DNA of 64,000 nt from a virus: the IMG/VR virus record IMGVR_UViG_3300049847_000198, positions 1-64,000 of that record; one strand, given 5' to 3'. Both the position numbers and the translations under genes were made by a program. Positions 1 to 64,000 of this stretch are shown here, piece after piece. Position 1 is the first letter of the stretch; every line of letters begins with the position of its first letter. The notes below the pieces were generated by a model. The model was not told where the DNA came from. It saw only the letters and a program-made list of their open reading frames with translations, and did no database searches.

Positions 1-93
1 CTAGGCTACGGCTACGGCTACGGCAACGGCTACGGCTACGGCTACGGCTACGGCTACGGCAACGGCTACGGCGACGGCTACGGCGACGGCTAA
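1..93 (+). CDS. Gly-Tyr-repeat protein, C-terminal end (partial)
   Basis: This is the last 30 codons of a gene cut by the window edge, read in frame 1 and ending at TAA 91-93. The visible tail is almost only Gly-Tyr dipeptides, with Asn or Asp replacing Tyr at intervals, encoded by a tandem GGCTAC hexamer (variants GGCAAC, GGCGAC). Such aromatic glycine repeats occur in surface, fibre or low-complexity proteins; no function can be given from the fragment. The near-perfect DNA repeat suggests recent expansion by slippage. Confidence 0.6.
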   Translation, partial: LGYGYGYGNGYGYGYGYGYGNGYGDGYGDG

Positions 94-185
94 AACTGCC
101 AGGCATCCAGATGTTTGCTGACGAAGAAGACGGAAGACGACGAGTAGGCTTGTGTTTTCTTTTAAGACGAACGTAGCATACGCAC

Positions 186-413
186 ATGGTTGCGACAGAA
201 TTACATCCTGCTGTCTGGACGGTATGCGATAGTTGCGGATCGCAGATGTGGACTCCGGTTTTCGATAGACCGATGAGTCCTGAAGAGCTTGAAGAGTTTC
301 ACGCTTGCTTCGGCGACGAAGCGAAGTCGCTCATGTTTCCTCAGCAGATGGAATGTCCGCATTGCCATGAGGTGTTCGATGTGGACTGTTCTCAATTAGG
401 AGTTCGTTTTTGA
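186..413 (+). CDS. Small zinc-ribbon protein
   Basis: A 75-residue protein with two CxxC knuckles (C14/C17 and C57/C60), the usual layout of a treble-clef or zinc-ribbon fold. It probably binds one zinc ion and may contact nucleic acid or protein, but the family is not recognised. It starts at ATG 186 without a strong Shine-Dalgarno sequence. Its TGA overlaps the TTG start of the next gene, so the two are probably translationally coupled. Confidence 0.6.
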   Translation: MVATELHPAVWTVCDSCGSQMWTPVFDRPMSPEELEEFHACFGDEAKSLMFPQQMECPHCHEVFDVDCSQLGVRF

Positions 414-598
414 TCGCACCAATGGAACCATCGCACGAATCTCAGGCATCGGGTTGGCTTCCGCCGACGCCGTACTGCGTTTGGAATCGAACAAATTTCC
501 CGGACGGACACAGTCACGAGTCGTGTGTGTGCTTTTCGACCGTCGATGAACTAGTGGAATTCATCGACGGTCAAGACGACGAACCGGTAGGGCAGTAA
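410..598 (+). CDS. Hypothetical protein, 62 aa
   Basis: A short protein with no recognised domain. I chose TTG 410 because AGGAG lies at 398-402 at good spacing and the start overlaps the preceding TGA; ATG 422 is the alternative. The product is mostly polar, with an acidic C-terminus. It is followed after 2 bases by a small membrane protein, so it appears to belong to the same operon. Confidence 0.5.
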   Translation: MIAPMEPSHESQASGWLPPTPYCVWNRTNFPDGHSHESCVCFSTVDELVEFIDGQDDEPVGQ

Positions 599-600
599 AA

Positions 601-807
601 ATGAATCCGAATGCTTGGTATCTAAAAAAGAAGGTCTGGGTTGCAATCGTCTCCGCTGTCGGAGCAATGATCGCAGCGAAGACTGACAATCAAGACATGG
701 CCGACAAGATCGTCTACGTCGGCATGACGCTGATCGGCGCTTTAGGACTTGAAGACTTCGGGAAAGCAAAAGATCAAACGACTCCAACTGAAACGAAAAC
801 AGTATGA
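601..807 (+). CDS. Small membrane protein, holin candidate
   Basis: A 68-residue protein with one clear hydrophobic segment (about residues 13-27), a second weaker one (about 38-50) and a charged C-terminal tail. Size and topology resemble small phage holins, which permeabilise the inner membrane at lysis. There is no sequence signature to prove this. Neighbouring genes encode a secreted protein and a papain-like peptidase, which fits a lysis or envelope module. It overlaps the next gene by ATGA. Confidence 0.5.
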   Translation: MNPNAWYLKKKVWVAIVSAVGAMIAAKTDNQDMADKIVYVGMTLIGALGLEDFGKAKDQTTPTETKTV

Positions 808-1580
808 AACAGCTTCGCCTGTCCGCTATCTGCTGGTCTCTATTGTTCTCTGCGGTCATCGCTGCACCGCCAGTGCCGATGATTACCACGAATCTGCAAG
901 AGGGCGGAGAGATCGTGCCAGGCGACCTGGTTGTGTTTGACGCATCAACGTCAACTGACGCCGACCTGTTCAAGTGGGATGTCGATCCAAAAAGGTTTCC
1001 TGATGGAAAACCAACCAACGAATTGTCTGCGGACGGAAAGTCAATCCGTATCGCTTCGCGTCCTGGCACATATTCGGTTTTGCTGGCCGTCGCCAACAAA
1101 GAAGAAATCGTCCTGATGCGTCGGATTGTGAACGTCGGAAAGTCGAATCCAAGCCCATTCAATCCACAGCCGTTTAATCCTGATCCTCCGAAGCCTGACC
1201 CAGCGAAGCCGACGTTTCCTGATGAGCAGTTTGGAATGTCAACGCTGGCCTATGGTGCGGCGATAGCGATGCCTGACAGAAGCAAACACAAGAGCCTCGC
1301 GATGGCATTTCGTGTCGTGGGTGGTGCTGCTGTTGCTGGCGGATATAACTCACTGAAGGAAATCGAACTCGCTTCGGTTGAAGCAAATCGCAAGGCGATC
1401 TGCGGAACAGTTGATCCGAATGGCGAAGAGGGCAAGGCAATTCGGACTGCGTATCTTCCGTTTTTCAAAGCGTTGCAGCCAAAGATCACGGAACTATCTC
1501 TCGACAAGGCTTCACTTCCCGCTCAGTACGGAAGAATGCTTATCGAAATCAGCGACGGACTAATGGCCGCAGGGAAATAG
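804..1580 (+). CDS. Secreted protein with PKD-like domain
   Basis: A 258-residue protein starting with a classical signal peptide (about residues 1-21, Lys-Gln then a hydrophobic core ending in Ala-Ala). Residues about 24-113 look like an Ig/PKD beta-sandwich (runs such as GDLVVFDAS and GTYSVLLAV). A Pro-rich linker (about 115-140) and a mostly helical C-terminal part follow. The protein would be exported across the inner membrane. A role in adsorption, lysis or superinfection control is possible but not shown. Confidence 0.6.
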   Translation: MKQLRLSAICWSLLFSAVIAAPPVPMITTNLQEGGEIVPGDLVVFDASTSTDADLFKWDVDPKRFPDGKPTNELSADGKSIRIASRPGTYSVLLAVANKEEIVLMRRIVNVGKSNPSPFNPQPFNPDPPKPDPAKPTFPDEQFGMSTLAYGAAIAMPDRSKHKSLAMAFRVVGGAAVAGGYNSLKEIELASVEANRKAICGTVDPNGEEGKAIRTAYLPFFKALQPKITELSLDKASLPAQYGRMLIEISDGLMAAGK

Positions 1581-1582
1581 AC

Positions 1583-2509
1583 ATGCCTGACACAGCGTTT
1601 ACGCCTCTCTTCGGGTGGGCCGGAACCAGGGTCGCCGATGAGGCTTGGGAGCAGGTCGGCGTAGAGATGCCGAAGTTTCAGATCGCAGGATCGAGCCAGT
1701 CGTTCGCAGGACAATCTTTTCGTGCTTGGGAATTCGCTAGAAAGGTGTTTGGAAAAGACATTGACCGTGTCGTTCAACTCACTGGTGACTGCGTGAGTCG
1801 TTCCTCAGCAGATGTCTGCGAGTGGATTCAGTGCATCGAGATTGCGAACGGAGACAGGGAATCGTTCAAGCGAATCCTGTGCAGCTACAACTATGCAACG
1901 AGCCGCGTTCTAGTCGGAAAGAATCAGTTGCGAGGCGGTGCTGGGTCAGTCGGTTCTTGGATGGCGAAAGCGATTCAGCAGTACGGTCTTCTTGCGGATG
2001 ATTTTTCTGGAACGCCAGACTACTCTGGAAAACTGTCGGATGCTTGGGGTGACGACAAGCCGTATAACGGAATCAAGTTCAATCAGTTCATCGACGAGGG
2101 TGACAACCATCCAATTCGCACCGTCTCTCGCATCACGAAATGGGATGACCTTAGAGACGCAATCTGCAACGGGCACTTGGCTACAATCAGTAGCAATCGA
2201 GGATACGCATACAAGCCTGACTCTGACGGATTCCATCGACCAAGCGGTTCATGGTCTCATCAAATGGGAATCGTTGCCATCTCGGACAATCCATCGAAGT
2301 CATGGGTCGGTATATCTAATCAGTGGGGCGACATGTTCGGACATTTGAATGACTTTGAGACTGGCGAACCTTGGCCGATTGGTATGCTTCGCGTGCGTCG
2401 AGACGACTTTGAAAAGCACCACTTAACTTCAAGTGCTGAATGCTTTGTTTACAGTTCTTTCGACGGGTTCCCTGATCGTTCATCCGAACTCACAGGCTTG
2501 CTGATATGA
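1583..2509 (+). CDS. Papain-like cysteine peptidase
   Basis: A 308-residue protein with the residue order of a papain-fold peptidase: a Gln-x4-Cys motif (Q65, C70 in QLTGDC), a His in a hydrophobic strand (H226 in WSHQMGIVAI) and an Asn-Gln-Trp-Gly (N246), the counterpart of papain Asn-Ser-Trp-Gly. I infer a cysteine peptidase or amidase, perhaps acting on cell wall or on a structural protein. There is no signal peptide. The C-terminus ends in Thr-Gly-Leu-Leu-Ile, a motif shared with the next two genes. It overlaps the next gene by ATGA. Confidence 0.6.
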   Translation: MPDTAFTPLFGWAGTRVADEAWEQVGVEMPKFQIAGSSQSFAGQSFRAWEFARKVFGKDIDRVVQLTGDCVSRSSADVCEWIQCIEIANGDRESFKRILCSYNYATSRVLVGKNQLRGGAGSVGSWMAKAIQQYGLLADDFSGTPDYSGKLSDAWGDDKPYNGIKFNQFIDEGDNHPIRTVSRITKWDDLRDAICNGHLATISSNRGYAYKPDSDGFHRPSGSWSHQMGIVAISDNPSKSWVGISNQWGDMFGHLNDFETGEPWPIGMLRVRRDDFEKHHLTSSAECFVYSSFDGFPDRSSELTGLLI

Positions 2510-3177
2510 GACGACGCGATTTTCTGAGCACATTCTTGATTGGTAGTTCAGCTTGCTTTGCGCAAGATGGACTACTGATCGACGACCCGAATCCAGCAAA
2601 CGGATTGTTGATGGACGGCCACGAAGTCGGCGACGGTCTATTGATAGACATTCCGAAAGAAGTTTTAGAGTCTCAGAAAAAGATCGTCGTTCATCTCTAC
2701 TCGCCGACGTGGGCTTGCCCGCCATGCGATGTGGCCATCAAGGAATTGAAGGACCATATAGGCATCAAGCTAGTCGTCCATAAGGACGACGAACCACCTG
2801 GATACTTCAAAGGCAAGTCGTTTCCGATTCTGCATTGGGGGGAGGGTGATAAGTGGCAGTCTGGATGGAATGGGAAAGAAAAATTTCTAGCAAAGCTGCT
2901 TGGCGACGATTCTTCTCCACCATCCAAGAAGACGAATCAATCAATTTCGATCAAGGATTCTGGTGGTCATCACTGGTCCGTGAGCGGCGATTGGCAACCG
3001 ACATTACAGAAGACAATCAATCATCTGGTGCATGTGCATGGCTTTCAGCGTGAGCGACTGGCAAACTTGAATCTTGGTCAAGCCTTGACGCTTCACGATG
3101 CTGTGCATGAAGGGCGATTCAGTCGAGCGAAGCATGTTTCTCAGTATCAGCAGAGAACAGAGGATTGCCCAACTTGA
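2506..3177 (+). CDS. Tat-exported thioredoxin-like protein
   Basis: A 223-residue protein with an N-terminal RRRDFL twin-arginine motif and hydrophobic stretch, then a linker holding three copies of Gly-Leu-Leu-Ile/Met-Asp (residues about 22-48). A thioredoxin-like fold follows, with the redox motif C71-P-P-C74 after a beta strand. It is probably exported folded and acts as a thiol oxidoreductase or reductase in the cell envelope. The residues after about 140 match no family I know. The gene is translationally coupled to the peptidase upstream. Confidence 0.6.
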   Translation: MRRRDFLSTFLIGSSACFAQDGLLIDDPNPANGLLMDGHEVGDGLLIDIPKEVLESQKKIVVHLYSPTWACPPCDVAIKELKDHIGIKLVVHKDDEPPGYFKGKSFPILHWGEGDKWQSGWNGKEKFLAKLLGDDSSPPSKKTNQSISIKDSGGHHWSVSGDWQPTLQKTINHLVHVHGFQRERLANLNLGQALTLHDAVHEGRFSRAKHVSQYQQRTEDCPT

Positions 3178-3249
3178 CCGACAAGCAATAACGGAGCACG
3201 GTCGTACTCCGCGAAACAAAGTTCCTTTCTTTTCTTCAGGTGGTAAATC

Positions 3250-3636
3250 ATGTCAGACATAGATGCCCATGTTGCGAATTGTCTTCAGGCGAAAACGACG
3301 TTTGCAGATCAAAAAGAACTGCAAGTTGCGGGATTCGACTTCATGTCACTGATCGGCATTCTATTGCCGGTATTGACGCAACTGCTTGGCAACTGCTTCA
3401 AGACGCCTACGGCGGAAGAAATCTCGGCGCGGCTGGCGAAAGGCGAAGCCGACCCGAACGTGCGTCAGGCGGCATGGGTTGCTGTCAAAAAGGCGACGCA
3501 GGACAAGCTGCACAACGCGACCAACCTGCGACTTAGCCAAGGTCTCTGCGAGGCTTGCAGGACTGCGACTGACGAGCAACGCATGGAGTTTGTTACCGGC
3601 GTCAAGAACGTCAACGAAGACGGATTGCTGATCTAG
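3250..3636 (+). CDS. Hypothetical protein with hydrophobic segment and GLLI tail
   Basis: A 128-residue protein with a hydrophobic stretch at about residues 29-50 that may be a membrane segment, followed by a helical region. The C-terminus is Asp-Gly-Leu-Leu-Ile, the same tail as the peptidase two genes upstream and the repeats in the thioredoxin-like protein. The SD region is CAGGTGGT before ATG 3250. It is the last gene before the terminator at 3715. The function is unknown. Confidence 0.55.
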   Translation: MSDIDAHVANCLQAKTTFADQKELQVAGFDFMSLIGILLPVLTQLLGNCFKTPTAEEISARLAKGEADPNVRQAAWVAVKKATQDKLHNATNLRLSQGLCEACRTATDEQRMEFVTGVKNVNEDGLLI

Positions 3637-3714
3637 CGATATATCCGAAAAGGAATTCGGGTGGCGGTCGTCACGGACTAGGCGACTGCGGCATGATGCC
3701 GTTCTGCCGATAAA

Positions 3715-3744
3715 AACGCCGCAAGGATGCGGCGTTCGGTTTTT
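3715..3744. terminator. Intrinsic terminator, probably bidirectional
   Basis: The stem AACGCCGC (3715-3722) pairs perfectly with GCGGCGTT (3729-3736) around a 6-base loop, followed by CGG and TTTTT on the plus strand. The run of A at 3712-3716 gives a T-tract for the minus strand. It ends the operon that starts near position 186. Confidence 0.8.
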
Positions 3745-3812
3745 ATGAAAGTAGACTCGCCGATCTGCTTCTGGTTACGATTATTCGTCACTCGAATTAT
3801 CGGAGCGGAAAC

Positions 3813-3935
3813 ATGGCAACAAAGAAGCCGGCAAGACGAAGACCAGCGGCAAGAGCACTAACCGCGCAAGACGCTTTCACCGGCCTGTCTGGCGGATGGA
3901 AGAACTGGTCGCAGTTTGGAATGTCGATACAATGA
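3813..3935 (+). CDS. Small basic protein, 40 aa
   Basis: A short open frame starting at ATG 3813 with GGAG at 3802-3805, encoding a 40-residue peptide with a Lys/Arg/Ala-rich N-terminus (MATKKPARRR) and a Gly/Trp-containing C-terminal half. The good SD and spacing favour a real gene. It may bind nucleic acid because of its basic head. It lies alone between a terminator and the HNH leader hairpins. Confidence 0.45.
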   Translation: MATKKPARRRPAARALTAQDAFTGLSGGWKNWSQFGMSIQ

Positions 3936-3939
3936 AACA

Positions 3940-3993
3940 ACCATGCCGTTGAAGCGGCATGGTCTGACCGAAATCGTATCTAGGAAATACGAA
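3940..3993 (+). promoter_or_regulatory. Two-hairpin leader of the HNH gene; SD in a loop
   Basis: The first hairpin is a 9-bp stem (3940-3948 with 3955-3963) with loop TTGAAG. The second is a 6-bp stem, TCGTAT (3974-3979) with ATACGA (3987-3992), whose 7-base loop CTAGGAA carries the Shine-Dalgarno AGGAA at proper distance from ATG 3994. An AGGA in a hairpin loop over the SD is the classical layout of a CsrA site, and this phage encodes a CsrA at 58396-58641. Regulation by CsrA is inference. Confidence 0.5.
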
Positions 3994-4554
3994 ATGGCTT
4001 CCACGAAGAATACTCGATGCGTCAAGAAAAATGGTATCTGGGTTGCAAAAGACGGTGCTTACGAGTCTGTTAAAATCCAGGGACTGGTTCAAGCCGGAAA
4101 TCTGTTTTATGTCGCGGAACAAAGATACGCGGTTTGGAGTTGCTGGTGCGGCGAGTTCTTTGTTAGCAATTACCAGAACGTCGCGCGAGGGAAAGTGAAG
4201 TCGTGCGGATGCTACAGAAGAGAGATCGCGAAGATGCTGAACCAAAAGGCGACCAGGAAACTCAGGAAGGCGTCTACCAGCCAGATTAGTCTGGTTGATT
4301 TTGAATCTACCGTTTCAGTTGGCTTGCAGATCGAAGGACGGGAAGTAATTGGCGTCCCGTTTCGCCTGAAATTCAATGGAAGATCGCATAATCATGCCGT
4401 TTGTCTTTGTGTCAAATGCGGACGTTTTGATGTTTGCTCAACGAGTGACATTCAGGACGCGAAGCAATGCCGCGAGTGCTACTTGTCTGAACATACGACG
4501 CATGGCAGAACCGGGCAACGACTTTTCAAAATATGGCAAAAGATGATCGACTGA
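3994..4554 (+). CDS. HNH homing endonuclease, N-terminal part up to in-frame TGA
   Basis: The frame from ATG 3994 (SD AGGAA) runs to TGA 4552-4554, giving 186 residues. It carries several CxC/CxxC pairs of a zinc-binding, DNA-recognition type found N-terminal to phage HNH enzymes. The last residues read KIWQKMID, after which related enzymes continue Arg-Cys. The same frame continues after the TGA for another 122 codons with a clear HNH domain (next entry). So the gene is either broken by a CGA-to-TGA change or read through. Confidence 0.6.
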   Translation: MASTKNTRCVKKNGIWVAKDGAYESVKIQGLVQAGNLFYVAEQRYAVWSCWCGEFFVSNYQNVARGKVKSCGCYRREIAKMLNQKATRKLRKASTSQISLVDFESTVSVGLQIEGREVIGVPFRLKFNGRSHNHAVCLCVKCGRFDVCSTSDIQDAKQCRECYLSEHTTHGRTGQRLFKIWQKMID

Positions 4555-4605
4555 TGCACTCTTGGAGGATTTGGCAGCAAGCGTTACGGCGATCGTGGAA
4601 TATCC

Positions 4606-4923
4606 GTGTGCAACGAGTGGAAGAAAGACTACGAAGCGTTTCATGCTTGGTCGATGGCTAACGGGTATCAAGACAATCTAACCATCGACAGACAAGACAA
4701 CGATTTTGGTTACAATCCTGAGAATTGCCGCTGGACGACGATGCTCGTTCAGGCGAACAACAAATCGAACAACATTCCGATTGAGGCGTTCGGTGAGACA
4801 AAGAATCTTGCGCAATGGGCAAGAGATACTCGCTGCGTTGTTGGATCGCAGACTATCCAAAATCGAATTGCTGGTGGGCTTCAACCGGAAATTGCAATAT
4901 CGAAGCCTCCTCGATCAAAATGA
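4606..4923 (+). CDS. HNH endonuclease domain, downstream part in the same frame
   Basis: This segment is in frame with the part ending at TGA 4552. Reading on from 4555, it shows the conserved pattern of phage HNH enzymes: GDRGISVCNEW, NGYQDNLTIDRQDN, YNPENCRWTT and QANNKSNN. This is the catalytic beta-beta-alpha metal region, followed by a small helical DNA-binding tail. ATG 4606 has no good SD, so independent translation seems poor. TGA 4921-4923 overlaps the ATG of the next gene. Taken together 3994-4923 would be a complete homing endonuclease of about 309 residues. Confidence 0.6.
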   Translation: MCNEWKKDYEAFHAWSMANGYQDNLTIDRQDNDFGYNPENCRWTTMLVQANNKSNNIPIEAFGETKNLAQWARDTRCVVGSQTIQNRIAGGLQPEIAISKPPRSK

Positions 4924-5387
4924 CATGGAAAATCAAAATGCCGAAACCGAAAGTGACCGCAAAACGCAGACCGGCGCGGAGAGTCACGGTCGGACAGACT
5001 GCTCGTGCCGTAAGTGTATTCGACAAGTATGGCTCTCTCTTGAAGATGTTTGCTAATTATGGTGCCGCAGGACTTTTTGGCGGTTACATACTTATCGTCA
5101 CTCTGCCGAACGCTCAAACGGCATTCACGACTGCTCTCGAAAAGCAAGCTGAACAGAACCGAGAAGATCGCAAGAACGGCTGGGATCACGGAGAAAAAGC
5201 CGTAGAAAAGTTGACCACTTCAATGGACCGCCTCGGCGACAAATTCGGCACAGTTCAGGCGACAACACAATCAAAGCAGGACAAAATTATTTCTGGGATT
5301 GAGCAGACCAATCAATTGCTTTCTCGTCAGATGCCGATCGCTCCCACGTTGTCGCCTTCAATCTCGAATCACAGGAACGACCAGTGA
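4920..5387 (+). CDS. Membrane-anchored coiled-coil protein
   Basis: A 155-residue protein: a basic N-terminal tail (about 30 residues), one transmembrane segment around residues 45-65, then a charged region rich in Glu, Lys and Gln that should form a coiled coil, and a Pro/Ser tail. The topology resembles an inner-membrane spanin or another lysis accessory protein, but nothing proves it. The start ATG 4920 overlaps the preceding TGA; ATG 4938 is an alternative. It overlaps the next gene by GTGA. Confidence 0.55.
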   Translation: MTWKIKMPKPKVTAKRRPARRVTVGQTARAVSVFDKYGSLLKMFANYGAAGLFGGYILIVTLPNAQTAFTTALEKQAEQNREDRKNGWDHGEKAVEKLTTSMDRLGDKFGTVQATTQSKQDKIISGIEQTNQLLSRQMPIAPTLSPSISNHRNDQ

Positions 5388-5728
5388 AAAGAAACATCTT
5401 AATCGCCGTATCATTGATTGCAGTTTCCGGTGTTGTTCTCGCTGACGCATTCAATCGTTCTGTCGAGGTGAACGATGCGAACAACACGCTTCGCGCTGTA
5501 TTGTTTGCGGTCGATAACGACAACAAGAGCGGGCTTGAGTTGCGCGATCCGAATGGAAGGACGCGGTTCTCTGTACACACGAATCAAAACCACGACCCGT
5601 TTATGAACATGATAGACGCGAACGGAAAATCACGGATCGAAATGGGATTGGCACCGAATGGAGATGCCTACCTTCTCATGAGACGCGGAAACGGGGCTAT
5701 CGTGCATTCGTTTATTGCTCCGAATTAA
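5384..5728 (+). CDS. Secreted repeat protein, 114 aa
   Basis: GTG start at 5384, overlapping the previous stop. It has a signal peptide (Lys-Arg then a hydrophobic core ending near Ala-Asp, residues 1-21). The mature part shows repeated strands with D-x-N-G-(R/K) turns (DPNGRTRF, DANGKSRIEM, APNGDAYLLM), as in tail-fibre-like or autotransporter-type beta repeats. It is probably exported or on the virion surface. The function is not known. Confidence 0.55.
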   Translation: MKRNILIAVSLIAVSGVVLADAFNRSVEVNDANNTLRAVLFAVDNDNKSGLELRDPNGRTRFSVHTNQNHDPFMNMIDANGKSRIEMGLAPNGDAYLLMRRGNGAIVHSFIAPN

Positions 5729-5737
5729 GGACACGCC

Positions 5738-6013
5738 ATGCTCAAGTTACTCGCTGCCGCATTGATTGCCTTGGTCTCGTGTAACGCCGAAGCCGGAGTT
5801 CGTTCTGGAAAGACTTCGCCAATCTATCCGTATCCTGGCGGGCCGCAGCCGGTGCGTTGCCACTACGAAACAAGTCTTGTCGATCAGTTAGTCGAAGTCA
5901 CTTACGTTGACGCTTGCGGGCGAATCGGCGTGTATTACTACTGGCGTCGAGTTCAGAAGCTAGTCCGTGTCTGCGAGCCAACTCACAGATACCACATCCT
6001 CGACGAAGAGTAG
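5738..6013 (+). CDS. Small secreted protein with four cysteines
   Basis: A 91-residue protein with a typical signal peptide (cleavage probably after Ala-Glu-Ala at about 19). The mature region has spaced cysteines and many Tyr residues, suggesting a disulfide-stabilised small extracytoplasmic protein. A thioredoxin-like protein is encoded about 3 kb upstream. No family is recognised. Confidence 0.55.
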   Translation: MLKLLAAALIALVSCNAEAGVRSGKTSPIYPYPGGPQPVRCHYETSLVDQLVEVTYVDACGRIGVYYYWRRVQKLVRVCEPTHRYHILDEE

Positions 6014-6018
6014 CCGTG

Positions 6019-6237
6019 ATGGGCGACGTTCTGAATGTTGTTGCGCTGGTAAAAAACAACACGCTACCAAGCGAGACGTACCTGTTTCTTTTCGACAACG
6101 AGAGCGTCACGCAGACTTACGATCAGGTCCAGATTCTCGCAGAAGACAAAGACCTGAATCTCAATCTCCGAGACGTCGTCTTGATCTGCAAAAAGATCAG
6201 GGAAATCGAGTCGCGGCACGAACCAGACTTCGAGTAG
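6019..6237 (+). CDS. Hypothetical protein, 72 aa
   Basis: ATG 6019, five bases after the preceding stop. An acidic, soluble-looking protein of mixed alpha/beta character; no motif is recognised. It is the last gene of its cluster before the promoter at 6240-6268. Confidence 0.5.
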   Translation: MGDVLNVVALVKNNTLPSETYLFLFDNESVTQTYDQVQILAEDKDLNLNLRDVVLICKKIREIESRHEPDFE

Positions 6238-6239
6238 GC

Positions 6240-6268
6240 TTTACAATTCTTGTTCGTTATGGTAAAAT
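6240..6268 (+). promoter_or_regulatory. Sigma70-like promoter with GTTCGTT box
   Basis: TTTACA (6240-6245), 17-base spacer, TAAAAT (6263-6268), with TTGTTCGTTATGG in the spacer just before the -10. The same spacer box recurs upstream of several operons on both strands. It drives the secreted-protein gene at 6294. Confidence 0.65.
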
Positions 6269-6293
6269 CTCCACTCACAAGGAGACCGAGACC

Positions 6294-6560
6294 ATGAAAG
6301 CTTTTCTGTTCGCGATTGTCGTCGCGTTGTGTGTGCCGAGCGTTTCTTCGGCGCAGTATTACCCGCAGCTTTCGCAGTTGCGTCAAGCACCGTTTCGTAG
6401 TCAACCTCGATCCAACTACGGCGTTTTCGTTCAACGTGGGAATAGCGGATACTTCTTCCAAGGCAACAATCGCCGTCCGTCGTTTCAGACGTATCAACAA
6501 GGTCGATTCACTCACGTCATTCAAGGCAATCGCCGAGTCGGAACGATTTATCGTCGCTAG
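6294..6560 (+). CDS. Small secreted Gln/Arg-rich protein
   Basis: Start ATG 6294 with AAGGAGA upstream. An 88-residue precursor with a strong signal peptide (MKAFLFAIVVALC, cleavage after Ser-Ser-Ala around 19) and a mature part rich in Gln, Arg, Tyr and Phe. It has its own sigma70-like promoter with the phage box, so it may be made in quantity. Function unknown; an envelope or virion-decorating role is possible. Confidence 0.6.
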   Translation: MKAFLFAIVVALCVPSVSSAQYYPQLSQLRQAPFRSQPRSNYGVFVQRGNSGYFFQGNNRRPSFQTYQQGRFTHVIQGNRRVGTIYRR

Positions 6561-6565
6561 TTCGC

Positions 6566-6709
6566 GGGCGCAAGGTGTTGCGGCAGCACTAACTGGATTG
6601 ATCGTCTAGTTGTCTTGGTCTGAAAAGAATGATTCTCGCGAGATAGTTCGCTGAATGTCCAAGATTACCGCCACCGGAGGGGAACCGGGTTCGATTCCCG
6701 GTGCGTCCA
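6566..6709 (+). other. tRNA-like element with long central insertion
   Basis: The ends look like a tRNA: GGGCGCA (6566-6572) pairs with TGCGTCC (6702-6708; one G-U), a D-arm-like GTGT/GCAC hairpin follows at 6575-6589, and a perfect T-arm (CCGGG, TTCGATT, CCCGG) lies at 6685-6701 stacked on the acceptor. The middle is about 70 bases too long and contains extra hairpins (AACTGGA/TCTAGTT with loop TTGATCG; TCTTGG/CCAAGA). It could be a tRNA with an insertion, a decayed tRNA, or a tRNA 3' end used as an attachment site. Confidence 0.4.
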
Positions 6710-6726
6710 CTTTGAAAGGCAACGGA

Positions 6727-6999
6727 ATGCGCGACGAATATGAAGACGAAATGAGTCGCTTCCACGCCATGAATCAAAAACCGGAAAGGCAGTCCGACTG
6801 GTTGTTGGACGTTTCCTGCAAGCCGTACCTTTTCATTCCGATGGACGGCGATGCGATTATTTTCGAGTCGTCCGTTCTGTCTGATAGGTGTCCCGGTCGC
6901 TTGCTTGATGTTTACCACTCAGGCGGCGAGAAGTTGGCACATCAATGGAAGATTAAGAATCCAACTTGGCACGAAGATAATCGACGATCAGCAAGGTAA
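6727..6999 (+). CDS. Hypothetical protein, 90 aa
   Basis: ATG 6727 follows the recurrent ribosome binding site GAAAGGCAA (6714-6722). A soluble protein with a Trp-rich C-terminal end; the family is unknown. It lies three bases before the primase-polymerase gene and is probably co-transcribed with it. Confidence 0.55.
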   Translation: MRDEYEDEMSRFHAMNQKPERQSDWLLDVSCKPYLFIPMDGDAIIFESSVLSDRCPGRLLDVYHSGGEKLAHQWKIKNPTWHEDNRRSAR

Positions 7000-7002
7000 A
7001 CG

Positions 7003-8175
7003 ATGCCAGAATTCAACATGGATCATTGTTGCTCGACGCTTGCCAAAATCTTGGAGGTTGGGCAAGTTTTCGAGATTCGAGCCTTGGGTGTGCGGAGAAA
7101 AGGATCGCACGGCTCGATGTCTGCTTTCGGCGTGTTCGATTCAATCCTGAAGGCGACGGGGGAGGTGGATCGGTTCCTGAAAGAGTTCGATGCAAGCGGC
7201 GTCTATTTCACGCCAAATCCGCTGATTCCTGCGGTGCTGTCGCGACGCGCTAACACGTTCGATGTTGGCTCGAAGTCCGACACAATGGCGGGTGACAACG
7301 ACGTACTGAAAAGAAACTGGTTGCTGATCGACTTGGACCCGTGGAGACCTGCTGGCGTCACGGCGTCTGACGAAGAAGTCTGTCTAGCAAAAGAGTCGGC
7401 CAGAAAGCTATTTCCGTTATTGACAGTTCACTTGAATGCCGAACCGTTGGTCCTCGAAAGCGGAAACGGCGTCCACATGATGTTTCGCTGCGATCTGCCG
7501 CGAGAGGACGATGGGTTGATTTCTCGTTGCCTGATGGCTGTTGACCGGCTTCACGAAAAACTCGGAATCAAAGGCGTGAAGGTTGATCTCGTGAACTCGA
7601 ATCCTGCTCGAATCTGGAAACTTCCGGGTTCAGTCGCCAGAAAAGGCGACGAACTTCCTTCTCAGTCGCGTTTTCATCGTCAAGCGAGACTCCTGTACGC
7701 TCCAAAAGAGCTTCAGCCGATCTCTCGCATGAAACTTGAGTCGTTTGCCGTCCCAGCCAAGACTGAACACCCAAGACGCACGGAGACGCCTTCCGTGACG
7801 CCACGAGAGCAGACTGACGCTCGCGAGTGGCTTGGAACGCACGGAATTGCGATTTCGCACACAAAACCTTGGCATGACGCGAACGCTTATGTGCTTGCTG
7901 AGTGTCCGTTCGATTCAGGGCATCGTTCGCCAGACTCCATGCTGCTTCAGTTCTCGGACGGACGGATCGTTTTTTACTGCTCGCACAACTCGTGTCGCTC
8001 TAAGGGGTGGTTTGATTTTCGCGAGATGATTGAACCGGGTTGGCGTGAAAAACGAAAGCTGGTTCCGGGGTTCGGCAGTGAGGTTCAGAGCGAACGTCAG
8101 CGTCAGATTTTGCGTTCAATGATGAGGGAAGAGTGGCTTCTTTTTCGTGAAACATGCCAGAAAGGAAATCCATGA
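7003..8175 (+). CDS. Primase-polymerase (AEP type) with zinc finger
   Basis: A 390-residue protein with archaeo-eukaryotic primase features: an acidic motif LLIDLDP (D110, D112) for metal binding, SGNGVH (about 153-158) for nucleotide and phosphate contacts, and a later acidic/basic region (VDLVNSNPARIWKLPGS). The C-terminal part has a zinc-finger-like segment (CPFDSGH, then Cys-x2-His-x4-Cys). It would prime or extend DNA at the phage fork. No helicase domain is fused. Its TGA overlaps the next ATG. Confidence 0.7.
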   Translation: MPEFNMDHCCSTLAKILEVGQVFEIRALGVRRKGSHGSMSAFGVFDSILKATGEVDRFLKEFDASGVYFTPNPLIPAVLSRRANTFDVGSKSDTMAGDNDVLKRNWLLIDLDPWRPAGVTASDEEVCLAKESARKLFPLLTVHLNAEPLVLESGNGVHMMFRCDLPREDDGLISRCLMAVDRLHEKLGIKGVKVDLVNSNPARIWKLPGSVARKGDELPSQSRFHRQARLLYAPKELQPISRMKLESFAVPAKTEHPRRTETPSVTPREQTDAREWLGTHGIAISHTKPWHDANAYVLAECPFDSGHRSPDSMLLQFSDGRIVFYCSHNSCRSKGWFDFREMIEPGWREKRKLVPGFGSEVQSERQRQILRSMMREEWLLFRETCQKGNP

Positions 8176-8480
8176 AAGACTATTGGAATACGATTGTCCT
8201 GCTGACTCTGTGCCTGTGCTTCGTAATGTGGCTGGCATCACACCTGTACCTGAAGTTCGTGTCTCAGATACGGCCAATCCCTGAACCAGACGAACAAGAA
8301 GAGAATTGGTTCTTTATCGCCAATCCAGCAGAAGCTGCTCGCAAGATTCAGGCAGGTGCAGACCTGTGCTGGAGACAGGCACGCAACGGCGACAACGGAG
8401 AGCGTCTGTGTCAGGCGTACCAGCAGGCGGCAGGGCAGATCGAAGCGGCTGTTAGTCTCATTAAGAAAGCGTCGGTGTAG
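8172..8480 (+). CDS. Single-pass membrane protein, 102 aa
   Basis: ATG 8172 overlaps the primase stop and has AGGAAA upstream. A single N-terminal transmembrane helix (about residues 7-30) is followed by a soluble, helical, Ala/Gln-rich domain. The topology suggests an inner-membrane-anchored protein with a cytoplasmic or periplasmic domain. No family is recognised. Confidence 0.55.
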   Translation: MKDYWNTIVLLTLCLCFVMWLASHLYLKFVSQIRPIPEPDEQEENWFFIANPAEAARKIQAGADLCWRQARNGDNGERLCQAYQQAAGQIEAAVSLIKKASV

Positions 8481-8482
8481 CC

Positions 8483-8713
8483 GTGGCCAACGCGAAGTTC
8501 GCTGTGTACCTGAAAGACGTCAATCGCATTGATTTCGAGTCGATTCGTGATACGGAAGAGGCGTTGGTGCCGTACATGCACGAGTGGTACAGCGAAGACG
8601 CGAACGCCGTGGTTGCGATTGTGGACGTTCGTCTGATCGACATTCGCGACAAGGCTGAAGTCGAAAGCAAGGTCGGCAAGCAGTCAGTTCTTTTTGCAGG
8701 AGATGAAACGTGA
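8483..8713 (+). CDS. Hypothetical protein, 76 aa
   Basis: GTG start at 8483, two bases after the previous stop. An acidic, compact alpha/beta-like sequence with no recognised motif. It is coupled to the next gene by a GTGA overlap. Confidence 0.5.
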   Translation: MANAKFAVYLKDVNRIDFESIRDTEEALVPYMHEWYSEDANAVVAIVDVRLIDIRDKAEVESKVGKQSVLFAGDET

Positions 8714-8922
8714 ACCGAGACGCAACGCGGGCAATGGAGAACTCTTGCCAAAACGAAATCAGAGTCGCTGACGCATGGCTGATCGACAAAGACGCAGACG
8801 AACCAACTCGCGTCTACTGGCGTCTCGTCAAGCAGGCATCGGAATTGTGGCTGGAACAGAACACCAAAAACAAAAGGCCGCTACGAAAGCGGCCAAGATT
8901 GCGACGTCCAGAAGCTGGCTAA
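8710..8922 (+). CDS. Hypothetical protein, 70 aa, basic C-terminus
   Basis: GTG 8710 overlaps the previous stop (ATG 8734 is an alternative). The N-terminal half looks like a real soluble protein; the C-terminal Arg/Lys/Pro-rich tail is encoded over the terminator hairpin of the opposite-strand gene (8876-8894), so the tail may be an accident of that overlap. Confidence 0.45.
   Translation: MNRDATRAMENSCQNEIRVADAWLIDKDADEPTRVYWRLVKQASELWLEQNTKNKRPLRKRPRLRRPEAG
8866..8894 (-). terminator. Intrinsic terminator for the minus-strand gene
   Basis: On the minus strand GGCCGCT pairs with AGCGGCC (plus 8876-8882 and 8888-8894) around a 5-base loop, followed by TTTTGTTTTTGG. It lies just past the stop of the gene at 8919-9479. 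Confidence 0.75.
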
Positions 8923-9479
8923 AGCGAAGCGGTCGCTTCCTGTTTCGGTGGGCGACCCGGTGGGTTCTTGGTCGTCGCCAACGCAGTCGCGACGCCTTCG
9001 TTCACCATCTGTTGAACGATCGACTTAAAGAACTCAACCGGCATACTGCCATTCATCAACGAGAAGTTATTCGGAATATGGTCAATCACCTCGGCTTCAG
9101 TAATCGCAACCATGTACCGGATGTCGCCGACACGCGGCTGGCTTCGTCGGTCATGCCGCTCGTTCTCGGCCTTGAACTTGATCGTCTCGGAGATGAGTCC
9201 GTTGACTTCTTTTCCGGGGACCGGCAGCAGGGAGTAGACGTTGATGACCTGCTCGGTCTTCTGTCGCTCGTGCTCGTCCATCGGATTCTGCTTCGGATGG
9301 ATGATTGTCTTGTTCGATCCCTTCAAAGAACCCCACGTCGCAAGCGGGCCGAGTTGGACCGTGACACGGTAGAACTTTGATTCGTCCACCTTCTCAAGCA
9401 TCTTGAGCTTGGCAAAGATGACTGCCTTTTCTTTCGGAAGTCGTTCAAACTTTACTTCGCTGGTCATCTGGAAATCCAC
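8919..9479 (-). CDS. Hypothetical protein, 186 aa, isolated on the minus strand
   Basis: GTG start at 9479 with AGGAGA about 8 bases upstream; ATG 9467 is the alternative. A soluble protein with alternating strands and helices and a Pro-Pro-Gly-Arg-Pro-Pro-Lys tail. No family is recognised. It is the only minus-strand gene in the first 12.9 kb and has its own box-type promoter (9527-9543) and terminator, so it is an independent unit. A DNA-binding or virion role is possible. Confidence 0.6.
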   Translation of the reverse strand: MDFQMTSEVKFERLPKEKAVIFAKLKMLEKVDESKFYRVTVQLGPLATWGSLKGSNKTIIHPKQNPMDEHERQKTEQVINVYSLLPVPGKEVNGLISETIKFKAENERHDRRSQPRVGDIRYMVAITEAEVIDHIPNNFSLMNGSMPVEFFKSIVQQMVNEGVATALATTKNPPGRPPKQEATASL

Positions 9480-9526
9480 AGGAATCTTCTCCTAGTCGTG
9501 TATTGGAAATCATTTCCGACGAACTG

Positions 9527-9543
9527 TTTGTAGCAAAACAAAC
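9527..9543 (-). promoter_or_regulatory. GTTYGTTTT box with TACAAA -10
   Basis: Read on the minus strand this is GTTTGTTTTGC followed by TACAAA, a one-base variant of the GTTCGTTTTGG-TAAAAT box seen elsewhere. It sits about 50 bases upstream of the minus gene starting at 9479. Confidence 0.5.
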
Positions 9544-9562
9544 AGAGATGTAAAGGGAATCT

Positions 9563-9835
9563 ATGAATGAGGCGTGTGATGCTTGTGGAGACGGCATAGA
9601 GAGAAGGACGCCTAGTTCGTCTCCGAATCGTAACCAAGTGCGAGTCGGCAAGGTTGATTTGACGCTCTGCTACTACTGCTCGCACGACATTCACGAGCAG
9701 TTGAGTCTTGGATGTTTGTGGGTGCGTTTACCGAAGCCAAGCGGCGTTCAGGTTACAAAGAACATGCTGGGCGACGACGTGTATGGCAGTGCGACAGTGT
9801 TCGATGGCGGCAAGATGATCTTTCATCAGGAGTGA
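9563..9835 (+). CDS. Zinc-ribbon protein, 90 aa
   Basis: Two Cys pairs (CDACG near the N-terminus and CYYCS about residue 36-40) form a zinc ribbon at the N-terminal half; the rest is a small beta-rich domain. ATG 9563 has AAAGGGAA upstream. It begins a tightly packed run of cysteine-rich small genes reaching to 12.9 kb. Function unknown. Confidence 0.55.
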   Translation: MNEACDACGDGIERRTPSSSPNRNQVRVGKVDLTLCYYCSHDIHEQLSLGCLWVRLPKPSGVQVTKNMLGDDVYGSATVFDGGKMIFHQE

Positions 9836-9838
9836 ATC

Positions 9839-10309
9839 ATGGGAGACATGGCGGACCTTGCAATGGACCATGCGTTTGACGCTTGGTGCGACCAAGAAGA
9901 CGGCGACGTTGATGACGATGGATTACACCACGACGATTCGTTTTGGATGCCGAAAGGCACAACCAAGACATGCCGTTTCTGTGGCGTTAAAGGTCTTCAT
10001 TGGGGCAAGTGGAAAGGTGCTTGGCGACTGTTCTCGAAGGCTGGGTTGCTGCATGGATGCTGTCTGATTCCGCCGTTCCCTGCCAAGGCGATCAAATACG
10101 AGTCGTGCATCGAAGAAGCGAAGCATCGGCGATTCGATGGTAAAACTGTTTTTGAGATGATCGACATGCTCAAGACTGGAAACGGCGCTGAATGGAATCC
10201 AGAAGGACAAGACCTGATATCTCTGATTCGCCGCCTGTGCGATGAAGCGATGAAACACGATCCGAAACGAATGTGTGATCCACCTGCTGGATGGAGGCCA
10301 AGGCAATGA
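9839..10309 (+). CDS. Hypothetical protein with CxxC and His-rich region
   Basis: A 156-residue protein with a Met/Asp-rich acidic N-terminus, a CRFCGVKGLHW zinc-knuckle-like motif (about residues 45-55) and a Cys-Cys pair further on. Probably a metal-binding protein of unknown role. It overlaps the next gene by ATGA. Confidence 0.55.
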   Translation: MGDMADLAMDHAFDAWCDQEDGDVDDDGLHHDDSFWMPKGTTKTCRFCGVKGLHWGKWKGAWRLFSKAGLLHGCCLIPPFPAKAIKYESCIEEAKHRRFDGKTVFEMIDMLKTGNGAEWNPEGQDLISLIRRLCDEAMKHDPKRMCDPPAGWRPRQ

Positions 10310-10788
10310 GCGATCAAAACACAAGACTGCTCGCCGCCAATGACGCTCTCGCTCTGTTTGCTTTCGACACATGGTTAGAGATGAAAGGAAACCGAGTCGT
10401 CGTTTGTTGGAGAAACTGGAACAGCCTGAAAGTCACTCGCCGGCAGTGGGCGTGTCGCGGACAAGACTTCTATCCTGTATGGAATCGTTTGTGGGGACAC
10501 GGAGGAACGTCATCGACTGCTTTGTCGCAGTTGATTCGATGGGTCCAAGACAAGCCTGTGTTGCCGATGGGGACTTGGCGACATTGGATTGGTCCAGTGT
10601 GTTTGCTTGGGAGGGAGCGTGGACCAAGGATTCTTGATCTACTGAAAGCTGCTGAATATCCAGAACACGCATACTGCGTTCTTTGCGGTGATCGGATTGA
10701 CGGCGGAATTGATTGGTGGCATCTCAAAAATATCTCTGGTCCATGCTGTAGCTGGAACTCAGGGTGCAGACAGAAAGTGAATCAATGA
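10306..10788 (+). CDS. Hypothetical protein with C-terminal zinc ribbon
   Basis: A 160-residue protein. The C-terminal third has CVLCG and two later Cys residues with Trp-Trp-His between, typical of a zinc-ribbon-like fold. The Trp-rich N-terminal half is not recognised. The start ATG 10306 overlaps the previous TGA, and its own stop overlaps the next ATG. Confidence 0.55.
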   Translation: MSDQNTRLLAANDALALFAFDTWLEMKGNRVVVCWRNWNSLKVTRRQWACRGQDFYPVWNRLWGHGGTSSTALSQLIRWVQDKPVLPMGTWRHWIGPVCLLGRERGPRILDLLKAAEYPEHAYCVLCGDRIDGGIDWWHLKNISGPCCSWNSGCRQKVNQ

Positions 10789-11039
10789 GCAAGTTCTTCA
10801 AGCTGTCCGTTTCGCGTTCCGAGACGACTGACGTTTACCTCAAGTGCAACGACTTGATGACTCCGCGTGACGCTATGCGATGCCCGGACATCGGCGAAGC
10901 CTGCCATGAAACGACCGACGATACCGACTGGGACAACTTCGGATGGGAGCACGACGTAGAGGTCCACGGATGCGTCGAAGTGTCTGAGGAAGAAGCGAAT
11001 CAGTTCCAAGTGTTTGACACTGAGAAAGGTGAGACATGA
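10785..11039 (+). CDS. Acidic hypothetical protein, 84 aa
   Basis: ATG 10785 lies in an ATGA overlap. A strongly acidic protein (Asp/Glu/Thr-rich) with three cysteines. Such acidic small phage proteins sometimes mimic DNA or inhibit host enzymes, but nothing specific can be seen here. Confidence 0.5.
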   Translation: MSKFFKLSVSRSETTDVYLKCNDLMTPRDAMRCPDIGEACHETTDDTDWDNFGWEHDVEVHGCVEVSEEEANQFQVFDTEKGET

Positions 11040-11431
11040 GCGAAGAGAAACGATGCTTGGGACATTGCTGTCGAGCCTTCAGTCTTGGAGTTCCTTATGA
11101 AGAACTCGTGGCCGATCCGAAGCGATTCAAAGATGGCGAACAGATTCTGGATATGCTGATTCCGCTTGGAGTGCTGTCCGACGAACAAGTCAAAGAGCGG
11201 TACGGTATCTCAGCGATTTCTTCCACTGGTTCCTGTGCGACCTTCACATGCAAGCATCTTGCCGAGAACGGCGATTGTTCCATCTATGATAACCGTCCTC
11301 TGATGTGCGTTTCGTATCCGGGACCAACATTGAAGGCTTGTCTTTGGAAAGAGTGCGAAGCGTCGTGCGGACTGAAGGCGAAACTCGAAAACGTATTTGG
11401 AGACGCGAATCTTGAATGCAAACACGGGTAG
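11036..11431 (+). CDS. CxxCxxCC metal-chelating family protein (YkgJ-like)
   Basis: A 131-residue protein with the spaced cysteine pattern of the zinc/iron-chelating family: CCR near the N-terminus, CATFTCKHL, GDCSIYDNRPLMC, then CLWKEC and further cysteines. Bacterial members bind Zn or an Fe-S cluster and their role is poorly known. It is coupled to its neighbours by an ATGA overlap. Confidence 0.65.
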   Translation: MSEEKRCLGHCCRAFSLGVPYEELVADPKRFKDGEQILDMLIPLGVLSDEQVKERYGISAISSTGSCATFTCKHLAENGDCSIYDNRPLMCVSYPGPTLKACLWKECEASCGLKAKLENVFGDANLECKHG

Positions 11432-11780
11432 ACCATCAACGATCACCGAAGAAGACATCGCTCGCTGGGAGAAGTCGCTTCGCAACTACATCAACACCGA
11501 ATCTGAGCATGGATTCAACGTAGAGTTGATTCTTGGCGGAGATCGTGGCAGAAATGTCTGGTTCTGCGGCGAGTGGCTTGGAGAGCAAGTCGATAAGTAC
11601 GGCGGCGACGACGCTGAAGTTCATTCCGTCTGCTTCGCGAACGGACAACGTCTCGCGTTCTGTCGCGACGAAGAACTATGGGCGATAACAGAGGCGTCGT
11701 TGAAGAGGTTCTTGCAAGGCAGACCGGACGTTCCGGGTGCGGCATTGGCGGAGTTGTTATCGGTGTCACGCAGAAGTTGA
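11412..11780 (+). CDS. Hypothetical protein, 122 aa
   Basis: I chose TTG 11412 because GGAG (11399-11402) is at good spacing; it overlaps the end of the previous gene in another frame. The sequence is soluble and mixed alpha/beta (WFCGEWLGEQVDKYGGDD). Its 3' end overlaps the next frame by about 100 bases. Confidence 0.5.
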   Translation: MNANTGRPSTITEEDIARWEKSLRNYINTESEHGFNVELILGGDRGRNVWFCGEWLGEQVDKYGGDDAEVHSVCFANGQRLAFCRDEELWAITEASLKRFLQGRPDVPGAALAELLSVSRRS

Positions 11781-11965
11781 ACGGCATGGCGACTGTGCAT
11801 GTCCAAGGCACAGGCTGCGAAGCGAACGACACTCGCGTTATCGAAGTCCACGATCCTAAGTGGGAGGTCTCTGAAGGCGACTCGTGCTGGTGGCAGTCGC
11901 ACAGAGCGTTCTTTCAGTCGTCCACCAAAGAGCCGTTTGAACTCAAGATGACATGGAATAGCTGA
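11678..11965 (+). CDS. Hypothetical protein, 95 aa (start uncertain)
   Basis: The C-terminal half looks like a compact beta protein (VHDPKWEVSEGDSCWW). ATG 11678 gives a 103-base overlap with the previous gene; ATG 11786 would remove it but leaves only 59 residues. Both frames in the overlap look protein-like. The next gene starts in its stop codon. Confidence 0.45.
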   Translation: MGDNRGVVEEVLARQTGRSGCGIGGVVIGVTQKLNGMATVHVQGTGCEANDTRVIEVHDPKWEVSEGDSCWWQSHRAFFQSSTKEPFELKMTWNS

Positions 11966-12186
11966 TGACAAAAGAGACCGGAATATCACTGGTTGCTGGG
12001 TTGCTGTGCGGCATCTCTTGCCTTGCAGGGTTCTTGGTCGGCATCGACACAGAGCGTGAACGATTTCAGAAAGAATGCGTTAAGCGCGGAGTGGGCGAAT
12101 ACGACAAGACATCAGGTTCTTGGCAATGGAGCGGTTTCACCAACGACAACGCGAACTTCAACGAACTGATGGAGCGAAACCGATGA
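11965..12186 (+). CDS. Small membrane protein, 73 aa
   Basis: One hydrophobic Gly/Ala/Cys-rich segment (about residues 8-27) with a short N-terminal tail, followed by a charged region. Single-pass membrane topology. ATG 11965 overlaps the previous stop; its TGA overlaps the next ATG. Unknown role. Confidence 0.55.
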   Translation: MTKETGISLVAGLLCGISCLAGFLVGIDTERERFQKECVKRGVGEYDKTSGSWQWSGFTNDNANFNELMERNR

Positions 12187-12416
12187 ACGCTTCATGGATG
12201 GTTGATGCCGGTCTTTTTGAGAAAGACACGCTGCCGAAGCTGCAAGAGATCGGAATAAAAGTCGGCGATATGGCGTCTGCTGGCGATGTAGACGCTCAGG
12301 AGTGCATGGAGACTTACGAGACGCTGCGTAGGTCGTTTGATCCTGTCACGCACCACAGGCTACGCCTGAGCGTTTACAAGCTGCGACACAGAATTCTTTC
12401 CAAGGAGACGACATGA
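12183..12416 (+). CDS. Hypothetical protein, 77 aa
   Basis: A helical, charged small protein starting at ATG 12183 in an ATGA overlap. No recognised motif. It is the middle member of a coupled three-gene run (11965-12871). Confidence 0.5.
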   Translation: MNASWMVDAGLFEKDTLPKLQEIGIKVGDMASAGDVDAQECMETYETLRRSFDPVTHHRLRLSVYKLRHRILSKETT

Positions 12417-12871
12417 TTACGATCCAGAAAAGCGAGACGGCAGACACACGCACCTGCGACTACGCGAATGTGACCAAGGAGACGCTTCTGGCAAGCTCTC
12501 TCCAGCACATCGAAGACGTTCGACGCGGGCTTGGGTTCTTTGCCAACCGACTCGATTACGCCGCGAACGCTCACGACACAGACAAGATCACGGACATCGA
12601 CGGATTCCATGCCGATTTCTTGACTGGTTTCAAAGAGACCGGATGGTGGGACCGGCATCGCAGGCTGAATCGCCACCATCTCACGCAGGCGGACGGCATT
12701 CCTGCTGACGTGAACTTGATCGACGTGCTGGACTTTGTGGCGGACTGCGTCATGGCCGGCATGGCTCGTAGCGGGAGCGTGTATCCTCTGAAGTTGACGC
12801 CAGAACTTCTTGAGACGGCGTTTCAGAACACGGTCGAGTTACTGAAGAAGAACGTCGTCGTTGCTGAGTGA
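12413..12871 (+). CDS. DUF5662-like phage protein
   Basis: A 152-residue helical protein with HDTDKI and a WWDRHRRLNRHH motif, followed by a helical segment (VNLIDVLDFVADCVMAGMAR) of the type seen in phage proteins of the DUF5662 class. The spaced His/Asp residues may bind a metal, as in HD-type hydrolases, but activity is unproven. It is the last gene before the tnpB element on the opposite strand. Confidence 0.55.
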   Translation: MITIQKSETADTRTCDYANVTKETLLASSLQHIEDVRRGLGFFANRLDYAANAHDTDKITDIDGFHADFLTGFKETGWWDRHRRLNRHHLTQADGIPADVNLIDVLDFVADCVMAGMARSGSVYPLKLTPELLETAFQNTVELLKKNVVVAE

Positions 12872-12900
12872 TGGTTCTTTTTGGCAATGACATACTTGGT

Positions 12901-14106
12901 TCACCTTGCGGATAGCAGTGCGTCTTCCTTCTTCAACGGGTCGGCTTGATGGATCGCAATAGGCGACACCTCAGCGGCCGAGTCCCTCGAAAGGCGAATT
13001 ACCCCGATTGACACCAGGGCACGGGCGAGAACGACTCTGGCACTTGCATGGTCGCGATGGCATTGCGAACCACAACTACAGTTGTGTTCTCGTTCCGAAA
13101 GTTCTTTCTTCTTGACGACCCCGCAATCGGGGCACTCTTGGGATGTGCCTCTTGGATCAACCTGAACGAATACCCGCGCAGCATTTGCAGCTTTCACGGA
13201 GATTTGATTCATGAAGATTCCCCAAGAGGCGTCACTTATCGACTTGGCCAAGCAATGATTCTTGACCATCCCTTTGATGTTGAGTTTCTCGGCCGCAATG
13301 AACGAGAAGCCGCGAACGAGTTCTGTGCTCCGACGATGACAGAACGATCTCCGTTGAGCGGCAATTCGCTCATGTTGCCGTTGCAGGCGAACTACCGCCT
13401 TGCGGCGATTTTGGCTGCCCTTCTTCTTGCGAGACACCGACCTCTGTAAGCCTCGCAGCTTCTTCTCTGACTTGCGGTAGAAGCGTGGATTTTCAATCTG
13501 CGATCCGTCGCTCAACGTAGCGAATGACTCCAATCCAACGTCGATGCCGACTGAGCCTTGATCTTCAAGGTTCTTGATCGTCGTGGACTCAGTAACAACG
13601 ACTTGGCCATACCAACCTGATGCCCGGCGGATGATCCTGAGTAGTTTCTGCGTCTTGGAAATTCGTTGGTTTCCGCAGCGAATCCGAACCAATCCGAGTT
13701 TCGGAATCGAGACAAGACTATCTCCGCGAACGTACTGGCCGACCGCTGCATACTCCATGCTGTTGTACCGTTTCCAAGAACGGAATCGCGGAAACCCAAC
13801 CTTGCCGGCACCTGCCTTTGCCCGGCGGAAGAATGCCTGTAATCCGCGATCAACGCGACGCAGGGCGTCACGCTCAAAAGCCACTGGAATCGAAGCAAGC
13901 CCCACCATTCGGGCACGCTGCTGTGTCAACAACGCTTGCTGCTGATTGTAATTCACAGACCCAGCACGCCGCTCATAGGCTTTGATTCGCTGATCCAAGG
14001 CTCGATTGAAGATTCCACAGCAAGTCCGCATCCACGAAGAGAGTGTCTCTTCTTGGGCGGGCTTGAGATAGAGTTTGAATTCAATCGTTTTCATCGGCTT
14101 GTTCAC
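12901..14106 (-). CDS. tnpB: TnpB, RNA-guided nuclease of IS200/IS605-type elements
   Basis: A 401-residue TnpB with the helix-turn-helix N-terminus (TCCGIFNRALDQR), a RuvC nuclease with D189 (GIDVG), E273 (AAEKLNIKGM) and D352 (HRDHASA), and a zinc finger C325/C328/C343/C345. All catalytic residues appear intact. TnpB cuts DNA guided by an omega RNA made from its own 3' end. No TnpA transposase is nearby. The start is GTG 14106, overlapping the preceding small gene by GTGA; ATG 14094 is the alternative. It sits on the border between two oppositely transcribed modules, with about 30 bases to the next gene. Confidence 0.85.
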   Translation of the reverse strand: MNKPMKTIEFKLYLKPAQEETLSSWMRTCCGIFNRALDQRIKAYERRAGSVNYNQQQALLTQQRARMVGLASIPVAFERDALRRVDRGLQAFFRRAKAGAGKVGFPRFRSWKRYNSMEYAAVGQYVRGDSLVSIPKLGLVRIRCGNQRISKTQKLLRIIRRASGWYGQVVVTESTTIKNLEDQGSVGIDVGLESFATLSDGSQIENPRFYRKSEKKLRGLQRSVSRKKKGSQNRRKAVVRLQRQHERIAAQRRSFCHRRSTELVRGFSFIAAEKLNIKGMVKNHCLAKSISDASWGIFMNQISVKAANAARVFVQVDPRGTSQECPDCGVVKKKELSEREHNCSCGSQCHRDHASARVVLARALVSIGVIRLSRDSAAEVSPIAIHQADPLKKEDALLSAR

Positions 14107-14237
14107 TTGCTGAGTTTTCGCCGCGCGGCCAATTTCCGGTAGTAATCCGAATCACCGCGAACCTTCGAGGCTCCGGTCGTTTGGCCACCCTTAGCACCGC
14201 ACTTCGCAAGATACGCGGACAACTCTGATTTCCTCAT
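14103..14237 (-). CDS. Small basic protein upstream of tnpB, 44 aa
   Basis: An open frame from ATG 14237 to TGA 14103 encoding a basic peptide (start MRKSELSAYL, with GAKGGQ and DSDYYRKLAARRK). It overlaps the tnpB start by GTGA, so the two should be translationally coupled. The Gly-rich and basic pattern recalls short phage peptides placed before homing enzymes; function unknown. Confidence 0.5.
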   Translation of the reverse strand: MRKSELSAYLAKCGAKGGQTTGASKVRGDSDYYRKLAARRKLSK

Positions 14238-14449
14238 GGTGCCCAATTCTACGCAAGCAGCTTGCGGTGTCAATCCGATTCAGCGTGGTGAGTCAAGTAA
14301 GTCATTTATTTCCTTGGCATAGTCAATGCCGCCGCCACGTCTTGGCATTTCCAGAGTCCTTTGAACTGGAGAAGTCCTTAAAAGAGCATTGGGAAGATGA
14401 AAGGACAATCATCTTGTCGAGGGCGACTCTATCCCAACGCGAACGTAGT

Positions 14450-14488
14450 TTACTAAAAGAAAAAGCCCACCTCAAGGGAGATGGGCTT
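14450..14488 (-). terminator. Intrinsic terminator after the major capsid gene
   Basis: On the minus strand AAGCCCATCT pairs with AGGTGGGCTT (10 bp, one G-U; plus 14463-14488) around a 6-base loop, followed by TTTTTCTTTTAGTA. It lies about 24 bases past the capsid stop. Nothing else convincing is seen between 14238 and 14449. Confidence 0.8.
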
Positions 14489-14511
14489 AATAGTTTGTTC
14501 AACCAGACTCG

Positions 14512-15978
14512 CTAGGAACCCAAAAGAACGTCGATCAAACCGACTGAACTTGCGTGCCTTGGCGCACAGTCAGCGTAGCTGGTCGCTCGTATAGCAAGCA
14601 CCCGGCGAGCAAAATCTGTGCTGTCGCTGTTCGTCATCGCCATGTCCATGACACCGGCCATACCCATGAGGATTTCGGACGGCACAATCGCGAGGATCAT
14701 GGTCAAGTCCGTCGCCGAACCCTTCGCTCGGTTGTTCGGCGTGTTCGTGGACTTGATGACCGGGTTGGAATCGACGCTCGGAGCCTGACCGACACCGCGA
14801 GCGGCGTCGTCGAAGACGTATCGACCGAGAGAGTCCTTACGCTTCGTCACGGCGGTCCAGAGACCGGGTCGTGTCAGAACCGCTACGCCGCGATCTGTCG
14901 GGGCGTTCGCTTCGTCCATGTCGGCAATCAAGAAAGAGATGTCCGACGTGCCAAGCGTGTTACCGTTCGCCCCAACGGTCGAGGCGACACGGGTGATGAT
15001 GCCAGAGACACCGACCAAGCCGGGAATCTCGTTGGAACCGTGACCAGCCCCGTCGAACATATCGCGGTCGATCTTCAACATCGAGACGCGAGCCAAGTCT
15101 TCGCGGATCAAGGCTTCCACCGAGATGCTCGCGTACTTGATGAGGTCTTCAGTGACCTTCGACAAGCCAGAGTAAGCCTGAGCGGCGAGATCGACGGTGT
15201 TGAACGTCATCTCGGTCTCAGAGATCGTCCCGAACTCAGAGTATCCGTCAACGGTGTTGGCGGTGATCTGACGCGGATACCGAATCAACCCCTGCGGAGG
15301 CAGCGGGAACTGACGCACGCCAGCACGGGCGAACGCCAAGCTGTTACGCAGAATCTCGATCAACTCACCCTGAGCAGCGAGCGGACGCAAGTAGCCGCCC
15401 TGTCCAGCTGTGGTGTAGTTGTTCGGGTCTTTCTGGATGTCCATCCCCTTCAGGACGCCGCGCTGACGCAACCACGCGAGTTCGTCAGGATCAACGCTCG
15501 GCGAAGAACCGAAGTTCTGCTGAATCTCCTTGATGACGTCCATCGGGACGCCGGGAGCCTCAGTCGGTGTTCCGTCTTCCTTCATGCATGAGTGCGGGTC
15601 GATGCGGAGCAGTTCCGAAGAAATCGGGCACATCGTTTCCGAAGAAAGACCAAGTCCCTTCGAGATTCGCTTGTTGAGGTCGGTCTCGTAGGCACAGTGC
15701 TTGCGCCAATCAGAGTTCTTCTGAACGTCACGCTCAAAGAGACCGCGAACCATGTTCTGGAAGCGGAAGGACTGAGAAGTCCCGCCACTCTTCTTCATGT
15801 CGATCTGACCGGCAGGTGCTTGTGCCTTACCCTTCTCGTTGATGAGCGACTTCATCTCGGCGATGTCGCTCTTGAGTGTGTCGAGACCTTCAAGACCCTT
15901 GTTGATCTTGCCGATTTCGTCGGCCAGCGATTGAGCCGGATCGAGAGCAGGTTTGTCGAGCGTTGCGGTATCAGCCAT
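14512..15978 (-). CDS. Major capsid protein, HK97 fold
   Basis: A 488-residue protein with the features of HK97-type capsid proteins: an N-terminal coiled-coil, probably cleaved, region (about 1-60), a long variable part, then the conserved core (TTAGQGGYLRPL; E-loop and spine region; FLIADMDEAN; GLWTAVTKRKDSLGRYVFD). It forms the icosahedral shell. It is the last gene of the head operon (portal, small protein, XkdF-like protease, scaffold-like protein, capsid) and is followed by a strong terminator. The rather long N-terminal half suggests an added domain. Confidence 0.88.
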   Translation of the reverse strand: MADTATLDKPALDPAQSLADEIGKINKGLEGLDTLKSDIAEMKSLINEKGKAQAPAGQIDMKKSGGTSQSFRFQNMVRGLFERDVQKNSDWRKHCAYETDLNKRISKGLGLSSETMCPISSELLRIDPHSCMKEDGTPTEAPGVPMDVIKEIQQNFGSSPSVDPDELAWLRQRGVLKGMDIQKDPNNYTTAGQGGYLRPLAAQGELIEILRNSLAFARAGVRQFPLPPQGLIRYPRQITANTVDGYSEFGTISETEMTFNTVDLAAQAYSGLSKVTEDLIKYASISVEALIREDLARVSMLKIDRDMFDGAGHGSNEIPGLVGVSGIITRVASTVGANGNTLGTSDISFLIADMDEANAPTDRGVAVLTRPGLWTAVTKRKDSLGRYVFDDAARGVGQAPSVDSNPVIKSTNTPNNRAKGSATDLTMILAIVPSEILMGMAGVMDMAMTNSDSTDFARRVLAIRATSYADCAPRHASSVGLIDVLLGS

Positions 15979-16019
15979 TTTGAATATCCCTCTTCAAAAG
16001 ATTGGTGAGAAAAGACCGA

Positions 16020-17012
16020 TTAGTTGTTGAGGTCGAAGTCTGGGTCTTTCCCCATCGCCTTCAGCAACGACCTTTTTGTTTCGCTGTATTCGTTATGCAC
16101 GCTTTGGATTTTCTTAGCCGCTCCTTTGAGAACCGACATATATTCGTCCAACTCGTGCTGTTCACGCTGTTTCTCTAAGATTCGTGCCACCCGCGTCAAT
16201 AACGGTTCCTCTGTTGAGGCTACTTCTTTGACGGTTTCAACAAGAATCTCTTCGACGAGCGTTGGCGTTTCAGGCTTCGCGGTAGCGTCTAGCGAAGCGA
16301 GTGTTATCAGATGTCCGGGACCATCCTTCAGGTCATCTGATTCTTTCTTGGTCATCGAAGCACTTGCTGTCGCCGCAGGCTTCGGAGTCGGTGACGCAGC
16401 GGGAGGTGTTGGCGCCGCAGGCTTCGGTTGCAAAGCAACGAGGACAGGAACCAGCTTTTGTAAAGCGGCGAGCACATCATCAAGCGACGTGCCTTCACTC
16501 TCTTGTTCCTCTTCAACGTCCGGCACATCAACGCCGTGATACGCGGCAACCTTTGCTAGACGCAGCTTGTCCTTACTGTTCATGCTGCCGCTATTCGCGA
16601 CGAGTTCTTTGAGCGTTCGCTGCAACTCCATCTTGGTCTCGTCAGAGACAGTTGGAGTCACCATTTCGGTGTTTTGCACGACTGGTTCTTTGGCGATTTC
16701 TGTGTCTTCTTTGTGCGTACATTTACAGATGTCGCCTTCGCCAGACATCTCTTTGCTGCACTTCTCGCACTTGCCTTGCTTGGCGTTAGGTCGCAACGGC
16801 GCAGCGGAGTCCGTGCTCATGGCGTCTTTCTTCAAAAGAACGTCAATGTCACCACTGTCGTCGTCACCGTCGTCGTCTTCTGGACCGTCCGCTTCCTTGA
16901 CGATCAAGAACTTCGCCATCGGGACGGCGGGATTATTGACCAACGAAACTTCCTTGACCGTCAAGCCAACGATTTCGCCTTCGTCTTCACTGAGTTGGTC
17001 CGCAGTTTTCAT
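16020..17012 (-). CDS. Scaffold-like head assembly protein with XkdF-type start and zinc knuckle
   Basis: A 330-residue protein. The first about 40 residues (EGEIVGLTVKEVSLVNNPAVP) match the motif where XkdF-type prohead proteases recognise their product. An Asp-rich stretch, a zinc knuckle (CEKCSKE, then CKC), a Pro/Ala linker (about 200-225) and charged helices follow. Composition and position between protease and capsid suggest a scaffold that shapes the prohead and is later cleaved. Start ATG 17012. Confidence 0.65.
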   Translation of the reverse strand: MKTADQLSEDEGEIVGLTVKEVSLVNNPAVPMAKFLIVKEADGPEDDDGDDDSGDIDVLLKKDAMSTDSAAPLRPNAKQGKCEKCSKEMSGEGDICKCTHKEDTEIAKEPVVQNTEMVTPTVSDETKMELQRTLKELVANSGSMNSKDKLRLAKVAAYHGVDVPDVEEEQESEGTSLDDVLAALQKLVPVLVALQPKPAAPTPPAASPTPKPAATASASMTKKESDDLKDGPGHLITLASLDATAKPETPTLVEEILVETVKEVASTEEPLLTRVARILEKQREQHELDEYMSVLKGAAKKIQSVHNEYSETKRSLLKAMGKDPDFDLNN

Positions 17013-17026
17013 GGTTCACCATCAAG

Positions 17027-17455
17027 CTATTTTGGAGGAAGTCGTTGGATGATCTTGTCTGCTCTTCCGCCAATCGAAAGGCCAGTGATCTCTCCAGACA
17101 GAATCTTTTGAATGAGTTCTTTTGAGAACACCTTGATGCCCTGGAACCAAGTCCCGGCAGGGTAGGTGACGCTCTTCGAGACGAGGTCAAAGGTCATTTC
17201 TCGATCGGACTGAAAGTTGTCTACGAGGACCGCTGAGGACTTCGCCAAAAGCGCCTGATGGCGATAGCCGATGTCCTGATAACGCTCCATGAAGTCGTCC
17301 AGCGTCTCGCGAATCTCTTCTTTTGTGATCCACTGGTCCTGAAGGTCCATCTTCCCTGGAACGAGGGCAGCGGCGAACACATACAGGTATTCCTTGTGGT
17401 TCTTGTCCTTTCGGAGAACCGTGGAAGCCTTCGTGATTTCGTGTGTTTGATTCAC
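17027..17455 (-). CDS. XkdF-like prohead protease
   Basis: A 142-residue protein with the XkdF (putative phage serine protease) pattern: a strand YVFAAALVPGKMDLQDQWI, an Asp-Ile-Gly-Tyr-Arg-His (catalytic His candidate), and the end motif GTWFQGIKVF and LSGEITGLSIGG. It should cleave scaffold and capsid tails during head maturation. It is split from the scaffold-like gene by 14 bases, whereas many relatives have both in one chain. Confidence 0.75.
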   Translation of the reverse strand: MNQTHEITKASTVLRKDKNHKEYLYVFAAALVPGKMDLQDQWITKEEIRETLDDFMERYQDIGYRHQALLAKSSAVLVDNFQSDREMTFDLVSKSVTYPAGTWFQGIKVFSKELIQKILSGEITGLSIGGRADKIIQRLPPK

Positions 17456-17458
17456 TTC

Positions 17459-17680
17459 TTAATCCTCAATCAGTTTCACAAGTTCGCCGGACTGCGGAGT
17501 CACGATGAACAGCGCGCCGGGGGCTTCCGTGTCCGTGATCTCGTAGTGGTCGTCGTAAGCAGCCGTGATCGTGACGTGCTGGAACACTTCTCCGATTCGG
17601 CATTGAGGTGAATAAACAGTCGATGGACCGGATGAGTAACATCCAGACCTTGCCGCCAAGGCGGTCAACATTGCGTGCAT
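17459..17680 (-). CDS. Hypothetical head-operon protein, 73 aa
   Basis: A small gene between portal and protease; start ATG 17680 with AGGAG at good spacing. The N-terminus is Ala/Ser/Gly-rich; the rest is beta-like (VFQHVTITAAYDDHYEITD). A minor head or decoration role would fit the position, but there is no direct evidence. Confidence 0.5.
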   Translation of the reverse strand: MHAMLTALAARSGCYSSGPSTVYSPQCRIGEVFQHVTITAAYDDHYEITDTEAPGALFIVTPQSGELVKLIED

Positions 17681-17691
17681 GTGTAAATCTC

Positions 17692-19068
17692 CTAAATCAC
17701 GGCCAAGTTTGCAGTGTCGGACTCTATTCCGCCGAGGCCGACCGTGTCATTATCAGTGTCATCGTCGTTCCCGAACGGTGCGATAGTAACGCCAGCCTGA
17801 AGCGTCGGGCGGTGTCCGCCAAGTTCAAACGGCGGTAGGTTGAACAGCAACTTACGGGCTTCGTTCTGGTCAATAGCGCCGAGATGTCCGAGCGTTTCAA
17901 TCGCCTTGGTCATCGACTGAAGATCAGACACGTCGAATGGTCCAACCTGAATCAACAGGTCTGGTTCAAAATCTTTCGCCAAGCCGTTCGTCAACGCTTG
18001 CCCGTAAGCCACGAGGCGAGGATTGATGCAGTTCTCGGCGTAAGTTTTCAATGACGCCTGAGCGGACGCACGCGAGGCGTTCTGATTGAGTCCGACAACC
18101 TCTAGCGGCATCTGGAACGTGGCCGAAATGAACTTCAGCGTCATCATCAGCGAATCGGCATAGTTCAATTCGCTGCCGCCGCCCTTGGGACTAGACAGCA
18201 TTTTCATGCCGCTGTGCAGCACCATCGGGACGCCGGACTGCTCAGAAACGCGATGCTGACTCCAGATTTCATGCACCAACTGCTTGAGTTGATGTGCAGA
18301 CCCAATCTTCTGGTCTGTACCAAGAATCAAGCCCGGTTCGGCGTAGTTTGAAAAACGATATCGCTCGCGTGTGAACATCTCGTTTTCGAGTTCAACCGCT
18401 GCCTCGCACGCGAGCGTATGCGGGAACCCATAGAACCGCTGTGTGCCTTGCTGATCTGGCGACGCCTCTTTGACGTGGATCATCTCGTTCGCGTGAACGT
18501 CCCACATCGCCGCCCCGAAGTACCGAGCAGAGACGCGATAGCCTTGGACCCAGTCGTCAGAACTCGGAATCACTCGCACGAACTGCGGAGAGATGGGATG
18601 CAATGCGACAGGCGTTCCGAATCCGTTCTTCACCTTCAGGGCGTAAGCGTTGCCGCTGAGTAACTGCCACGAAATCATCATCTCGTGAAAAACAGCAGGT
18701 GTGTACGCGGGATTCGGATCGTTCAGCAGTTCGACAAGCGGGTGATTCGCGGAGACGGGCAGGAAGACTTCGCCTGACTTCTTCCACTTTCTTCGCAGCA
18801 CTTTGTAGCCCATCGTCGCGATCTTCGACGCGATGGCCTTCGTGCAGATGTAGAGCGAACCCTTGTAGAGCGACAGGATTTGATCGTGATTCGCCGACCA
18901 TTCCGCAGTGCGTTTTACGCCGGGAAGTCCGTAGTAGTCCCCGATCAGCATTCGGGAGACTGAAGCGATACCGCCAGTGTTCTTGTTGTATGCCTTACGC
19001 ATCGGCACCGCAGGGCCGAAATGGCTAAGTCGCGTTCTGTTCTGCTGCATCAGATTTGCGAGTGCCAT
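17692..19068 (-). CDS. Portal protein, HK97 type
   Basis: A 458-residue portal protein: the stem and wing region carries SLYICTKAIASKIATM, HPLVELLNDPNP and the FHEMMISWQLLSGNAY motif typical of the family, and a long helical section with LNYADSLMMTLKFISATFQ and PLEVVG. Twelve copies form the DNA gate at one vertex and the site where terminase docks. It is the first conserved gene of the head operon. The C-terminal about 30 residues are acidic and low in complexity. Confidence 0.88.
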   Translation of the reverse strand: MALANLMQQNRTRLSHFGPAVPMRKAYNKNTGGIASVSRMLIGDYYGLPGVKRTAEWSANHDQILSLYKGSLYICTKAIASKIATMGYKVLRRKWKKSGEVFLPVSANHPLVELLNDPNPAYTPAVFHEMMISWQLLSGNAYALKVKNGFGTPVALHPISPQFVRVIPSSDDWVQGYRVSARYFGAAMWDVHANEMIHVKEASPDQQGTQRFYGFPHTLACEAAVELENEMFTRERYRFSNYAEPGLILGTDQKIGSAHQLKQLVHEIWSQHRVSEQSGVPMVLHSGMKMLSSPKGGGSELNYADSLMMTLKFISATFQMPLEVVGLNQNASRASAQASLKTYAENCINPRLVAYGQALTNGLAKDFEPDLLIQVGPFDVSDLQSMTKAIETLGHLGAIDQNEARKLLFNLPPFELGGHRPTLQAGVTIAPFGNDDDTDNDTVGLGGIESDTANLAVI

Positions 19069-19468
19069 GTTGCTCGTGCCCAGACATTGTGGCTAACAAA
19101 GACTCGACCGACTTCTGAAGGACTTGGTTCTGCGTGTCGTAAAACCTTGCCCCATGTTCCAGAATGGCGATCTTGTCGTTGGATATTTCAACATCCATTT
19201 GTAACCGACGCACGTCAGCACGCAAAGCTATGTTCGCGGACAAGGCTGCTGCTAGTTCTGTTTCCTTAGCCTCTCTTTCACGCCGAGCAGCATTCTTTTC
19301 TTGTGTTTCGGACTGCAAAAGAACTTCAAGCTGTGTATTCTTTTTGCTATAAGAAACAATCTTGGCGTCTGCCTTTGTAAGTCTTTCGAGAGTCTCTGCG
19401 AGTTCAGCCTCTTTGTCGGATAGTTCTTTCTGTCTGTCTCCAGCGATACGAAACCAGACGTCTCTCAT
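19025..19468 (-). CDS. Coiled-coil protein upstream of portal
   Basis: A highly charged Glu/Lys/Ala-rich helical protein that should form a long coiled coil. I prefer ATG 19468 (148 residues), because the farther ATG 19567 would overlap the divergent gene at 19543. It overlaps the portal start by 44 bases in another frame. In head operons this place is often held by a terminase small subunit or a head-tail protein, but no such signature is seen. Confidence 0.5.
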   Translation of the reverse strand: MRDVWFRIAGDRQKELSDKEAELAETLERLTKADAKIVSYSKKNTQLEVLLQSETQEKNAARREREAKETELAAALSANIALRADVRRLQMDVEISNDKIAILEHGARFYDTQNQVLQKSVESLLATMSGHEQHGTRKSDAAEQNAT

Positions 19469-19542
19469 TAGCCGAACATCTTTGAATTTCTGGATCAACC
19501 GACGCCGTGACGCCTGCACAATAGAGAAGTGGGGATGACGTA

Positions 19543-19989
19543 ATGAAGAAAGGGGGTCGAAGAGCATCGTTGATTCCGAGCGAGTTCAGTTCTGCTAGAC
19601 GCTGGCGATTTCTCGAAGACAGCGAACTGCCAGACTGTAAGTTAAAACGAAAGAAGATACACCCCAATGACGATCTGCCGATGACAGACAGCGGCGAATG
19701 GCTGATCCGCAACGACGTACCGAAGCAGGCATGGCGGCACTACACGAACCGAAATCTCTACGACATTCTCATTCAGCCGCCAGCAGGTTGGCTGTCAACG
19801 TGGTCGCAGTCGAAAGGCGAAGGTTCGATTTTTTACCCGCACTTGCCGTACTGGACTGCCATGACCGATATTTTCGAGAAGCATGACATCCTTGAAAAAC
19901 TAAAGGACGCAGGCGTTTCAGGCTGGGTGCCAGCCGATAAACGAAGAGAGCACACCGAGCAGGTCAAGAAAATCTTGACTCAGGCTTGA
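19543..19989 (+). CDS. Hypothetical protein, 148 aa
   Basis: A soluble protein starting at ATG 19543 with a GGGGA element upstream. Trp/Tyr-rich middle (WLSTWSQSKGEGSIFYPHL). The DIFEKHDILEKLKDAGV segment looks like a helical DNA- or protein-binding end. It faces the coiled-coil gene divergently. No family is recognised. Confidence 0.5.
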   Translation: MKKGGRRASLIPSEFSSARRWRFLEDSELPDCKLKRKKIHPNDDLPMTDSGEWLIRNDVPKQAWRHYTNRNLYDILIQPPAGWLSTWSQSKGEGSIFYPHLPYWTAMTDIFEKHDILEKLKDAGVSGWVPADKRREHTEQVKKILTQA

Positions 19990-20013
19990 GTTCCTAGTTC
20001 GTTTTGGTAAACT
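19985..20013 (+). promoter_or_regulatory. GTTCGTTTTGG box promoter
   Basis: GTTCGTTTTGG (19997-20007) directly followed by TAAACT (20008-20013). A weak -35 (TTGAGT, 19986-19991) lies 16 bases before the -10. It precedes the operon that begins at 20044. Confidence 0.6.
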
Positions 20014-20043
20014 GCCGCAATCTCGAATCACGAAAGGATTCCG

Positions 20044-20409
20044 ATGCACGAAGTCACGAGTCACGCAGTTGGGATTTTGAACGAAAAGTTGTCGATCATC
20101 GCGACCGGAGGAAAAGGTCCGGGCGGTGCTTATCTGGAATACGACATTATTCTGCCGCCTGAATGCGAAGGCGTTCTTGGTCCGCATCTGACATTCCAGA
20201 ATGGCGACCCGAACGTGAAGGTCAACGGGATCACTGGAGAATGCCTCATCGCAATCGCGATTGATCGACTCGCAGGTTTTCAGACAGGTCCGTTTCAGTG
20301 CCGCGAGAACGCAATCGCCATCACGCACCTAGAGACAGCGCTGCTATGGATTCAGAAACGGCAGCGTGAACGTGCTGTTAGAGGTGTTGAAGGCAAACAG
20401 GAGCGATAA
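20044..20409 (+). CDS. Hypothetical protein, 121 aa
   Basis: The first gene of the operon behind a box promoter; CGAAAGGA lies upstream of ATG 20044. Mixed alpha/beta protein (YLEYDIILPPECEGVLGPHLTF) with a basic C-terminal helix. It is directly followed by a DUF1064 nuclease, so a role in phage recombination or replication is possible. Not recognised. Confidence 0.5.
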   Translation: MHEVTSHAVGILNEKLSIIATGGKGPGGAYLEYDIILPPECEGVLGPHLTFQNGDPNVKVNGITGECLIAIAIDRLAGFQTGPFQCRENAIAITHLETALLWIQKRQRERAVRGVEGKQER

Positions 20410-20775
20410 GTGGGCCTTCGTCTCTCACAAAAAGACGCGGAGAAGTTCGGACTGACCGACAAGAAGAAGTCGTCGAAATACCGTAATAAACGCACCGCGA
20501 GAGGTTTTGACAGCAAGAAAGAGGAGCGGCGATTTGACGAACTGGTCATGCTGGAGGCGAATGGCGTCATAAAGAACCTTGAGCGACAGGTGAGATACCG
20601 ATTCGAGCACAGAGACATTCATATTTGCGACTACGTTGCCGACTTTGTTTATGTCGAAAATCAAATCACTGTGGTCGAGGATGTGAAGTCGCCAATGACT
20701 CGCAAATTGCCAGCTTACAGGATCAAAGCCAAGCTCATGTTGGCGTTCTTTTCGATAGCGATCAGAGAGACGTAA
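20410..20775 (+). CDS. DUF1064 phage endonuclease
   Basis: A 121-residue protein (GTG start) with the DUF1064 pattern: KYRNKRTARGFDSKKEERRF at the N-terminus, LERQVRYRF, a DYVADFVY strand and VVEDVKS with the Glu-x-Lys-like nuclease signature. The family belongs to the restriction-endonuclease-like fold and probably acts as a nicking or Holliday-junction nuclease in phage recombination or replication. It is adjacent to a second nuclease-fold protein. Confidence 0.7.
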   Translation: MGLRLSQKDAEKFGLTDKKKSSKYRNKRTARGFDSKKEERRFDELVMLEANGVIKNLERQVRYRFEHRDIHICDYVADFVYVENQITVVEDVKSPMTRKLPAYRIKAKLMLAFFSIAIRET

Positions 20776-20776
20776 A

Positions 20777-21454
20777 TTGCCCAAAGTCCTGCCGAACCCG
20801 CATCCAGTCGGGACGAATCAATGGAAAGAATTTAACACCGAGCAGTGGGTCTGTGAGCGTTGGAAGAAGGCGCATCCGAAGAAGCCAAAGAAGAAATACT
20901 ACGTTCGGAAGGGGACTCCGCGAGGTAGACCGCCGAAAACAAAGATTCCCGTGGTTTCCCTGAAAGAACGCATGAAGCGAAGACGCGAACTAGCCATTGT
21001 CGCTGCCGAAAGACTCGCGGAGTACGGCATTCATGCTTGGACGCTGCGGAACGGATTCGTTCTTGAACTGTACGACGATTCCAGAGGCAAGGTTAAGAAA
21101 GAGTACGAGTACGCGGGCATCAAAGGTGCGGCAGAGGTAACGGGAGTGCTGCCAGACGGACGCCGTCTTGAGGTCTGCTGTCCCGTCCGTAAAGAACCGA
21201 GCGTTCATCAGGCAAAGTTCATCAGGAAGATTAACGAATCAGGAGGTATTGCATTCGCGATCTGGTCCGTAACGGAACTGGACGCACACATACAAAAACT
21301 TGGATACGAACTGAGAGAGAACCGTGACAAAGACGAAAAAGAAGCCAGTACAGAAGAAGGTCAATGTGGACCCAGCGCACCCGACGTGCCTGTTGAGCAA
21401 CCTGCGGGAAGCGGAGAACAGCCGCCGCAAGATGCTCAATGCGTCCCATTCTAA
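20777..21454 (+). CDS. VRR-NUC-like protein with altered catalytic residues
   Basis: A 225-residue protein starting at TTG 20777. Basic Lys/Pro-rich N-terminus (about 1-70), then the VRR-NUC fold: GIKGAAEVTGVLPDGR, LEVCCPVRKEPSVHQAKF, INESGGIAFAIWSV. Active members have G-x-x-D and E-V-K; here Asp is Glu and Lys is Cys, so it may be inactive or have changed chemistry. The C-terminal about 45 residues are acidic, Pro/Gly-rich and overlap the next gene. Confidence 0.6.
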   Translation: MPKVLPNPHPVGTNQWKEFNTEQWVCERWKKAHPKKPKKKYYVRKGTPRGRPPKTKIPVVSLKERMKRRRELAIVAAERLAEYGIHAWTLRNGFVLELYDDSRGKVKKEYEYAGIKGAAEVTGVLPDGRRLEVCCPVRKEPSVHQAKFIRKINESGGIAFAIWSVTELDAHIQKLGYELRENRDKDEKEASTEEGQCGPSAPDVPVEQPAGSGEQPPQDAQCVPF

Positions 21455-21668
21455 GGACGACAATTACGAACCATTGCCGCTTGTTTCTCTTCGAGACATT
21501 GCCGGCAAGGTGCGGTATCGCCAGAAGGGCGGAAAGCAGTCGTGCATGAGCGTTGCTGGTGTGTGGCGTATTGAAAAAGGTGGCGAGGTGACGCTTGGAG
21601 TTGCTCGTGCTCTGGCTGGATACTTCGGCAAGAGTGTCTGCGAAGTATGGCCGGACCTGGATGCGTAA
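21324..21668 (+). CDS. HTH (Cro/C1-like) regulator
   Basis: GTG 21324 gives 114 residues and a 131-base overlap with the nuclease-like gene; ATG 21432 gives a shorter form. The C-terminal two thirds read as an XRE-type helix-turn-helix (LVSLRDIAGKVRYRQKGG, SVAGVWRIEKGGEVTLGVAR, ALAGYFGKSVCEVWPDL). It is probably a DNA-binding regulator of phage genes. Confidence 0.6.
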   Translation: MTKTKKKPVQKKVNVDPAHPTCLLSNLREAENSRRKMLNASHSKDDNYEPLPLVSLRDIAGKVRYRQKGGKQSCMSVAGVWRIEKGGEVTLGVARALAGYFGKSVCEVWPDLDA

Positions 21669-21680
21669 TTGGGGTTTTGT

Positions 21681-22037
21681 ATGAAATACAAAGAGGCGTG
21701 TTGGGTTGTCGTCGCTGGGATTTCCGCATACTTCGGAATCGAGCGACTATTTATCGTCCCTCAGCTTGGTCCCGCAGATTTCACGACGAAGTTTAAGGAC
21801 TTTGCTCACATCTGGGTCGGAGTCCTTGTGGGCGTTTCAGGTTCATTGATTGCGGTTTCAAAAATAATGCCAATGTGCCTTGGAAGAGGTTCCGCCGAGA
21901 GCGAAAGATTTTCTCTTAGGTCTTTTCGATGCGGACTCATAGTCGCTGCAATCGCTGTCGGGCTGATTGCGTTTGAGGGTTGGGCGTTCTTCTTTCAAAA
22001 AAACCATCAGATAGCGACTCCACTGATTTCGAGATAA
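21681..22037 (+). CDS. Membrane protein with three predicted helices
   Basis: ATG 21681 with GGGG upstream (TTG 21669 is possible). A 118-residue protein with hydrophobic segments at about 7-25, 45-65 and 88-105. No motif for transport or lysis is seen; it could be a small phage membrane protein for superinfection exclusion or lysis. Confidence 0.55.
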   Translation: MKYKEACWVVVAGISAYFGIERLFIVPQLGPADFTTKFKDFAHIWVGVLVGVSGSLIAVSKIMPMCLGRGSAESERFSLRSFRCGLIVAAIAVGLIAFEGWAFFFQKNHQIATPLISR

Positions 22038-22073
22038 CGCTTCGGTTGACCGACGGCGCGAAGGGCGACAGAC

Positions 22074-22430
22074 ATGGAAGGCACGAACACCGTCGAATCG
22101 CCATTCGACTCGCCGTCCGGTCGAGCGGATTGTTCAGACTCGCACTCAATCCGTCTCGCAGTGAACGATTGTTATGCGCGCTGTTTGCTGGCTGATGGAC
22201 CGACTTTTGATTTGCCATATTTGTTGTGTCAGTTGAAAAAACGCCCGCACAAGACTGATCGAGAAGTCTGGTATCTACGATTGCTTGAGGTGCTTCGCGA
22301 TGAGGGTCTTCAGTCCGCAAAAGAGATGGTTAGTCAGACTGTCGCAAAACTGAGGAAAGACAAGACTGATTTTGGACTGAACGACAAAGGTAACTGGGCC
22401 GCGAGAACGGCCAGGGAGGTTAAATCGTGA
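22074..22430 (+). CDS. Hypothetical protein, 118 aa
   Basis: A soluble, partly helical protein with a basic C-terminal region (SQTVAKLRKDKTDFGL). ATG 22074. Its stop overlaps the GTG of the next gene. No recognised family. Confidence 0.5.
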   Translation: MEGTNTVESPFDSPSGRADCSDSHSIRLAVNDCYARCLLADGPTFDLPYLLCQLKKRPHKTDREVWYLRLLEVLRDEGLQSAKEMVSQTVAKLRKDKTDFGLNDKGNWAARTAREVKS

Positions 22431-22741
22431 AGACGCCCGCAAAGGCTAAGCGAATCGCTGCTCCAGTTGACCGACTTGTTCGCCGTTCATGGGCCGCCGC
22501 GCTGTGGTTTCAGGATTTACGAACAGACCGTAATACGGCCTTTGGCGATTGCCGCGAGGTGTTGCGTGTCGTGTTGAGTTTCGAGACGTGGTTCATGTCC
22601 GACCAGTGGGACCAGGGCTGGGTTTCCGAAACGCAACGGCGACTGCGGGCGATAGTGGAACAGCCGCAGCGACACATGGGGAGTGACCCAACGCTGTTGC
22701 CGGATTTGTATGAGTGTTTAATTTCTTGCCTTTGTGAGTGA
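22427..22741 (+). CDS. Hypothetical protein, 104 aa
   Basis: GTG start in an overlap with the previous stop. Trp-rich helical protein with basic N-terminus (KTPAKAKRIAAPVDRLVRR). It could bind nucleic acid. No recognised family. Confidence 0.5.
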   Translation: MKTPAKAKRIAAPVDRLVRRSWAAALWFQDLRTDRNTAFGDCREVLRVVLSFETWFMSDQWDQGWVSETQRRLRAIVEQPQRHMGSDPTLLPDLYECLISCLCE

Positions 22742-22808
22742 AGGCGAACTCCAAGTTCGCCTGCGGTACTCCGTCAGTCGCAACGGCTGTTATATCGGTT
22801 TGGAGAAA

Positions 22809-23066
22809 ATGACACTCACGCTCAAGCAAATCACCAGATCGCTGCTCGTTAAGTCATTCGAGCGTGCGACTGTGCATAAAGCCGCTCTGTCACGCACTCC
22901 GCTAGTCGTTCGTGTGAGCAGTGGAGATGACGTTGATGTTCCCAAGTCGTTTGAGGTGTTTCCTGTCATCAAAACGGACGGCACGAACCGAGAAGTCCTG
23001 AGATGGGTGATACACACGTCTCTCTACGACATCGACGTGACCGAAGACATTGTTGCGTATCCGTAG
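22809..23066 (+). CDS. Hypothetical protein, 85 aa
   Basis: ATG 22809 with GGAGA at correct spacing. A compact alpha/beta protein (SLLVKSFERATVHKAALSRT, then strands). Not recognised. Confidence 0.5.
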   Translation: MTLTLKQITRSLLVKSFERATVHKAALSRTPLVVRVSSGDDVDVPKSFEVFPVIKTDGTNREVLRWVIHTSLYDIDVTEDIVAYP

Positions 23067-23132
23067 GCGAATTGCCCTACGCGGACTGAATAACCATACT
23101 CTGAGGAAACACAGCCTTCCTTGGAGTTGAAA

Positions 23133-23843
23133 ATGTCCTCAGATGACAGAGAGACGATCAAAAGAGCCGCAGTAAACCGTATTGCTCGCGAACCATTCCT
23201 GCACATCCTCCTGACTGCAACAATTTCTGGAGTCGTGTACCTTTCCGTCAACGACAGGGGCCAATACATCCCTTGGCTTGTTGGGGTTGGACTCGTCTCG
23301 GTGATTATCGCCGGAATTGGCATCTGTGCCGACTGGATTGCATCTCGTCTGGAAAAAATGGTCGCTTCTGGCGAGAAAATCGCCGATGCGTACTACTCGC
23401 TCGCGCAGCGAGACAAGGTAATGACGCAGTTCGTGATGGCTATTTCATCGGAACTACACAAGCATCGCAGGTTGGTTCTACTGATCGAAGACAACCCGAT
23501 TCATCAGCAGTTGATTAGGTCTTCGATACTCCACTTAATCGAGCATTACGACCTGTCTTTTTGCGTGGCAAACACACTCGAAGAAGGGATCGCCCATGTT
23601 CGAGAAGCGAGAGTGGCGATCATTGACGTCACGCTTGCGGATAACGACTCAACTCATGCCGTCAACATGATTATGGAACTCGTCGGAAAAGACTGCCAGT
23701 TCATCATTCACTCAGGCACCGAGTTCACAAAAAGAGACTTCCCGCGAGCCGTCAGCGTACTCGTAAAAGGCGATGCAATTAACGAGGATGGACTCGTCGA
23801 TTCGCTCAGAAAAGCGATTCTCGCAACAGAACCCAAGCAGTAG
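23133..23843 (+). CDS. Membrane-anchored receiver (REC) domain protein
   Basis: A 236-residue protein starting at ATG 23133 (GGAG upstream). Two hydrophobic segments (about 22-38 and 46-66) anchor it; a short helical linker leads to a receiver domain with the key residues in place: LLIEDN (E119, D120), phosphoacceptor D165 in AIIDVTLAD, S194 in IIHSGTE and K212 in VLVKGD. It has no output domain. It should be phosphorylated by a host histidine kinase or small donors, and might act as a phosphate sink or signal decoy at the membrane. No kinase gene is nearby. Confidence 0.7.
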   Translation: MSSDDRETIKRAAVNRIAREPFLHILLTATISGVVYLSVNDRGQYIPWLVGVGLVSVIIAGIGICADWIASRLEKMVASGEKIADAYYSLAQRDKVMTQFVMAISSELHKHRRLVLLIEDNPIHQQLIRSSILHLIEHYDLSFCVANTLEEGIAHVREARVAIIDVTLADNDSTHAVNMIMELVGKDCQFIIHSGTEFTKRDFPRAVSVLVKGDAINEDGLVDSLRKAILATEPKQ

Positions 23844-23863
23844 GCTTGTTTCTTTTACCGAAC

Positions 23864-24262
23864 ATGATTAAAATGTCACACACAGACACCAAGATCATCG
23901 AGTCAGTCAGAAGACGCGAGTTTCTGTCTGAGCAGGCGAACTGGAAAGAACTCGCGTGCCCTCAGTGCCGTGATCGGCAGATTCAACTGGTTGGATACCT
24001 CGGAGAGCCTCCGGCGAGGTGGAAATGTCGATCATGTAACAGTCGTTTTAACTGGGAACCAGACGCTTCTAGTTGCATTGAAAATAAAGAATCGCCTGTT
24101 GGTTCTTCGCTGACGGAAAAGATCGTTCAGCTTCGTGGCCGGGTCGATGAACTTGAGCGGGCGAATGCGGAGTTAGTGAAAAAGATCAATGTGCTGGAAG
24201 CGGAGTGTCGTCTTGCATCTGAATGGCGACAGGTCTCGATCGAGCGGTCAATTAAACAATGA
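23864..24262 (+). CDS. Zinc-ribbon and coiled-coil protein, 132 aa
   Basis: The start is ATG 23864 or 23873; neither has a clear SD. Cys pairs CPQCR and CRSCN (about residues 35-58) form a zinc ribbon, followed by a heptad-like helix (LRGRVDELERANAELVKKIN) that should dimerise. Probably nucleic-acid binding. It overlaps the next gene by ATGA. Confidence 0.55.
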   Translation: MIKMSHTDTKIIESVRRREFLSEQANWKELACPQCRDRQIQLVGYLGEPPARWKCRSCNSRFNWEPDASSCIENKESPVGSSLTEKIVQLRGRVDELERANAELVKKINVLEAECRLASEWRQVSIERSIKQ

Positions 24263-24429
24263 ATAACTTCCAGAAAGTCCATCACGATCCGACGCCTCTG
24301 AAGTTGACTCTGTTTTGCAGCAAGTGCAAACGAAAAAGAAAGCACCTGTGCGAGACGGTCGAGCACAGGTGCGATTGTTCTGTTGTGCGGACGACGTGCA
24401 ATTCGTGCGGAATGGTGGTGGTGAAGTGA
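24259..24429 (+). CDS. Small zinc-binding protein, 56 aa
   Basis: Starts at ATG 24259 inside the previous stop and ends with TGA 24427-24429, where the next gene starts at GTG 24426. Three Cys groups (CSKC, CDC, CNSC) and a Lys/Arg-rich loop indicate a compact zinc finger. The tight coupling on both sides supports it being a real gene. Confidence 0.6.
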   Translation: MNNFQKVHHDPTPLKLTLFCSKCKRKRKHLCETVEHRCDCSVVRTTCNSCGMVVVK

Positions 24430-25229
24430 AAACAGAAGAGAAAACGCTTGGCGAGATTCTATACGACGCCTTTGAGGATCGCCTGAATGGCTGCGATGAA
24501 TGGTCGAAGACCAGTGCGAAGTTCAAGGCGGAATACGAGCACGCCGCCTGCTCAGTTATGAGTGAAGTTGAGTATCGCTACGTCAAGGAAGCCGAAGACT
24601 GGCAGAAGAAGTTTCACGGAGCGATGGAACTTGCCAAGACGCACATGAATAACGCTTCGGATTACGCGAAAGAACGTGACGCATACTTGAAGTCGTATGA
24701 AGATTGTTGTCAGCGCAGAAACGAACTGCTCACGCAGAATCAGCGACTCAAGGAAGAGGTCGCTGAACTTCGCGACGCGATTGGCGAACCGCTCATAAAA
24801 GAGATGGTTCCGTTTTCTGGCGAGAAGTATCGCGAAGAGGCATTGCGGCTACAGAATAACGGACGAAAGTTCGAGGCTCTGTTCTTTGATGATATTGACA
24901 CTCGCGGAGTATGGGAGACGTTTCCCAAAAACATCAACAATGGTTGTTTTACTTTTAACGACAATAAAACGCAGTACCGCTTGTTGCCAGAACAAGCGGT
25001 ACACATTCCGTGGCGATCAATAAAAGATGTGCCAACTAACGGTTGGTTCCGCCGTCTTGAAGATGGCGACATTGTTAAGCTGATTGGCTATCAGCCTGAT
25101 GGTCAATTCGTTTGTTTCCCCCACGACGGTTCCGAGTGGGTCGGCATTAGTGATCTTCATTCACTATATGAGTGGTCTCGCGACATTGACAGCGAATGGC
25201 ATCCATGCGGCAAAGAAGTAAAGGAGTAG
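24426..25229 (+). CDS. Coiled-coil protein with C-terminal beta domain
   Basis: A 267-residue protein (GTG 24426). The first about 130 residues are charged helices with Glu/Lys heptads. A beta-rich C-terminal region of about 120 residues follows (WFRRLEDGDIVKLIGYQPDGQF, EWVGISDLHSLYEW). Architecture suggests a dimeric adaptor; no family is recognised. Confidence 0.55.
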   Translation: MKTEEKTLGEILYDAFEDRLNGCDEWSKTSAKFKAEYEHAACSVMSEVEYRYVKEAEDWQKKFHGAMELAKTHMNNASDYAKERDAYLKSYEDCCQRRNELLTQNQRLKEEVAELRDAIGEPLIKEMVPFSGEKYREEALRLQNNGRKFEALFFDDIDTRGVWETFPKNINNGCFTFNDNKTQYRLLPEQAVHIPWRSIKDVPTNGWFRRLEDGDIVKLIGYQPDGQFVCFPHDGSEWVGISDLHSLYEWSRDIDSEWHPCGKEVKE

Positions 25230-25232
25230 TTC

Positions 25233-25448
25233 ATGTCTAATCGCGTATCTCACCGAAAGAGCGAGCTTGCTTCAGACGAAGAGATCATCGCTTATGTGAA
25301 GCGGTTTGGTCCGCTCACGACGAAGCAGGTTCGCGAGAAGTTCGGCCTGAGCGAGACTGGAACATCGAACAAACTGTCTCGCATCGGCGGACTCACCTGC
25401 CTTCGTCGCTGTCATGGACAAGGAAATCTTTGGGGAGTGAAGCAATGA
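25233..25448 (+). CDS. Winged-helix protein, 71 aa
   Basis: A small DNA-binding-type protein: IIAYVKRFGPLTTKQVREKF followed by GLSETGTSNKLSRI and a short wing. It resembles bare winged-helix regulators of phages. ATG 25233, three bases after the previous stop; its own stop overlaps the next ATG. Confidence 0.6.
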   Translation: MSNRVSHRKSELASDEEIIAYVKRFGPLTTKQVREKFGLSETGTSNKLSRIGGLTCLRRCHGQGNLWGVKQ

Positions 25449-25678
25449 GCATTCTCGATGGCAACGGATGTCTTCAGTATCTATCTGCCGATGCGTTGAT
25501 CGAAGCACTTGAAAAAGAAGGATTGTGTTTCTCGCTCGATCACACAGCGAGACTGTATGAGGTTCGCATCTGGAAGTGGCCGAATGTTGTCGGACGTTAT
25601 CGACCAGAAAAACAAGAACCCCTGTTGCACATGCTGCAACAGGCTTGCTTACGCGGAGAGTATGGGCAGTTGAAATGA
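25445..25678 (+). CDS. Hypothetical protein, 77 aa
   Basis: ATG 25445 in an ATGA overlap. Helical N-terminus (SADALIEALEKEG) and Trp-containing centre; unknown. Coupled to the next gene by ATGA. Confidence 0.5.
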   Translation: MSILDGNGCLQYLSADALIEALEKEGLCFSLDHTARLYEVRIWKWPNVVGRYRPEKQEPLLHMLQQACLRGEYGQLK

Positions 25679-25926
25679 CAGACAAAGCAGAATGCCCGTA
25701 TTGTGGATGTGAAGCACGCATCGACGATGGTCCTTACGGCGATGACGAGACGCTGGAGTATAAATGCAGTGAGTGCGACAAGCCGTTCAACGTCACATCG
25801 ACTTTACATATCACATACGAAGTCTCGTGTGCCGATGGAGAGCACGACTATCAGCCATCTCCATACGATTCAACTGAGGGATACTTTTTCTGTTCTCGTT
25901 GCCAGAAGATAAGGGTAGAACCATGA
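25675..25926 (+). CDS. Double zinc-ribbon protein, 83 aa
   Basis: Cys pairs CPYCG, CSEC and a later CSRC suggest two zinc-binding knuckles in a small beta protein. Such proteins often contact nucleic acids or polymerases. ATGA overlaps on both sides. Confidence 0.6.
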   Translation: MTDKAECPYCGCEARIDDGPYGDDETLEYKCSECDKPFNVTSTLHITYEVSCADGEHDYQPSPYDSTEGYFFCSRCQKIRVEP

Positions 25927-26108
25927 GCGATAGTCGAGGCATGTCGATGAAAGCGATAGAGAAGAACGCTCTGAAACTGACTGCTCCTTCTTATGTATCG
26001 AGGCGAAAGATTCAGCCGATAATCGCCGAGCACAAGAACGGCAAGCATCGCAACGAACTCTGTGTTTGCGGAAGCGGTAAAAAGCACAAGCGATGCTGCG
26101 GGAAGTAA
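25923..26108 (+). CDS. SEC-C motif protein, 61 aa
   Basis: The C-terminus ELCVCGSGKKHKRCCGK is the classic SEC-C zinc-binding motif (CxCGSGKKxKxCC) of SecA and many other proteins, here fused only to a basic helical segment. It may bind zinc and attach to protein or nucleic acid partners. ATG 25923 overlaps the previous stop. Confidence 0.7.
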   Translation: MSDSRGMSMKAIEKNALKLTAPSYVSRRKIQPIIAEHKNGKHRNELCVCGSGKKHKRCCGK

Positions 26109-26126
26109 ACCAATGAAACTCGAATC

Positions 26127-26366
26127 ATGCCCGATACGCGGCACTCATGGGCTTCTTTTTCAGACCCATACTCTGACGGCGAAGAACGTGTTGAACGTCC
26201 TCTCTCGTGGCAGGAATGCGCTAATCGAAAATGCAGACTACCATGCAAGTTCTGGGTTGGCGTTGCCGACATGATTGATGTGCTTGTCGAAGACGAGTCG
26301 ATCATGTTGCATGGCGACGACTATGTATGGACTGGCAACGGCGATCTTGTTTTTGTTGCTCCGTAG
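26127..26366 (+). CDS. Hypothetical protein, 79 aa
   Basis: ATG 26127; the SD is distant and weak, so the start is uncertain. Two Cys pairs (about 30-40) and an acidic C-terminal beta part (DESIMLHGDDYVWTGNGDLV) suggest a folded small protein. Function unknown. Confidence 0.45.
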   Translation: MPDTRHSWASFSDPYSDGEERVERPLSWQECANRKCRLPCKFWVGVADMIDVLVEDESIMLHGDDYVWTGNGDLVFVAP

Positions 26367-26385
26367 ATCCAAGAAAGGCAAACTA

Positions 26386-26832
26386 ATGACACACGAAGAA
26401 TCTCGTGAACGCCGCAAGCAGATCGTGAAACTGGCGAAGACTGGAATGTCTCTCGCCGATATCTGTAACCAGACAGACGCCTCGATGGCGACTGTTAGGT
26501 TTGCTTGTGCTGAGCACGGCGTCGGTTTTATGACGCATGAGCAGAAGACTCAGAGGCGTATGGATATCGCTAATGACGTCAATGGCGGAATGGACGTTAA
26601 TCGCGCTGCCAAGAAATACGGAATGTGCCGTGAGTCTATTATGAATGCGTGCAAAGAGCACGGAGTCGAAGTCGTACTGAAGCATTTTCGCAATCCAGTG
26701 AGCGCGTTCAAGATTTTGAAGATGCTTCTCGATGGTAAAAGCGGGCCTGTGATTGCTGAGAAGTTCAACATTTCTAAGCAGCGAGTTTCGCATGTAGCAG
26801 TTGCCGCTCGTAAAGCGGGATTCAAGGTGTAA
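26386..26832 (+). CDS. Protein with three tandem HTH units
   Basis: A 148-residue protein behind the GAAAGGCAA-type ribosome binding site. It contains three helix-turn-helix units of about 45 residues: TGMSLADICNQTDASMATVR, NGGMDVNRAAKKYGMCRES and GKSGPVIAEKFNISKQRVSH. This is like sigma-factor or resolvase-type HTH arrays. It is probably a DNA-binding regulator or recombination accessory protein. Confidence 0.6.
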   Translation: MTHEESRERRKQIVKLAKTGMSLADICNQTDASMATVRFACAEHGVGFMTHEQKTQRRMDIANDVNGGMDVNRAAKKYGMCRESIMNACKEHGVEVVLKHFRNPVSAFKILKMLLDGKSGPVIAEKFNISKQRVSHVAVAARKAGFKV

Positions 26833-26833
26833 C

Positions 26834-27040
26834 ATGACATACATATCCCATCTCGCAGACAATAAATCGCCGTTCATACTCACTGCGTGTGGAATTTCTT
26901 GGCAAGGATGGCAGGCACCGAAAGGCTACGCCGACATTCCCGACCACAAGGTGCTCCCGCCGTTCTCTGAACCTCGACCGCATATTGATCGAGTTGAATT
27001 TTGCGAAGCGTGCCAGAAACTGGCACGCGAGGATAAATAG
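26834..27040 (+). CDS. Hypothetical protein, 68 aa
   Basis: ATG 26834 directly follows the stop of the HTH protein. Pro/Trp/His-rich; one CEAC motif near the end could bind metal. Its TAG overlaps the next GTG. Confidence 0.5.
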   Translation: MTYISHLADNKSPFILTACGISWQGWQAPKGYADIPDHKVLPPFSEPRPHIDRVEFCEACQKLAREDK

Positions 27041-27192
27041 TGAAAATCGGAAAACTACGAACATTCCTATATGCCATCGCTCGGTTTCTTGGCGACATCA
27101 ACGCCGTGAAGCGCGGCAAAGTCGCAGAGCGTGTTGGTAGACGTATCGCAGGCAAGCTGACTGGCCGACTGCTTGGTCGGTTCTTTAAGTAA
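27040..27192 (+). CDS. Small basic conserved-type protein, 50 aa
   Basis: Starts at GTG 27040 overlapping TAG 27038-27040, ends at TAA 27192. The pattern (LRTFLYAIARFLGDINAVKR, then basic helices with GRRIAGKLTGRLLGRFF) is one I know from many short phage and archaeal genes of unknown role. It should form amphipathic basic helices. It is the last gene before the recA promoter. Confidence 0.6.
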   Translation: MKIGKLRTFLYAIARFLGDINAVKRGKVAERVGRRIAGKLTGRLLGRFFK

Positions 27193-27202
27193 ACACAGGA
27201 CG

Positions 27203-27230
27203 TTGATTCCGTTTTTGGTTGTGGTACAAT
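27203..27230 (+). promoter_or_regulatory. Promoter of the recA leader
   Basis: TTGATT (27203-27208), 16-base spacer, TACAAT (27225-27230). Predicted transcription start at 27237, exactly the first base of leader strand A. Confidence 0.75.
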
Positions 27231-27236
27231 CACGCC

Positions 27237-27349
27237 GCAACCGACAAGTCGAATCCAAGTCTCTAAAATCACGGCCACTCTCCCTGCTTGTTGATTCGCT
27301 GTCGGTTGCACTTCAGCGGCTATCGCTTCTTGGGGAGTGGTCTTTTTTT
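27237..27349 (+). ncRNA. Interleaved-hairpin leader RNA of recA (copy 1)
   Basis: A: GCAACCGACA (27237-27246) pairs with A' TGTCGGTTGC (27300-27309), 10 bp. B: GGCCACTCTCC (27273-27283) pairs with B' GGGGAGTGGTC (27332-27342), 11 bp with two G-U. Order A-B-A'-B' makes an H-type pseudoknot or two competing states. B' is followed by seven T (27343-27349), then GGAG (27353-27356) and ATG 27363. Loops are 26, 16 and 22 nt. It can work as an attenuator of recA or be released as a small RNA of about 113 nt. The second copy before the next gene strongly supports structure conservation. Confidence 0.65.
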
Positions 27350-27362
27350 ATTGGAGTGTTGC

Positions 27363-28193
27363 ATGAAGAAGAAAAAGTCAGAGCAAGAAGAAGTTGACGA
27401 CATTGCGGCAGCGATTAACAAGAAGTTCGGAGACGGGACAGTTATCAATCTATCCGATTACAAGCAGGAATACGAAGGAGTTCCAACTCCGTCCACTCTC
27501 TTGAACGAAGCGATTGGGGGCAAAGGGTTTCCTCGCGGCAGGATCATTGAATTGATCGGTGCCGAGAGCAGCAGCAAGACGACAATGGCGTTGCAGACGA
27601 TTGGACTTGCTCAGTCTCGCGGAGAACGCTGCGCCTACATCGACGCTGAACACGCCTTGGACTTGGCATGGGCGACCAAGCTCGGCGTGAATCTTTCTAC
27701 GCTTTCTTTCAATCAACCTGGATGGGGAGAGCAGGCGTTACAGATCGCCGAGGCGTTCATAAAGTCTAAGCGATACTCGATTGTGGTGGTTGATTCAGTG
27801 GCCGCTCTGACTCCGAAGGTCGAACTGGAAGGGGACGCCGGGGATCAGCACGTTGGGCTTCAAGCCCGCATGATGGGCCAAGCCATGCGGCGTCTCACGG
27901 GAGTTATCAGCGAGAGCAAAACATGCGTCATTTTCATTAACCAGATGCGAGACACAATCGGCAAGTTCGGATACGGACCAAAGACGACTACTCCTGGTGG
28001 ACGCGCATTGAAGTTCTACGCCAGCGTTCGCGTTGAACTCTCTCGTATATCGACCATTAAAAAGGGAACTCTCGCTTCAGGGATCGAGGTGAAGGCGAAG
28101 GTCATCAAGAACAAGATGGCTGCTCCTTTCAAGGAAGTGCATTACAACCTGATGTACGACCGAGGAATCGTGGACCCCGACAAAAAAGCGTGA
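27363..28193 (+). CDS. recA: RecA/UvsX-type recombinase, short form with altered Walker A
   Basis: A 276-residue RecA core with the strand-exchange ATPase: Walker A region at residues 66-73 reads GAESSSKT where bacterial RecA has GPESSGKT, so the normally invariant Gly before Lys is Ser. Walker B VVVDSVAAL (about 141-149), the loop L1 QARMMGQAMRR, and NQMRDTIGKFGYGPKTTTPGG with loop L2 are present. The C-terminal domain of bacterial RecA (about 60-70 residues) is missing. It starts at ATG 27363 with GGAG at 6 bases. It is behind the structured leader, and a promoter for the next gene lies inside its end. Confidence 0.85.
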   Translation: MKKKKSEQEEVDDIAAAINKKFGDGTVINLSDYKQEYEGVPTPSTLLNEAIGGKGFPRGRIIELIGAESSSKTTMALQTIGLAQSRGERCAYIDAEHALDLAWATKLGVNLSTLSFNQPGWGEQALQIAEAFIKSKRYSIVVVDSVAALTPKVELEGDAGDQHVGLQARMMGQAMRRLTGVISESKTCVIFINQMRDTIGKFGYGPKTTTPGGRALKFYASVRVELSRISTIKKGTLASGIEVKAKVIKNKMAAPFKEVHYNLMYDRGIVDPDKKA

Positions 28194-28199
28194 TACAAT
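28171..28199 (+). promoter_or_regulatory. Promoter of the second leader, inside the recA end
   Basis: TGGACC (28171-28176), 17-base spacer, TACAAT (28194-28199). Predicted start at 28206, again the first base of strand A. The -35 is weak. Confidence 0.6.
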
Positions 28200-28205
28200 T
28201 GGGAC

Positions 28206-28312
28206 GCGACCTGCTACGAAGTGTCCCGATTTCAAACCTGACCCCGTTCTGGCCATTTCGTCGCGCAGGTCGCACTCCGCGTAGAAGGAACCATCAAGAA
28301 CGGGGTCTTTTT
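28206..28312 (+). ncRNA. Interleaved-hairpin leader RNA (copy 2)
   Basis: A: GCGACCTGC (28206-28214) with A' GCAGGTCGC (28265-28273), 9 bp. B: GACCCCGTTCT (28240-28250) with B' AGAACGGGGTC (28297-28307), 11 bp, no mismatch. Then TTTTTGTTTTTTT (28308-28320), GGAG (28321-28324) and ATG 28331. Loops are 25, 14 and 23 nt, nearly the same as copy 1, although the paired sequences differ. Both copies have GCACT at the A' end. A further possible stem GGGAC/GTCCC (28201-28205 with 28223-28227) lies upstream of +1 in part. Confidence 0.65.
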
Positions 28313-28330
28313 GTTTTTTTGGAGCACGCC

Positions 28331-28732
28331 ATGACTAGACGGTGGTTCGCTATAGAAAACATCCTTCCGGCCGGAATGGGGCACGGAAAGGTTTACTTCA
28401 TTGCTACAGAATGTATGAGGTATTGCAAAGTCGGATGGTCAAGGAATCCCTATTCGCGTCTTGAACAGATCAAGGTGTGCTCTCCATTCAAAATCAACCT
28501 AATAGCCACCATTGACGATCCAGAGAGAACGCAGGAACTCTACTACCATAGGCTCTTCGCCAAGGAGCGAATGAACGGCGAGTGGTTCTCTATCACTGGA
28601 AGACTGAGAAGTTTCCTGGACTCATACGCCGAGTTGTTCAGTTCAGAAGAAATGTATGACAGATGCGTCTCGGAGATGCAGGATCGCCTTGAGGAGGAAC
28701 GGGCAGCGGCGGATTCCTGTATACCATTTTAG
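28331..28732 (+). CDS. GIY-YIG-like protein (T5orf172/Mug113 type)
   Basis: A 133-residue protein with the T5orf172/Mug113 variant of the GIY-YIG nuclease fold: VYFIATE (Y22-F23-I24), YCKVGWSRNP (K33-V34-G35), an Arg in YSRLEQIK, E69 in the helix TQELYYHRLF, and GEWF. It probably cuts DNA, as homing or mobile-type endonucleases of phages do. It stands alone behind a leader RNA similar to that of recA, which suggests tight expression control or movement of leader and gene as a unit. Confidence 0.65.
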   Translation: MTRRWFAIENILPAGMGHGKVYFIATECMRYCKVGWSRNPYSRLEQIKVCSPFKINLIATIDDPERTQELYYHRLFAKERMNGEWFSITGRLRSFLDSYAELFSSEEMYDRCVSEMQDRLEEERAAADSCIPF

Positions 28733-28765
28733 TCACCCACTTCTCTTATCCAGGACTAACTCTAT

Positions 28766-29755
28766 ATGACCGAACCGATCAAACTCGCGAATCTCAAGCC
28801 GCATCTTAAAAACAGTGAAATGTGGGGCGAACTCGACGTTGCCAATCTCGTCGAGTCGATCAAAGAGACGAATCGAATCACCCCGATCCTAGTCAGCCAT
28901 CGAGAAGATGGTTCCTTTGTTGTGCTCGGCGGGCATCGCCGCCTGAAGGCCGCAAACGAACTTGAATGGGAAGAAATCGACTGCGAGGTTCACTTCGGCC
29001 TGACGGAGCAGCAGGAAGAAGACTTGATGTTCCTCGACAACGCCGCCAACCGGATCATGGACGGCGATATCCGCCTCAAGGCGGCAATGTGCCTTCTTCG
29101 CGGGAAAACTGGAACGCAGAAGCAAGCTACCGAGAAACTCGCCAAACTCATGGGCATCAAGTTCGATGCCGCCCAAAAGGTCATACAGACCGCCAAATCC
29201 ATCAATGACTCCCTGAACCAGATCGAATCCCAAGAAGAACGCAACGCCACTGAGACCGAAGTGCTCCGTGTCGCCAAAAGGAACGGCGCAAGATCGCCCA
29301 TCGTCAAGAAGGCCGCAGGAATCATAGGGGCAAGCGAAAACAAAAAGTCAAGAGGAATTACCGCTAAATCAAGCGAAACTAAAATGGACACCGTCCATAG
29401 CCCCCAGGACGGCGAAGTCGCCCGTCTCCGTAAGGAGGTCGCTCTGTTTTCCAGTCAACTGCGGCCACTCCAGATGCTCCGTGACTCACTGCCACACGAC
29501 TGGCATCTCTTTGTTCAATTCCTCGACAACCCGGTCGATCTCGCACAACTCAAAGCCTGCGTTGCCGCAACTCCAGTCTCTTTCAAGAAAGATTTTCACA
29601 CCAACAACGCCTACATCGAAGACTACAAGGATGCCAACGGGGAACATCCACCACAAATCGACCGACTTTATGACTACTTCAATGTTTACTTCCAAGGGCA
29701 ACTCATCGACAGGCCCATCAAAACCGACCAGCAAGACCCGAATTTCTCAGTCTGA
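28766..29755 (+). CDS. ParB/Srx-like DNA-binding protein
   Basis: A 329-residue protein with a ParB/Sulfiredoxin N-terminal domain: WGELDVANLVESIKETNRIT, PILVSHREDGSFVVLGGHRR (GGHRR is the CTP/phosphate box), followed by a helical HTH region (KLAKLMGIKFDAAQKVIQTA) and a charged C-terminal part. Phage ParB-like proteins may bind DNA sites, act as CTPases or nucleases. No ParA is seen in the window. It is followed by about 1 kb without clear genes, where a binding site could lie. Confidence 0.75.
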   Translation: MTEPIKLANLKPHLKNSEMWGELDVANLVESIKETNRITPILVSHREDGSFVVLGGHRRLKAANELEWEEIDCEVHFGLTEQQEEDLMFLDNAANRIMDGDIRLKAAMCLLRGKTGTQKQATEKLAKLMGIKFDAAQKVIQTAKSINDSLNQIESQEERNATETEVLRVAKRNGARSPIVKKAAGIIGASENKKSRGITAKSSETKMDTVHSPQDGEVARLRKEVALFSSQLRPLQMLRDSLPHDWHLFVQFLDNPVDLAQLKACVAATPVSFKKDFHTNNAYIEDYKDANGEHPPQIDRLYDYFNVYFQGQLIDRPIKTDQQDPNFSV

Positions 29756-30368
29756 TTGCTCTGATCCTAGTGCCAAATGTCTCCATCATAGGCCGCTCAG
29801 TTCACCTCGAACACTGCGGTCTTTCTTCGTTTGTGGACCTACCAACGCTTCGCTTGCTTCGCCAAGATTCCGGTTTTCAGCACTAGCACCCGAAAACCAA
29901 TCGACCTCTCGATACAGCAGCAATCACCTAGAAACACAGTGCCACAGGTCTTTCTTTGAGGATGCCGCCGACAGGACAAGAACCCCTAGAAATCCAGACC
30001 GTTTTTCAATGAACCACCCGCAGAACTAGAGAAGACCAGAAGTCCAACAAGCGATCCACAGTGAGCAGCATGGACACGAGACAGCCTGAATACGCCGACG
30101 ATCACATAACCATGCCGCGATCATGCCGAGTTGTAAAAGATTCCAGAAAACGAAACCTGTGACGAAAGCACATAGCGCCGCCTGCCGCCTGGTCTCGATT
30201 CGACCTCCGACCCCTCCCCCTGTCATTCGAGCCAGTCGAGCACGATCGACAGCCAGGTCGAAGACTCCGCGACGTGTGCGCCCCGCCAGTTGGCTCAGAG
30301 GCGCTCGCCTGGATTCCGGCTGTCGTTTCAGCGCTGCCGCCCTATCGCGAAGAACGTGTTGATTTCGA

Positions 30369-30382
30369 GTGCCACGTGGCAC
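30369..30382. repeat. Palindrome GTGCCACGTGGCAC (copy 1)
   Basis: A perfect 14-base palindrome preceded by CGA and followed by CCGAAAGT. Related palindromes are at 52486-52499 (perfect) and 58212-58225 (imperfect), each with a nearby GAAAGT or GTTTCGG flank and each between gene modules. A dimeric regulator site is likely. Confidence 0.5.
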
Positions 30383-30623
30383 CCGAAAGTCACCGGACAC
30401 TTAGGCGAGATGCCGTATGTGATTTCGCTTATACGTCATTTTGAAATCCCGAAACCGCTACAGGCTAACGTCTTGCGTCGCGATTTTGTGTTGTTTTGAA
30501 AGAATCGCCGAAAGATCGTCAACGCGATTCTCGACTACAGTTGACAATGAGCGTTCATCGCAAGATATTCGCAACCAACGGTTTACGTCAGCGTCAACGC
30601 AGTTTTGAATGCTCGCTCTGTCT

Positions 30624-30643
30624 ATGTTCGTTTTAGTGTATTG
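30624..30643 (+). promoter_or_regulatory. GTTCGTTTTAG box upstream of the accessory region
   Basis: GTTCGTTTTAG (30626-30636) followed by TGTATT (30637-30642). It lies about 85 bases upstream of the first accessory gene (30727). Confidence 0.5.
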
Positions 30644-30726
30644 TAGAGGGACTTCAGTTTGGTTCGGGTGGGTCGCGGTGGTCGCGAACTGCCAGTCGAG
30701 AGAGTCTGTCTTGTGGGAGAATGATG

Positions 30727-30885
30727 ATGACTTACAAACACGGTGATTTGGTCGTGAAGACGTTTCAATCATCGCGGACTGGCTTGTGGTCGTACATCGT
30801 GTTGCGGCACGATAGAGTCGTTGCCGGTAACATCGGCTATGGATCGGAGTCGTTGGCTCACACTGCTGGCATGTCTGCTGTTTAA
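30727..30885 (+). CDS. Hypothetical protein, 52 aa
   Basis: A short gene with GGGAGA upstream; the start is one of three consecutive ATG codons (30721, 30724, 30727), of which 30727 has the best spacing. It encodes a compact beta-like protein (HGDLVVKTFQSSRTGLWSY). It ends at TAA 30885, and is the first gene behind the GTTCGTTTTAG box. Confidence 0.5.
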   Translation: MTYKHGDLVVKTFQSSRTGLWSYIVLRHDRVVAGNIGYGSESLAHTAGMSAV

Positions 30886-30924
30886 CATTAAGAACAGATT
30901 GTGTCGATTCTTGCCGGGTGATTC

Positions 30925-30974
30925 ACTGTCATTCTCATTATTGGGAATGGTTTCTCAGATTTGAGAATGACAGT
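30925..30974. repeat. 13-bp inverted repeat with 24-base spacer
   Basis: ACTGTCATTCTCA (30925-30937) and its exact reverse complement TGAGAATGACAGT (30962-30974). The T-tract expected of a terminator is missing. A further small repeat ATTCTCA/GGAATGG lies within the spacer. It could be an operator, a recombination site or an mRNA structure before the gene at 31031. Confidence 0.55.
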
Positions 30975-31030
30975 CCGTCGTGTTGTGTTGTTGTTCTTTA
31001 CTGGGTTTCTCAAGAAAAAGGGGTACTATC

Positions 31031-31381
31031 GTGCTCAACACGTCTATCCGCTGCGACGTCTACAGGAATCTGAATAAGCCGGGGATCGTCTACAGCGTGC
31101 GCCAGAATGGGATTGTTGTGGAGCGTCTTGGTTCGATCGTCCTGAATAACGTGACGTTCAAACACGCTTCTCTGGCTCAGCAAGAGTCTTGCAAGACACG
31201 TCGGCAAGTTTGCCAATGGGTGAAGGGGTTTGCGACCCAAGAAAGACCTAGCGGCGAATGGGTTCGCTTGTCATGTGATCCAAAGAAAACCGGCGGGTTC
31301 TGTCGCGCCGATACCGGGGAACGTGTCGATTCCGCTAGGTTCGTAAATTTGTGCGACGCCGGATGTTTCGCGGTTCTGTAG
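31031..31381 (+). CDS. Hypothetical protein, 116 aa
   Basis: GTG 31031 with AAAGGGG upstream; an earlier in-frame ATG at 30980 would read through the inverted repeat. A beta-rich N-terminal part (RCDVYRNLNKPGIVYSVRQ) is followed by a basic centre and a Cys-containing C-terminus. Accessory gene of unknown role. Confidence 0.5.
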   Translation: MLNTSIRCDVYRNLNKPGIVYSVRQNGIVVERLGSIVLNNVTFKHASLAQQESCKTRRQVCQWVKGFATQERPSGEWVRLSCDPKKTGGFCRADTGERVDSARFVNLCDAGCFAVL

Positions 31382-31432
31382 TGGTTCGTGTTGTTCTTTC
31401 AAAGGTAACTATTCTCAAAAAGGAAACGTATC

Positions 31433-31813
31433 ATGTTGAAATCTGAAATCGAGTCAGGAATCGAGCGATTGGAACGTGGTTTTATGGTCCCGGAAATCTG
31501 GGAAGATGCCATGCTGCTCGTCGAAACCAATTGCGGGACGGAACACGTTCCGGACGAGTTTGGCGACCCTGCCGATCAATGGAACGATCAAGAGGAACGC
31601 TACACCCGCGAATTCGAGGCGCAGCTAATCGACCGGTGCGAGGGACGGGAAGTCTATTCTGTCGAGCGTGTTTCCGGTTGGTTCTGCCGGTTGTCTGCGC
31701 CGGGATACATGGATTGCACGGACACTAACGGACCCTTCGAGAGTGAAGAACTAGCGGCAGAGTACCTTGTCGAGACCTACGGGGACGATATGCCGGACGA
31801 TGACGACGAATAA
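31433..31813 (+). CDS. Acidic hypothetical protein, 126 aa
   Basis: A strongly acidic protein with an Asp-run at the C-terminus (GDDMPDDDDE), four cysteines and a likely alpha/beta fold. AAAAGGAAACG lies upstream of ATG 31433. Acidic phage proteins of this kind can be DNA mimics, but that is only a possibility. Confidence 0.5.
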   Translation: MLKSEIESGIERLERGFMVPEIWEDAMLLVETNCGTEHVPDEFGDPADQWNDQEERYTREFEAQLIDRCEGREVYSVERVSGWFCRLSAPGYMDCTDTNGPFESEELAAEYLVETYGDDMPDDDDE

Positions 31814-31865
31814 CGGAATGAATTCGACTGGTCGTGCATTCGGTGCCGTCAACAGTCGAAACGAT

Positions 31866-31925
31866 TAGCCTAGATTCTGGCGAGACTCTCGGAGAGGGTA
31901 TGCAGTTCGATTCTGCACTAGGCTA
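31866..31925 (+). other. Miniature tRNA-like cloverleaf
   Basis: TAGCCTAG (31866-31873) pairs perfectly with CTAGGCTA (31918-31925), and a T-arm TGCAG-TTCGATT-CTGCA (31901-31917) is stacked directly on the acceptor as in tRNA. Between them only 27 bases remain, which can form two small hairpins (TCT-GGCG-AGA and CTC-TCGGA-GAG). It is too short for a normal tRNA. It may be a decayed tRNA, a tRNA mimic, or an attachment site core. It lies between two accessory genes. Confidence 0.45.
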
Positions 31926-31967
31926 CTGATTTTAAGAAAAACGTACCACTATCGAAAGGTTACGACT

Positions 31968-32222
31968 ATGACGCCCACAACTCGCCCACAACTCCGCGTG
32001 AAGACGACTCACGCACAATTGAAACGCACGATAAAGGCGCTGCGTGATCAGTTTTCCGTTCTTTCGGGGGACGAAATTGGAAATTCCGGCGAAGGATGGC
32101 AACATCTTGCCGCAGCTACTGCCGAAACTGCGGAACATCTCGCCAAGCTTCTCAACAATGCCGCTGCTGGCAATGTCGAGTCGTTCTTTTGTTTTCCTAG
32201 TTTCGATGATCTTGCTGAGTAG
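31968..32222 (+). CDS. Hypothetical protein, 84 aa
   Basis: CGAAAGGTTACG lies upstream of ATG 31968. Helical, Ala/Thr-rich protein with two probable long helices (LKRTIKALRDQFSVL; AAATAETAEHLAKLL). No recognised family. Confidence 0.5.
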   Translation: MTPTTRPQLRVKTTHAQLKRTIKALRDQFSVLSGDEIGNSGEGWQHLAAATAETAEHLAKLLNNAAAGNVESFFCFPSFDDLAE

Positions 32223-32270
32223 TTACCACGATTCACAATCCCACGCTCTTTCAATTGGAGAATCCGTACC

Positions 32271-32801
32271 ATGCCAGCCTATACGATACCGCTGTCACCT
32301 GAATTTGCGTCCGCCATGGAGTGGCATGGAGGACGGTATCTTGTGTCTGAAATCTTGTGTCGGCATATCGTCGCCGATGACGACGACCAGAATCCGCGCA
32401 TCGAATTGGAAGAGCATGAGGCATGGGAGTTGTCGCAGGCGTGGGAAGACGAAGGACCGTTAGCTTGCGGTTCGGATGAACTCAATAGCGTGATTTCAGA
32501 CTTCATTGGCAGGATCGTCTATGGGAAAAACATGACCACGAAAGAAACTTCAATCGGTTCGGCAATCCAAATTGCCATTGATCGGAACATCATTGATCGG
32601 CGCGCCGTTGACGCAAACTTCAAACGTCGCGCGTCGGCGGCATTCAAACGCAACATTGACGAGCCGGGAGACTGTCGCGGCGATGTTCTTTTGCTGCTCG
32701 GCATTTCCGTGGGTGAGGCATACGTTTCACGCGCTCCCGGATGGATTCCCGAAGTTCAACGCATCGGTTGTTTGATTGCCGATGCAATGGCAACAGTGTA
32801 A
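32271..32801 (+). CDS. Hypothetical protein, 176 aa
   Basis: An acidic N-terminal half (about 1-85) and a more basic helical C-terminal half beginning near an internal Met-Thr-Thr-Lys. The two halves may once have been separate genes. TTGGAG lies upstream of ATG 32271. Unknown function. Confidence 0.5.
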   Translation: MPAYTIPLSPEFASAMEWHGGRYLVSEILCRHIVADDDDQNPRIELEEHEAWELSQAWEDEGPLACGSDELNSVISDFIGRIVYGKNMTTKETSIGSAIQIAIDRNIIDRRAVDANFKRRASAAFKRNIDEPGDCRGDVLLLLGISVGEAYVSRAPGWIPEVQRIGCLIADAMATV

Positions 32802-32949
32802 CGGCAACGTTGCCGAAACACGGAAACTCGCGCCGGTATTGTCGTGGAGATGTGAGAATTCCCGACACTCTGCCGACGATGTTAAGAAAATCGCATCGGC
32901 GGAGACTCGGCAGTTTTCAGCGTACCTCAAAAGGAAAAGGGAAAAGAAC

Positions 32950-33240
32950 ATGGCAAGCGAAACCAAACAACCGAAACAATTCACAGCGGCCGACGCGCTA
33001 CCGTCAACGGTATACGCCGGCTGGATTCAAGCGATGCGTGACGAGTTAGTTTACGATCCGCCGGAGTGGATGCGTCGTGGACTACAAGAAACCGCAAGCG
33101 GATATGGTAGGCGGCTGAATAGCGGTCTCAAGATTCACTTTGAAGGACGCTTGCGGCGAATCTACGTCACCATTTTCAGCAACAGCGGGACGGCGTGGTT
33201 TAACTGTCGCGGCAAGCGATATTCGGTTGATACCTACTAG
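32950..33240 (+). CDS. Hypothetical protein, 96 aa
   Basis: ATG 32950 with AAAAGGAAAAGGGAAAAG upstream. It has a basic C-terminal beta domain (LKIHFEGRLRRIYVTIFSNS). The longer reading from 32776 is unlikely because it overlaps the previous gene. Not recognised. Confidence 0.5.
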   Translation: MASETKQPKQFTAADALPSTVYAGWIQAMRDELVYDPPEWMRRGLQETASGYGRRLNSGLKIHFEGRLRRIYVTIFSNSGTAWFNCRGKRYSVDTY

Positions 33241-33292
33241 CGTAGGTCGGTCGGTTTTCAATCTGGCAACGTAACTTGAAAGGAAAAGCATC

Positions 33293-33541
33293 ATGGCATC
33301 AATATCCTACGATCAAGCGCGTGAGGCGATATTCGCTCGCGGGACGGTGGCGGACGGTTACAACGGGAATCGGACGGAATGCGGTTTCGCGTTCGTTCAT
33401 GGCGTCACTTTGATCGTCTGCTCTTTCGGTTACTTCCGGTCAGGCATCCCGATTTGTGCGGACGCAACGCAAGCGCGTTGGCATATCGAAAACGGCGAAA
33501 CGGCCAAGAGGCTGTATCAATTGGAAGGGGCGACAGCATGA
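33293..33541 (+). CDS. Hypothetical protein, 82 aa
   Basis: TTGAAAGGAAAAGC precedes ATG 33293. A small beta-rich protein (GFAFVHGVTLIVCSFGYFRS) with a helical end. Its TGA overlaps the next ATG. Confidence 0.5.
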   Translation: MASISYDQAREAIFARGTVADGYNGNRTECGFAFVHGVTLIVCSFGYFRSGIPICADATQARWHIENGETAKRLYQLEGATA

Positions 33542-34179
33542 CAACACGAACCGAAGCGGTTCTCCGATATGCCGACAAGATCATTGAAAACGAACTCGCA
33601 TTTCACCGGGAGTATCGTCCCGAATTGCTGGCGGCATTACCGGTGGCTGAACTTGAAGCGTACAAGAAAGGCGAGCGCATCAAAGCGTATTCGCTCGCGG
33701 ATGAAATTGACGATCGGCAATTGTGCTTTCTCCGGCATCAGCGTTGCGGTTTCGACACGTCAAACAATTGGACGCGGCGGTTATTTGTGGACCTGACCGG
33801 CATACCGTTGCCGAGCACGAACCGCGAGACGGATATCGTTCTCCGCCAGTATTGCGGCGAAGTGTGCGTTGGCATTGAAGCCGAACAACAGCGGGAACGT
33901 GAAGCGAAAGAGCAAGCAAAGCAAGCGGCGGAGCAAGTCAAACGCGACACAATCAAGGCTAAGTTGTCCGCTCGCGTGGCCGTCAACGAGTCAATCAGCG
34001 GCGAAGAACTGGCGGAGTTGTGTTCTATGCTCGGCATCGAACTTCATCCCCGCACGATTGGACTGCTTAGAAAGCGTGTTCGGGCTATCAATTCCGGTTC
34101 GGCCAGCATTGTCGGCAAGGGATTGTCGGACGCGGCATACGGCGCATATCTAAGTTGTGCCGCCCGCGTGTCGGCATAG
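33538..34179 (+). CDS. Helical accessory protein, 213 aa
   Basis: ATG 33538 overlaps the preceding stop. A mostly helical protein with an Arg/Glu/Ala/Lys-rich central coiled coil (about 115-150) and a C-terminal segment with SMLGIELHPRTIGLLRKRV. It might bind nucleic acid. Unknown family. Confidence 0.5.
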   Translation: MTTRTEAVLRYADKIIENELAFHREYRPELLAALPVAELEAYKKGERIKAYSLADEIDDRQLCFLRHQRCGFDTSNNWTRRLFVDLTGIPLPSTNRETDIVLRQYCGEVCVGIEAEQQREREAKEQAKQAAEQVKRDTIKAKLSARVAVNESISGEELAELCSMLGIELHPRTIGLLRKRVRAINSGSASIVGKGLSDAAYGAYLSCAARVSA

Positions 34180-34245
34180 TTTTTTCTTCACATCTCACAA
34201 CGTAGGGCGGGACGTTCCCCGCTCACTAAAGAAAGAGGCAAGGCA

Positions 34246-35109
34246 ATGAAAACTAATCCAGCAAAGTATCAGCGACTCCGTAACGCGGGGACATTTAGCG
34301 GCACGATCAAGCGCGCCGTTACGTTGCGGGATGCCCGCGACAAACTCGCGGCGAAAACTGACCCGCTCACGATCCCGCTGGCGAAACGATACGACCGGCA
34401 AAAAGCCGTAGTCCCGTTCGGCGCTACCGCGCCAGTTGCTGCGCGAAACGTCCTGGCGGGATATCAGCGGCGTAATCCGAGACTCCGTGAATGGTCGCTA
34501 GGTTGCGTTGCGGGGACGGATACGCGACTCCGTGAGATAGGATCAAATTCGGATTGGAGAAAACGCAGCACATTCCAGCGGGGCGTCGTGGTCCAATCTG
34601 TCGCGGTCGCTTGTGGTCGCTGTCTGTTTTTTACGCTGTCCGGCGAGAAAAAACGCATTGCCGCGCCTTTCGGTTATCGGTGGGAGCGTGACAAAAACGG
34701 AGTCAAGCTAGTTTCGCGGTCGCACCCCGACCGCGACTATCACCCAACGGCAGGCGACCTACTCGGCAACGTGCGCGACATCGTCGCGAAATTGAAAGCC
34801 AACTACGAAACGCGGCGGCTCGCGAACGCGAACAAAAAACAACAACTCGCGGCGGTGAGGCGAGCGGAACGCGAAGGGGCGACCGTCTGTCTTCGCGACA
34901 GTATCCGTGCGGGAAATTGCATCGCCGGAACGTCGAACTTTTGTCAGCGGCACGGACTCGATTCACGGCGACATTACAAGCCCTCCGAAGTTCTCGCGGT
35001 CGCAAACGGCGACGCAAGCCGCGTTGCGTTGGTCGTCACCGTCGCACTGAAACGTCACCGCGAGGAAATGCGGAGGGGCTACGCGATTCTCGCGGAGCAT
35101 CAAGCCTAG
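34246..35109 (+). CDS. Basic accessory protein, 287 aa, GC-rich gene
   Basis: An Arg/Ala-rich protein (about 100 basic residues in clusters) with a segment GATVCLRDSIRAGNCIAGT, HGLDSRRHYKPSEVLAVANG and a C-terminal RHREEMRRGYAILAEH. The codons favour G/C at third positions (CGC, GCG, CTC) more than the neighbours, so I infer recent acquisition. The later pattern resembles proteins on mobile elements of environmental bacteria, function unknown. GAAAGAGGCAAGGCA lies upstream of ATG 34246. Confidence 0.55.
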   Translation: MKTNPAKYQRLRNAGTFSGTIKRAVTLRDARDKLAAKTDPLTIPLAKRYDRQKAVVPFGATAPVAARNVLAGYQRRNPRLREWSLGCVAGTDTRLREIGSNSDWRKRSTFQRGVVVQSVAVACGRCLFFTLSGEKKRIAAPFGYRWERDKNGVKLVSRSHPDRDYHPTAGDLLGNVRDIVAKLKANYETRRLANANKKQQLAAVRRAEREGATVCLRDSIRAGNCIAGTSNFCQRHGLDSRRHYKPSEVLAVANGDASRVALVVTVALKRHREEMRRGYAILAEHQA

Positions 35110-35130
35110 GCCGTCTGTTGACGGTTTCGT

Positions 35131-35150
35131 CTGTTCGTTTTAACGTACAG
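35131..35150 (+). promoter_or_regulatory. GTTCGTTTTAA box
   Basis: GTTCGTTTTAA (35133-35143), a variant of the recurrent box, about 70 bases before the gene at 35219. A CCGTC/GACGG hairpin (near 35111-35124) just upstream may end the preceding transcript. Confidence 0.45.
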
Positions 35151-35218
35151 CCAACGGCGTAGCCGCGTCGCCTTTAATCTCGCGGCATGACCCTAAAGAA
35201 AGACAAGAGGCAAGAATC

Positions 35219-35656
35219 ATGGCAACAGTCACGCGGATACCGACCGAAGCGGAATACCTTGAACGCGAGCGGCGAATGCTCGATAAGCAACTCGCGGCGG
35301 TTGAATCGGCACCGCTCGCGGAGCGGCGCGAAGGGGCGGCGGATTATGGCCGTGGATTGCGGGATAATCCCGAAATCATCGCGGAGCGTATCGGATGGAT
35401 TTTCAACGGTTCTTATGGTCGCGGAGCGTATGACCGCGCTCACGAATGGCTCGCGGCGTATCGCGAATCGCCGAAGCGTCGCGAGACGATGATTAAGTTC
35501 AATTTGTGCTGCTTGCTGGCGGCACTTGACGACGCTTGCCCGTCGCGGATGGCGGTGAATCAATGGAAAAAACTGACGACCGAACAACAACAACGGCTTG
35601 ACGTTCTTTTGACCGCCGAAATTGCCGACGCAATGAAGGGAGATGATTCCGAATGA
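35219..35656 (+). CDS. Hypothetical protein, 145 aa
   Basis: Helical protein with a charged N-terminus (EAEYLERERRMLDKQLAAVE) and later Gly/Trp motif (ERIGWIFNGSYGRGAYD). Its stop overlaps the next ATG. Accessory gene of unknown role. Confidence 0.5.
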   Translation: MATVTRIPTEAEYLERERRMLDKQLAAVESAPLAERREGAADYGRGLRDNPEIIAERIGWIFNGSYGRGAYDRAHEWLAAYRESPKRRETMIKFNLCCLLAALDDACPSRMAVNQWKKLTTEQQQRLDVLLTAEIADAMKGDDSE

Positions 35657-35880
35657 CTCCCGAAGAAATCGGCGAACTTGACGACAGCGAATTCGACGTT
35701 GACGCAATCAGAATCGACGTGAGGCACAACAACTTCTCCGCCGATCGGCTGGCAGAGTACCGGCACGAAAACATCGTTCAAGCGTCGCTCATCAACGGCC
35801 AGTTTACGCAAGCCCGTGAGCAGTGCCGATCTTATGGCTTGGACTATCAAAGCGAACTGAGTCGATTCAACAACCACTAA
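35653..35880 (+). CDS. Acidic hypothetical protein, 75 aa
   Basis: ATG 35653 in an ATGA overlap; acidic N-terminus (EEIGELDDSEFDVDAIRIDV). Unknown. Confidence 0.5.
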   Translation: MTPEEIGELDDSEFDVDAIRIDVRHNNFSADRLAEYRHENIVQASLINGQFTQAREQCRSYGLDYQSELSRFNNH

Positions 35881-35897
35881 CCCGAAAGGCAAACGCT

Positions 35898-36224
35898 ATG
35901 TTGATTTTGAACAAGCTGAGTTCCCGCCGCGACAAGTTCGGGAATTGCTATCACGCAATCAGTGTTGAGAACGTCGAAACCGGATTGACCGCGTCCGCGA
36001 CAATCAGCGGCGACAACGCATCAACCGGACTGCTTGAATTGTTCGGAGATTGGGAAGCGGTGCGGCAACACTCACGAACACACGAACGCGAATTGCCTAT
36101 TCGCGAGTTTGACCGCTTCAAGAAAGACCTACCCTATGCCGGCTGTCGCGGTGAAGACATCGCCGCCTGGATTGTGTCGGCAGTTGGTGAACCGTCTGGA
36201 ATGAAAGAAAGGGCGACGGTGTAG
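35898..36224 (+). CDS. Hypothetical protein, 108 aa
   Basis: ATG 35898 behind the recurrent GAAAGGCAA (35884-35892). Beta-strand-rich start (MLILNKLSSRRDKFGNCYHA) and helical end. Unknown. Confidence 0.5.
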   Translation: MLILNKLSSRRDKFGNCYHAISVENVETGLTASATISGDNASTGLLELFGDWEAVRQHSRTHERELPIREFDRFKKDLPYAGCRGEDIAAWIVSAVGEPSGMKERATV

Positions 36225-36226
36225 CC

Positions 36227-36433
36227 ATGTTTCCCGTTCCATTCTCTCGCGTTGTCGTCGCCGTCAACGGCGAACAACCGCAACGCTACGACCACAAGAC
36301 AGAGACCGCGCACGAGTTCGCGGCGATGCTCTACGGATGCGTTTTTCGCGAGTCACTCGGCAAGTATGCCGGGACGGAGTCGCTCGCCAACGGATGCCGC
36401 GACCGATTCACGGGCGGCACTATCACGAATTGA
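36227..36433 (+). CDS. Hypothetical protein, 68 aa
   Basis: Two bases after the previous stop; no strong SD. It looks like a folded small alpha/beta protein. Followed by GAAAGGCAA for the next gene. Confidence 0.45.
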   Translation: MFPVPFSRVVVAVNGEQPQRYDHKTETAHEFAAMLYGCVFRESLGKYAGTESLANGCRDRFTGGTITN

Positions 36434-36446
36434 AAGGCAAAGAATC

Positions 36447-36809
36447 ATGACCATCACAAAAAACGACACGCTAGACGTTCTCCCGCCATACAGCGACCGA
36501 TTCGTTTACCCAATCGGGAGACGCATCAGAACGGGCGAGGCTTGCGTTGTGTCTCACAATGTCGTCGCGGAAGTCCAGCCGGTTAGCGGCTGTCGTGGCG
36601 GCGACGGTATCGACGAATGCGCCGCAATGGCTCGCCAGTTCGCGGCACTGCCGAAGTTGCTTGAAGCGTTGGAAGATTGCATCACCAGCGACAAAGCCAA
36701 TTGCATCGTCACGAATGACGTGGCTTACATGCTTCGCCGATTCAAGTCTATCAACAAAATCGTCAGCGATGCGTTGTCGCTCGCGAACGGATCGGCCGTG
36801 CGATCGTGA
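36447..36809 (+). CDS. Hypothetical protein, 120 aa
   Basis: ATG 36447 behind GAAAGGCAA (36432-36440). A C-terminal helical part (MARQFAALPKLLEALEDCIT) resembles the small phage proteins that carry a repeat of Leu-rich helix. Its stop overlaps the next ATG. Unknown. Confidence 0.5.
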   Translation: MTITKNDTLDVLPPYSDRFVYPIGRRIRTGEACVVSHNVVAEVQPVSGCRGGDGIDECAAMARQFAALPKLLEALEDCITSDKANCIVTNDVAYMLRRFKSINKIVSDALSLANGSAVRS

Positions 36810-37033
36810 CCACGCTACCGAAAGGCTTCAAGAAACTGGCTTCAAGCCCGACGCTTGAGGGGCTCAAGAAACATATCTCCGCCTACTACGGCGGCGAGTC
36901 TAAAACGCTCGTTACGCGGGACGGCACTGCCAATCAATGGGACGTTTTTTCGAGCACTGTCGCGGGCAAGGCTTGCGGCACGATGGCCGTGGAAACATCA
37001 CGCGGTTTTTTCTTTGGGAGGATGGAAGCATGA
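36806..37033 (+). CDS. Hypothetical protein, 75 aa
   Basis: Begins in the previous stop and ends in the next ATG. Gly/Thr/Lys-rich, possibly a small beta-fold. Unknown. Confidence 0.5.
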   Translation: MTTLPKGFKKLASSPTLEGLKKHISAYYGGESKTLVTRDGTANQWDVFSSTVAGKACGTMAVETSRGFFFGRMEA

Positions 37034-37179
37034 CATTCACGCAAAAACGATATGACGACGAAACGCAAACCGTGGCAAGGCTGGCGAAACAGTATCAAAA
37101 GCAAGTCAAAGGCATAACGTGGGGCGAGGCTATTCGATTGGCCGAAAAACACGTCTCAGAGCGAAAGGCGAATCCATGA
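37030..37179 (+). CDS. Small basic protein, 49 aa
   Basis: ATG 37030 in an ATGA overlap; a basic helical peptide (TQTVARLAKQYQKQVKGI). The overlap on both ends supports a true gene. It may bind nucleic acid. Confidence 0.5.
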   Translation: MTFTQKRYDDETQTVARLAKQYQKQVKGITWGEAIRLAEKHVSERKANP

Positions 37180-37382
37180 ACATCAAGGAGGCGGCATCAC
37201 GTTCTGTGCGCGAGAAGATGGCAAGGGAGATCATCTTTCAGGGCATGAGGGCGGTCGGCTATTCGGCATCCGAATCGTTCTGTCAGGCGAAGCGCATGGT
37301 GTCTCGGAACTTCGGCTTCTCGGCACAGATCGACCCTGCGAACTTTGCGGCGGGCATCATTTTTGAAAGGCCGAAACAATGA
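37176..37382 (+). CDS. Hypothetical protein, 68 aa
   Basis: ATG 37176 in an ATGA overlap with the previous gene. Helical and basic. Its stop overlaps the next ATG. Unknown. Confidence 0.5.
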   Translation: MNIKEAASRSVREKMAREIIFQGMRAVGYSASESFCQAKRMVSRNFGFSAQIDPANFAAGIIFERPKQ

Positions 37383-37642
37383 CCACAAACAAAACCTGGG
37401 CCAGCCTCACGCTACTGCGTACCGAGGTCCGTTCGCTGTGCCGGCGGTACGCGGACGGGCAAGCCATCGACATCGCCGACGAACTCGGCCGGCTTGATCG
37501 GCTATCGCGGCCGGTCGGCAAGCGTGCCGAGATCGAAAAACTGATACGCGACGGACTATCCGATGCCGAGATCGTCAAAGCGTTGGGCGTCAAGAAACAA
37601 CAGGTCAATCTCATACGTCATTCAATGAAAGGGAACGCATGA
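37379..37642 (+). CDS. HTH protein, 87 aa
   Basis: The C-terminal part is a helix-turn-helix of the sigma-like or resolvase-like type (LIRDGLSDAEIVKALGVKKQ QVNL). The N-terminal half is a charged helix pair. Probably a DNA-binding regulator. ATGA overlaps on both sides. Confidence 0.55.
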   Translation: MTTNKTWASLTLLRTEVRSLCRRYADGQAIDIADELGRLDRLSRPVGKRAEIEKLIRDGLSDAEIVKALGVKKQQVNLIRHSMKGNA

Positions 37643-37863
37643 CCGACATCATCAATCTATCTGACGCGGAACTACAGCGACGCTATCGCGACGCGGTAGA
37701 CGAACTGGCGAGCCGCTGTCCGCTCACGGACATAGACGCGGCGGACATCAAAGGGCAAGAGTCGCCAAAGCGAGCGTTGGCGGTCGCGGCGATGGAACAA
37801 TCGCCAATCATTCGCGCTATTCACATTATGGAAGCGGTCAATTATCGGTTCCCGTTTTTCTAG
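37639..37863 (+). CDS. Hypothetical protein, 74 aa
   Basis: ATG 37639 in an ATGA overlap. Acidic, helical. The last gene of a run of overlapping genes from 35.2 kb. Unknown. Confidence 0.5.
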   Translation: MTDIINLSDAELQRRYRDAVDELASRCPLTDIDAADIKGQESPKRALAVAAMEQSPIIRAIHIMEAVNYRFPFF

Positions 37864-37893
37864 TAGCCTAGGCAGAATCCCGTCGGCCTGTTA

Positions 37894-37913
37894 GTGTTCG
37901 TTTTAGTAAACTC
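37894..37913 (+). promoter_or_regulatory. GTTCGTTTTAG-TAAACT box promoter
   Basis: GTTCGTTTTAG (37896-37906) followed by TAAACT (37907-37912). No clear -35. It lies directly before the gene at 37934. Confidence 0.6.
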
Positions 37914-37933
37914 AAACCCGAAAGACAAAGACC

Positions 37934-38284
37934 ATGACGAATCTATTCGCGGAGATATCCGCATCCGCTGAGCGGCTGAATGAACGCGGCCAGGCGTACC
38001 TTGATCGGTTGCCGTTTCTTGACAACGACACGGTGATTGACCGGATTTTGGCGGCGATGCCGACGCCCCTGGAATGGGTCAACGAACAAATCGAAGACGG
38101 AGGAATGCCATACGCCGTGATGCCGCGCAACGGTTCTCTTCACTTCGTTATCGGATTCTCTGTCGTCAGTCGTGACGCTCATTTGCGGAACGTCATGGAA
38201 ATCGCGGAGGGACGGGAAACCGACGAACTCGACTTCCCGACAATCGAACCACTGGACGAAATTGTGGCAAGATGCGAGGCGTAG
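37934..38284 (+). CDS. Hypothetical protein, 116 aa
   Basis: CGAAAGACAAAGACC precedes ATG 37934. A helical N-terminal and acidic C-terminal protein. The first gene behind the box promoter. Unknown. Confidence 0.5.
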   Translation: MTNLFAEISASAERLNERGQAYLDRLPFLDNDTVIDRILAAMPTPLEWVNEQIEDGGMPYAVMPRNGSLHFVIGFSVVSRDAHLRNVMEIAEGRETDELDFPTIEPLDEIVARCEA

Positions 38285-38325
38285 CCAGTCAGTCAGTTTT
38301 TCTTATCACATCGAAAGGCAAAGCA

Positions 38326-38820
38326 ATGACGATCATCCTTAACCACGATTGCGATTGTGCAACGTGCCGCTGTCCGCTTATGGCGGGCGAGCGTGTCCAC
38401 ACGAACCAACACGAGACGCTCGTTGCGTGCTCGGAAGACTGTCTCTTGGACGCGATTAAAAAATCTTCGGTTGTTGATGAGGACGACTTTGGTTCAGACA
38501 TTCAGTCAATTGATTTCGTGTTCTTTGAGGACAACTGCTTCAGTGACACGGACGGCATCAATGTGGACGCCAGCATGGAGAAATTGATTGAGTTGACCGA
38601 GTCCGCATTGCGAGAGGCGTTTCCAGGCTGTGGGGAAATTGAGGTCAGTAGCGGGCAGTCTGGGATGCGATGCCAGGCGAATGTGTATATGCACGGTGAT
38701 TATTGTCCTGACTCCGTCGTTGTGGCGGTCGAGGAAATTGCGGCCAGCGTCTGGGAGAAACGCGGCAACGACTGGATTGTGTATTCTGACGAGGACGAGG
38801 ACGAGGACGAGGAGGTGTAG
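38326..38820 (+). CDS. Cysteine-rich acidic protein, 164 aa
   Basis: ATG 38326 behind GAAAGGCAA (38313-38321). The N-terminus has Cys groups (CDCATCRCPLMAGERVH, ACSEDC) of a small zinc-binding domain, followed by an acidic domain and a run of Asp-Glu repeats at the end. Unknown. Confidence 0.5.
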   Translation: MTIILNHDCDCATCRCPLMAGERVHTNQHETLVACSEDCLLDAIKKSSVVDEDDFGSDIQSIDFVFFEDNCFSDTDGINVDASMEKLIELTESALREAFPGCGEIEVSSGQSGMRCQANVYMHGDYCPDSVVVAVEEIAASVWEKRGNDWIVYSDEDEDEDEEV

Positions 38821-38914
38821 CGATTGACGCGGACGGACTTCGCCAAGCCAAGTTGTTTCGTAAAAACGCTCCGGGATTCCACCGAATAAAGATTCTGGAA
38901 GCCCTTCAACTGAT

Positions 38915-38935
38915 GCCGTCTCTCGTGCAGACGGC
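38915..38935 (+). repeat. 7-bp hairpin before the SMC-like gene
   Basis: GCCGTCT (38915-38921) pairs with AGACGGC (38929-38935). A T-rich stretch follows about 16 bases later, so it is not a classical terminator. The region 38821-38979 otherwise holds only tiny frames. Confidence 0.45.
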
Positions 38936-38979
38936 GACTATCCAGTTTAGTTTTTATTCTCACTCGAAAGGCAAATGAA

Positions 38980-40476
38980 ATGGCTAAGACAACAAAACAT
39001 GACGTGATGATTTTTGACGGCGTCGCGCCCGTGACTCATAGCGAGTTCAATCTGCCGCCTGACGGCGTTGGCGTGATGATCTTGCAGGGGACTCACGGAC
39101 TTGGAAAAGATCGTTGCATTGCCGCCATCACGCGACTGGTGACGGGAGACAAGTCATACACCGCCGACGTTGACGATCACGCCGAGAAGGGCAAAGTGTC
39201 ATTCGCTGGCGGCGGGCTGTCGGTCGGTCAAAAGATTGTCAGCACGGGAGAGTGCGAATATGCTGGAATCAATCCGTCACTCATCGAAGGACTCATAAAT
39301 CCGCCCTACAAATCGGAAGACGCGGCGGAGCAGTACCGCATTGAGTCGCTGATCGACCTCGCGAAAGTGAAAGCCGACTGCACGCTTTTTGAGTCGCTTT
39401 GCCAAGATCGCGAAGAGTTCGACCGCATCATGCCGCCGGATTTGTGCGAAGAAACAAGTCTCGTGAAGATGGCGAGTCTGGTAGAAGCGGCGTTTCAGAA
39501 AGAGGCACGTTCGGCGGAGTCTGATGCGGCGCAAGAGAACGCGAACGCCACGGCGAAACGCGGGGCGACATCCGACCTTGACCTGACCGCCGAGAGCGAT
39601 GGCAAAATCTTGGAAATGCGACTCGCGGCGGCGATGCAAGCGGAAGCCGACATCAAGGCGGCGGACAACGAAGCGGTGCGTGCTGCTGGCTTGGCCGAGA
39701 ACGCACGGAAACAACTCGCCACGTCGGAGTCGGGCTACACCGGAAAAACAGTCGAGCAAGCCACGAACGCCTACCAAACCGCTGTTGGACTCAAAGAGCA
39801 AGCGGATGCCGTTGTCGCTGACCTGAAACTTCGGCTGTCTGCCGCTGAGAAAGCCGCGTCAATCTGTGCTAATGACGTGGAGCAAGCGATTACCGCTGGC
39901 CGTGCCGCTCGCCAGCACGAAGAGACGGTCAAGGCATGGCGCGAATCACTTGCCGCGTCCGTTCCGCCGCGTCCAAGTGCCGACGAACTCGCAAAAGCGT
40001 CCCAAAGCGTCCATGATGCCCGTAAAGCAGTCGAAACCGGGGCGTTGGTCCGAAGGGCCAAAGAACAGAGTTCCGAGGTTCTAGGGCACGCTGAGAGGGC
40101 CGAGAGCCTCAAGAAGAAAGCCGAGAGACTCAGAGAGGCGGCGAAAGGGACTGACGACATACTTTCGCAGGCGGTTGCTAAGGCGAATTGCCCACTCAAG
40201 GTTTACCGTGGGCGGCTCGTGATGAAGACGGATCGCAGCGACCGCGAACGCTTCACAGACCTGTCGGGCGGCGAGAAGCTGTTGGTCGCTCTTGAGATCG
40301 CTCTCCGTACCGTTCCGAATGGCAAGAAAGCATTGCTGCCGATCACCCCGCGAACGTGGTCCGAACTTGAACCTCGCAGCGAGCACAAGATCGCCGAGAT
40401 GGCGAGAGAGAACGGCGTGCTGATCGTCACGGGTCGCTGCACTTCTGACGAAACGCTTTCTTCCGTGTCGCTGTAG
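38980..40476 (+). CDS. SMC/RecF-like coiled-coil ATPase with degenerate motifs
   Basis: A 498-residue protein of the phage SMC-like type. N-terminal P-loop GTHGLGKD lacks the usual Ser/Thr after Lys. A long Ala/Glu/Lys coiled-coil arm occupies about residues 130-395. C-terminal signature DLSGGEKLLVALEIAL is followed by a motif ALLPITPRTWSELEP, where the acidic Walker B residues are missing, and VLIVTGRC. Probably a DNA-associated factor in phage recombination or replication, perhaps binding rather than hydrolysing ATP. GAAAGGCAA at 38966-38974. Confidence 0.65.
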   Translation: MAKTTKHDVMIFDGVAPVTHSEFNLPPDGVGVMILQGTHGLGKDRCIAAITRLVTGDKSYTADVDDHAEKGKVSFAGGGLSVGQKIVSTGECEYAGINPSLIEGLINPPYKSEDAAEQYRIESLIDLAKVKADCTLFESLCQDREEFDRIMPPDLCEETSLVKMASLVEAAFQKEARSAESDAAQENANATAKRGATSDLDLTAESDGKILEMRLAAAMQAEADIKAADNEAVRAAGLAENARKQLATSESGYTGKTVEQATNAYQTAVGLKEQADAVVADLKLRLSAAEKAASICANDVEQAITAGRAARQHEETVKAWRESLAASVPPRPSADELAKASQSVHDARKAVETGALVRRAKEQSSEVLGHAERAESLKKKAERLREAAKGTDDILSQAVAKANCPLKVYRGRLVMKTDRSDRERFTDLSGGEKLLVALEIALRTVPNGKKALLPITPRTWSELEPRSEHKIAEMARENGVLIVTGRCTSDETLSSVSL

Positions 40477-40503
40477 TCTCTTCACTCAAGAAAACGAAAG
40501 GCG

Positions 40504-40695
40504 ATGATCGTGACGATCGACGACGTAATCGAAGAACTCAGCAACAGAATCGAGAGACACCATAAGTCGGCACTGGATACGCAGACGAACGGTGATAAAA
40601 ACTCGTGTTGGCGTGAAGTCGATAAGGCTTCGGCTTTGATGGACTTGAAAGACTGGATTCGCAATCTTCAAAAGAAAGGCACAGAGAATGGCTAA
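40504..40695 (+). CDS. Hypothetical protein, 63 aa
   Basis: AAACGAAAGGCG lies upstream of ATG 40504. Helical, charged. It overlaps the next gene by 8 bases. Unknown. Confidence 0.5.
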   Translation: MIVTIDDVIEELSNRIERHHKSALDTQTNGDKNSCWREVDKASALMDLKDWIRNLQKKGTENG

Positions 40696-41002
40696 GTATG
40701 TGAACTCAAAGGGCGAAGAAGTCGATGTCCGCACGATGGCGACGCCGCACGTTCTGGCGGCGATGGCCAAGGCGGAGCGTGAAGGAAAAACCGATGTCCG
40801 CGACATGCTGTTCGCGGAAGCCGGCGAGCGAGAGAAACCCGTATGGGAAGTGCGGCAAAAAAAGCGAGACCAAGTGATTCGATACGCAATGCAACAGACG
40901 AACGCCGAAGCGTGGAAGTTCGTTAAGCAATACGGGCCACTTGAGGACGCCGAAGGATACACCAACAGTTTCTTTGTGGCACACGAGAGCGACCCTCTGT
41001 AA
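40688..41002 (+). CDS. Hypothetical protein, 104 aa
   Basis: ATG 40688, overlapping the previous gene. The sequence has Arg/Lys/Glu-rich helices with Met-Ala repeated runs. Unknown. Confidence 0.5.
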   Translation: MAKYVNSKGEEVDVRTMATPHVLAAMAKAEREGKTDVRDMLFAEAGEREKPVWEVRQKKRDQVIRYAMQQTNAEAWKFVKQYGPLEDAEGYTNSFFVAHESDPL

Positions 41003-41017
41003 AGAAAGGAAAGCAGC

Positions 41018-41194
41018 ATGTTTGTAATCAAGATCACAAACGACGAACCGGATGACTGCGAACTCTGGGGTCCGTATGAAACTCGCGACATGACGAGAGA
41101 CGTTATTGCCGCTTATGTCGAACAGCCAGAATCTTGCGAGATCATCGAGGCAACCGAAGAAATGGAATATGCAATCACTGGAAAACCTCTGTAA
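41018..41194 (+). CDS. Hypothetical protein, 58 aa
   Basis: A short gene with GAAAGGAAAGC upstream of ATG 41018, ending at TAA 41194. Acidic peptide with beta start (MFVIKITNDEPDD) and helical end. The frame is clean and the SD good. Confidence 0.5.
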   Translation: MFVIKITNDEPDDCELWGPYETRDMTRDVIAAYVEQPESCEIIEATEEMEYAITGKPL

Positions 41195-41225
41195 AGACTT
41201 CTCTCTTTTTGAAAGGCAACGAACC

Positions 41226-41387
41226 ATGACAGTCTCAACAATCGACCTTCCCCGTGAAATGATTCAACGCGAGCAGTACCAGACGGACGTTTGGTACGAA
41301 GACCTCGACGAAGAAACGGAACGCATCATCGGCAAGCGTTCCAAGAAAACGATCCGAGACGAAAGCGAGGCTGATTGTGACGAGTAA
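41226..41387 (+). CDS. Acidic protein, 53 aa
   Basis: ATG 41226 behind GAAAGGCAA (41211-41219). Strongly acidic and helical (YEDLDEETERIIG). It overlaps the next gene by 11 bases in another frame. Unknown. Confidence 0.5.
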   Translation: MTVSTIDLPREMIQREQYQTDVWYEDLDEETERIIGKRSKKTIRDESEADCDE

Positions 41388-41664
41388 ATTTCCTCAACTC
41401 GCGGTCACTCGCGGAGCGCAATCAGATGCGTTCTCGATTGAATCCCCAAGCAAGACTGTCGCGAACGTCAAGCACGGTCCACAAGCGGAGCAGATAGCGA
41501 ATCTTTTTGCAGCATCGCCTGACATGCTCGACGCATTAAAAGCGTTGGTCGCTTCGATTCTCTCATGGGAAGCGTCGGTTCGCGAAGTGATTCACATTGA
41601 ACCGAAACACGGAATGGACCTAACGGCGGCGGAAGCTGCAATCAAGAAAGCGGAGGGGCAATGA
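41377..41664 (+). CDS. Hypothetical protein, 95 aa
   Basis: GTG start at 41377; a helical C-terminal half (LFAASPDMLDALKALVASI) of a type frequent in short phage proteins. Its stop overlaps the next ATG. Unknown. Confidence 0.5.
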   Translation: MTSKFPQLAVTRGAQSDAFSIESPSKTVANVKHGPQAEQIANLFAASPDMLDALKALVASILSWEASVREVIHIEPKHGMDLTAAEAAIKKAEGQ

Positions 41665-41858
41665 CAGTTCCTCAAATACTGTCGCTGTTGGTCGTGGCGA
41701 TTTACTTCGCTCTGATGCTTCCCGGCATCCTCGAAAAACGGAGTATCCGAAATGAACCTGAACCCGATCATCCGCCGAGCGACTTTGGCGATACGGAGAC
41801 GCGAAGCGATATGTTTCGATGCTGCGAAAAAGATTCGTGGCGCAAACTACCGAGATAA
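41661..41858 (+). CDS. Small membrane protein, 65 aa
   Basis: An N-terminal transmembrane helix (about residues 3-22) and a charged tail. It overlaps the next gene (41752) by 107 bases in a different frame. The first half looks real; the tail may be a by-product of the overlap. Confidence 0.4.
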   Translation: MTVPQILSLLVVAIYFALMLPGILEKRSIRNEPEPDHPPSDFGDTETRSDMFRCCEKDSWRKLPR

Positions 41859-41958
41859 CCATGCTGCACGCTGGTTCGTGCTGGCGGTCGCAGATGAATT
41901 CGCCCGACGTCACGCGAAGTGGCGTCGGTTTTCTGAAGCACTCAACGACGCTTTTTGA
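41752..41958 (+). CDS. Basic hypothetical protein, 68 aa
   Basis: ATG 41752 with CGGAG at 8 bases, inside the preceding reading frame. Arg/Ala/Trp-rich helices. The SD and clean end make it more likely a real gene than a shadow. Unknown. Confidence 0.45.
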   Translation: MNLNPIIRRATLAIRRREAICFDAAKKIRGANYRDNHAARWFVLAVADEFARRHAKWRRFSEALNDAF

Positions 41959-41967
41959 AGGAATGCA

Positions 41968-42348
41968 ATGGCAGAACGAAAAACGAAGAAATGGGTGAGC
42001 ACGATCAAACGACGTCTGGCGATTTTGCAGATGTTCCCTGATGTGAACGACGAACCGAACCAGATGGTTCTTTCCGAGATTTTCGACATCGACAGGTCAA
42101 GCATCAACCTGGACCTGAAGTGCATCAGAGAGATTCGCGGAGAGATCGCAGGACTGACCAAGCAGTACGAAGAGAAGTTGAACGGGCCGACGACAGTGAG
42201 ACCAATGAGACGCAAGAAGTGGGGACGCAGAGTGGCCACCGTGTTCGGCGGCACGAAAGAAACATTCCAAAACGAAAAGGCACCAGAAAGGCAAGATGAT
42301 GAGCGACCAACTCACGAAGACGGAACGAATCCAGGCGGCAGTGATTGA
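41968..42348 (+). CDS. HTH-like protein with basic N-terminus, 126 aa
   Basis: GAAGGAATGCA lies upstream of ATG 41968. A helical region (KRRLAILQMFPDVNDEPNQM, then LSEIFDIDRSSINLDLKCI) resembles a helix-turn-helix. Acidic, Pro-rich tail. It overlaps the next gene by 53 bases. Confidence 0.5.
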   Translation: MAERKTKKWVSTIKRRLAILQMFPDVNDEPNQMVLSEIFDIDRSSINLDLKCIREIRGEIAGLTKQYEEKLNGPTTVRPMRRKKWGRRVATVFGGTKETFQNEKAPERQDDERPTHEDGTNPGGSD

Positions 42349-42478
42349 TGCGATGATTTCGGTTCGCGAGTCCATCAAAAGTCAAGGACTTGAATGCCCG
42401 AATGGCTTAGACGCGAACGAAGACCTGAAGGCGGCGATTACACAATATGTGTTTGACGGCGTTTCTGACGACGAGTGA
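42296..42478 (+). CDS. Hypothetical protein, 60 aa
   Basis: AGGCAAG before ATG 42296/42299. Helical, acidic C-terminus. It overlaps both neighbours. Unknown. Confidence 0.45.
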   Translation: MMSDQLTKTERIQAAVIDAMISVRESIKSQGLECPNGLDANEDLKAAITQYVFDGVSDDE

Positions 42479-42755
42479 CCGAGAACCGGGAACCATCTTC
42501 CTGTGCGTTACCGAGTCGTTCGAGAAGCCAATCATCGTCCGTCGCTGGTATCGAACGGACGAAAAAGAAGCCGGCATTGAAGCGACGCCAAACTCGGACG
42601 GATCGTGGATGCTCGCGAGCGGAAAGACGATCTATCCATCGACGATTTGTTTCGTCGAGCATCAGAGGATTCGGAAACCCAAAACACTGCGCCCGTGCCG
42701 CTGGCGTGACGGCGGTTGGCAGTTGTTGTGCAAGAAAGGATGGGTGACGCGATGA
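42447..42755 (+). CDS. Hypothetical protein, 102 aa
   Basis: The body (IFLCVTESFEKPIIVRRWYR, then CRWRDGGWQLLCKKGW) looks like a folded beta protein. ATG 42447 overlaps the previous gene by 32 bases; the real start may be further in. Its TGA overlaps the next ATG. Confidence 0.45.
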   Translation: MCLTAFLTTSDREPGTIFLCVTESFEKPIIVRRWYRTDEKEAGIEATPNSDGSWMLASGKTIYPSTICFVEHQRIRKPKTLRPCRWRDGGWQLLCKKGWVTR

Positions 42756-43144
42756 GAAGTTCGCTCAGGAGTAGAACCAAAACGTGGCATGGCGTGCGTG
42801 GGCAGTATTTCATCGAAGTCACCGAAGACTACGATGGGCCTCGTGACGCACACACAAACAAGCCACTACCGATTCCGAGATTCCACGACGAATCCGAGAT
42901 CACGATTCATTTCGAGTCTAGCGGTTCATTCGATCCGGGCTGTATTTGGATGGCGAACGGCGATCCGGGATATCCACCAGAGGGCAGCGAAGACCGAGAG
43001 TTCGTGGCCGCTACGATTCGCGAGCACGGATCGAAAGAAGAAGTCCGATTGCCGGACGATGTTGGACGCAAGCTGTTCGCGATGTATGAGCAGCAGATTG
43101 ATGATGTCGGTCTCGATTACGAAACGGAGGATGATCGTGAGTAA
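42752..43144 (+). CDS. Hypothetical protein, 130 aa
   Basis: ATG 42752 in an ATGA overlap. A beta-rich protein with acidic end (RTKTWHGVRGQYFIEVTEDY; HFESSGSFDPGCIWM). Unknown. GGAGG near its end serves the next GTG. Confidence 0.5.
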   Translation: MRSSLRSRTKTWHGVRGQYFIEVTEDYDGPRDAHTNKPLPIPRFHDESEITIHFESSGSFDPGCIWMANGDPGYPPEGSEDREFVAATIREHGSKEEVRLPDDVGRKLFAMYEQQIDDVGLDYETEDDRE

Positions 43145-43388
43145 GCCAACTGCCGCAGCGAAGCGTGCCGCCAAGTCTTTGGGGTGCTACGGGATCGCTG
43201 GAACGAAAGCTGTGAACTACGCCGCAAAAATCATCGACGCAGAGTTTGCGGAATTACTGTCGGCAACGAGGTCGTTCGCAAACCGAATAGCCAACTCGGC
43301 AGACGCGAAGTTTGACGCCAAAGCTCGATCGCTGCTGATGGACTCAGTGGATGAGTTCCAAGACGCCGTGTCAAAAATCGAAAACTAA
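43137..43388 (+). CDS. Hypothetical helical protein, 83 aa
   Basis: GTG 43137 with GGAGG (43125-43129) at 7 bases. Ala/Lys-rich helical protein (AAAKRAAKSLGCYGIAGTKA). Unknown. Confidence 0.5.
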   Translation: MSKPTAAAKRAAKSLGCYGIAGTKAVNYAAKIIDAEFAELLSATRSFANRIANSADAKFDAKARSLLMDSVDEFQDAVSKIEN

Positions 43389-43404
43389 ACACGAAAGGCA
43401 AGCC

Positions 43405-43620
43405 GTGATTGAATACCGAGGCTACCAAATCGCTCGCGATCCGCCGCCGATTCCGTCGCGTGCATTCGACTGGCAATTCGCAGCCGATGGCTATGACGGA
43501 GCGATTGACTCCAGCGACATCCGTTGCGGTAGCGGACCTGACGCCAAAGACTGCATGGAACAGATCGACGAAATCGAAGAACTTCTCACTGAAAGAAAAC
43601 TCTCACTGAAAGGCAACTGA
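43405..43620 (+). CDS. Hypothetical protein, 71 aa
   Basis: GTG 43405 behind GAAAGGCAA (43393-43401). N-terminal IEYRGYQIARDPPPIPSRAF is a pattern found in small phage proteins of unknown role; acidic helical end. GAAAGGCAA for the next gene lies inside its end. Confidence 0.5.
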   Translation: MIEYRGYQIARDPPPIPSRAFDWQFAADGYDGAIDSSDIRCGSGPDAKDCMEQIDEIEELLTERKLSLKGN

Positions 43621-43622
43621 CC

Positions 43623-44099
43623 ATGAACTCTGATCTTTATCCTTGGACCATCATCATCTGCGGTTGCGTTGTGATTTACGGACTGAGAATGCTTCCGCTG
43701 TGGCGACACTTCGGCAACCCGAAGTTGTCTCCGTGTTTCTTCTCTGAGTCCCTCACGAAGTGGCACGGAGAAAAACTGTCCACAAGGCGTGTGCTCGTGA
43801 AAGCCGAAGGCCCAGAAGACCCCGATTGGATCGACTTCTATCGAGAGGGAAACCTCTTCATTGGCTACGAATACTTTGCCGACTACTGCCGCAGACCGGT
43901 TGAAGTCGAAAACGAAGCAGCCAAGAATGTGTATCTCCGACGCACGAAGGCGGACGACAAAGTCATTCACGTCGAACTTGGGCAGTTCGTTATGATTTGG
44001 CCGTCGTTTGAGACCGTGAAGAAACTCGCTCGGCCGTACCGCCAAGAGTTTCGACGACCGAGCGATAGGCAGCACGTCTGTCACATGCAACCGTATTAA
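43623..44099 (+). CDS. Membrane protein, 158 aa
   Basis: One N-terminal hydrophobic segment (about 8-24) and a soluble domain with several Trp/Tyr residues. Behind GAAAGGCAA (43608-43616). Unknown, perhaps an anchor protein. Confidence 0.5.
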   Translation: MNSDLYPWTIIICGCVVIYGLRMLPLWRHFGNPKLSPCFFSESLTKWHGEKLSTRRVLVKAEGPEDPDWIDFYREGNLFIGYEYFADYCRRPVEVENEAAKNVYLRRTKADDKVIHVELGQFVMIWPSFETVKKLARPYRQEFRRPSDRQHVCHMQPY

Positions 44100-44108
44100 G
44101 GGCGAATC

Positions 44109-44657
44109 ATGGCCATACCGATCGACAAGAAAGACATCGCTGCCGCGAAGCAGAAACTCAATCAGGAGATTCGCAAGTTTATGATTGAGACTGGCAAGAA
44201 GTTCGAGGTGTTCTTTAGCGACAAACTCGACACATTGTGTGTTGGAAGAAAACATCACTCACCGCAGGGTGCGTACCCGTACCGAGAGACAGGCAGCCTG
44301 CAAGCGTCAGTCGGTTATGAAGTCACGTCTAACAACTCAATCAACGTCGGCGTCGTTCGCGATGTTCGACTCGATGGCAAGAAACGCAACCCGATGATCT
44401 ATGGCGCAGAACTTGAATATCAGATGTACCGAAAAATGGTGCAGCGTGCTTGGGAAGAGTTCTGGCCAACGATTGACCATCGGATTCTGTTCAAGATCGG
44501 AGCGAAAGTTACTCGCGAACTTGAGTTCGTTCAGACGAAAGGCAAGGCGTTCTCGACAATCCCAACCGTGATCGAACTACAAGACATTGGAGACTTTGTT
44601 GCGACCAAGCCGACCATGATGGGACGCGAGATTTATCAGAAGACAATGTTCGGTTAG
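44109..44657 (+). CDS. HK97 gp10-like tail completion protein
   Basis: A 182-residue protein with the gp10-type layout: a long N-terminal helix, then a strand-turn-strand with AYPYRETGSLQASVGYEV, where the family has P-x-D/R-T-G-x-L-R-x-S, and beta strands. It should link head and tail. It ends overlapping by 4 bases with the convergent minus gene. The minus strand holds the rest of the tail genes, so the gene order here has been rearranged. Confidence 0.55.
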   Translation: MAIPIDKKDIAAAKQKLNQEIRKFMIETGKKFEVFFSDKLDTLCVGRKHHSPQGAYPYRETGSLQASVGYEVTSNNSINVGVVRDVRLDGKKRNPMIYGAELEYQMYRKMVQRAWEEFWPTIDHRILFKIGAKVTRELEFVQTKGKAFSTIPTVIELQDIGDFVATKPTMMGREIYQKTMFG

Positions 44658-45157
44658 CTGCCGCTTGAATCTGGGAATGAATTTGTTCGCTGGTATTGAC
44701 AGACTCCGTGAATTTCCCCAAGAAAAACGAGCAAATCGTTATGTCCGACTGGATAGTATTCGCTGCCTTCAACGACGCATCGACTCACGGTCGCGTTCGT
44801 CATTTTGAACGGACCAACTGAAGCCGTGTGTCCGTTATTGAAAGCCTGTCGAATCTGCTCAATGAAACCATCGTCGCTCGTCAGGTCGTCTTCGTTGTTC
44901 GTCCACACATACAAGAAAAAGTTCTGTTCGTAGATGACGCAATCCACCGTCCGCTTGATCTCACGTTCTTTCATCACCGCGAACTCAGCACGCGGGAACC
45001 CGACGTTCTCGCTTTCCGGCGTACCAGCCACAATCCGTGCCGCCTTGTCTGTGTACGCCTTCTCGTTGACGTAGCCGCTACCAAGAAAGAGTTTGCAGAT
45101 ACTGGATTCAAGGCCAGCACCAATCCACCGAGCGTCTATCGCCGCGCCAACTGACAT
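44654..45157 (-). CDS. Tail terminator-like protein
   Basis: A 167-residue protein with the feel of tail terminator/completion proteins: N-terminal helix, KEREIKRTVDCVIYEQNFFL, YVWTNNEDDLTSDDGFIEQI, and a beta end. The position near the gp10-like gene and before the structural genes at 46-52 kb supports a neck role. Start 45157, divergent from the gene at 45169. Confidence 0.45.
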   Translation of the reverse strand: MSVGAAIDARWIGAGLESSICKLFLGSGYVNEKAYTDKAARIVAGTPESENVGFPRAEFAVMKEREIKRTVDCVIYEQNFFLYVWTNNEDDLTSDDGFIEQIRQAFNNGHTASVGPFKMTNATVSRCVVEGSEYYPVGHNDLLVFLGEIHGVCQYQRTNSFPDSSGS

Positions 45158-45168
45158 TGGAGACTCCC

Positions 45169-45387
45169 ATGCTTATTAAAATCGTAGTGTTCGATCAAAC
45201 GTGGCGACTCGAAGAGTCCGCCAGCTTCACCGAGGAATGGACCGGACCACTGCCGCAACGCAAGGACTGTATCGCCTTGAGCGGTCCAGATGAATTCGGA
45301 ATCGTCAAGCAGCGTATCTGGATGCCTGATGGCAGCCTGACGCTGCATGTGGTGCGGAAAGAAAAAGAGACAGAATCATCTTCTTAG
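45169..45387 (+). CDS. Hypothetical protein, 72 aa
   Basis: ATG 45169 with TTGGAG at 6 bases. A small beta protein. It overlaps the end of the minus-strand membrane gene. Unknown. Confidence 0.5.
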   Translation: MLIKIVVFDQTWRLEESASFTEEWTGPLPQRKDCIALSGPDEFGIVKQRIWMPDGSLTLHVVRKEKETESSS

Positions 45388-45525
45388 CCACGGCCAGAAC
45401 GCCGCGACGCCAGCGGCGATGAACCACTCAGACGGCTTCAGTCGCTCGCGGCGAACTCGCTTGAAGACAATCACGCAACCGAGAAGCCAGTAACCAGCGA
45501 ACAGTCCAAGAAGAAAGTCGAACAT
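45376..45525 (-). CDS. Small membrane protein, 49 aa, on the minus strand
   Basis: ATG 45525 to TGA 45376: Phe/Leu/Gly-rich transmembrane helix at residues 3-21 (FDFLLGLFAGYWLLG), a basic middle (KRVRRERLK) and a second hydrophobic part (about 34-47). Holin-like size and topology. Its ATG overlaps the divergent ATG of the next gene in the sequence CATG. Confidence 0.5.
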   Translation of the reverse strand: MFDFLLGLFAGYWLLGCVIVFKRVRRERLKPSEWFIAAGVAAFWPWLRR

Positions 45526-45721
45526 GAAGAAAGACCGTATTCAGGGCGAAGTACTTTTCATTGACGTCTCTCAATGTGCAAGGCGTTACTCAATCAGCAA
45601 TCGAGCATGGACGAGGCTTGTCGCAAAAGGCGAGGCACCGAGTCCGGTTAAGTTCGGCAGGTTGACGCGATGGTCAATCAAGTCTCTTGAAGAATGGGAA
45701 TCACGAAAGGAAAAGCAATGA
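45524..45721 (+). CDS. AlpA/excisionase-like HTH protein, 65 aa
   Basis: The sequence FIDVSQCARRYSISNRAWTR, then LVAKGEAPSPVKFGRLTRWS is the MerR-like HTH_17 fold of AlpA and excisionases, with the conserved Pro-x-Pro and a final helix-Trp-Glu. It binds DNA and may regulate or direct recombination. Its ATG (45524) overlaps the ATG of the opposite gene, and its stop overlaps the next ATG. No integrase is seen in the window. Confidence 0.65.
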   Translation: MKKDRIQGEVLFIDVSQCARRYSISNRAWTRLVAKGEAPSPVKFGRLTRWSIKSLEEWESRKEKQ

Positions 45722-45993
45722 ACTCACGCAGCAACAAGGTTCGATGTGATGTTTGCCACAAAGAAAACATCGGAAGAATGAAGAGAACCAAATGTCTCGA
45801 TTGCGATAAGATGATGTGTCGGTTTTGTACCGCCGTTTTGCAGGGAGACGGAGAAAGGTGCCCTGATTGCAGAAGGCGACGATTCCTTGAGTTCGTTGAA
45901 GAAAACAAGTACCGAAAGAACAAAAATCAGATTGCGATTAGCTGCCAAGGCGAAACCATCTACGGAGTTCCGTGGACCGGAGTAGAACAGTGA
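45718..45993 (+). CDS. Multi-zinc-knuckle protein, 91 aa
   Basis: Four Cys pairs (CDVCH, CLDCD, CRFC, CPDC) in 50 residues indicate two zinc ions in a RING- or DnaJ-type arrangement. Coupled by ATGA to the AlpA-like gene. Role unknown. Confidence 0.55.
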   Translation: MNSRSNKVRCDVCHKENIGRMKRTKCLDCDKMMCRFCTAVLQGDGERCPDCRRRRFLEFVEENKYRKNKNQIAISCQGETIYGVPWTGVEQ

Positions 45994-45995
45994 AA

Positions 45996-46361
45996 TCATC
46001 CCACAGGTCCGAACTCCTCGATCACAGTGACCCACGCCATAACAGAACCTGAACCAAGAACCTGTGGTCGAGACGGCTGAACGACCGATGTCTCGACGGC
46101 GTCTGCGCCAGTGTATGGAACAACCCAGACGTGAGAAGTGCTGCCGATTTCGGGATCGCTCGACGTGAACAACTTCCAGCTTCTCTTCCCTGCCCTAATT
46201 CCAAGTGCTGCGATCTCGGACGAAGGGGTTCCTTGTTGATTGCACTTAACCGTCCGCGAGTTCGACGTCCACGCCTTCTGCGCAGCACCGCCTGCCGTCT
46301 TTGTTGACGTCTGCGACTTCACGGTGACAGTGTGTTTTTCACATAAAAGAGCGAGCGACAT
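45996..46361 (-). CDS. Head-tail or tail-structure protein, 121 aa
   Basis: I use ATG 46361, two bases after the stop of the next upstream gene. A beta-rich protein (HTVTVKSQTSTKTAGG; VWVVPYTGADAVETSV) typical in composition of phage neck or minor tail proteins. It is the last gene of the minus tail operon. Confidence 0.45.
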   Translation of the reverse strand: MSLALLCEKHTVTVKSQTSTKTAGGAAQKAWTSNSRTVKCNQQGTPSSEIAALGIRAGKRSWKLFTSSDPEIGSTSHVWVVPYTGADAVETSVVQPSRPQVLGSGSVMAWVTVIEEFGPVG

Positions 46362-46363
46362 GC

Positions 46364-47449
46364 TTATGGTTCCGGCTTGAAGAGTTTCGTGAAGTCCGCC
46401 TTCTGGTAGATCGCCGTCTCGTCCTGATAGCCAATCACGAGGTCGTCGTAGTTGTACCCGAACGCGAAGTTGCAATCGCTGAATGGGTTATTGACCTGCC
46501 GCTCCAGGCGATAGAAGCCAGCCGGGGCGAAGATGCACTCGGCGTATGGACCCGTACCGACCTTGTTGCTCGCACCTTGATAGAAGAAATGGTTCCATCC
46601 GCCCGGAGCGTCTTGGTCCATAGCGAATACCCGTTTTTCGCTGAACCGATAGACCATCTCCATCGCGTAGGTGCCGTCAGACATCACCTGAGTCTGCACC
46701 TGTGCTCCTGGAAAAAGAAGCGTCTCGACGGCAACCTGACCAGTGATGAAATTCAACTGAGACGAATTGACGTGACCTATGCAGTTTCGGATCGCTGTGA
46801 ACGGCGGACGAACCACTCGCGGCCAAGTTACCTCGTGCTCGATCTGAGCAATCAAGACGTGTGCTTTCGTGTCTTCGTCAACCTGACGACCAACCCAGTT
46901 TCGGTAAGTCGGATCGCTTGGCAAGACAGGAACAGTCTCTGTTTTGTAGAGCAGCTTATCCCACACACTGCCGCCACGACCGAGCGTGATGACCTCCCCG
47001 CCAATCGACCAACGATGCGTCAGATACGGCACAGGGTCAGTGTCGTTGACTGGCTGGTTCTTGAGGTTCTCATACGTCAGTTCGACGTGCGCATGGTTGT
47101 AGACCGGCAGCTTGATTGATGTGCCAGTGTAGTCCAAAACAGGACTAATCGCAGGAGCGACGTTCGCAATCAGGTCTCCGGCATTGACTGGAATGATTTT
47201 CAGGTTCGTGCAGCGCAGATTCGGCCAACCGGGAAACGCTTGTCCGAGGTACTGGTATAGATTGCCTGAGATGATCTGCGACGGCGGGAAAATCGACGTA
47301 GCGAACGCAGCGAGATCGTCCCACGGAACCCAGCCACAGACAGTGGCACGCGATTCATTGGAACTGATATCGAACGTCGGATACCCAGCTTCGACCGAGA
47401 ACCCTGACGTTGGTGATGCGTTGGGGTATGCCCCAATGTTTGTGCTCAT
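46364..47449 (-). CDS. Structural tail protein, 361 aa
   Basis: A beta-rich protein with many Asn, Thr, Pro and aromatic residues, such as in virion proteins (VYNHAHVELTYENLKNQ, MEMVYRFSEKRVFAMDQD). It lies just downstream of the tape measure gene, where distal tail and baseplate proteins usually are. No precise family is recognised. Confidence 0.5.
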   Translation of the reverse strand: MSTNIGAYPNASPTSGFSVEAGYPTFDISSNESRATVCGWVPWDDLAAFATSIFPPSQIISGNLYQYLGQAFPGWPNLRCTNLKIIPVNAGDLIANVAPAISPVLDYTGTSIKLPVYNHAHVELTYENLKNQPVNDTDPVPYLTHRWSIGGEVITLGRGGSVWDKLLYKTETVPVLPSDPTYRNWVGRQVDEDTKAHVLIAQIEHEVTWPRVVRPPFTAIRNCIGHVNSSQLNFITGQVAVETLLFPGAQVQTQVMSDGTYAMEMVYRFSEKRVFAMDQDAPGGWNHFFYQGASNKVGTGPYAECIFAPAGFYRLERQVNNPFSDCNFAFGYNYDDLVIGYQDETAIYQKADFTKLFKPEP

Positions 47450-47487
47450 TCGATTCGGCTTCCGTTCCGATGCCTGTCAAAAAGAAA

Positions 47488-50400
47488 CTACGCCAGCAAA
47501 CCCGTTTCCATGTTCTGGATCGCACCAACCGTCTGGCCAACGCCGTTAGAGATCATGCCAAGTTTTTCGTTCAGCGTGCGGAGAATGTCCGTCAGCACCT
47601 TGGAATTATCAAGTCCGTCCTTTAATGACACTTCCATGCCCTTTGAAGAAACATCACTGCCGCCTCCGATACCAAGGCGGTTCATCCGATCTTCCTGTGC
47701 CTTCAAAGCGTCCTTGCCATACTCGATCTTCGGCATTCCTTTGACTTCGTCTTGTCCTGCCTTCCAGCCTTCATATTCAGTGTTGCCTCGTGCGCTGTAG
47801 TTCGGCTTCGCGGACGTCGGCATGTCCGACAAACGACCCGCAACCTGCTTCTCTCGCTGAGACGTTCCTTTCGTGTAGCGTCCCGTGTCTTTGTTCATCA
47901 ACGTGCTCGCCTCGTGACTGAACTCTGGAGTCGCCTTGTCCATCCACGAGTTTCTTTTAGTCGCAGCACCGACACGAGTCCCTCTACTACTCCCGTAGTC
48001 GGTTCGAGGAATGATCCCGCTTTTCAGGCTACCGAAACTCCAAGGTTCAGGTTTTTCTTCTTCTTTCGGCTTAGCGGCATCGGAAGCATTCTTGCGAGCA
48101 AGCATCCCTGCTCGCTTTGTGTCTGATTCAACCTTCTTCTGTGAATCAGTTTTCGGTTCTGCATACAGCCGCCCCGTTGCGTCTTGCGCCTTCTGGGACA
48201 TGCCACGTCTCTGCATTTGCTTGAGATGCTCTTCTTTGGCCATCTCGCGAAAATCAGGACCAAGCGGCTGCGTGTATGTTGCCGTAGATTTGCTTGACGA
48301 GGCATTTGCTCCCATGCCCTTTGTGCCCTGCGAGCGAGGACCGGGCATCGTGAACTCCATCTCGCTGGTTTCTCCACCAGTTCGAGGTTCAAGCATCTTC
48401 TTGCGAAGAAACTTCAACGACGATTCATCTGCGCCAACGCCAGAGGCACGCTTCATTGAGTCTTGCGCTCGCTGAGACAAAGCAGAATCCTGGTGCTGAT
48501 CATAGAGTCGTTCCCCTGCCCCGTAATGGTTCTGGCTATTCCCGCCTGCTCTAAGCTGGCCGAGAGTTGGCAACGGTCCAACAAAAAGACTGCGACGAGA
48601 AATCTTCTCTCGTTCTGCGTTCTTTGCCGCCACCGCTTCCTGTTGTCGTTTTCGTGACGCCTTGAGTTGCTCGTTGCGTTGCTGAAACGGCGTCAGCGAC
48701 TTCTTGAAATAGGATCTGGATTGAGGAGCGGCTGACGGAATCGCCGGTCCAGCACCGAACGATTCGTGCTGTGGTTTATTCACCGTTGGGCGAGTTTCTT
48801 TTTTCTTTTCCTCAACAGGCTTCTTGTCGTAATCTGGAGCATCGAACCACAATTGGCCGCGACCAGAACCCGCACCCCATCCAAAACCTCCGCCGCCCGC
48901 GAATCCCGGAACGCCAGCCTCGCCGAACATCTCCGCTGATCGCTTACCGTTGTTCTGCCCAAGCCGCTCCTGCTGCTGCGGAGTCAGCACGACTTCACCG
49001 GGACGCAATCGTGCCGGGATCGTGTCGCGTGCGTCGCCTCGTCCGCCTTCCGCATATCCACGAATCATGCCACCCATCGCGCTGCCGGGAAACTTAGCCC
49101 CTCTGGCAAGGTCGTCTCGCAGAGCCTTGATCTCGTCACGAATCTGTTTTTCAACTTCCAGTGACGGATCGTTATTCAAAAGAGATGTCTGGATTGTGTT
49201 ATACAATCCCTCAACGCCCATTACCTGCGCCGTACCCTTCGGGCGTGCGGCGTTATCCAGTTGCTTCAGGATCGTTTGCTGATCGCCAGCAGAAGAATCA
49301 TTAAACGACTCTTTGAGTGCTCCACGACTCTGCTTGATGTCGTCGAGACGGAACAAGCCTTCATTCACGACACCGGGAAGCATCTGACTGAAGTTACGCA
49401 GTCCTGCTCCGGCGATTCCGAGAGCACGTTTGAACTTTGCTCGCTCTGCGTCGGCTACAAGCTGCAACGCCTCTGGTTCAGCGTTCAGCTTCTCGTAAGC
49501 CTTACGTCGAATCTCTAACTCGACTACCAGCTTTTGACTCTCTTGCTCGATATCTCGCTGAGCGTTGAATTCCGCAAGAATTCGAGACTGACCTTTCGTC
49601 GTCATGTATTCTTGAGTTCGACGTTCTTTCTCTGGCTTGCTGGTCAGATTGTTATAGGCCGCTTGCGTGACATCGAGTTTCTCTTTGAGTTCAGGTCCGA
49701 GTCGTCTTACTCGCTCTTTCGCCTCCTTGATTGCCGCTTCATTCCCTTGAAGTCTTTCGCTTGCTCGACTGACGGCTTCCCCGAAAACAGGACGACCAGT
49801 TCTTGCTTGCTGGTTCCTTGCCTGCATCAACTCGTCTGATGTTGAGTTCGGATTCTCAGTCGCCTGACGAACGAGTTCCGCTCGTCCCTTGATGCTGTCG
49901 TCTAGTTCCTTCAGGAGAGCTTCAAGCTCCTTGTAAACACCAGCTTCTTTTTCTTTATCGAACTTTGCCTGTAGTTCGTTGATATGTTTGCGAGCGCGAA
50001 CGCGATCAAGTTCCGACATCTCAGTGAAATTCCACAGCTTTGGATTTTCTTTCGCAGCCTGAGAAAAATTCTTCGGAGCGTTGAATCTCCCTTTTGGTTC
50101 ATATTTTTCCTCCTCAAGCCCCAGTCGAGCGAAAGTGTCACCGAAAGCTGGACCAATAGACTCAAAGAATCCAGAGAACGCATCTTTGAAGTAATTGCCA
50201 ACCGCTGGAAGTGGAGCACGATTCGGGTCTCGCTTGTCTGGAATGGACTCCTTCTCCATTCGGTTCATCTGTGCCTTGAGCTTGTTGATCTCCGCGTTGA
50301 CCGCCATTGGGTCGCCAGAAATCTTCAGGATGTCTTCCGAGATCGAACCTGACGAAGATCGACCACGAATCTTCTCAACCTTGCCCATCGAGTCAGCAAG

Positions 50401-52413
50401 ACGGTCGATCGAGTCCTTCCATCCCTCTGTTGATTTCTTCGCCTTCTTCGAGGCGATGTCATACAGCGCAGTCACAGCCAACAACGAAGCGATGCCAACG
50501 CTTGCCGCTGTGCCGCCTACGCCTACCAATGCCAACGCGGGTCCAATGTTGTTCGCTGCACCAAGAAACGCCCTGACAGGTGATTGCCCTGCCGCGAGAA
50601 CTTGGAAGAAGTCCTCAACGCCATACGCCGCCTGCTGTGCGGCGAACGTCAGGTTTTGGCCTCCAAACCCCTTTGATGCGGCATTCGGGTTGCGGACACG
50701 CTCGTTCTCTCTGTGTGCCTGAGCGAGTTTTGTTTGCGCAGCCTGAATCTTGTATTTGCTGGCACCGCTTGCTTCTAGGTCCGCCAAGACATTCTGTGCT
50801 TTATCGAGCGCGGCTTGAGCAGGTATAGCCTTCGCGGCGTTTACCGCGTTCATTTTCCGGCGTGTCTTTAGAGTTCGTTTATCTTCGGCAGCAATATCTT
50901 CCAGTAGCTTAGCTGATTCCGCAGCCGCTGTGTCGCCTCTCGCAGCCGCCGCCGCTCCTGCCTTCCTCTGTTTTATTTCTTCTTTTTTGGCTGCCTTGAA
51001 GTCTCCTACGATAAGTTTATCAGCGTCGCCGTAAGCCGATTCGAGATGCTTAGCAGTCAGACTTCGGTCAACTCCGAAAAGACCGCGTCCTTTGCGTATC
51101 TTCTCGGTAGCGTCGTCGTAGGCTTCTTGGCGATCCCCAAAGCGACTTGACGGCTTCGGGGCGTTTGCGGCATTCATCTTCGCCCACTGTGCTGCATTCG
51201 GTGCCGCAGGTCCGAACTGCGGACCTGGTGGCGGCGGTGAGTTTGCCGCTGCATTGGCAGCGTTCATCTTCGCCTGCTGAGCAGGAGTAGGTGCCGCAGG
51301 TCCGAACTGCGGCATTGACTGAGCGGCATTCATTGCCGCTTGTTGCTGCGGAGTCGGAACAGGCGGTCCAGCCGCCTGATGTGGTCCATAGGTTCCTGTC
51401 GGCTGACGGAACTGGTCTCGCTCCTGTTTCTTCTGGTTCTCTTTCTGTTCTCTAATCCAGTCGTCGGCAAACTTCTTATCCGCAGCCGCTTTTGCCGCCG
51501 CAGCCTTAGCGGAAACGTCCGCCGCTTTCTTTGCGTCAGCTTCTTGCTTCTGCCTATTCGCGTTCGCTGACTTAATCCAGTCGGCGGAAAACTTAGCCGC
51601 TGCGTCAGCTTTCTTCTTCTCGGCGTCAGCAGCTTTCTTTTGTGATTTTGCGTAATCAGCTTCTTGCTTCTTTGCGTCAGACCGAGAAGAAGCGATCCAC
51701 TGCTTCGCGAACTCTTCGTCCGCCTTGGCTTTGGCGATGCGAGCGGCTTCCGCCTGCTTCTCGGCAGTAGGCAATTCGTCTCCGCCAAGAGAGCGTTTAA
51801 CGCCACCCATCGAGTTTCCTCCGGGAAGAAAACCGCCACCACCAACGGGCGGGTTCTCTCCGGCAGGCAATTCGTAATGGACGCGAAACTTCTCTTGCTC
51901 TTTCAGGCGATACTTCTGGCGAGCACTTAAAATGCTCCCCGAAGGAAGAGGCTGATTTGGTCCCCCCAAGTCTGGACCGCCAAAATTAGCCGGTAATGGC
52001 CTTTGAGAAGGCGCTGTCGGTGTTTGCTCAATCGGCGGATTCGACGATCCAGAACGCGATTTTCGAGTCTTGGGAGCGTTCCGTGCGGCATTGGCTGAAG
52101 AAACAGCAGTCTTCGCTTCCTTCGCGGCCGCCGCCACGGCGTTCAGGTCCGTGACCATCGCGCTGGATTGCTCGGAAACGACGTTCCTGAGACCTGTCTT
52201 TGCCTTTTCGCCAGCATCAAGAAAAGCCTCTCCGAGAACTGCGGCAGCGACTACCACACGTCCAAGGCTGTTTTCCATGCTCTTAGATGCGGATTCCACG
52301 GTCTTTGCCAGACCATCAACCTTCGTTTCAGTCTTTTTTGTCGCCGCAGAGAGTTCTTCCTCTGAAAAAAGAACGCCCTGAACGAACCGCACGTTTTTCT
52401 TTGAATCCGCCAT
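47488..52413 (-). CDS. Tail tape measure protein, 1641 aa
   Basis: A 1641-residue protein with long Lys/Ala/Glu coiled coils (about 200-330), a Pro/Gln repeat region with three copies of a PQFGPAAP...MNAA unit (about 340-420), a hydrophobic stretch (about 600-640) and a Gly-rich helical C-terminus with glycine-x3-glycine runs. This is the pattern of a tape measure protein that sets tail length and may insert into the host membrane during DNA ejection. Using about 1.5 A per residue, it suggests a tail near 240 nm. It follows the palm-polymerase gene in the same orientation. Confidence 0.85.
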   Translation of the reverse strand: MADSKKNVRFVQGVLFSEEELSAATKKTETKVDGLAKTVESASKSMENSLGRVVVAAAVLGEAFLDAGEKAKTGLRNVVSEQSSAMVTDLNAVAAAAKEAKTAVSSANAARNAPKTRKSRSGSSNPPIEQTPTAPSQRPLPANFGGPDLGGPNQPLPSGSILSARQKYRLKEQEKFRVHYELPAGENPPVGGGGFLPGGNSMGGVKRSLGGDELPTAEKQAEAARIAKAKADEEFAKQWIASSRSDAKKQEADYAKSQKKAADAEKKKADAAAKFSADWIKSANANRQKQEADAKKAADVSAKAAAAKAAADKKFADDWIREQKENQKKQERDQFRQPTGTYGPHQAAGPPVPTPQQQAAMNAAQSMPQFGPAAPTPAQQAKMNAANAAANSPPPPGPQFGPAAPNAAQWAKMNAANAPKPSSRFGDRQEAYDDATEKIRKGRGLFGVDRSLTAKHLESAYGDADKLIVGDFKAAKKEEIKQRKAGAAAAARGDTAAAESAKLLEDIAAEDKRTLKTRRKMNAVNAAKAIPAQAALDKAQNVLADLEASGASKYKIQAAQTKLAQAHRENERVRNPNAASKGFGGQNLTFAAQQAAYGVEDFFQVLAAGQSPVRAFLGAANNIGPALALVGVGGTAASVGIASLLAVTALYDIASKKAKKSTEGWKDSIDRLADSMGKVEKIRGRSSSGSISEDILKISGDPMAVNAEINKLKAQMNRMEKESIPDKRDPNRAPLPAVGNYFKDAFSGFFESIGPAFGDTFARLGLEEEKYEPKGRFNAPKNFSQAAKENPKLWNFTEMSELDRVRARKHINELQAKFDKEKEAGVYKELEALLKELDDSIKGRAELVRQATENPNSTSDELMQARNQQARTGRPVFGEAVSRASERLQGNEAAIKEAKERVRRLGPELKEKLDVTQAAYNNLTSKPEKERRTQEYMTTKGQSRILAEFNAQRDIEQESQKLVVELEIRRKAYEKLNAEPEALQLVADAERAKFKRALGIAGAGLRNFSQMLPGVVNEGLFRLDDIKQSRGALKESFNDSSAGDQQTILKQLDNAARPKGTAQVMGVEGLYNTIQTSLLNNDPSLEVEKQIRDEIKALRDDLARGAKFPGSAMGGMIRGYAEGGRGDARDTIPARLRPGEVVLTPQQQERLGQNNGKRSAEMFGEAGVPGFAGGGGFGWGAGSGRGQLWFDAPDYDKKPVEEKKKETRPTVNKPQHESFGAGPAIPSAAPQSRSYFKKSLTPFQQRNEQLKASRKRQQEAVAAKNAEREKISRRSLFVGPLPTLGQLRAGGNSQNHYGAGERLYDQHQDSALSQRAQDSMKRASGVGADESSLKFLRKKMLEPRTGGETSEMEFTMPGPRSQGTKGMGANASSSKSTATYTQPLGPDFREMAKEEHLKQMQRRGMSQKAQDATGRLYAEPKTDSQKKVESDTKRAGMLARKNASDAAKPKEEEKPEPWSFGSLKSGIIPRTDYGSSRGTRVGAATKRNSWMDKATPEFSHEASTLMNKDTGRYTKGTSQREKQVAGRLSDMPTSAKPNYSARGNTEYEGWKAGQDEVKGMPKIEYGKDALKAQEDRMNRLGIGGGSDVSSKGMEVSLKDGLDNSKVLTDILRTLNEKLGMISNGVGQTVGAIQNMETGLLA

Positions 52414-52485
52414 CGCCGCCTCCGTTGAGAATGAGGCGGCAGGTTAGCCGAAAAACGACGGGCGTGTCATCGTTGCGTATTTGGA

Positions 52486-52499
52486 GTGCCGCGCGGCAC
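52486..52499. repeat. Palindrome GTGCCGCGCGGCAC (copy 2)
   Basis: A perfect 14-base palindrome between the tape measure start and the polymerase end, next to GAGTTTCGG. Related sites are at 30369-30382 and 58212-58225. Confidence 0.5.
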
Positions 52500-52510
52500 C
52501 TGAGTTTCGG

Positions 52511-54052
52511 CTACGCCGGAACGACTGCGACTGTCGGCGATAGGCGGGACTGCCGAAAGCAGTCAACGAGACACTGCTCAGCGAACTTTGCGTCCGACTC
52601 CGTCACCAACAGGCTATCGTGGATCGTGCCAAGAAAACGCTTCGGTCTCGCCTTGAGGAACGCGGCAGCAGCTTTGTGGATCACGTACTGGCTTTCGATG
52701 TTCTGGAGTAGCTTCGGTAAGACCGAGTGATGTGACCGCTTCAAGGTGCAGATGATCTTCCAGACGTGAGGAAATTCCCTGACAAACAAATCTCGGAACA
52801 GGCGACCCGGAACGTCTTCTTTTTCGCAGAAGATGCACTCTCTGAAGAATGTCTGTTTGAACTCATGCCGAGCCATTGATGCGTAGCTGGTGCCAGCAGG
52901 CACTAGCTTTTGGAAGTGATCGTAGAGTTGGCCTTCACAGCAGAGCGTGATGTACCGCTCGCACTCTTTCCAGTGATGCTTTACCAGCCTGATCGCCGAC
53001 AGAACATCGCTTTCGATGCTCTTGCTCAGAGGAACTGCCGAAGTCGGTTCTTGGTACAATTCCTGTGTGTTTTTGCAGTCAAAATCACCGTAAGTCGTTT
53101 CTTTAGTTGATTTTTCGTTAGATTGTTGCATCATAAGGGTGTGGGAGGGAGAGGGGCTTTCCTGCGGTTGTGTGGCGTTGTCTTGTGCGTTTGTTACATT
53201 TCGCGTCAGACGTTCAGTTGTGACTTTAGCTACACTGTAGTCGTTTTGTAATGAGTACCGTTCGATCTTGTGTATCAACTCACGTACCTTGTCAGACTCC
53301 ACGGTGTCGCTGAGGTTGAAAAGAAACATCAACAGACATCCGAAGATGAACGGCTGGCTGTTTCGGACATCGGTGTTCCAGAGTGATTCTCCGTGCCATC
53401 GCAGGTATTGCCGCAGGTCCGAGGACAGGTTCGTTAGGTTACTATGAACTCGCCCGTACTTGTCTTCCATCAAAAAGAATTGATGCGTTGAGATCATGGT
53501 GATGCTTGACTCGTCCATCCATTGAGCGAACTTCGGGTTCTTGGTTGCCGAATAGTCCTTGGCGAATCGCACATGCCGCAGAGCCGCTGGCGTGTCGATT
53601 TCCAGCCCTCTAAGCAGTTGGTACAGGGATTTGATCGTCGGACTTGAGAACCTGTCCTGCTGATCGTTTCGGAACTTGTCGATCTTGCGGTTCAAGCGGC
53701 GGTTCTTGACCGGACGGATTACTCCGTAGGCGTATCGGAATGTGCCTGTCATGCGGTAGCTCCTTGAATAAAAACCAGCCCTATAGCTCAGATCGACCTC
53801 GATGACACCATTTTCTCTAAGCCAGTCGATCCACTTCGAGAGTCTCTTCCACGAAACGACCTCCCGTAGCTTGTCGATCTTCAAGTAAACCCAATCGTCC
53901 GGGTCGTATCGCCGCGAGTCGTGCATGAATCGCCCGTAGACGCAGTGAACGATGTAGGCGGCTTCCTCCCAGTGCTTCGAGAGTTCTGGCGGCGCACGAC
54001 TGGCGATATCCAGCGTTTCAGGCAGCGTCAGATATCTCTGCGTCCAAGCCAC
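52511..54052 (-). CDS. Palm-domain polymerase-like protein, divergent
   Basis: A 513-residue protein. The N-terminal 100 residues look like a winged helix. The core has RVHSNLTNLSSDLRQYL (residues 201-217), then WNTDVRNSQPF with D228 and Q233 (equivalent to motif A, D-x4-Q), then a helix KQTFFRECIF, RSHHSVLPKLLQNIESQY and the motif C-type IHDSLLVTES (H478-D479). This is the arrangement of family A DNA polymerases or single-subunit RNA polymerases. A Thr/Gln/Ser-rich insertion (about 275-345) separates the motifs. GTG start 54052. No other replicative polymerase is seen, so this may be the phage polymerase. Confidence 0.55.
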   Translation of the reverse strand: MAWTQRYLTLPETLDIASRAPPELSKHWEEAAYIVHCVYGRFMHDSRRYDPDDWVYLKIDKLREVVSWKRLSKWIDWLRENGVIEVDLSYRAGFYSRSYRMTGTFRYAYGVIRPVKNRRLNRKIDKFRNDQQDRFSSPTIKSLYQLLRGLEIDTPAALRHVRFAKDYSATKNPKFAQWMDESSITMISTHQFFLMEDKYGRVHSNLTNLSSDLRQYLRWHGESLWNTDVRNSQPFIFGCLLMFLFNLSDTVESDKVRELIHKIERYSLQNDYSVAKVTTERLTRNVTNAQDNATQPQESPSPSHTLMMQQSNEKSTKETTYGDFDCKNTQELYQEPTSAVPLSKSIESDVLSAIRLVKHHWKECERYITLCCEGQLYDHFQKLVPAGTSYASMARHEFKQTFFRECIFCEKEDVPGRLFRDLFVREFPHVWKIICTLKRSHHSVLPKLLQNIESQYVIHKAAAAFLKARPKRFLGTIHDSLLVTESDAKFAEQCLVDCFRQSRLSPTVAVVPA

Positions 54053-54270
54053 GGATCATCCCGAATCGTTCGAGGATGCCGATTTCTCGTGGCCAACAAA
54101 GAACGATAGCCACACGTCTCCGACAACGTATGGCTACGCCCTGAAATAAAGCCCGTAGGCTGTTGTTCCCTGTCCATACCGAGTCGGAGTTCGGCATCCA
54201 GATTATGCCGCTGCCGTCCGCTCGGATCAAGTCAAACCTATCATTCTCTGGTTTTCAGTAAAACGAACAT
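54053..54270 (-). promoter_or_regulatory. Box promoter and structured leader of the polymerase gene
   Basis: Minus strand: GTTCGTTTTAC (54268-54258) followed by TGAAAAC; then about 200 bases of leader. It contains an 11-bp hairpin TAGCCATACGT/ACGTGTGGCTA (one G-U; plus 54107-54136) with loop TGTCGGAG, a GGA-type loop that could bind CsrA. A short reading frame from TTG 54230 overlaps the leader but I do not trust it. Confidence 0.45.
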
Positions 54271-54292
54271 CGAGTTACGGGAGATTCCCGAT

Positions 54293-54559
54293 TTACTGGC
54301 CAGCCGTTGAAGAAATCGCTGCACTCTGAAAGAACGGATTGTTCGGATTGGCGAACGCAGGCGGGTCGTCCATGCGCACCTTGTACCGGAACTTCATCTT
54401 TTCGGGATCGACCATGACGACTTGGTCTTTCCATTCGCCGCTGATGAAGAAGAACGGCTTCTGACCGCATTCGTCTCGCTTGAAGTTGCCGGCATTGACT
54501 GCCAAGAAATTCTTGTCGCCGTTCATGGCATAGACGGTTCGCAATCGCACTCTACTCAT
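54293..54559 (-). CDS. Hypothetical protein, 88 aa
   Basis: ATG 54559 (MSRVRL) overlaps the HU stop in the sequence ATGAGTAG; an earlier ATG at 54565 is possible. Beta-rich (FFFISGEWKDQVVMVDPEK) with an Asn/Pro tail. Same operon as HU. Unknown. Confidence 0.5.
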   Translation of the reverse strand: MSRVRLRTVYAMNGDKNFLAVNAGNFKRDECGQKPFFFISGEWKDQVVMVDPEKMKFRYKVRMDDPPAFANPNNPFFQSAAISSTAGQ

Positions 54560-54854
54560 CGGCATATTCCTTTTTTGCCAGTGCCGTGAACTTCCTCGCC
54601 AGCGTCGCTGAGGTGTTGAACTTAACGATCAGATTGTCAGGCACTTGAACGCTCTCCCCGGATCGTGGGTTCCTCGCCTTGTGTCCGGCACGCAGACGAA
54701 CCTCAAAGACTCCGAGTCCTCTGACATCCACTCGGCGTTCCTCCTCCAGAGAAGCGACGATCGCCTTGAATGTTTTCTCGACGAGTTCCCTGGTCTTCTT
54801 CTCGGTCAGACCAGTCATGTCCGAGATGGTTGCAATCAGTTTTTTGTTGAGCAA
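54552..54854 (-). CDS. HU/IHF-type DNA-bending protein
   Basis: A 100-residue histone-like protein: MLNKKLIATISDMTGLTEKK, helical dimer body, VDVRGLGVFEVRLRAGHKAR with the arm, NPRSGESVQVPDNL (Pro-containing DNA intercalation arm) and the C-terminal helix. It should bend DNA in replication, packaging or regulation. TTG start with AAGGAG at 7 bases, preceded by a 19-base repeat (54868-54886). Confidence 0.85.
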   Translation of the reverse strand: MLNKKLIATISDMTGLTEKKTRELVEKTFKAIVASLEEERRVDVRGLGVFEVRLRAGHKARNPRSGESVQVPDNLIVKFNTSATLARKFTALAKKEYADE

Positions 54855-54867
54855 GACAGACTCCTTG

Positions 54868-55048
54868 AACTCTCGACCCGCGAACTACTTTGTCAAAAAT
54901 TGTATGCAGGCTTACCGATCAGCGTCTCGGCAGCGGGCTTGCTGGCAAGCTTAGCAATGAGGCAAGCAGCAACAACGAAAAAGAGCGTAATGATGCAGAA
55001 TTCTTTCATTCCACGACTCCTTCTTTAATAACTCTCGACCCGCGAACT
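54868..55048 (-). repeat. 19-base direct repeat before HU and the small membrane gene
   Basis: AACTCTCGACCCGCGAACT occurs exactly at 54868-54886 and 55030-55048 on the plus strand; on the minus strand it lies directly before an AAGGAGTC ribosome binding site in both cases. A shared leader or operator, possibly a duplicated control unit. Confidence 0.6.
54893..55009 (-). CDS. Small membrane peptide, 38 aa
   Basis: ATG 55009 with AAGGAG upstream to TGA 54893: a single hydrophobic helix (about residues 5-20, ITLFFVVAACLIA) and a short tail. It shares the same 19-base upstream repeat as HU (55030-55048). Small peptides of this kind can be membrane toxins or regulators. Confidence 0.5.
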   Translation of the reverse strand: MKEFCIITLFFVVAACLIAKLASKPAAETLIGKPAYNF

Positions 55049-55111
55049 CACTAGCCAGACGGGATTGGTTCTGCCCACGAGTGCTCTTTCTGGCCTTGAG
55101 ACACATTAAAA

Positions 55112-55183
55112 TGCGACGTGACGGAATCGAACCGCCTTTCAGGGAGTTGAAAATCCCTTGCATGACCAATCTGCCAACGCCGC
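55112..55183 (-). tRNA. tRNA with 8-base anticodon loop (TTC/Glu or TCA)
   Basis: A complete cloverleaf on the minus strand, 72 nt: acceptor GCGGCGT/ACGTCGC (one G-U), D-arm GCAG-ATTGGTC-ATGC (one mismatch), anticodon stem AGGGA/TCCCT, variable GAAA, T-arm GGCGG-TTCGATT-CCGTC, discriminator A, no CCA encoded. The anticodon loop TTTTCAAC has 8 bases: reading TTC gives Glu (most like phage Glu loops), reading TCA gives an opal suppressor; both leave one extra base. It follows the gene at 55190 on the same strand. Confidence 0.75.
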
Positions 55184-55189
55184 ACGAAC

Positions 55190-55687
55190 CTACCCGATCA
55201 CCCAATACTTCTCGCCCGTCAGCCAGTTATGAAAGTCTGGCGAACCTGGTCGATAGTGAAGAAACTTGTCGATCTTCTTTTCGAGTCGTGCCGCATCAAC
55301 CGGACGACTGCCTTTGTTCTCGACTTCCGAATACTTCCTGCCGCGAATGAACGCCAACGCGAGTCCCGCGTACCGAGACTCTTCTCGAAGTTCTCGAATG
55401 CGATGAGAGCGAAGCAGTTCGACGTAGATCAGTCCGCATCGCTTTTCTTCCTGACGGATCAGTCGCGACTCCGCAGCAAGCGATTTTGCGTTGATCCTGA
55501 GCCTATGGATCGCGAAGACTCTTTGGTTGTCCCATTCGCCGGGATGCGCGGCGGCGTAAACCAGTCGCCGTTCCTGACGCTTGGTTCGCTGCTTGATCTT
55601 CTTGCGTGCTCCGAACTGCGGATGACAGATGATGGCAGACGGAGCGAGTTGATTGTGGTTCTGGTTTTCGATGGTTGCTGTGGTCAT
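55190..55687 (-). CDS. Hypothetical basic protein, 165 aa
   Basis: Start ATG 55687 with AAGGAAAA upstream. Basic helical protein (ARKKIKQRTKRQERRLVYAA; RINAKSLAAESRLIRQEEKR). The C-terminal part has DKFLHYRPGSPDFHNWLTGE. Possibly nucleic-acid binding. The tRNA lies 6 bases downstream. Confidence 0.5.
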   Translation of the reverse strand: MTTATIENQNHNQLAPSAIICHPQFGARKKIKQRTKRQERRLVYAAAHPGEWDNQRVFAIHRLRINAKSLAAESRLIRQEEKRCGLIYVELLRSHRIRELREESRYAGLALAFIRGRKYSEVENKGSRPVDAARLEKKIDKFLHYRPGSPDFHNWLTGEKYWVIG

Positions 55688-55774
55688 ATCGTTTTCCTTG
55701 GAATTGAAACCTGAGATGGAAGAAAGAAACGTACCGTCGAACACTTCAGGAATCACGGCGGACCTCTCGCGTAT

Positions 55775-56566
55775 TCAGGATTCTCCGTCAGGCTTCCATC
55801 CGTTACGGATCAAAACAGCGGCGAAGTCAGGCTTCAAATGATCTGGATGTTTTTTGAACTTGCCGTGCTCGTCAACGCTCCCGTTCTTGATCTTCAGAAG
55901 ATTGTTTTCGTCTACGACGCTCTGCGCCTCGGCGAGTGGGAATCCGTGCGCGACGGAGGTTCCGACAGCAACGACACTGATATCGGCTACTGCGTCAAGC
56001 ATTGCGACCAAATCAGGCTTCGCTGATTCCGCTAACCGCATCGCTGGATGAAAGAACAAGTCGTCGAAATCGACTCTTCCGGTATCGTGTCCAGTCGAAA
56101 TAAACACCTGAACTGCCGCCGCGTCTGCGTACTCAAGCACTTCTTCTAAAAGAAGTCGCACACGAAGCTCTCGCGTCTTGTAGTCGGAGACTGTCGGCGA
56201 CGGCGGGCATTCCTGCCCGAAGCCCTTCATCATCTGCCGCACGCGATCTTCGTGAGACGGCTTATGTGTCGGCCAGCAACCGATGAGTTTGTCTGCTGGA
56301 TACGACTGCAAAGAAAACGGTTCGCTCGGTACTCCACAAACGGGAACCAAGTTGCGTCCGGCTGACCCAGAAACTTCACGAGCAATACCCTCAAGCAAAG
56401 ACATGCGTCCTTCTCGCGTATAGGCCGTTCCGCTGGCAGACGTTTCGATGTCAAGTTGATCGCACCGCTCATGGTAACTAGCCACGTCTTCGGCGATCAG
56501 CGTTTGCAACGCAACTCCGCTTTCGATCTCTTCTTCCGTAAACGGTTCGGTTGGTTTTTCAATCAT
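55775..56566 (-). CDS. MazG-like nucleotide pyrophosphohydrolase
   Basis: A 263-residue protein whose middle shows the MazG/PRA-PH-type all-alpha fold: RELRVRLLLEEVLEYADAAA (E-x2-E type metal site), then DLVAMLDAVADISVVAVGTS and VVDENNLLKI. It should hydrolyse NTPs or (p)ppGpp-like alarmones. The N-terminal about 100 residues are not recognised. Its start overlaps the end of the sliding clamp gene, so both belong to one replication operon. Confidence 0.7.
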   Translation of the reverse strand: MIEKPTEPFTEEEIESGVALQTLIAEDVASYHERCDQLDIETSASGTAYTREGRMSLLEGIAREVSGSAGRNLVPVCGVPSEPFSLQSYPADKLIGCWPTHKPSHEDRVRQMMKGFGQECPPSPTVSDYKTRELRVRLLLEEVLEYADAAAVQVFISTGHDTGRVDFDDLFFHPAMRLAESAKPDLVAMLDAVADISVVAVGTSVAHGFPLAEAQSVVDENNLLKIKNGSVDEHGKFKKHPDHLKPDFAAVLIRNGWKPDGES

Positions 56567-57687
56567 TACCTTGCCTCAATTAGAGCCATAAGAAAGAAAA
56601 CGCTGAAGTCCGCGTTACGCATCAGGAACGCACGCGGTTCCGACTGTGGACCACCAGCACACACATGCACAACCAGCGGTTCTTTGGACGGAAAGCACTT
56701 ACTCGCCGAAGCCACGATCTCCACGTTCAAGCAAATCGTCACGTCAGGTTCGCCTTCACAACTACACGGCACCGTGGCTTCCGACTCACCATGCTGTGAC
56801 TGCATCGACAGGCTGATCGTCTCTTTTTGGATGTGGGTGTCAATCCCCACGATCTCTGGCAGCTTCACCACGGCCATCTGTTGTGCTGCCAAGAAGAAAT
56901 CACCAGCCTCTGCGATCGCCACTGGAGACGACTGCCTCAGTTTTCGATAGTTGGCCAGCGTGAATTTGCTGCCGATGTTCTGATGGCAGCCGACCTCAAC
57001 AGCCATCTCTTCGCTCTTCGACTGCAATCGGATCGTCTTGTCGCTGGCGTAAACGTCCGCCTTCGTTCCAACACAGGCGTCGGCCAGCAGAGCGAGCGAC
57101 TCGCGAGCACAGTTGATCTGCGGGAACTCTTCGCAGTCAGCGTTCAACGAGATACACACGAAGCGAGTCAGTTCGCTGCGTTCGCTCATGTCGTTACCGA
57201 AGACCATCGCCTTGCCAGCATCGCAGAATATGCCGCCTGAACCGATGCCGCCATCCCGCGTCGCTGACGACGAATACCGGAACGCGGCACGCAGAACTTC
57301 AGGATCAGTCGAGAAGACAAACTTGTCGCTGAACTCCGGCATTGAGCGATTATCTTCTTCGTGCATCGTGTTGATGGTCGTCTTGCCGCCATCGAATGCG
57401 ACGCCGATCTTCTCTTTGCCGACGCCGAGTTCTATAACTTCTCCGCGAGCACTCATTACGGCACCGAGAAGTTTTTCTGACAGAACGTAGACGCAGAACT
57501 CGTCGTCGAACTTCTCTTCAAATGAGACCTCGCAGAACGCCGCCTGTGCATTCATCGCAAACAGAGACAGGACACGGTCTTTGCACGTCAGTTTGATCGC
57601 CTGATAGCACGGGTTCGGACTGCGAACAGCCGTGAACCGCGAGACCAGAGAGACAGCTTTCTTCAATAACTCAGATTTGATTTTCAC
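56566..57687 (-). CDS. Sliding clamp (DNA polymerase III beta-like)
   Basis: A 373-residue three-domain protein. Beta-clamp features include MKIKSELLKKAVSLVSRFTA at the N-terminus, ELGVGKEKIGVAF, TINTMHEEDNRSMPEFS, and in domain 2-3 segments NCARESLALLADACVGTKA and ANYRKLRQSSPV, ending with RAFLMRNADFSVFFLMALI (hydrophobic pocket). It should encircle DNA to hold the phage polymerase. Divergent from host DnaN but collinear in length. ATG 57687. Confidence 0.8.
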   Translation of the reverse strand: MKIKSELLKKAVSLVSRFTAVRSPNPCYQAIKLTCKDRVLSLFAMNAQAAFCEVSFEEKFDDEFCVYVLSEKLLGAVMSARGEVIELGVGKEKIGVAFDGGKTTINTMHEEDNRSMPEFSDKFVFSTDPEVLRAAFRYSSSATRDGGIGSGGIFCDAGKAMVFGNDMSERSELTRFVCISLNADCEEFPQINCARESLALLADACVGTKADVYASDKTIRLQSKSEEMAVEVGCHQNIGSKFTLANYRKLRQSSPVAIAEAGDFFLAAQQMAVVKLPEIVGIDTHIQKETISLSMQSQHGESEATVPCSCEGEPDVTICLNVEIVASASKCFPSKEPLVVHVCAGGPQSEPRAFLMRNADFSVFFLMALIEAR

Positions 57688-57909
57688 TTACTTGCCTTTC
57701 TTTGCGTTATCGGAGAACAGTTTTCGGCACTTCTCAAGGATGTCTTCGCTGTCGAAACAAGCCCATGCTCGTTGCTCGAAGTCTGTCTGGATGATCTCTT
57801 CAATCATCGACGCGGCGTCTTCAGGACTATGGCACATCAGCAACTCTTTGTCTGGAATTGTCGTGCTCTGCTTGGAGTTTTCTGTGCTGATTTCCCAATC
57901 AGTTTTCAT
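57688..57909 (-). CDS. Hypothetical protein, 73 aa
   Basis: ATG 57909 behind GAAAGGCAA on the minus strand (57921-57913). Helical, acidic (SPEDAASMIEEIIQTDFEQR). It abuts the sliding clamp gene. Unknown. Confidence 0.5.
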   Translation of the reverse strand: MKTDWEISTENSKQSTTIPDKELLMCHSPEDAASMIEEIIQTDFEQRAWACFDSEDILEKCRKLFSDNAKKGK

Positions 57910-58156
57910 TGCTTGCCTTTCGGTTAGATTCGTCACGTTTCGGTCGCGGAGACACAAAAACAACCTCTTCACGACAGGAAGCCTCGCCATGCCTCACCGC
58001 CTTTGAAATCGCAGCGTCGATGGCTGAGATTTCCGTCTCGCCATAAGCACGAGACATCTCGCCGTAGTCCAAGGATTCATGAAACAACCAGGCAACGTAG
58101 GTTCCGTATTTGTCGGGGCCACTCACCACTGAAGTCACGAACATATCGCATTCCAA
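57899..58156 (-). CDS. Hypothetical protein, 85 aa
   Basis: Start ATG 58156 or 58144. A small alpha/beta protein; the C-terminus overlaps the next start by 11 bases. Unknown. Confidence 0.5.
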   Translation of the reverse strand: MECDMFVTSVVSGPDKYGTYVAWLFHESLDYGEMSRAYGETEISAIDAAISKAVRHGEASCREEVVFVSPRPKRDESNRKASNEN

Positions 58157-58210
58157 TCGAACCTGGTTGACGTTTTACGCAATCGTTTTTTGTTTAACGA
58201 CTTGCGGCTT

Positions 58211-58229
58211 GAGTGCCACCTGACACTCG
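58211..58229. repeat. Imperfect palindrome GAGTGCC-CC-TGACACTC (copy 3)
   Basis: GAGTG and CACTC arms flank CCACCTGA, followed by GAAAGTTAG as at the other two sites. It lies between two small minus genes; related to 30369 and 52486. Confidence 0.4.
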
Positions 58230-58237
58230 AAAGTTAG

Positions 58238-58426
58238 CTAAGCAATCGAGCATAGATGTCTCTGGTTTTCAGGAAGTCCGTGGGTCTCAACCCACAGCGA
58301 AATCAATTGATCTTCCCAGCAATCCGAGCACAGACCATAAGGCGAACCGACAGGTTCATCGTAGCGGAACAGTTGTCCGCAATCGCAGCGTTGATCTACG
58401 TCGAATTGCTCTCGTTCTTCTGGCAT
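58238..58426 (-). CDS. Zinc-ribbon protein, 62 aa
   Basis: Cys groups CDCG and CSDC (about residues 14-35) in an acidic, Trp-containing small protein. Start ATG 58426 overlaps the csrA end by 31 bases. Unknown. Confidence 0.55.
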   Translation of the reverse strand: MPEEREQFDVDQRCDCGQLFRYDEPVGSPYGLCSDCWEDQLISLWVETHGLPENQRHLCSIA

Positions 58427-58641
58427 GGAATCACCTCGTTCGCTCGCTTCTTGTCGTAGATCTCTTCTCGATCAATCTCCACGTTTGAGTCCGCCTCAAA
58501 AGATAGCCTGCAAGCACTCGCTTTTCCGTGATCTCCAGTGATTAGCCGAGAAACCTGAATTTCGATCTTCGTTGGCAACAAAGACGGAGGCACGACAATC
58601 AACACCTTCTCGTTCTGTTTTCTCGTAAGAACCAAAGCCAT
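58396..58641 (-). CDS. csrA: CsrA-like translational regulator
   Basis: An 81-residue protein beginning MALVLTRKQNEKVLIV, then KIEIQVSRLI: the beta strands of CsrA. Bacterial CsrA binds GGA in hairpin loops near ribosome binding sites and represses translation. Residues R7 (LTRK) and the later basic end are present; the C-terminal 25 residues are longer than usual. It probably redirects host or phage mRNAs. Confidence 0.8.
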   Translation of the reverse strand: MALVLTRKQNEKVLIVVPPSLLPTKIEIQVSRLITGDHGKASACRLSFEADSNVEIDREEIYDKKRANEVIPCQKNESNST

Positions 58642-58680
58642 GCCAGCAGTCCTTTGCGTTTGAGATGGCGGATTTTAGCG

Positions 58681-58700
58681 TGTTCGTTATAGGAAACGCA
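58681..58700 (+). promoter_or_regulatory. GTTCGTTATAG box, orientation opposite to genes
   Basis: GTTCGTTATAG-GAAACG reads on the plus strand, whereas both neighbouring genes are on the minus strand. It may be an operator, or drive an antisense transcript. Confidence 0.35.
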
Positions 58701-58715
58701 AGTCTATTGCGTGGT

Positions 58716-59003
58716 TTATTCCTCTGGATGAAACGCCGACCACAGGTTATCGACCTGCTTCAAGATGTTTCTTGCAATTGGAAGCTGGAAGCATCTTGAC
58801 CCATTTCCGGGATCTCCGTCGTAGTGCATTTGAACGTAGCCAGGCTGAACTCCGTCAGACCTGAGATCGGACAAGTAAACCTCGATGCCTACACGATCAT
58901 CGCCACGATACAGCACCATACTTCCGAACGTGTGGCATCTCTCAACAATCTTGAAACCATTCTTTATTAGACAGGACTCAAGAAAAGACAACTCGCGAGA
59001 CAT
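58716..59003 (-). CDS. Hypothetical protein, 95 aa
   Basis: ATG 59003. Mixed alpha/beta with a long N-terminal helix. Three bases after the stop of the 59007 gene. Unknown. Confidence 0.5.
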   Translation of the reverse strand: MSRELSFLESCLIKNGFKIVERCHTFGSMVLYRGDDRVGIEVYLSDLRSDGVQPGYVQMHYDGDPGNGSRCFQLPIARNILKQVDNLWSAFHPEE

Positions 59004-59006
59004 GAT

Positions 59007-60005
59007 TTAATCCTCATCCGGTTCTTCCGGTCTATTACGGGCGTTCCAATAGTCAACGGCTTCTTTCGGCTTCGTGTGTTTACGACCCGGATCGTATCCG
59101 CAAACTTGGCACGTCATCGTCATGCGAGTGACCAATCCTTGAGGCGGCGCAAGCGCCACCTGAAACTTCCTGAGCCTGACATGCTTGCTGTCCTTGCCTG
59201 CCTGAAGGCACTTGCGGCATTCCAAAACAAGATGCTTCGTGCCATCAACGTCGATCTCAATCAGCGGCCACTTCGTCTTGTCGTCCTTGTCTGACCAATC
59301 GTTGATGCGCCTGCCTTCAAGAAAAGCCTCTGCCGCTCTGCGATAGATTCGTCTCTGCTGTTCTTTCAGCATTGCTAGTTCTGGAATCTTCTCGGCAATC
59401 AGTTCTTTGTCGATGCCATCATCCAACTCGGACGCACTTGACCGCACCTGCCGCAGCGTGGTCATGGTCATGTCGAGGATGTCGTCGAGCTTCCAGCTTC
59501 GCTCTGAGATGAGCCATGCGATTGCTCCGTCGAGGCTGATCTTTTCTCCCGCTGACGGAGTTCTTTTTCGTAAATCCGAGAAAGCGGACGCCTCGTCCTG
59601 TCCAGAAGCGACCGCCAAGGCTTTGGAAAGAGACTGATAGACCACGACAAGATCATCTGTGTTTTCCAAGGCGAATAACACGTCTTCATAGCCGACTCCG
59701 TTATCTCGCACTGCCTGCCACAACGAAAAGACTTTACCTTCTGGCGAACCAAGAAACCTCGCCTTGAGTTCTTCTTCACGTCCCAACCACAGGAATCGGC
59801 ACTGCTTGATCCACTCGGCAACGAACGTCTTCTTGCGTAAGCACTCGCTTTTTTCTTGAAGCCTGCGAAGTTCATCAATCGGGTTATACAGCAGAGAGTT
59901 CAGGTACGATTCGATCTCGAAGATGTGCCGCAACGTGCGGCCTGAGACGGCAAGTTTCTTGCCACCCAGTTCTATGAATCCTCCAAACTGAGAGACGCCA
60001 CGCAT
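59007..60005 (-). CDS. Possible tail assembly chaperone with Lar-like end
   Basis: A 332-residue protein. The N-terminus (GGFIELGGKKLAVSGRTLRH) recalls tail assembly chaperones, and the middle is helical. The C-terminal end (CQVCGYDPGRKHTKPKEAVD, then YWNARN) has the CxxCG...EAVxxWNxR signature of Lar-like zinc proteins. It overlaps the stop of the next upstream gene in TAATG. Its place before the tape measure gene on the same strand supports a tail role, but I am unsure. Confidence 0.45.
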   Translation of the reverse strand: MRGVSQFGGFIELGGKKLAVSGRTLRHIFEIESYLNSLLYNPIDELRRLQEKSECLRKKTFVAEWIKQCRFLWLGREEELKARFLGSPEGKVFSLWQAVRDNGVGYEDVLFALENTDDLVVVYQSLSKALAVASGQDEASAFSDLRKRTPSAGEKISLDGAIAWLISERSWKLDDILDMTMTTLRQVRSSASELDDGIDKELIAEKIPELAMLKEQQRRIYRRAAEAFLEGRRINDWSDKDDKTKWPLIEIDVDGTKHLVLECRKCLQAGKDSKHVRLRKFQVALAPPQGLVTRMTMTCQVCGYDPGRKHTKPKEAVDYWNARNRPEEPDED

Positions 60006-60277
60006 TAAAGTTCCAAGAACTGTCTTTCGAGACAGGCAATCTCGTGGTCAACCGCCTTCAAGATCGCCTGACGCAAAAGTCCGCCAAGTTCGTCTTTGGC
60101 GTTGTCTAAATTAAACGTCCACCCAAGGTCGAATTGAATATCGCTGGCAACCTCGACGTGAGCATAGACGCTGCTCTCTGCTCGGTTCCTGAACTTAGCA
60201 AGCTGCTGTATTCTGGATTCGAGTGTCGTCGCCGATTCGACTCTCTGCTTGGCCACAACAAGTTCTTCGGACGTCAT
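60005..60277 (-). CDS. Hypothetical protein upstream of chaperone-like gene, 90 aa
   Basis: A helical protein with charged ends (VESATTLESRIQQLAKFRNR). Its stop overlaps the next ATG. It could be the short partner of the tail chaperone pair. No frameshift signal was seen. Confidence 0.45.
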   Translation of the reverse strand: MTSEELVVAKQRVESATTLESRIQQLAKFRNRAESSVYAHVEVASDIQFDLGWTFNLDNAKDELGGLLRQAILKAVDHEIACLERQFLEL

Positions 60278-60292
60278 CGTTTGGCTTTCTTT

Positions 60293-60481
60293 TCATAAAA
60301 CACAAAACCAATCATTCTGTGAAACGAATTCTGGTCTCACGGTCTCGAAGACGCGAGAGATCATCCATTCCACATCCAGACATCCTCGCAGTCGCACAGA
60401 ACTACCAACTACCGCCAAGGACGCAGTCAGCCACGCCGTAGTTCTCCATGTACCGCTCATTAAATCGCATTGAGTCAGCAT
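60293..60481 (-). CDS. Possible small membrane protein, 62 aa
   Basis: ATG 60481, about 26 bases downstream of the box promoter (60507-60525). One hydrophobic stretch (about residues 14-25). The SD is weak, and ATG 60460 is an alternative. Uncertain. Confidence 0.35.
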   Translation of the reverse strand: MLTQCDLMSGTWRTTAWLTASLAVVGSSVRLRGCLDVEWMISRVFETVRPEFVSQNDWFCVL

Positions 60482-60506
60482 TGCAGCGTCTTTCTTTTGA
60501 GTCGGT

Positions 60507-60525
60507 ATTTTACCAAAACGAACAA
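60507..60525 (-). promoter_or_regulatory. GTTCGTTTTGG-TAAAAT box promoter
   Basis: On the minus strand TTGTTCGTTTTGG is directly followed by TAAAAT, the best match of all copies. A weak -35 CTTGCG lies 17 bases before the -10. It can drive the minus-strand genes from 60481 or 60277 down toward 59 kb. Confidence 0.65.
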
Positions 60526-60652
60526 GGAACGCAAGGGCCAGATACTGCGATTGACTCGCATGGCATGGATTTGGGACACAACACCCGAATTTGACGCCGA
60601 ACGGGACCATTAAGCCCGATCAACTAAAACTCTTTTAGTGGAGATTCGTACA

Positions 60653-61189
60653 GTGGGAAATTGCGCGTATTCGAGCGGCTCGATGGCCAGGGTGTGGTGT
60701 ACGCAAGTAACCAGCGGGAATTGCAGTAATGCGCCGTTCTCGTCAGGCACTACGTTTTCGCCGTCCTACGCTGGTCTCGACACGACTTCAGCCGACTTTG
60801 TCGGTGCATTGGAGTCTTTCAACATCAACTACGGCCGAGAAATCCAGACCGTCAACACGGCCGAGCTTCTCGGAGCAACGGGCACGGTACGTGGTGTTGC
60901 TGGCGGAACCGGAGAAATGGTCGTCGTGACGGATGTTGACAATCCGATCGGAGACATCATCCAGTCTGGCGCTCTGTACGACTTTGTCGTCACGGTCGGC
61001 AAGCTGGTTTCTGGCGTCGTTGTGCCCGTCAATGCGACAGACGCTGATGCTGAAAAAATCACTGGTCGCGTGCGATTCGGTCCCTGTCAGTTGACGCTCA
61101 ACGAGAACGGAGAGGTTATGCGAGGCACGTTCCCGTACACCTGCCACGGACTTGCGTATGGCTTGGTCTTGGGTGCGTCTGATTCGTAA
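60653..61189 (+). CDS. Probable tail tube protein, 178 aa
   Basis: GTG 60653 with GGAG at 60640-60643. Gly/Ser/Thr/Val-rich protein with beta-strand pattern (ESFNINYGREIQTVNTAELL; GDIIQSGALYDFVVTVGKL; RVRFGPCQLTLNENGEVMRG), typical of tail tube monomers. It stands on the plus strand opposite to the other tail genes. A short gene frame start at 60638 is less likely. Confidence 0.5.
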   Translation: MGNCAYSSGSMARVWCTQVTSGNCSNAPFSSGTTFSPSYAGLDTTSADFVGALESFNINYGREIQTVNTAELLGATGTVRGVAGGTGEMVVVTDVDNPIGDIIQSGALYDFVVTVGKLVSGVVVPVNATDADAEKITGRVRFGPCQLTLNENGEVMRGTFPYTCHGLAYGLVLGASDS

Positions 61190-61201
61190 AATGATGACCA
61201 C

Positions 61202-61260
61202 TTGACTGTTTAATCTCCAGTGAATACAAGGCTGCCATGAATCATCATGGCAGCCTTTTT
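61202..61260 (+). promoter_or_regulatory. Promoter overlapping a terminator before the HNH gene
   Basis: TTGACT (61202-61207), 17-base spacer, TACAAG (61225-61230). The 11-bp terminator stem GGCTGCCATGA/TCATGGCAGCC (61230-61255) starts in the -10 box, followed by TTTTTCTTTT, then GGAG (61265) and ATG 61275. RNA from this promoter starts inside the stem and cannot form the terminator, while read-through RNA from the upstream gene can. So the hairpin insulates the HNH gene. Confidence 0.7.
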
Positions 61261-61274
61261 CTTTTGGAGAACTA

Positions 61275-62759
61275 ATGAACATTTCGCGAGAAGATTTACA
61301 AAAGCTGATTATTGTCAAGGACTCTGGATGCTGGCACTGGAACGGAACAATTCATCTTCCTCACTACTGCCATGTGATTGTCGATGGCGAGAAATGCAAC
61401 GCTCGTCGAGTGGTTAGGCAAGTTTTTGGACCACCATTCAACGAAAATCTTGCCCTGCTAAAGACCTGTAAAAACAACTACTGCGTTGCGCCTGCGCATC
61501 ACCTGACCGGCGATGAACGGTTTCTGAAAAACTACGCCGTCTCGGAAACTGGCTGCCATGAATGGAAGGGCGGGATTACGGTTAATGGATACGGAGTGAC
61601 AGGGAACGGAGGTGGTTGCAAAAGAGCGCACAGGAGAATGTGGGAATTGAAGGTTGGTCAAATCCCGCAAGGGATGGTCATCAGGCACCTATGCCATAAT
61701 CGAAAATGTGTTAATATCGACCACTTAGCAGTTGGCACACACCAAGACAATATGGACGACATGGTTAAGGCTGGCAGAGCCTGTAACGGATGGAAGAACG
61801 GCAATTACAAGAAGTCTTACCTAGATGAAAAAGACATCCTCGAAATCAGGCAACTTGCCTCCGAAGACGAGTTTACTCTATGGGAAATCGCCGAGGCTTA
61901 CGGAGCCGATGTAAGCTATATCTCAGACATCGCAAAAGGTGATTGCTGGCCACAGGTTGGCGGACCAAGAACGAAAAGAGAAGACGATCCGGTTTTCAAA
62001 TACATCACCAAGGGCAGCGAAAAGTTCAACGCCAAGATCACCGAGTCCGACGCAGTTCGTATCAGAGAACTATGCGACGAAGGAGTTCTCACACAGGGAC
62101 AGATTGGAGATCAGTTCGGCATCGACCAAACAGAAGTCTCTGACATCGCTCACGGAATCATCTGGAAACACGTTGGAGGGCCGATTGTTGAAGGCCACTA
62201 CCTGCCGACAAACCGAGAATACGACGTTGGCGAAGACCATCACGCAGCCAAGATCACTGAGATCGACGTCAAAGAGATTCGCAGGCTGTATGCCACAAAA
62301 GAAATGAATCAACAGCAGCTTGCCGAGCGATACGGACTAAAGCAGTGCCATGTATCCGACATCGTACTGAGTGTCTCGTGGAGTCACGTTCCGGCAGAGC
62401 ATGAGATCAAAAAGAAAACCACTGGCGTAAACTCGCAAGGCAAAGCCTGCAAACTGACAGAAAATGATGTTATTCAAATGCGAGACTGCTACCGCAACGG
62501 AGCATCGTTCTCTGAAATTGCCAAAATGTTCAAAATCTCTCCAGATGCCGCCAGAAGCACGATCATTGGACTACGATGGAGTCATGTTCCCGGAGCGATT
62601 CCCGACGCCGGAAGAAACATCACAGAGAAGGATGCGATCAAGATAAAGGCGATGCTACGAGATGGAGAGAAGCCTAGATCAATCGCAAAAGAACTAGGAG
62701 TCAAGCCGGGCGTTGTCTACAAAATATCAAGCGGTCAGTCATGGTCTCATGTGTCTTAG
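61275..62759 (+). CDS. Modular HNH homing endonuclease with five HTH units
   Basis: A 494-residue protein. Residues about 18-78 form a first HNH_3-type domain with a lost catalytic His, residues 93-152 a second, intact one (CHEWKGG; IRHLCHNRKCVNIDHL). Five tandem HTH units follow (about 181-230, 252-302, 325-373, 391-439, 448-494), each ending with Trp-x-(H/Q)-Val. It resembles phage homing endonucleases in which the HTH units read the DNA site, but with an unusually long array. It has its own promoter and GGAG. Confidence 0.75.
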   Translation: MNISREDLQKLIIVKDSGCWHWNGTIHLPHYCHVIVDGEKCNARRVVRQVFGPPFNENLALLKTCKNNYCVAPAHHLTGDERFLKNYAVSETGCHEWKGGITVNGYGVTGNGGGCKRAHRRMWELKVGQIPQGMVIRHLCHNRKCVNIDHLAVGTHQDNMDDMVKAGRACNGWKNGNYKKSYLDEKDILEIRQLASEDEFTLWEIAEAYGADVSYISDIAKGDCWPQVGGPRTKREDDPVFKYITKGSEKFNAKITESDAVRIRELCDEGVLTQGQIGDQFGIDQTEVSDIAHGIIWKHVGGPIVEGHYLPTNREYDVGEDHHAAKITEIDVKEIRRLYATKEMNQQQLAERYGLKQCHVSDIVLSVSWSHVPAEHEIKKKTTGVNSQGKACKLTENDVIQMRDCYRNGASFSEIAKMFKISPDAARSTIIGLRWSHVPGAIPDAGRNITEKDAIKIKAMLRDGEKPRSIAKELGVKPGVVYKISSGQSWSHVS

Positions 62760-63139
62760 GTTGAGACGATTTCGGTGGCCGTTTTCATTTTCGCAACCTC
62801 ATCCGGATTCTCGTCACGCCACTGCTGCCAGCTTTCGTCTGTCAGCTTGTGCATGATCCAAGAAGGATGATCGGCAGTTGGCAAGAACTGTTCTTCCTCA
62901 TGGAAACATCGCTCGCACAGTTGCAGATGTGAAAGGTGATGTGGCGATGAATGAAACCGCAGATGCTTGGCACAGAAATACAATCCGCAGCCATGCTCGC
63001 CGCCATACGGTTCACTGCCGCAGACATAGCTGAGTCCACGATCAATCTCGGCCATGCAGCCGGGATGATCGCAGTACGCTGGTACGGCATATCCGATGTC
63101 GCGTAACCACTGACTGTCGTATCCGAGACCCCAAGACAT
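62756..63139 (-). CDS. Zinc-binding protein, 127 aa
   Basis: Cys/His groups (CDHPGC, CGSEPYGGEHGC, CAKHLRFH, CERC) in the N-terminal 85 residues show a multi-zinc fold. The C-terminus is acidic. It overlaps the end of the HNH gene by 4 bases. Unknown. Confidence 0.55.
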   Translation of the reverse strand: MSWGLGYDSQWLRDIGYAVPAYCDHPGCMAEIDRGLSYVCGSEPYGGEHGCGLYFCAKHLRFHSSPHHLSHLQLCERCFHEEEQFLPTADHPSWIMHKLTDESWQQWRDENPDEVAKMKTATEIVST

Positions 63140-63143
63140 CGTT

Positions 63144-63347
63144 TCATCCTTCCTTCACTTCATCGACAACAGCGATTGAAAAATATCCCATCCTGCCGTT
63201 CTTCTCAGCGTGAAATTCCATACGACCGACGTTCGGACTTCCTCCGACCAACTGCGCCGATATCGACTGGATGATCTTCATCGCTTCGTGTGACGAGACG
63301 AGCACCATGATGCCGCTGTCGCCGTGCTCCCATGCTTCGATCTTCAT
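63144..63347 (-). CDS. Hypothetical protein, 67 aa
   Basis: ATG 63347 with GGAG at 7 bases. A small alpha/beta protein (EAWEHGDSGIMVLVSSHEAM). It overlaps the stop of the 63344 gene by ATGA. Unknown. Confidence 0.55.
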   Translation of the reverse strand: MKIEAWEHGDSGIMVLVSSHEAMKIIQSISAQLVGGSPNVGRMEFHAEKNGRMGYFSIAVVDEVKEG

Positions 63348-63730
63348 CGTTGACTCCAGATCGCAACAAAAAGAATCACTGCTGCCGCCAACGCCGCGAC
63401 ACGCAACCACTTGTTCTTCGGCTTCTCGGCTTCGTAAGCAACGAACGTCGCATCGACATTACCAACATCGCAGCCAAACAGAACCTGCCTCGGAACTCCA
63501 GACATCTTGTAACTCATGTCTGTGAACACGCGAAACTTCATGGCGTTGTAGTCGTCAGGCTTTGGCATCTGCGGTTCAAGCCACTTGAATTCCATCGGTT
63601 CGATTGGCGTGAACACAGATGGCAGCTTCGTCAAGAACTCATCCTCGCACTTGCGGCGCAGCTTCTCTTGCAGTGCAACCAGTTCTTCGAGGTTCACCTG
63701 CGTTGTGGTCGTTGACCAGTTGGTTTGCAT
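63344..63730 (-). CDS. C-terminally anchored membrane protein, 128 aa
   Basis: A soluble N-terminal region and one C-terminal transmembrane helix (about 109-124, VAALAAAVILFVAIW). A tail-anchored type of small phage protein. Unknown. Confidence 0.55.
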   Translation of the reverse strand: MQTNWSTTTTQVNLEELVALQEKLRRKCEDEFLTKLPSVFTPIEPMEFKWLEPQMPKPDDYNAMKFRVFTDMSYKMSGVPRQVLFGCDVGNVDATFVAYEAEKPKNKWLRVAALAAAVILFVAIWSQR

Positions 63731-63732
63731 TC

Positions 63733-63999
63733 TTATTCTCCTCCGACGTACTTATCGAATCGCTTCTTCGCTCGCTTGACGATCCCTTCAAGAACGGCGA
63801 TGTCATTCTTTGACAACAAATCTTCTTGTGCGGCAAACATGATCGGACACCAGAACCCGAAGTTTTGCTCAAGTTCCGTTGTCGCAACCAGAAGACCTCT
63901 CGCTTCATTAGCGTCCAGTGCTTTCAAAGAAAGCGAACCAACGCCTTTCGATAGACAAACTGACTTTCCACGACCAAACGCCGTCTTCGTGAGTCTCAT
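63733..63999 (-). CDS. Hypothetical protein, 88 aa
   Basis: ATG 63999 close to the window edge, so the start may lie further upstream. Basic helical protein (GIVKRAKKRFDKYVGGE at the end). Unknown. Confidence 0.5.
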   Translation of the reverse strand: MRLTKTAFGRGKSVCLSKGVGSLSLKALDANEARGLLVATTELEQNFGFWCPIMFAAQEDLLSKNDIAVLEGIVKRAKKRFDKYVGGE

Positions 64000-64000
64000 T

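What the first reader, a model, noticed from the sequence alone, without database searches (positions are those of the whole stretch)
27203..28332. Two interleaved-hairpin leader RNAs with the same architecture before recA and a GIY-YIG-like gene
Both leaders begin with a TACAAT promoter whose predicted +1 is the first base of strand A, followed by A-B-A'-B' in pseudoknot order, a U-tract, GGAG and ATG. Stems are 10/11 bp and 9/11 bp, loops 26/16/22 and 25/14/23 nt. The paired bases differ but pair perfectly in each copy (covariation), and both have GCACT at the end of A'. This is a good candidate for an undescribed structured RNA: attenuator, sensor, or released small RNA.
Basis: partly seen in the sequence, partly recalled or inferred. 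Interest (0 to 1): 0.85.

Follow-up and report, generated by a model that had tools for sequence, protein, structure and literature searches.

The report
Twin pseudoknot leader RNAs in phage
An unclassified virus, probably a phage, carries two look-alike RNA leaders, in front of its recA gene and the next gene, that are predicted to fold into the same knotted hairpin ending in a transcription stop signal; they look like paired on/off switches, but no relatives were found and the function is untested.

Summary
Two leaders in a 112-kb virus record each begin at an extended -10 promoter (TGNTACAAT), carry four strands in A-B-A'-B' order, and run into a U-tract, GGAG and ATG. In a scan of the whole record they rank first and second. 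It places B in the apical loop of a ~20-bp hairpin, directly against C'. That makes a compact H-type pseudoknot with nearly equal dimensions in both copies (loop 1 12/13 nt, junction 2/0 nt, loop 3 22/23 nt). Nine of 20 A/B pairs differ between copies, seven on both sides, and none is broken. My best explanation is a duplicated cis-acting attenuator: the hairpin offers B, B' pairs with it as it emerges, and stem 2 plus the U-tract terminates transcription before recA or the GIY-YIG gene unless B is blocked. A translational operator (T4 gene 32 or IncI repZ style) or a stand-alone small RNA is not excluded. No homologue was found in Rfam, IMG/VR, phage or plasmid collections, so covariation rests on two paralogues.

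The parts
27203..27230 (+). Leader 1 promoter: TTGATT (27203-27208), 16-nt spacer, extended -10 TGGTACAAT (27222-27230)
   Evidence: sequence match only
27237..27246 (+). Leader 1 strand A (GCAACCGACA), first base = predicted +1
27248..27260 (+).
   Evidence: 50 of 2000 shuffles as stable
27261..27272 (+). Leader 1 loop 1 (12 nt)
27273..27283 (+). Leader 1 strand B, in the apical loop of the A+C hairpin
27286..27299 (+). Leader 1 strand C'
27300..27309 (+). Leader 1 strand A' (TGTCGGTTGC), followed by ACTTC
27332..27342 (+). Leader 1 strand B' (GGGGAGTGGTC), terminator-like arm
27343..27349 (+). Leader 1 U-tract (T7); GGAG SD follows at 27353-27356
27363..28193 (+). recA-family gene
   Evidence: Pfam RecA E=3.7e-95
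28171..28199 (+). Leader 2 promoter: TGGACC (28171-28176), 17 nt, extended -10 TGATACAAT (28191-28199); the TGA is the recA stop codon
28206..28214 (+). Leader 2 strand A (GCGACCTGC), first base = predicted +1
28216..28226 (+). Leader 2 strand C (ACGAAGTG-CC)
   Evidence: 73 of 2000 shuffles as stable
28227..28239 (+). Leader 2 loop 1 (13 nt)
28240..28250 (+). Leader 2 strand B (GACCCCGTTCT), directly abutting C'
28251..28261 (+). Leader 2 strand C' (GG-CATTTCGT)
28265..28273 (+). Leader 2 strand A' (GCAGGTCGC), followed by ACTCC
28297..28307 (+). Leader 2 strand B' (AGAACGGGGTC), terminator-like arm
28308..28320 (+). Leader 2 U-tract (TTTTTGTTTTTTT); GGAG SD follows at 28321-28324
28331..28732 (+). 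GIY-YIG-like gene (MUG113 / T5orf172 domain)
   Evidence: PF13455 E=4.5e-8

Best explanation
A duplicated cis-acting 5' leader that works as a pseudoknot attenuator. Shown by sequence: promoter-like site, start position, three helices in the same order and spacing in both copies, terminator-like end, SD and ATG directly downstream, no ATG inside the leader. Inferred: transcription starts at the first base of A; A:A' and C:C' fold first as a long hairpin that holds B open in its apical loop; when B' leaves the polymerase it pairs with B, forming a GC-rich stem stacked on the hairpin right before the U-tract, and transcription ends, releasing a pseudoknotted RNA of about 110 nt. Anything that covers B or opens the hairpin (a phage or host protein, an antisense RNA, a ligand) would let polymerase read on into recA or the GIY-YIG gene, so both genes would answer to one signal. 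The signal is not identified.
For: Both leaders sit between a gene's stop codon and the next gene's SD, with the U-tract ending 13 nt (leader 1) or 10 nt (leader 2) before the ATG. Such placement twice, before two different genes, fits a cis element better than a free small RNA. B:B' is 11 bp, duplex energy -19.7/-19.9 kcal/mol, followed at once by U7 or U5GU7; runs of seven T occur only seven times in 112 kb, two of them here. Estimated pseudoknot energy (-39.3/-40.3) beats the best nested fold of the transcript ending at the U-tract (-34.9/-37.4). The copies have diverged yet keep every A and B pair, with seven double changes. Up to the end of A' the predicted fold is the A+C hairpin in both.
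Against: No experiment. Only two copies, no homologue. A:A' and B:B' do not share bases, so the leader lacks the usual mutually exclusive antiterminator. A terminator stem closed by long-range pairing may be slow compared with polymerase. Helix C is only moderately better than chance in each copy (p about 0.025 and 0.037). Once the SD region is included, nested folds of similar energy compete with the pseudoknot. The host, and therefore its promoter and terminator rules, is unknown.
Confidence: 0.45

Rival explanations
1. Translational operator or enhancer. The pseudoknot ends 20-23 nt before the ATG and is followed by an unstructured U-rich stretch with the SD. A phage single-strand-binding or RecA-like protein could nucleate on the knot and spread over the SD (as T4 gp32 does), or the knot could help the ribosome load (as for IncI repZ).
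For: Position of knot, U-rich gap and SD in both leaders; recA encodes a single-strand nucleic-acid binder; the T4 gene 32 operator is a 5' pseudoknot followed by an unstructured region holding the ribosome-binding signals (PMC535899).
Against: A GC-rich stem directly followed by U7 is what an intrinsic terminator looks like; the T4 knot is about 28 nt, far smaller; the second copy precedes a GIY-YIG gene, not a single-strand-binding protein.
Confidence: 0.2
2. Two small-RNA genes with their own promoter and terminator that act in trans; the downstream genes merely lie next to them.
For: Promoter at the 5' end and terminator-like 3' end define a ~110-nt unit with a paired 5' end.
Against: U-tract directly abuts the SD of the next gene in both cases; outside the leaders and their own antisense strands, complementarity to loops and strands in this record is short (at most 12 nt for the apical loops); apical loops differ between copies.
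Confidence: 0.13
3. 5'-stabiliser or processing element: a structured, base-paired 5' end that protects the recA and GIY-YIG mRNAs from RNases, with the U-tract as a ribosome standby site.
For: Predicted +1 base is the first paired base of stem A in both copies.
Against: A plain hairpin would do; a conserved long-range B:B' next to a U-tract is not needed.
Confidence: 0.1
4. RNA-mediated antitermination element like HK022 put: the folded nascent RNA rides on polymerase and suppresses downstream terminators.
For: Two related structured RNAs at the start of phage transcripts, as putL and putR (PMC9378689).
Against: put RNAs are ~70 nt with two stem-loops, and that paper's text has no mention of a pseudoknot; here the element itself ends in a terminator-like stem.
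Confidence: 0.05
5. Chance complementarity around ordinary promoters and terminators, or copies kept similar by recent duplication without a function for the A stem.
For: One of six shuffled genomes gave a single hit as strong as these; only two sequences are known.
Against: Two adjacent hits, each at +1 of an extended -10 site and each before an SD, with matching spacing; diverged sequence with seven double changes and no broken A or B pair; 36 geometry-matched viral controls score at most 28.6.
Confidence: 0.07

Closest known systems
T4/RB69 gene 32 translational operator
   Same: 5' mRNA pseudoknot followed by an unstructured region and SD, in front of a gene for a single-strand nucleic-acid binding protein (PMC535899)
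   Different: Knot of about 28 nt without a terminator-like stem or U7; operator extends >40 nt with UUAAA repeats; one gene only
IncI-alpha ColIb-P9 repZ pseudoknot (known here only from titles in the reference list read; mechanism from memory)
   Same: Apical loop of a hairpin pairs with a segment just upstream of an SD
   Different: Short kissing helix that activates translation under antisense-RNA control; no promoter-anchored stem or U-tract known to me
Transcriptional riboswitches with pseudoknot aptamers (ZTP, fluoride crcB)
   Same: Promoter-proximal pseudoknot coupled to an intrinsic terminator
   Different: There the pseudoknot and the terminator compete (PMC10687018); here stem 2 is itself the terminator-like stem; no Rfam match
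HK022 putL/putR
   Same: Two related structured RNAs at the start of phage transcripts
   Different: Two stem-loops, ~70 nt (PMC9378689); here a single pseudoknot that ends in a terminator-like stem
HDV-like ribozymes (strand order from memory)
   Same: Same strand order (P1-P2-P1'-P2') with the 5' end in P1
   Different: No Rfam hit even at E<=10; A-B spacing is 25-26 nt; the -10 site ends 6 nt upstream, so almost nothing would be there to cleave off

Membership tests
H-type RNA pseudoknot | Loop of a hairpin pairs with a downstream single strand, two stems stacked with a short junction | tested here: met
   A+C hairpin, B in apical loop, junction 2/0 nt; estimated energy below nested folds of the transcript ending at the U-tract; predicted only
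Intrinsic terminator / attenuator | GC-rich stem directly followed by a U-tract | tested here: met
   11-bp B:B' then U7 / U5GU7
Intrinsic terminator / attenuator | Short closed loop in the terminator hairpin | tested here: not met
   B and B' are 48 and 46 nt apart and the loop contains C' and A'; an 8-bp local hairpin at 27322-27341 exists in leader 1 only
Intrinsic terminator / attenuator | Termination occurs and is regulated | not testable with these tools
   needs a transcription assay
Any Rfam family (riboswitch, ribozyme, phage RNA) | Score above gathering threshold | tested here: not met
T4 gene 32-type operator | UUAAA/UAAA repeats between knot and AUG | tested here: not met
   U-tract instead of UUAAA repeats
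T4 gene 32-type operator | Binding and repression by the gene's own product | not testable with these tools
   needs binding and repression assays
HK022 put RNA | Two adjacent stem-loops | tested here: not met
   strand order is A-B-A'-B'

The most novel reading that the evidence does not exclude
A new class of phage control RNA in which the 5' arm of the terminator is displayed in the apical loop of a promoter-anchored hairpin, so that termination needs pseudoknot formation and any molecule that covers the loop switches the gene on; one virus uses it twice to co-regulate recA and a neighbouring GIY-YIG gene.
Probability: 0.3. Interest if true: 0.7.

Novelty: new variant of a known kind. Interest (0 to 1): 0.5.

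Why it matters
If the pseudoknot is the terminator, it would show a way to control recombination genes in which termination depends on a long-range pairing that can be blocked at an exposed loop. It would also be a clean system for testing whether pseudoknots can act as intrinsic terminators. The two copies provide matched natural variants for swap experiments.

Tried and rejected
Rfam at gathering and at E<=10: nothing relevant. RecA relatives in IMG/VR (63 loci, at most 54% identity): no comparable leader upstream. GIY-YIG, ParB-like, terminase and polymerase-like proteins as baits in IMG/VR: no relatives. Portal, terminase, GIY-YIG and polymerase-like proteins as baits in annotated phages: only remote hits. 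Leader DNA against phages and plasmids: only matches inside recA. Pattern scans: TACAAT-GCRACC-GGTYGCACTYC gave none; GCRACC...GGTYGCACTYC...T5 gave 12, none with a convincing B helix; promoter/GCACTYC/T5 geometry gave 36, none with both stems. Covariance model with the A stem only, on 42 recA-virus records and the own record: only the two known copies, plus one chance-level hit at E=0.06. TnpB as bait to guess the host: relatives too remote. A hairpin of the promoter region with the A or C region in read-through RNA is strong in leader 1 (1 of 200 shuffles) but weak in leader 2 (12 of 200), so not relied on. HDV-like ribozyme, put RNA and HEARO/omega-RNA considered and set aside. MAFFT does not align helix C correctly, so pair counts for A and B were made in a register set by the stems.

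Full report
What was checked. The window is the first 64 kb of a 112,081-bp virus record; a portal protein and a major head protein were identified by PHROGs, so it is most likely a tailed phage. Leader 1: TTGATT-16-TGGTACAAT, A 27237-27246, B 27273-27283, A' 27300-27309, B' 27332-27342, T7, GGAG, ATG 27363 of a RecA-family gene. Leader 2: TGGACC-17-TGATACAAT, A 28206-28214, B 28240-28250, A' 28265-28273, B' 28297-28307, T5GT7, GGAG, ATG 28331 of a small GIY-YIG-like gene. In both, strand A begins 7 nt after the last base of the -10 element. In leader 2 the recA stop codon TGA is the TGN of the extended -10. Neither leader contains an ATG.

Is it more than chance. A scan for A-B-A'-B' plus T-run over the whole record ranks the two leaders first and second (54 and 52.6; next 45.6); whole-genome shuffles give single best hits of 43.6 to 54.6, so one such hit alone would be weak, but two adjacent ones at promoter starts are not. 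Shuffled transcripts form both stems in the required places in 1 of 20,000 and 0 of 20,000 cases. Among 65 TGNTANNNT sites on both strands these two have the strongest 5'-anchored helix. Thirty-six viral stretches chosen only for the same promoter/GCACTYC/T-run spacing score at most 28.6 on the same measure.

Folding the transcript as it would emerge shows a further helix inside A:A' in both copies. In leader 1 CGAAUC:GAUUCG and CAAGU:GCUUG; in leader 2 ACGAAGUG:CAUUUCGU and CC:GG. Each is moderately better than shuffled interiors (50 and 73 of 2000). The combined hairpin has z = -5.3 and -4.8. With it, B sits in the apical loop, 12/13 nt from C and 2/0 nt from C'. This is the layout of a standard H-type pseudoknot with stacked stems: stem 1 about 20 bp, loop 1 12/13 nt, junction 2/0 nt, stem 2 11 bp, loop 3 22/23 nt. 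A Dirks-Pierce-style estimate gives -39.3 and -40.3 kcal/mol against -34.9 and -37.4 for the best nested folds of the transcript ending at the U-tract. With the SD region added, nested folds in which B:B' forms and strand C touches the SD reach -37.7 and -42.5, so alternative states are possible and were not resolved.

Covariation. Setting the copies in register by the stems, 11 of 20 A and B pairs are the same, two differ on one side, seven on both sides, and none is broken. Overall the transcripts are significantly but not strongly alike (4 of 500 shuffles reach the alignment score). That pattern fits an old duplication with selection on structure. It rests on two sequences only.

Search for relatives. 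None was found in Rfam, in IMG/VR by protein baits or by three DNA patterns, in annotated phages or plasmids, or with a covariance model in 42 recA-carrying virus records and the own genome. The terminase, GIY-YIG, ParB-like and polymerase-like proteins also found no relatives in IMG/VR.

How it may work. The position between one gene's stop codon and the next gene's SD, twice, argues for control in cis. The end of the leader (GC-rich B:B' directly before U7) looks like an intrinsic terminator, except that its 5' arm is held in the apical loop of the preceding hairpin. The best reading is a default-off attenuator whose terminator is the second stem of a pseudoknot, giving a released ~110-nt RNA, with read-through when B is masked or stem 1 is opened. 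The trigger is unknown. The main rival is translational control by a protein that recognises the knot, as T4 gp32 does (PMC535899); a trans-acting small RNA, a 5' stabiliser and a put-like antiterminator are less likely.

Verdict. A well-supported candidate structured RNA in two copies, more specific than first described, with an unproven function. Novel as far as Rfam and the searched collections show, but not a new principle until termination is tested.

Noticed in passing
window 52511-54052 (-) and L068:1470-3245 (+): Two paralogous proteins, 40% identical, without a Pfam match (neither) or PHROG match (first one; the second was not run), carrying motifs that by eye resemble family A polymerases / T7-like RNA polymerase (D[VI]RNSQPF, R-x3-K-x2-FF, HDSL). 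Remote relative in a 595-kb uncultured phage (LR756511).
   Followed up: partly
window 55111-55184 (-): tRNA gene with an 8-nt anticodon loop (UUUUCAAC); ARAGORN reads a four-base anticodon UUCA. Could be a frameshift-type tRNA or a decayed one.
   Followed up: partly
window 12901-14106 (-): TnpB (IS605 OrfB) gene in the virus; closest genome hits are archaeal and cyanobacterial MAGs at 33-49% identity.
   Followed up: partly
L066:12-2966 (-): Helicase of the ResIII/DEAD family with a long insert that looks like an intein by eye.
   Followed up: no
window 61220-61275 (+): A simple strong hairpin (GGCTGCCATGA..TCATGGCAGCC) with a U-tract directly abutting the GGAG of an HNH + HTH-repeat gene, the same end arrangement as the two leaders but without the A stem.
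   Followed up: partly
window 27215-27244: 11-bp inverted repeat across the -10 element and strand A of leader 1; read-through RNA from upstream could sequester strand A (1 of 200 shuffles as stable). A weaker counterpart exists in leader 2.
   Followed up: partly

What the first reader, a model, noticed from the sequence alone, without database searches (positions are those of the whole stretch)
52511..54052. Divergent palm-domain polymerase beside a sliding clamp
Motif A-type D-x4-Q and motif C-type HDSL in the right order, with an N-terminal winged helix. No standard DNA polymerase is found in the window. It may be the replicative polymerase or a single-subunit RNA polymerase.
Basis: inference. 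Interest (0 to 1): 0.6.

Follow-up and report, generated by a model that had tools for sequence, protein, structure and literature searches.

The report
Divergent phage DNA polymerase I relative
A large phage carries two related genes for a stripped-down, DNA-binding relative of DNA polymerase I, part of an unnamed family found in many large phages that is predicted to make DNA but is probably a helper or primer-making enzyme in most of them, not the main replicase.

Summary
The gene is real: window 52511-54052, minus strand, 513 aa. The motif pair alone is weak evidence (3.7% of shuffles of the protein have it). Homology settles it. In 56 aligned phage relatives, G200-R201, D228, Q233, Y377, K399, E453 and H478-D479 are invariant and R395 is R or K: the family A layout of hairpin Arg, motif A, RxxxK and motif C. 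AlphaFold models are good (pLDDT 82 for this protein, 91 for the compact relative L012). Foldseek of L012 against the PDB returns only family A DNA polymerases in its top 50 (best E 1.6e-6). So it is a minimal, exonuclease-free Pol I-type enzyme with an N-terminal winged-helix-like domain, close to the published TV-Pol and divPolA2 groups, with a partly disordered ~90-aa insert. The 112-kb phage record holds a second copy (40% identity, outside the window) and no detectable A, B or C family replicase, DnaB or DnaG. In 16 of 20 relatives' records a regular replicase coexists, so 'replicative polymerase' is unproven; 'RNA polymerase' is unlikely. Best reading: an accessory or priming DNA polymerase. 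New variant of a known kind.

The parts
52511..54052 (-). 513-aa divergent family A palm polymerase (TV-Pol/divPolA2-like)
53732..53995 (-). N-terminal winged-helix-like domain, residues ~20-107
   Evidence: AlphaFold topology H25-48, E55-58, H59-63, H68-80, E84-87, E96-101; no sequence-family hit
53411..53464 (-). beta-hairpin 'DKYGRVHSNLTNLSSDLR' (residues 197-214) with invariant G200-R201, equivalent to the template-facing Arg of family A
   Evidence: 56/56 conserved; the same motif aligned weakly to phage G20c Pol I
53339..53383 (-). Motif A (residues 224-238, D228-x4-Q233): first catalytic Asp, and Gln at the position of E. coli Pol I E710
   Evidence: 56/56 D and Q
53018..53293 (-). Insert between motif A helix and fingers (residues 254-345): helix then disorder, absent from typical 390-aa relatives
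   Evidence: motif A-to-C spacing 250 aa here versus ~132 in most relatives; pLDDT<50 at 270-287 and 293-340
52826..52870 (-). Motif B / fingers R395-x3-K399 ... F408 (residues 395-409)
   Evidence: K 56/56, R or K 56/56, F/Y408 56/56
52691..52705 (-). Q450-x2-E453-S454 helix motif
   Evidence: E 56/56, Q 53/56
52607..52633 (-). Motif C T-I-H478-D479-S480: second catalytic Asp (residues 474-482)
   Evidence: H and D 56/56
56566..57687 (-). Sliding-clamp-like gene (context)
   Evidence: PHROG_947 E 5.5e-13
55775..56566 (-). MazG-like nucleotide pyrophosphohydrolase (context)
   Evidence: PHROG_671 E 3.8e-16
54552..54854 (-). HU/IHF-like DNA-binding protein (context)
   Evidence: PHROG_379 E 1.6e-18

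Best explanation
This is a minimal, exonuclease-free nucleic-acid polymerase of the Pol I (family A) superfamily: an N-terminal winged-helix-like domain, a helical linker or thumb-like segment, and a palm with inserted fingers. It belongs with the TV-Pol/divPolA2 group of phage and mobile-element polymerases. Mechanism: two-metal phosphoryl transfer with D228 and D479; R201 contacts the template; R395 and K399 contact the incoming triphosphate or growing strand; Q233 and the aromatics F403 and F408 sit where family A enzymes select deoxy- over ribonucleotides. The winged helix probably holds it on DNA. It most likely does short DNA-templated DNA synthesis (priming or gap filling) during phage replication and recombination. 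Shown here by homology and structure prediction: fold, catalytic residues, no exonuclease domain, a paralog in the same genome. Inferred: activity (~0.9), dNTP rather than NTP use (~0.75), accessory or priming role rather than sole replicase (~0.7).
For: In 56 relatives G200 R201 D228 Q233 Y377 K399 P428 E453 H478 D479 are invariant. Model of this protein: pLDDT 82, pTM 0.79; Foldseek PDB top hits are Pol I structures, probability up to 1.0. Model of the compact relative L012: pLDDT 91; all 50 listed PDB hits are family A DNA polymerases, best E 1.6e-6, 71 hits at E<=0.001. BFVD hits include 'Putative DNA polymerase I' (E 2.5e-14) and Barba31A 'DNA polymerase' (E 2e-5). PHROG_4756, which contains the divPolA2 reference AUR84708 (E 1.8e-91), matches 6 of the 56 relatives, best E 2e-6. 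A regular replicase coexists in 16 of 20 relatives' records. In one clade the gene is followed directly by a PF00476 polymerase gene.
Against: No significant sequence match to any solved polymerase: best polymerase match for the profile is E 0.8, none for the single protein. Foldseek E-values for the window protein itself are only 5e-3, probably because its insert breaks the alignment. Global TM-scores are low (0.25-0.40), so only the core is shared. In this phage no other replicase was found, so here it could be the main polymerase. I found no biochemistry for any member of this family.
Confidence: 0.83

Rival explanations
1. Primase-polymerase: it starts DNA strands de novo, as proposed for TV-Pols and shown for CcPol-MP of SCCmec.
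For: CcPol-MP, a TV-Pol relative, makes primers without a primer (PMC7581432, PMC10061031). Of 14 relatives' records with a DnaB-type helicase above cut-off, only 4 have a Toprim_2 match above cut-off, and only one record has a DNAG_N match. The phage here has neither DnaG nor DnaB.
Against: Four records (G002, G009, G020, W01) carry both a DnaG-like Toprim protein and this family. No OB-fold SSB partner was recognised beside it. Archaeo-eukaryotic primases and strongly diverged primases were not searched.
Confidence: 0.35
2. Replicative DNA polymerase of this phage, perhaps shared between the two paralogs and tethered by the neighbouring clamp.
For: No A, B or C family replicase in the 112-kb record. 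Clamp, HU and MazG genes lie just upstream in the same orientation. A separate 5'-3' exonuclease gene, the other half of Pol I, is in the genome.
Against: 16 of 20 relatives' records have a regular replicase. No proofreading domain. The record is linear and may be incomplete, and the phage may use host Pol III.
Confidence: 0.18
3. Single-subunit RNA polymerase of the T7 type, with the winged helix as promoter-binding domain.
For: Motif C is HDS as in T7 RNA polymerase (general knowledge). Mitochondrial RNA polymerase appears from rank 20 in the Foldseek list of the window protein. The same possibility was raised for divPolA2 (PMC11348598).
Against: Only DNA polymerases in the top 50 for the clean model. 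Invariant Gln, not Gly, at the steric-gate position. No promoter-like motif set in intergenic DNA.
Confidence: 0.07
4. Palm-like pseudo-enzyme or DNA-binding regulator without catalysis.
For: Winged helix; variable neighbourhoods among relatives.
Against: All catalytic residues are invariant in 56 diverged relatives and retained in the paralog.
Confidence: 0.04

Closest known systems
TV-Pol family (Iyer, Abhiman, Aravind 2008, PMC2579912)
   Same: Minimal exonuclease-free family A core; hairpin Arg, two palm Asp and fingers RxxxK; found in phages and mobile elements, including planctomycete ones
   Different: No D5 helicase found in this genome; the TV-Pol fingers Asp is not evident (invariant Tyr377 instead); the Ma-LMM01 protein I take to be its TV-Pol (L092:22746-24266) was not found by the family profile; N-terminal winged helix and insert
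divPolA2 of barbaviruses and other phages (PMC11348598; PHROG_4756)
   Same: Active palm, no exonuclease, separate N-terminal domain, variable gene neighbourhood, paralogs in one genome, coexisting regular replicase; some relatives match PHROG_4756 (best E 2e-6)
   Different: divPolA2 reference has D-x4-E and a C motif FDE; this family has D-x4-Q (mostly DxxNSQ) and HDS; AUR84708 aligns only weakly (hhalign probability 1.3%, motifs in register)
CcPol / PolA-SSB primases (PMC7581432, PMC10061031)
   Same: Truncated family A polymerase of a mobile element
   Different: CcPol keeps Pol I Glu710 (its E174), here Gln; no SSB partner identified here
Bacterial DNA polymerase I (Klenow/Taq)
   Same: Palm/fingers fold and motif order
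   Different: No exonuclease domains, much smaller, winged-helix N-terminus

Membership tests
Family A (Pol I) palm superfamily | Palm/fingers fold matching solved family A enzymes | tested here: met
   Foldseek PDB best E 1.6e-6 for the relative L012, 5e-3 for the window protein
Family A (Pol I) palm superfamily | Motif A Asp and motif C His-Asp | tested here: met
   D228 and H478-D479 invariant in 56
TV-Pol | Beta-hairpin with absolutely conserved Arg | tested here: met
   R201 56/56, strands E194-196 and E202-204
TV-Pol | Fingers RxxxK | tested here: met
   R395-x3-K399; K 56/56, R 43 and K 13
TV-Pol | Conserved Asp in the fingers | tested here: inconclusive
   No invariant Asp between motif A and RxxxK; the paper's alignment figure could not be read
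TV-Pol | Thumb of two antiparallel coiled-coil helices before the hairpin | tested here: inconclusive
TV-Pol | Linkage to a D5-like helicase or to integrase/transposase genes | tested here: not met
   No D5 helicase among the ORFs scanned; an IS605 OrfB/TnpB gene exists in the phage but was not placed next to it
divPolA2 (PHROG_4756) | Match to the PHROG_4756 profile | tested here: not met
   Window protein: no match to this family listed at E<=10; paralog E 0.0044; 6 of 56 relatives match, best E 2e-6
T7-type RNA polymerase | Gly at the steric-gate position of motif A | tested here: not met
   Q233 invariant
T7-type RNA polymerase | Cognate promoter set in the genome | tested here: not met
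   No widely repeated intergenic motif of 10 nt or more by exact k-mer counts
PolA-SSB primase | Partner OB-fold SSB gene and de novo priming | not testable with these tools
   The 90-aa upstream ORF (54293-54565) was not modelled; activity needs the bench

The most novel reading that the evidence does not exclude
A distinct, unnamed family of winged-helix-tethered Pol I-type primase-polymerases is widespread in large and huge phages, and this phage, having duplicated the gene, copies its whole genome with the pair and no conventional replicase.
Probability: 0.1. Interest if true: 0.75.

Novelty: new variant of a known kind. Interest (0 to 1): 0.42.

Why it matters
At least 144 viral contig stretches encode this family. 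It has no Pfam model, and neither this protein nor most relatives match any PHROG. It joins TV-Pol and divPolA2 as evidence that large phages keep a stripped-down Pol I-type enzyme beside their replicase. If it primes, it would add phage examples to the very few primases that are neither DnaG nor archaeo-eukaryotic type, and the question can be tested directly with one purified protein.

Tried and rejected
Single-sequence searches of Pfam, PHROGs and the PDB gave nothing. The first single-protein scan of viral contigs found nothing; the seven-sequence alignment worked. Searches for close relatives in bacterial genomes found none, so no host or prophage link. hhalign against a single divPolA2 protein has a low probability (1.3%) although its motifs align. 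The family profile's best non-family hit among 1603 ORFs is the neighbouring PF00476 polymerase of L012 (E 0.0035), aligned at motif B, which is suggestive only. A promoter set that would support an RNA polymerase was sought and not found. A repeated palindrome first looked specific to the two polymerase genes, but nine copies are spread over the genome, so it was dropped as a part of the finding.

Full report
Observation. The ORF is at the stated coordinates but on the minus strand, 513 aa with a GTG start. It contains D228-VRNS-Q233 and H478-D479-S480-L481. As bare motifs these mean little: the pair occurs in 3.7% of residue shuffles of the protein, and D-x4-Q followed by HDS is found in 3 of 81 ORFs of the genome, two of which are this gene and its paralog. 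The gene is followed on the minus strand by a 1641-aa ORF that has no Pfam or PHROG assignment. It is preceded by a small ORF, an HU-like gene, a tRNA-like gene, a 188-aa ORF, a MazG-like gene and a clamp-like gene.

The genome. The window is part of G000, a 112,081-base linear virus record. A second copy lies outside the window at 105470-107245 on the plus strand, 40% identical, with all catalytic residues kept. The two are sisters on a long stem with full support, so they come from an old duplication within this lineage. The genome also encodes capsid, portal and large terminase genes, a DEAD-box helicase, a ParB-like protein, an Erf-type annealing protein, a stand-alone Pol I-type 5'-3' exonuclease, a RecA-like and an RNase H-like protein. 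It has no detectable DNA polymerase of family A, B or C, no DnaB and no DnaG/Toprim_2 primase. The record may be incomplete.

Relatives. Single-sequence searches of Pfam, PHROGs and the PDB found nothing. tblastn against phage genomes found relatives in metagenomic huge phages (595-735 kb records). An alignment of these seven proteins pulled 144 stretches of viral contigs, 80 kept. Most relatives are about 390 aa, with D-x2-NSQP and T-[IV]-HDS about 132 residues apart. The window protein has about 120 more residues there; most of them are predicted as a helix followed by disorder.

Catalytic layout. In the 56-sequence alignment A3 the invariant residues are G200, R201, D228, Q233, Y377, K399, P428, E453, H478 and D479. 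R395 is Arg or Lys, F408 is Phe or Tyr, Q450 is 53/56. This is the order of family A: hairpin Arg, motif A, RxxxK with an aromatic, a Gln helix, motif C. By position (inference from established Pol I numbering), D228 = D705, Q233 = E710, R395 = R754, K399 = K758, D479 = D882. In typical relatives the aromatics fall at the Pol I F762 and Y766 positions; the window protein has one extra residue before F408.

Structure. AlphaFold of the window protein: pLDDT 82.2, pTM 0.79. Foldseek against the PDB ranks Pol I structures first, probability up to 1.0 but E only 5e-3. The compact relative L012 gives pLDDT 90.8; all 50 listed PDB hits are family A DNA polymerases, best E 1.6e-6, 71 at E<=0.001. Global TM-scores are low (0.25-0.40), as expected when only palm and fingers are shared. 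Viral models hit include 'Putative DNA polymerase I' of an uncultured marine phage (E 2.5e-14) and the Barba31A 'DNA polymerase' (E 2e-5). The N-terminal part has winged-helix topology.

Relation to published families. Iyer et al. 2008 (PMC2579912) defined TV-Pols by a hairpin Arg, two palm Asp, RxxxK plus an Asp in the fingers, and a two-helix thumb. The hairpin Arg, the palm Asp pair and RxxxK are met here; the fingers Asp and the thumb could not be settled; the usual D5-helicase linkage is not met. The 2024 survey of phage polymerases (PMC11348598) described divPolA2: active palm, unknown N-terminal domain, paralogs, variable neighbourhoods, coexisting replicase. PHROG_4756 contains its reference protein (E 1.8e-91) and matches 6 of the 56 relatives (best E 2e-6), but not the window protein. 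So the family is a relative of both groups, not a certified member of either.

Role. In 20 relatives' records, 12 have PolB (some with modest scores) and 4 others have Pol III alpha, so 16 have a regular replicase. In one clade the gene is followed directly by a PF00476 polymerase gene. DnaB is above cut-off in 14, while a Toprim_2 primase is above cut-off in only 4. This points to an accessory or priming role, with priming favoured by the CcPol-MP precedent (PMC7581432 and PMC10061031) but weakened by the four records that have both. An RNA polymerase is unlikely: DNA polymerase neighbours only in the clean fold search, Gln at the steric gate, and no promoter set.

Shown: real gene, catalytic layout, family A fold by prediction, paralog, lack of a detectable replicase in this record. 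Inferred: catalysis, sugar preference, role.

Noticed in passing
window 55112-55183 (-): tRNA gene (Rfam 48 bits, E 1e-7) whose anticodon stem closes an 8-nt loop UUUUCAAC; ARAGORN reads a four-base anticodon UUCA, which would pair with UGAA, as in a frameshift or UGA suppressor.
   Followed up: partly
window 30365, 52482, 58209; G000 68892, 87647, 105429, 107448, 108006, 108059: Nine copies of a palindrome TCGAGTGCC-N4-GGCACTCGA, many intergenic. Copies with a GCGC core occur only beside the two polymerase genes. Often T-run before and A-run after the stem, so not a typical terminator; perhaps an operator or partition-like site.
   Followed up: partly
L006:5992-8438 and same place in L012, L015, L016, L028, L037: In this clade the family gene is followed directly by a short Pol I-type polymerase gene (PF00476 where tested) and then by a ~190-aa ORF that looks sigma-factor-like by eye (not tested); four of its records also encode Pol III alpha.
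   Followed up: partly
window 61275-62759 (+): HNH endonuclease followed by several repeated helix-turn-helix units.
   Followed up: no
L003:12-2966 (-) (G000 64012-66966): 984-aa DEAD-box helicase with a weak LAGLIDADG match (E 0.02) in the middle, possibly an intein.
   Followed up: no
window 4-93: Short tandem GGCTAC-type repeat at the very start of the record, reading as Gly-Tyr repeats in one frame.
   Followed up: no
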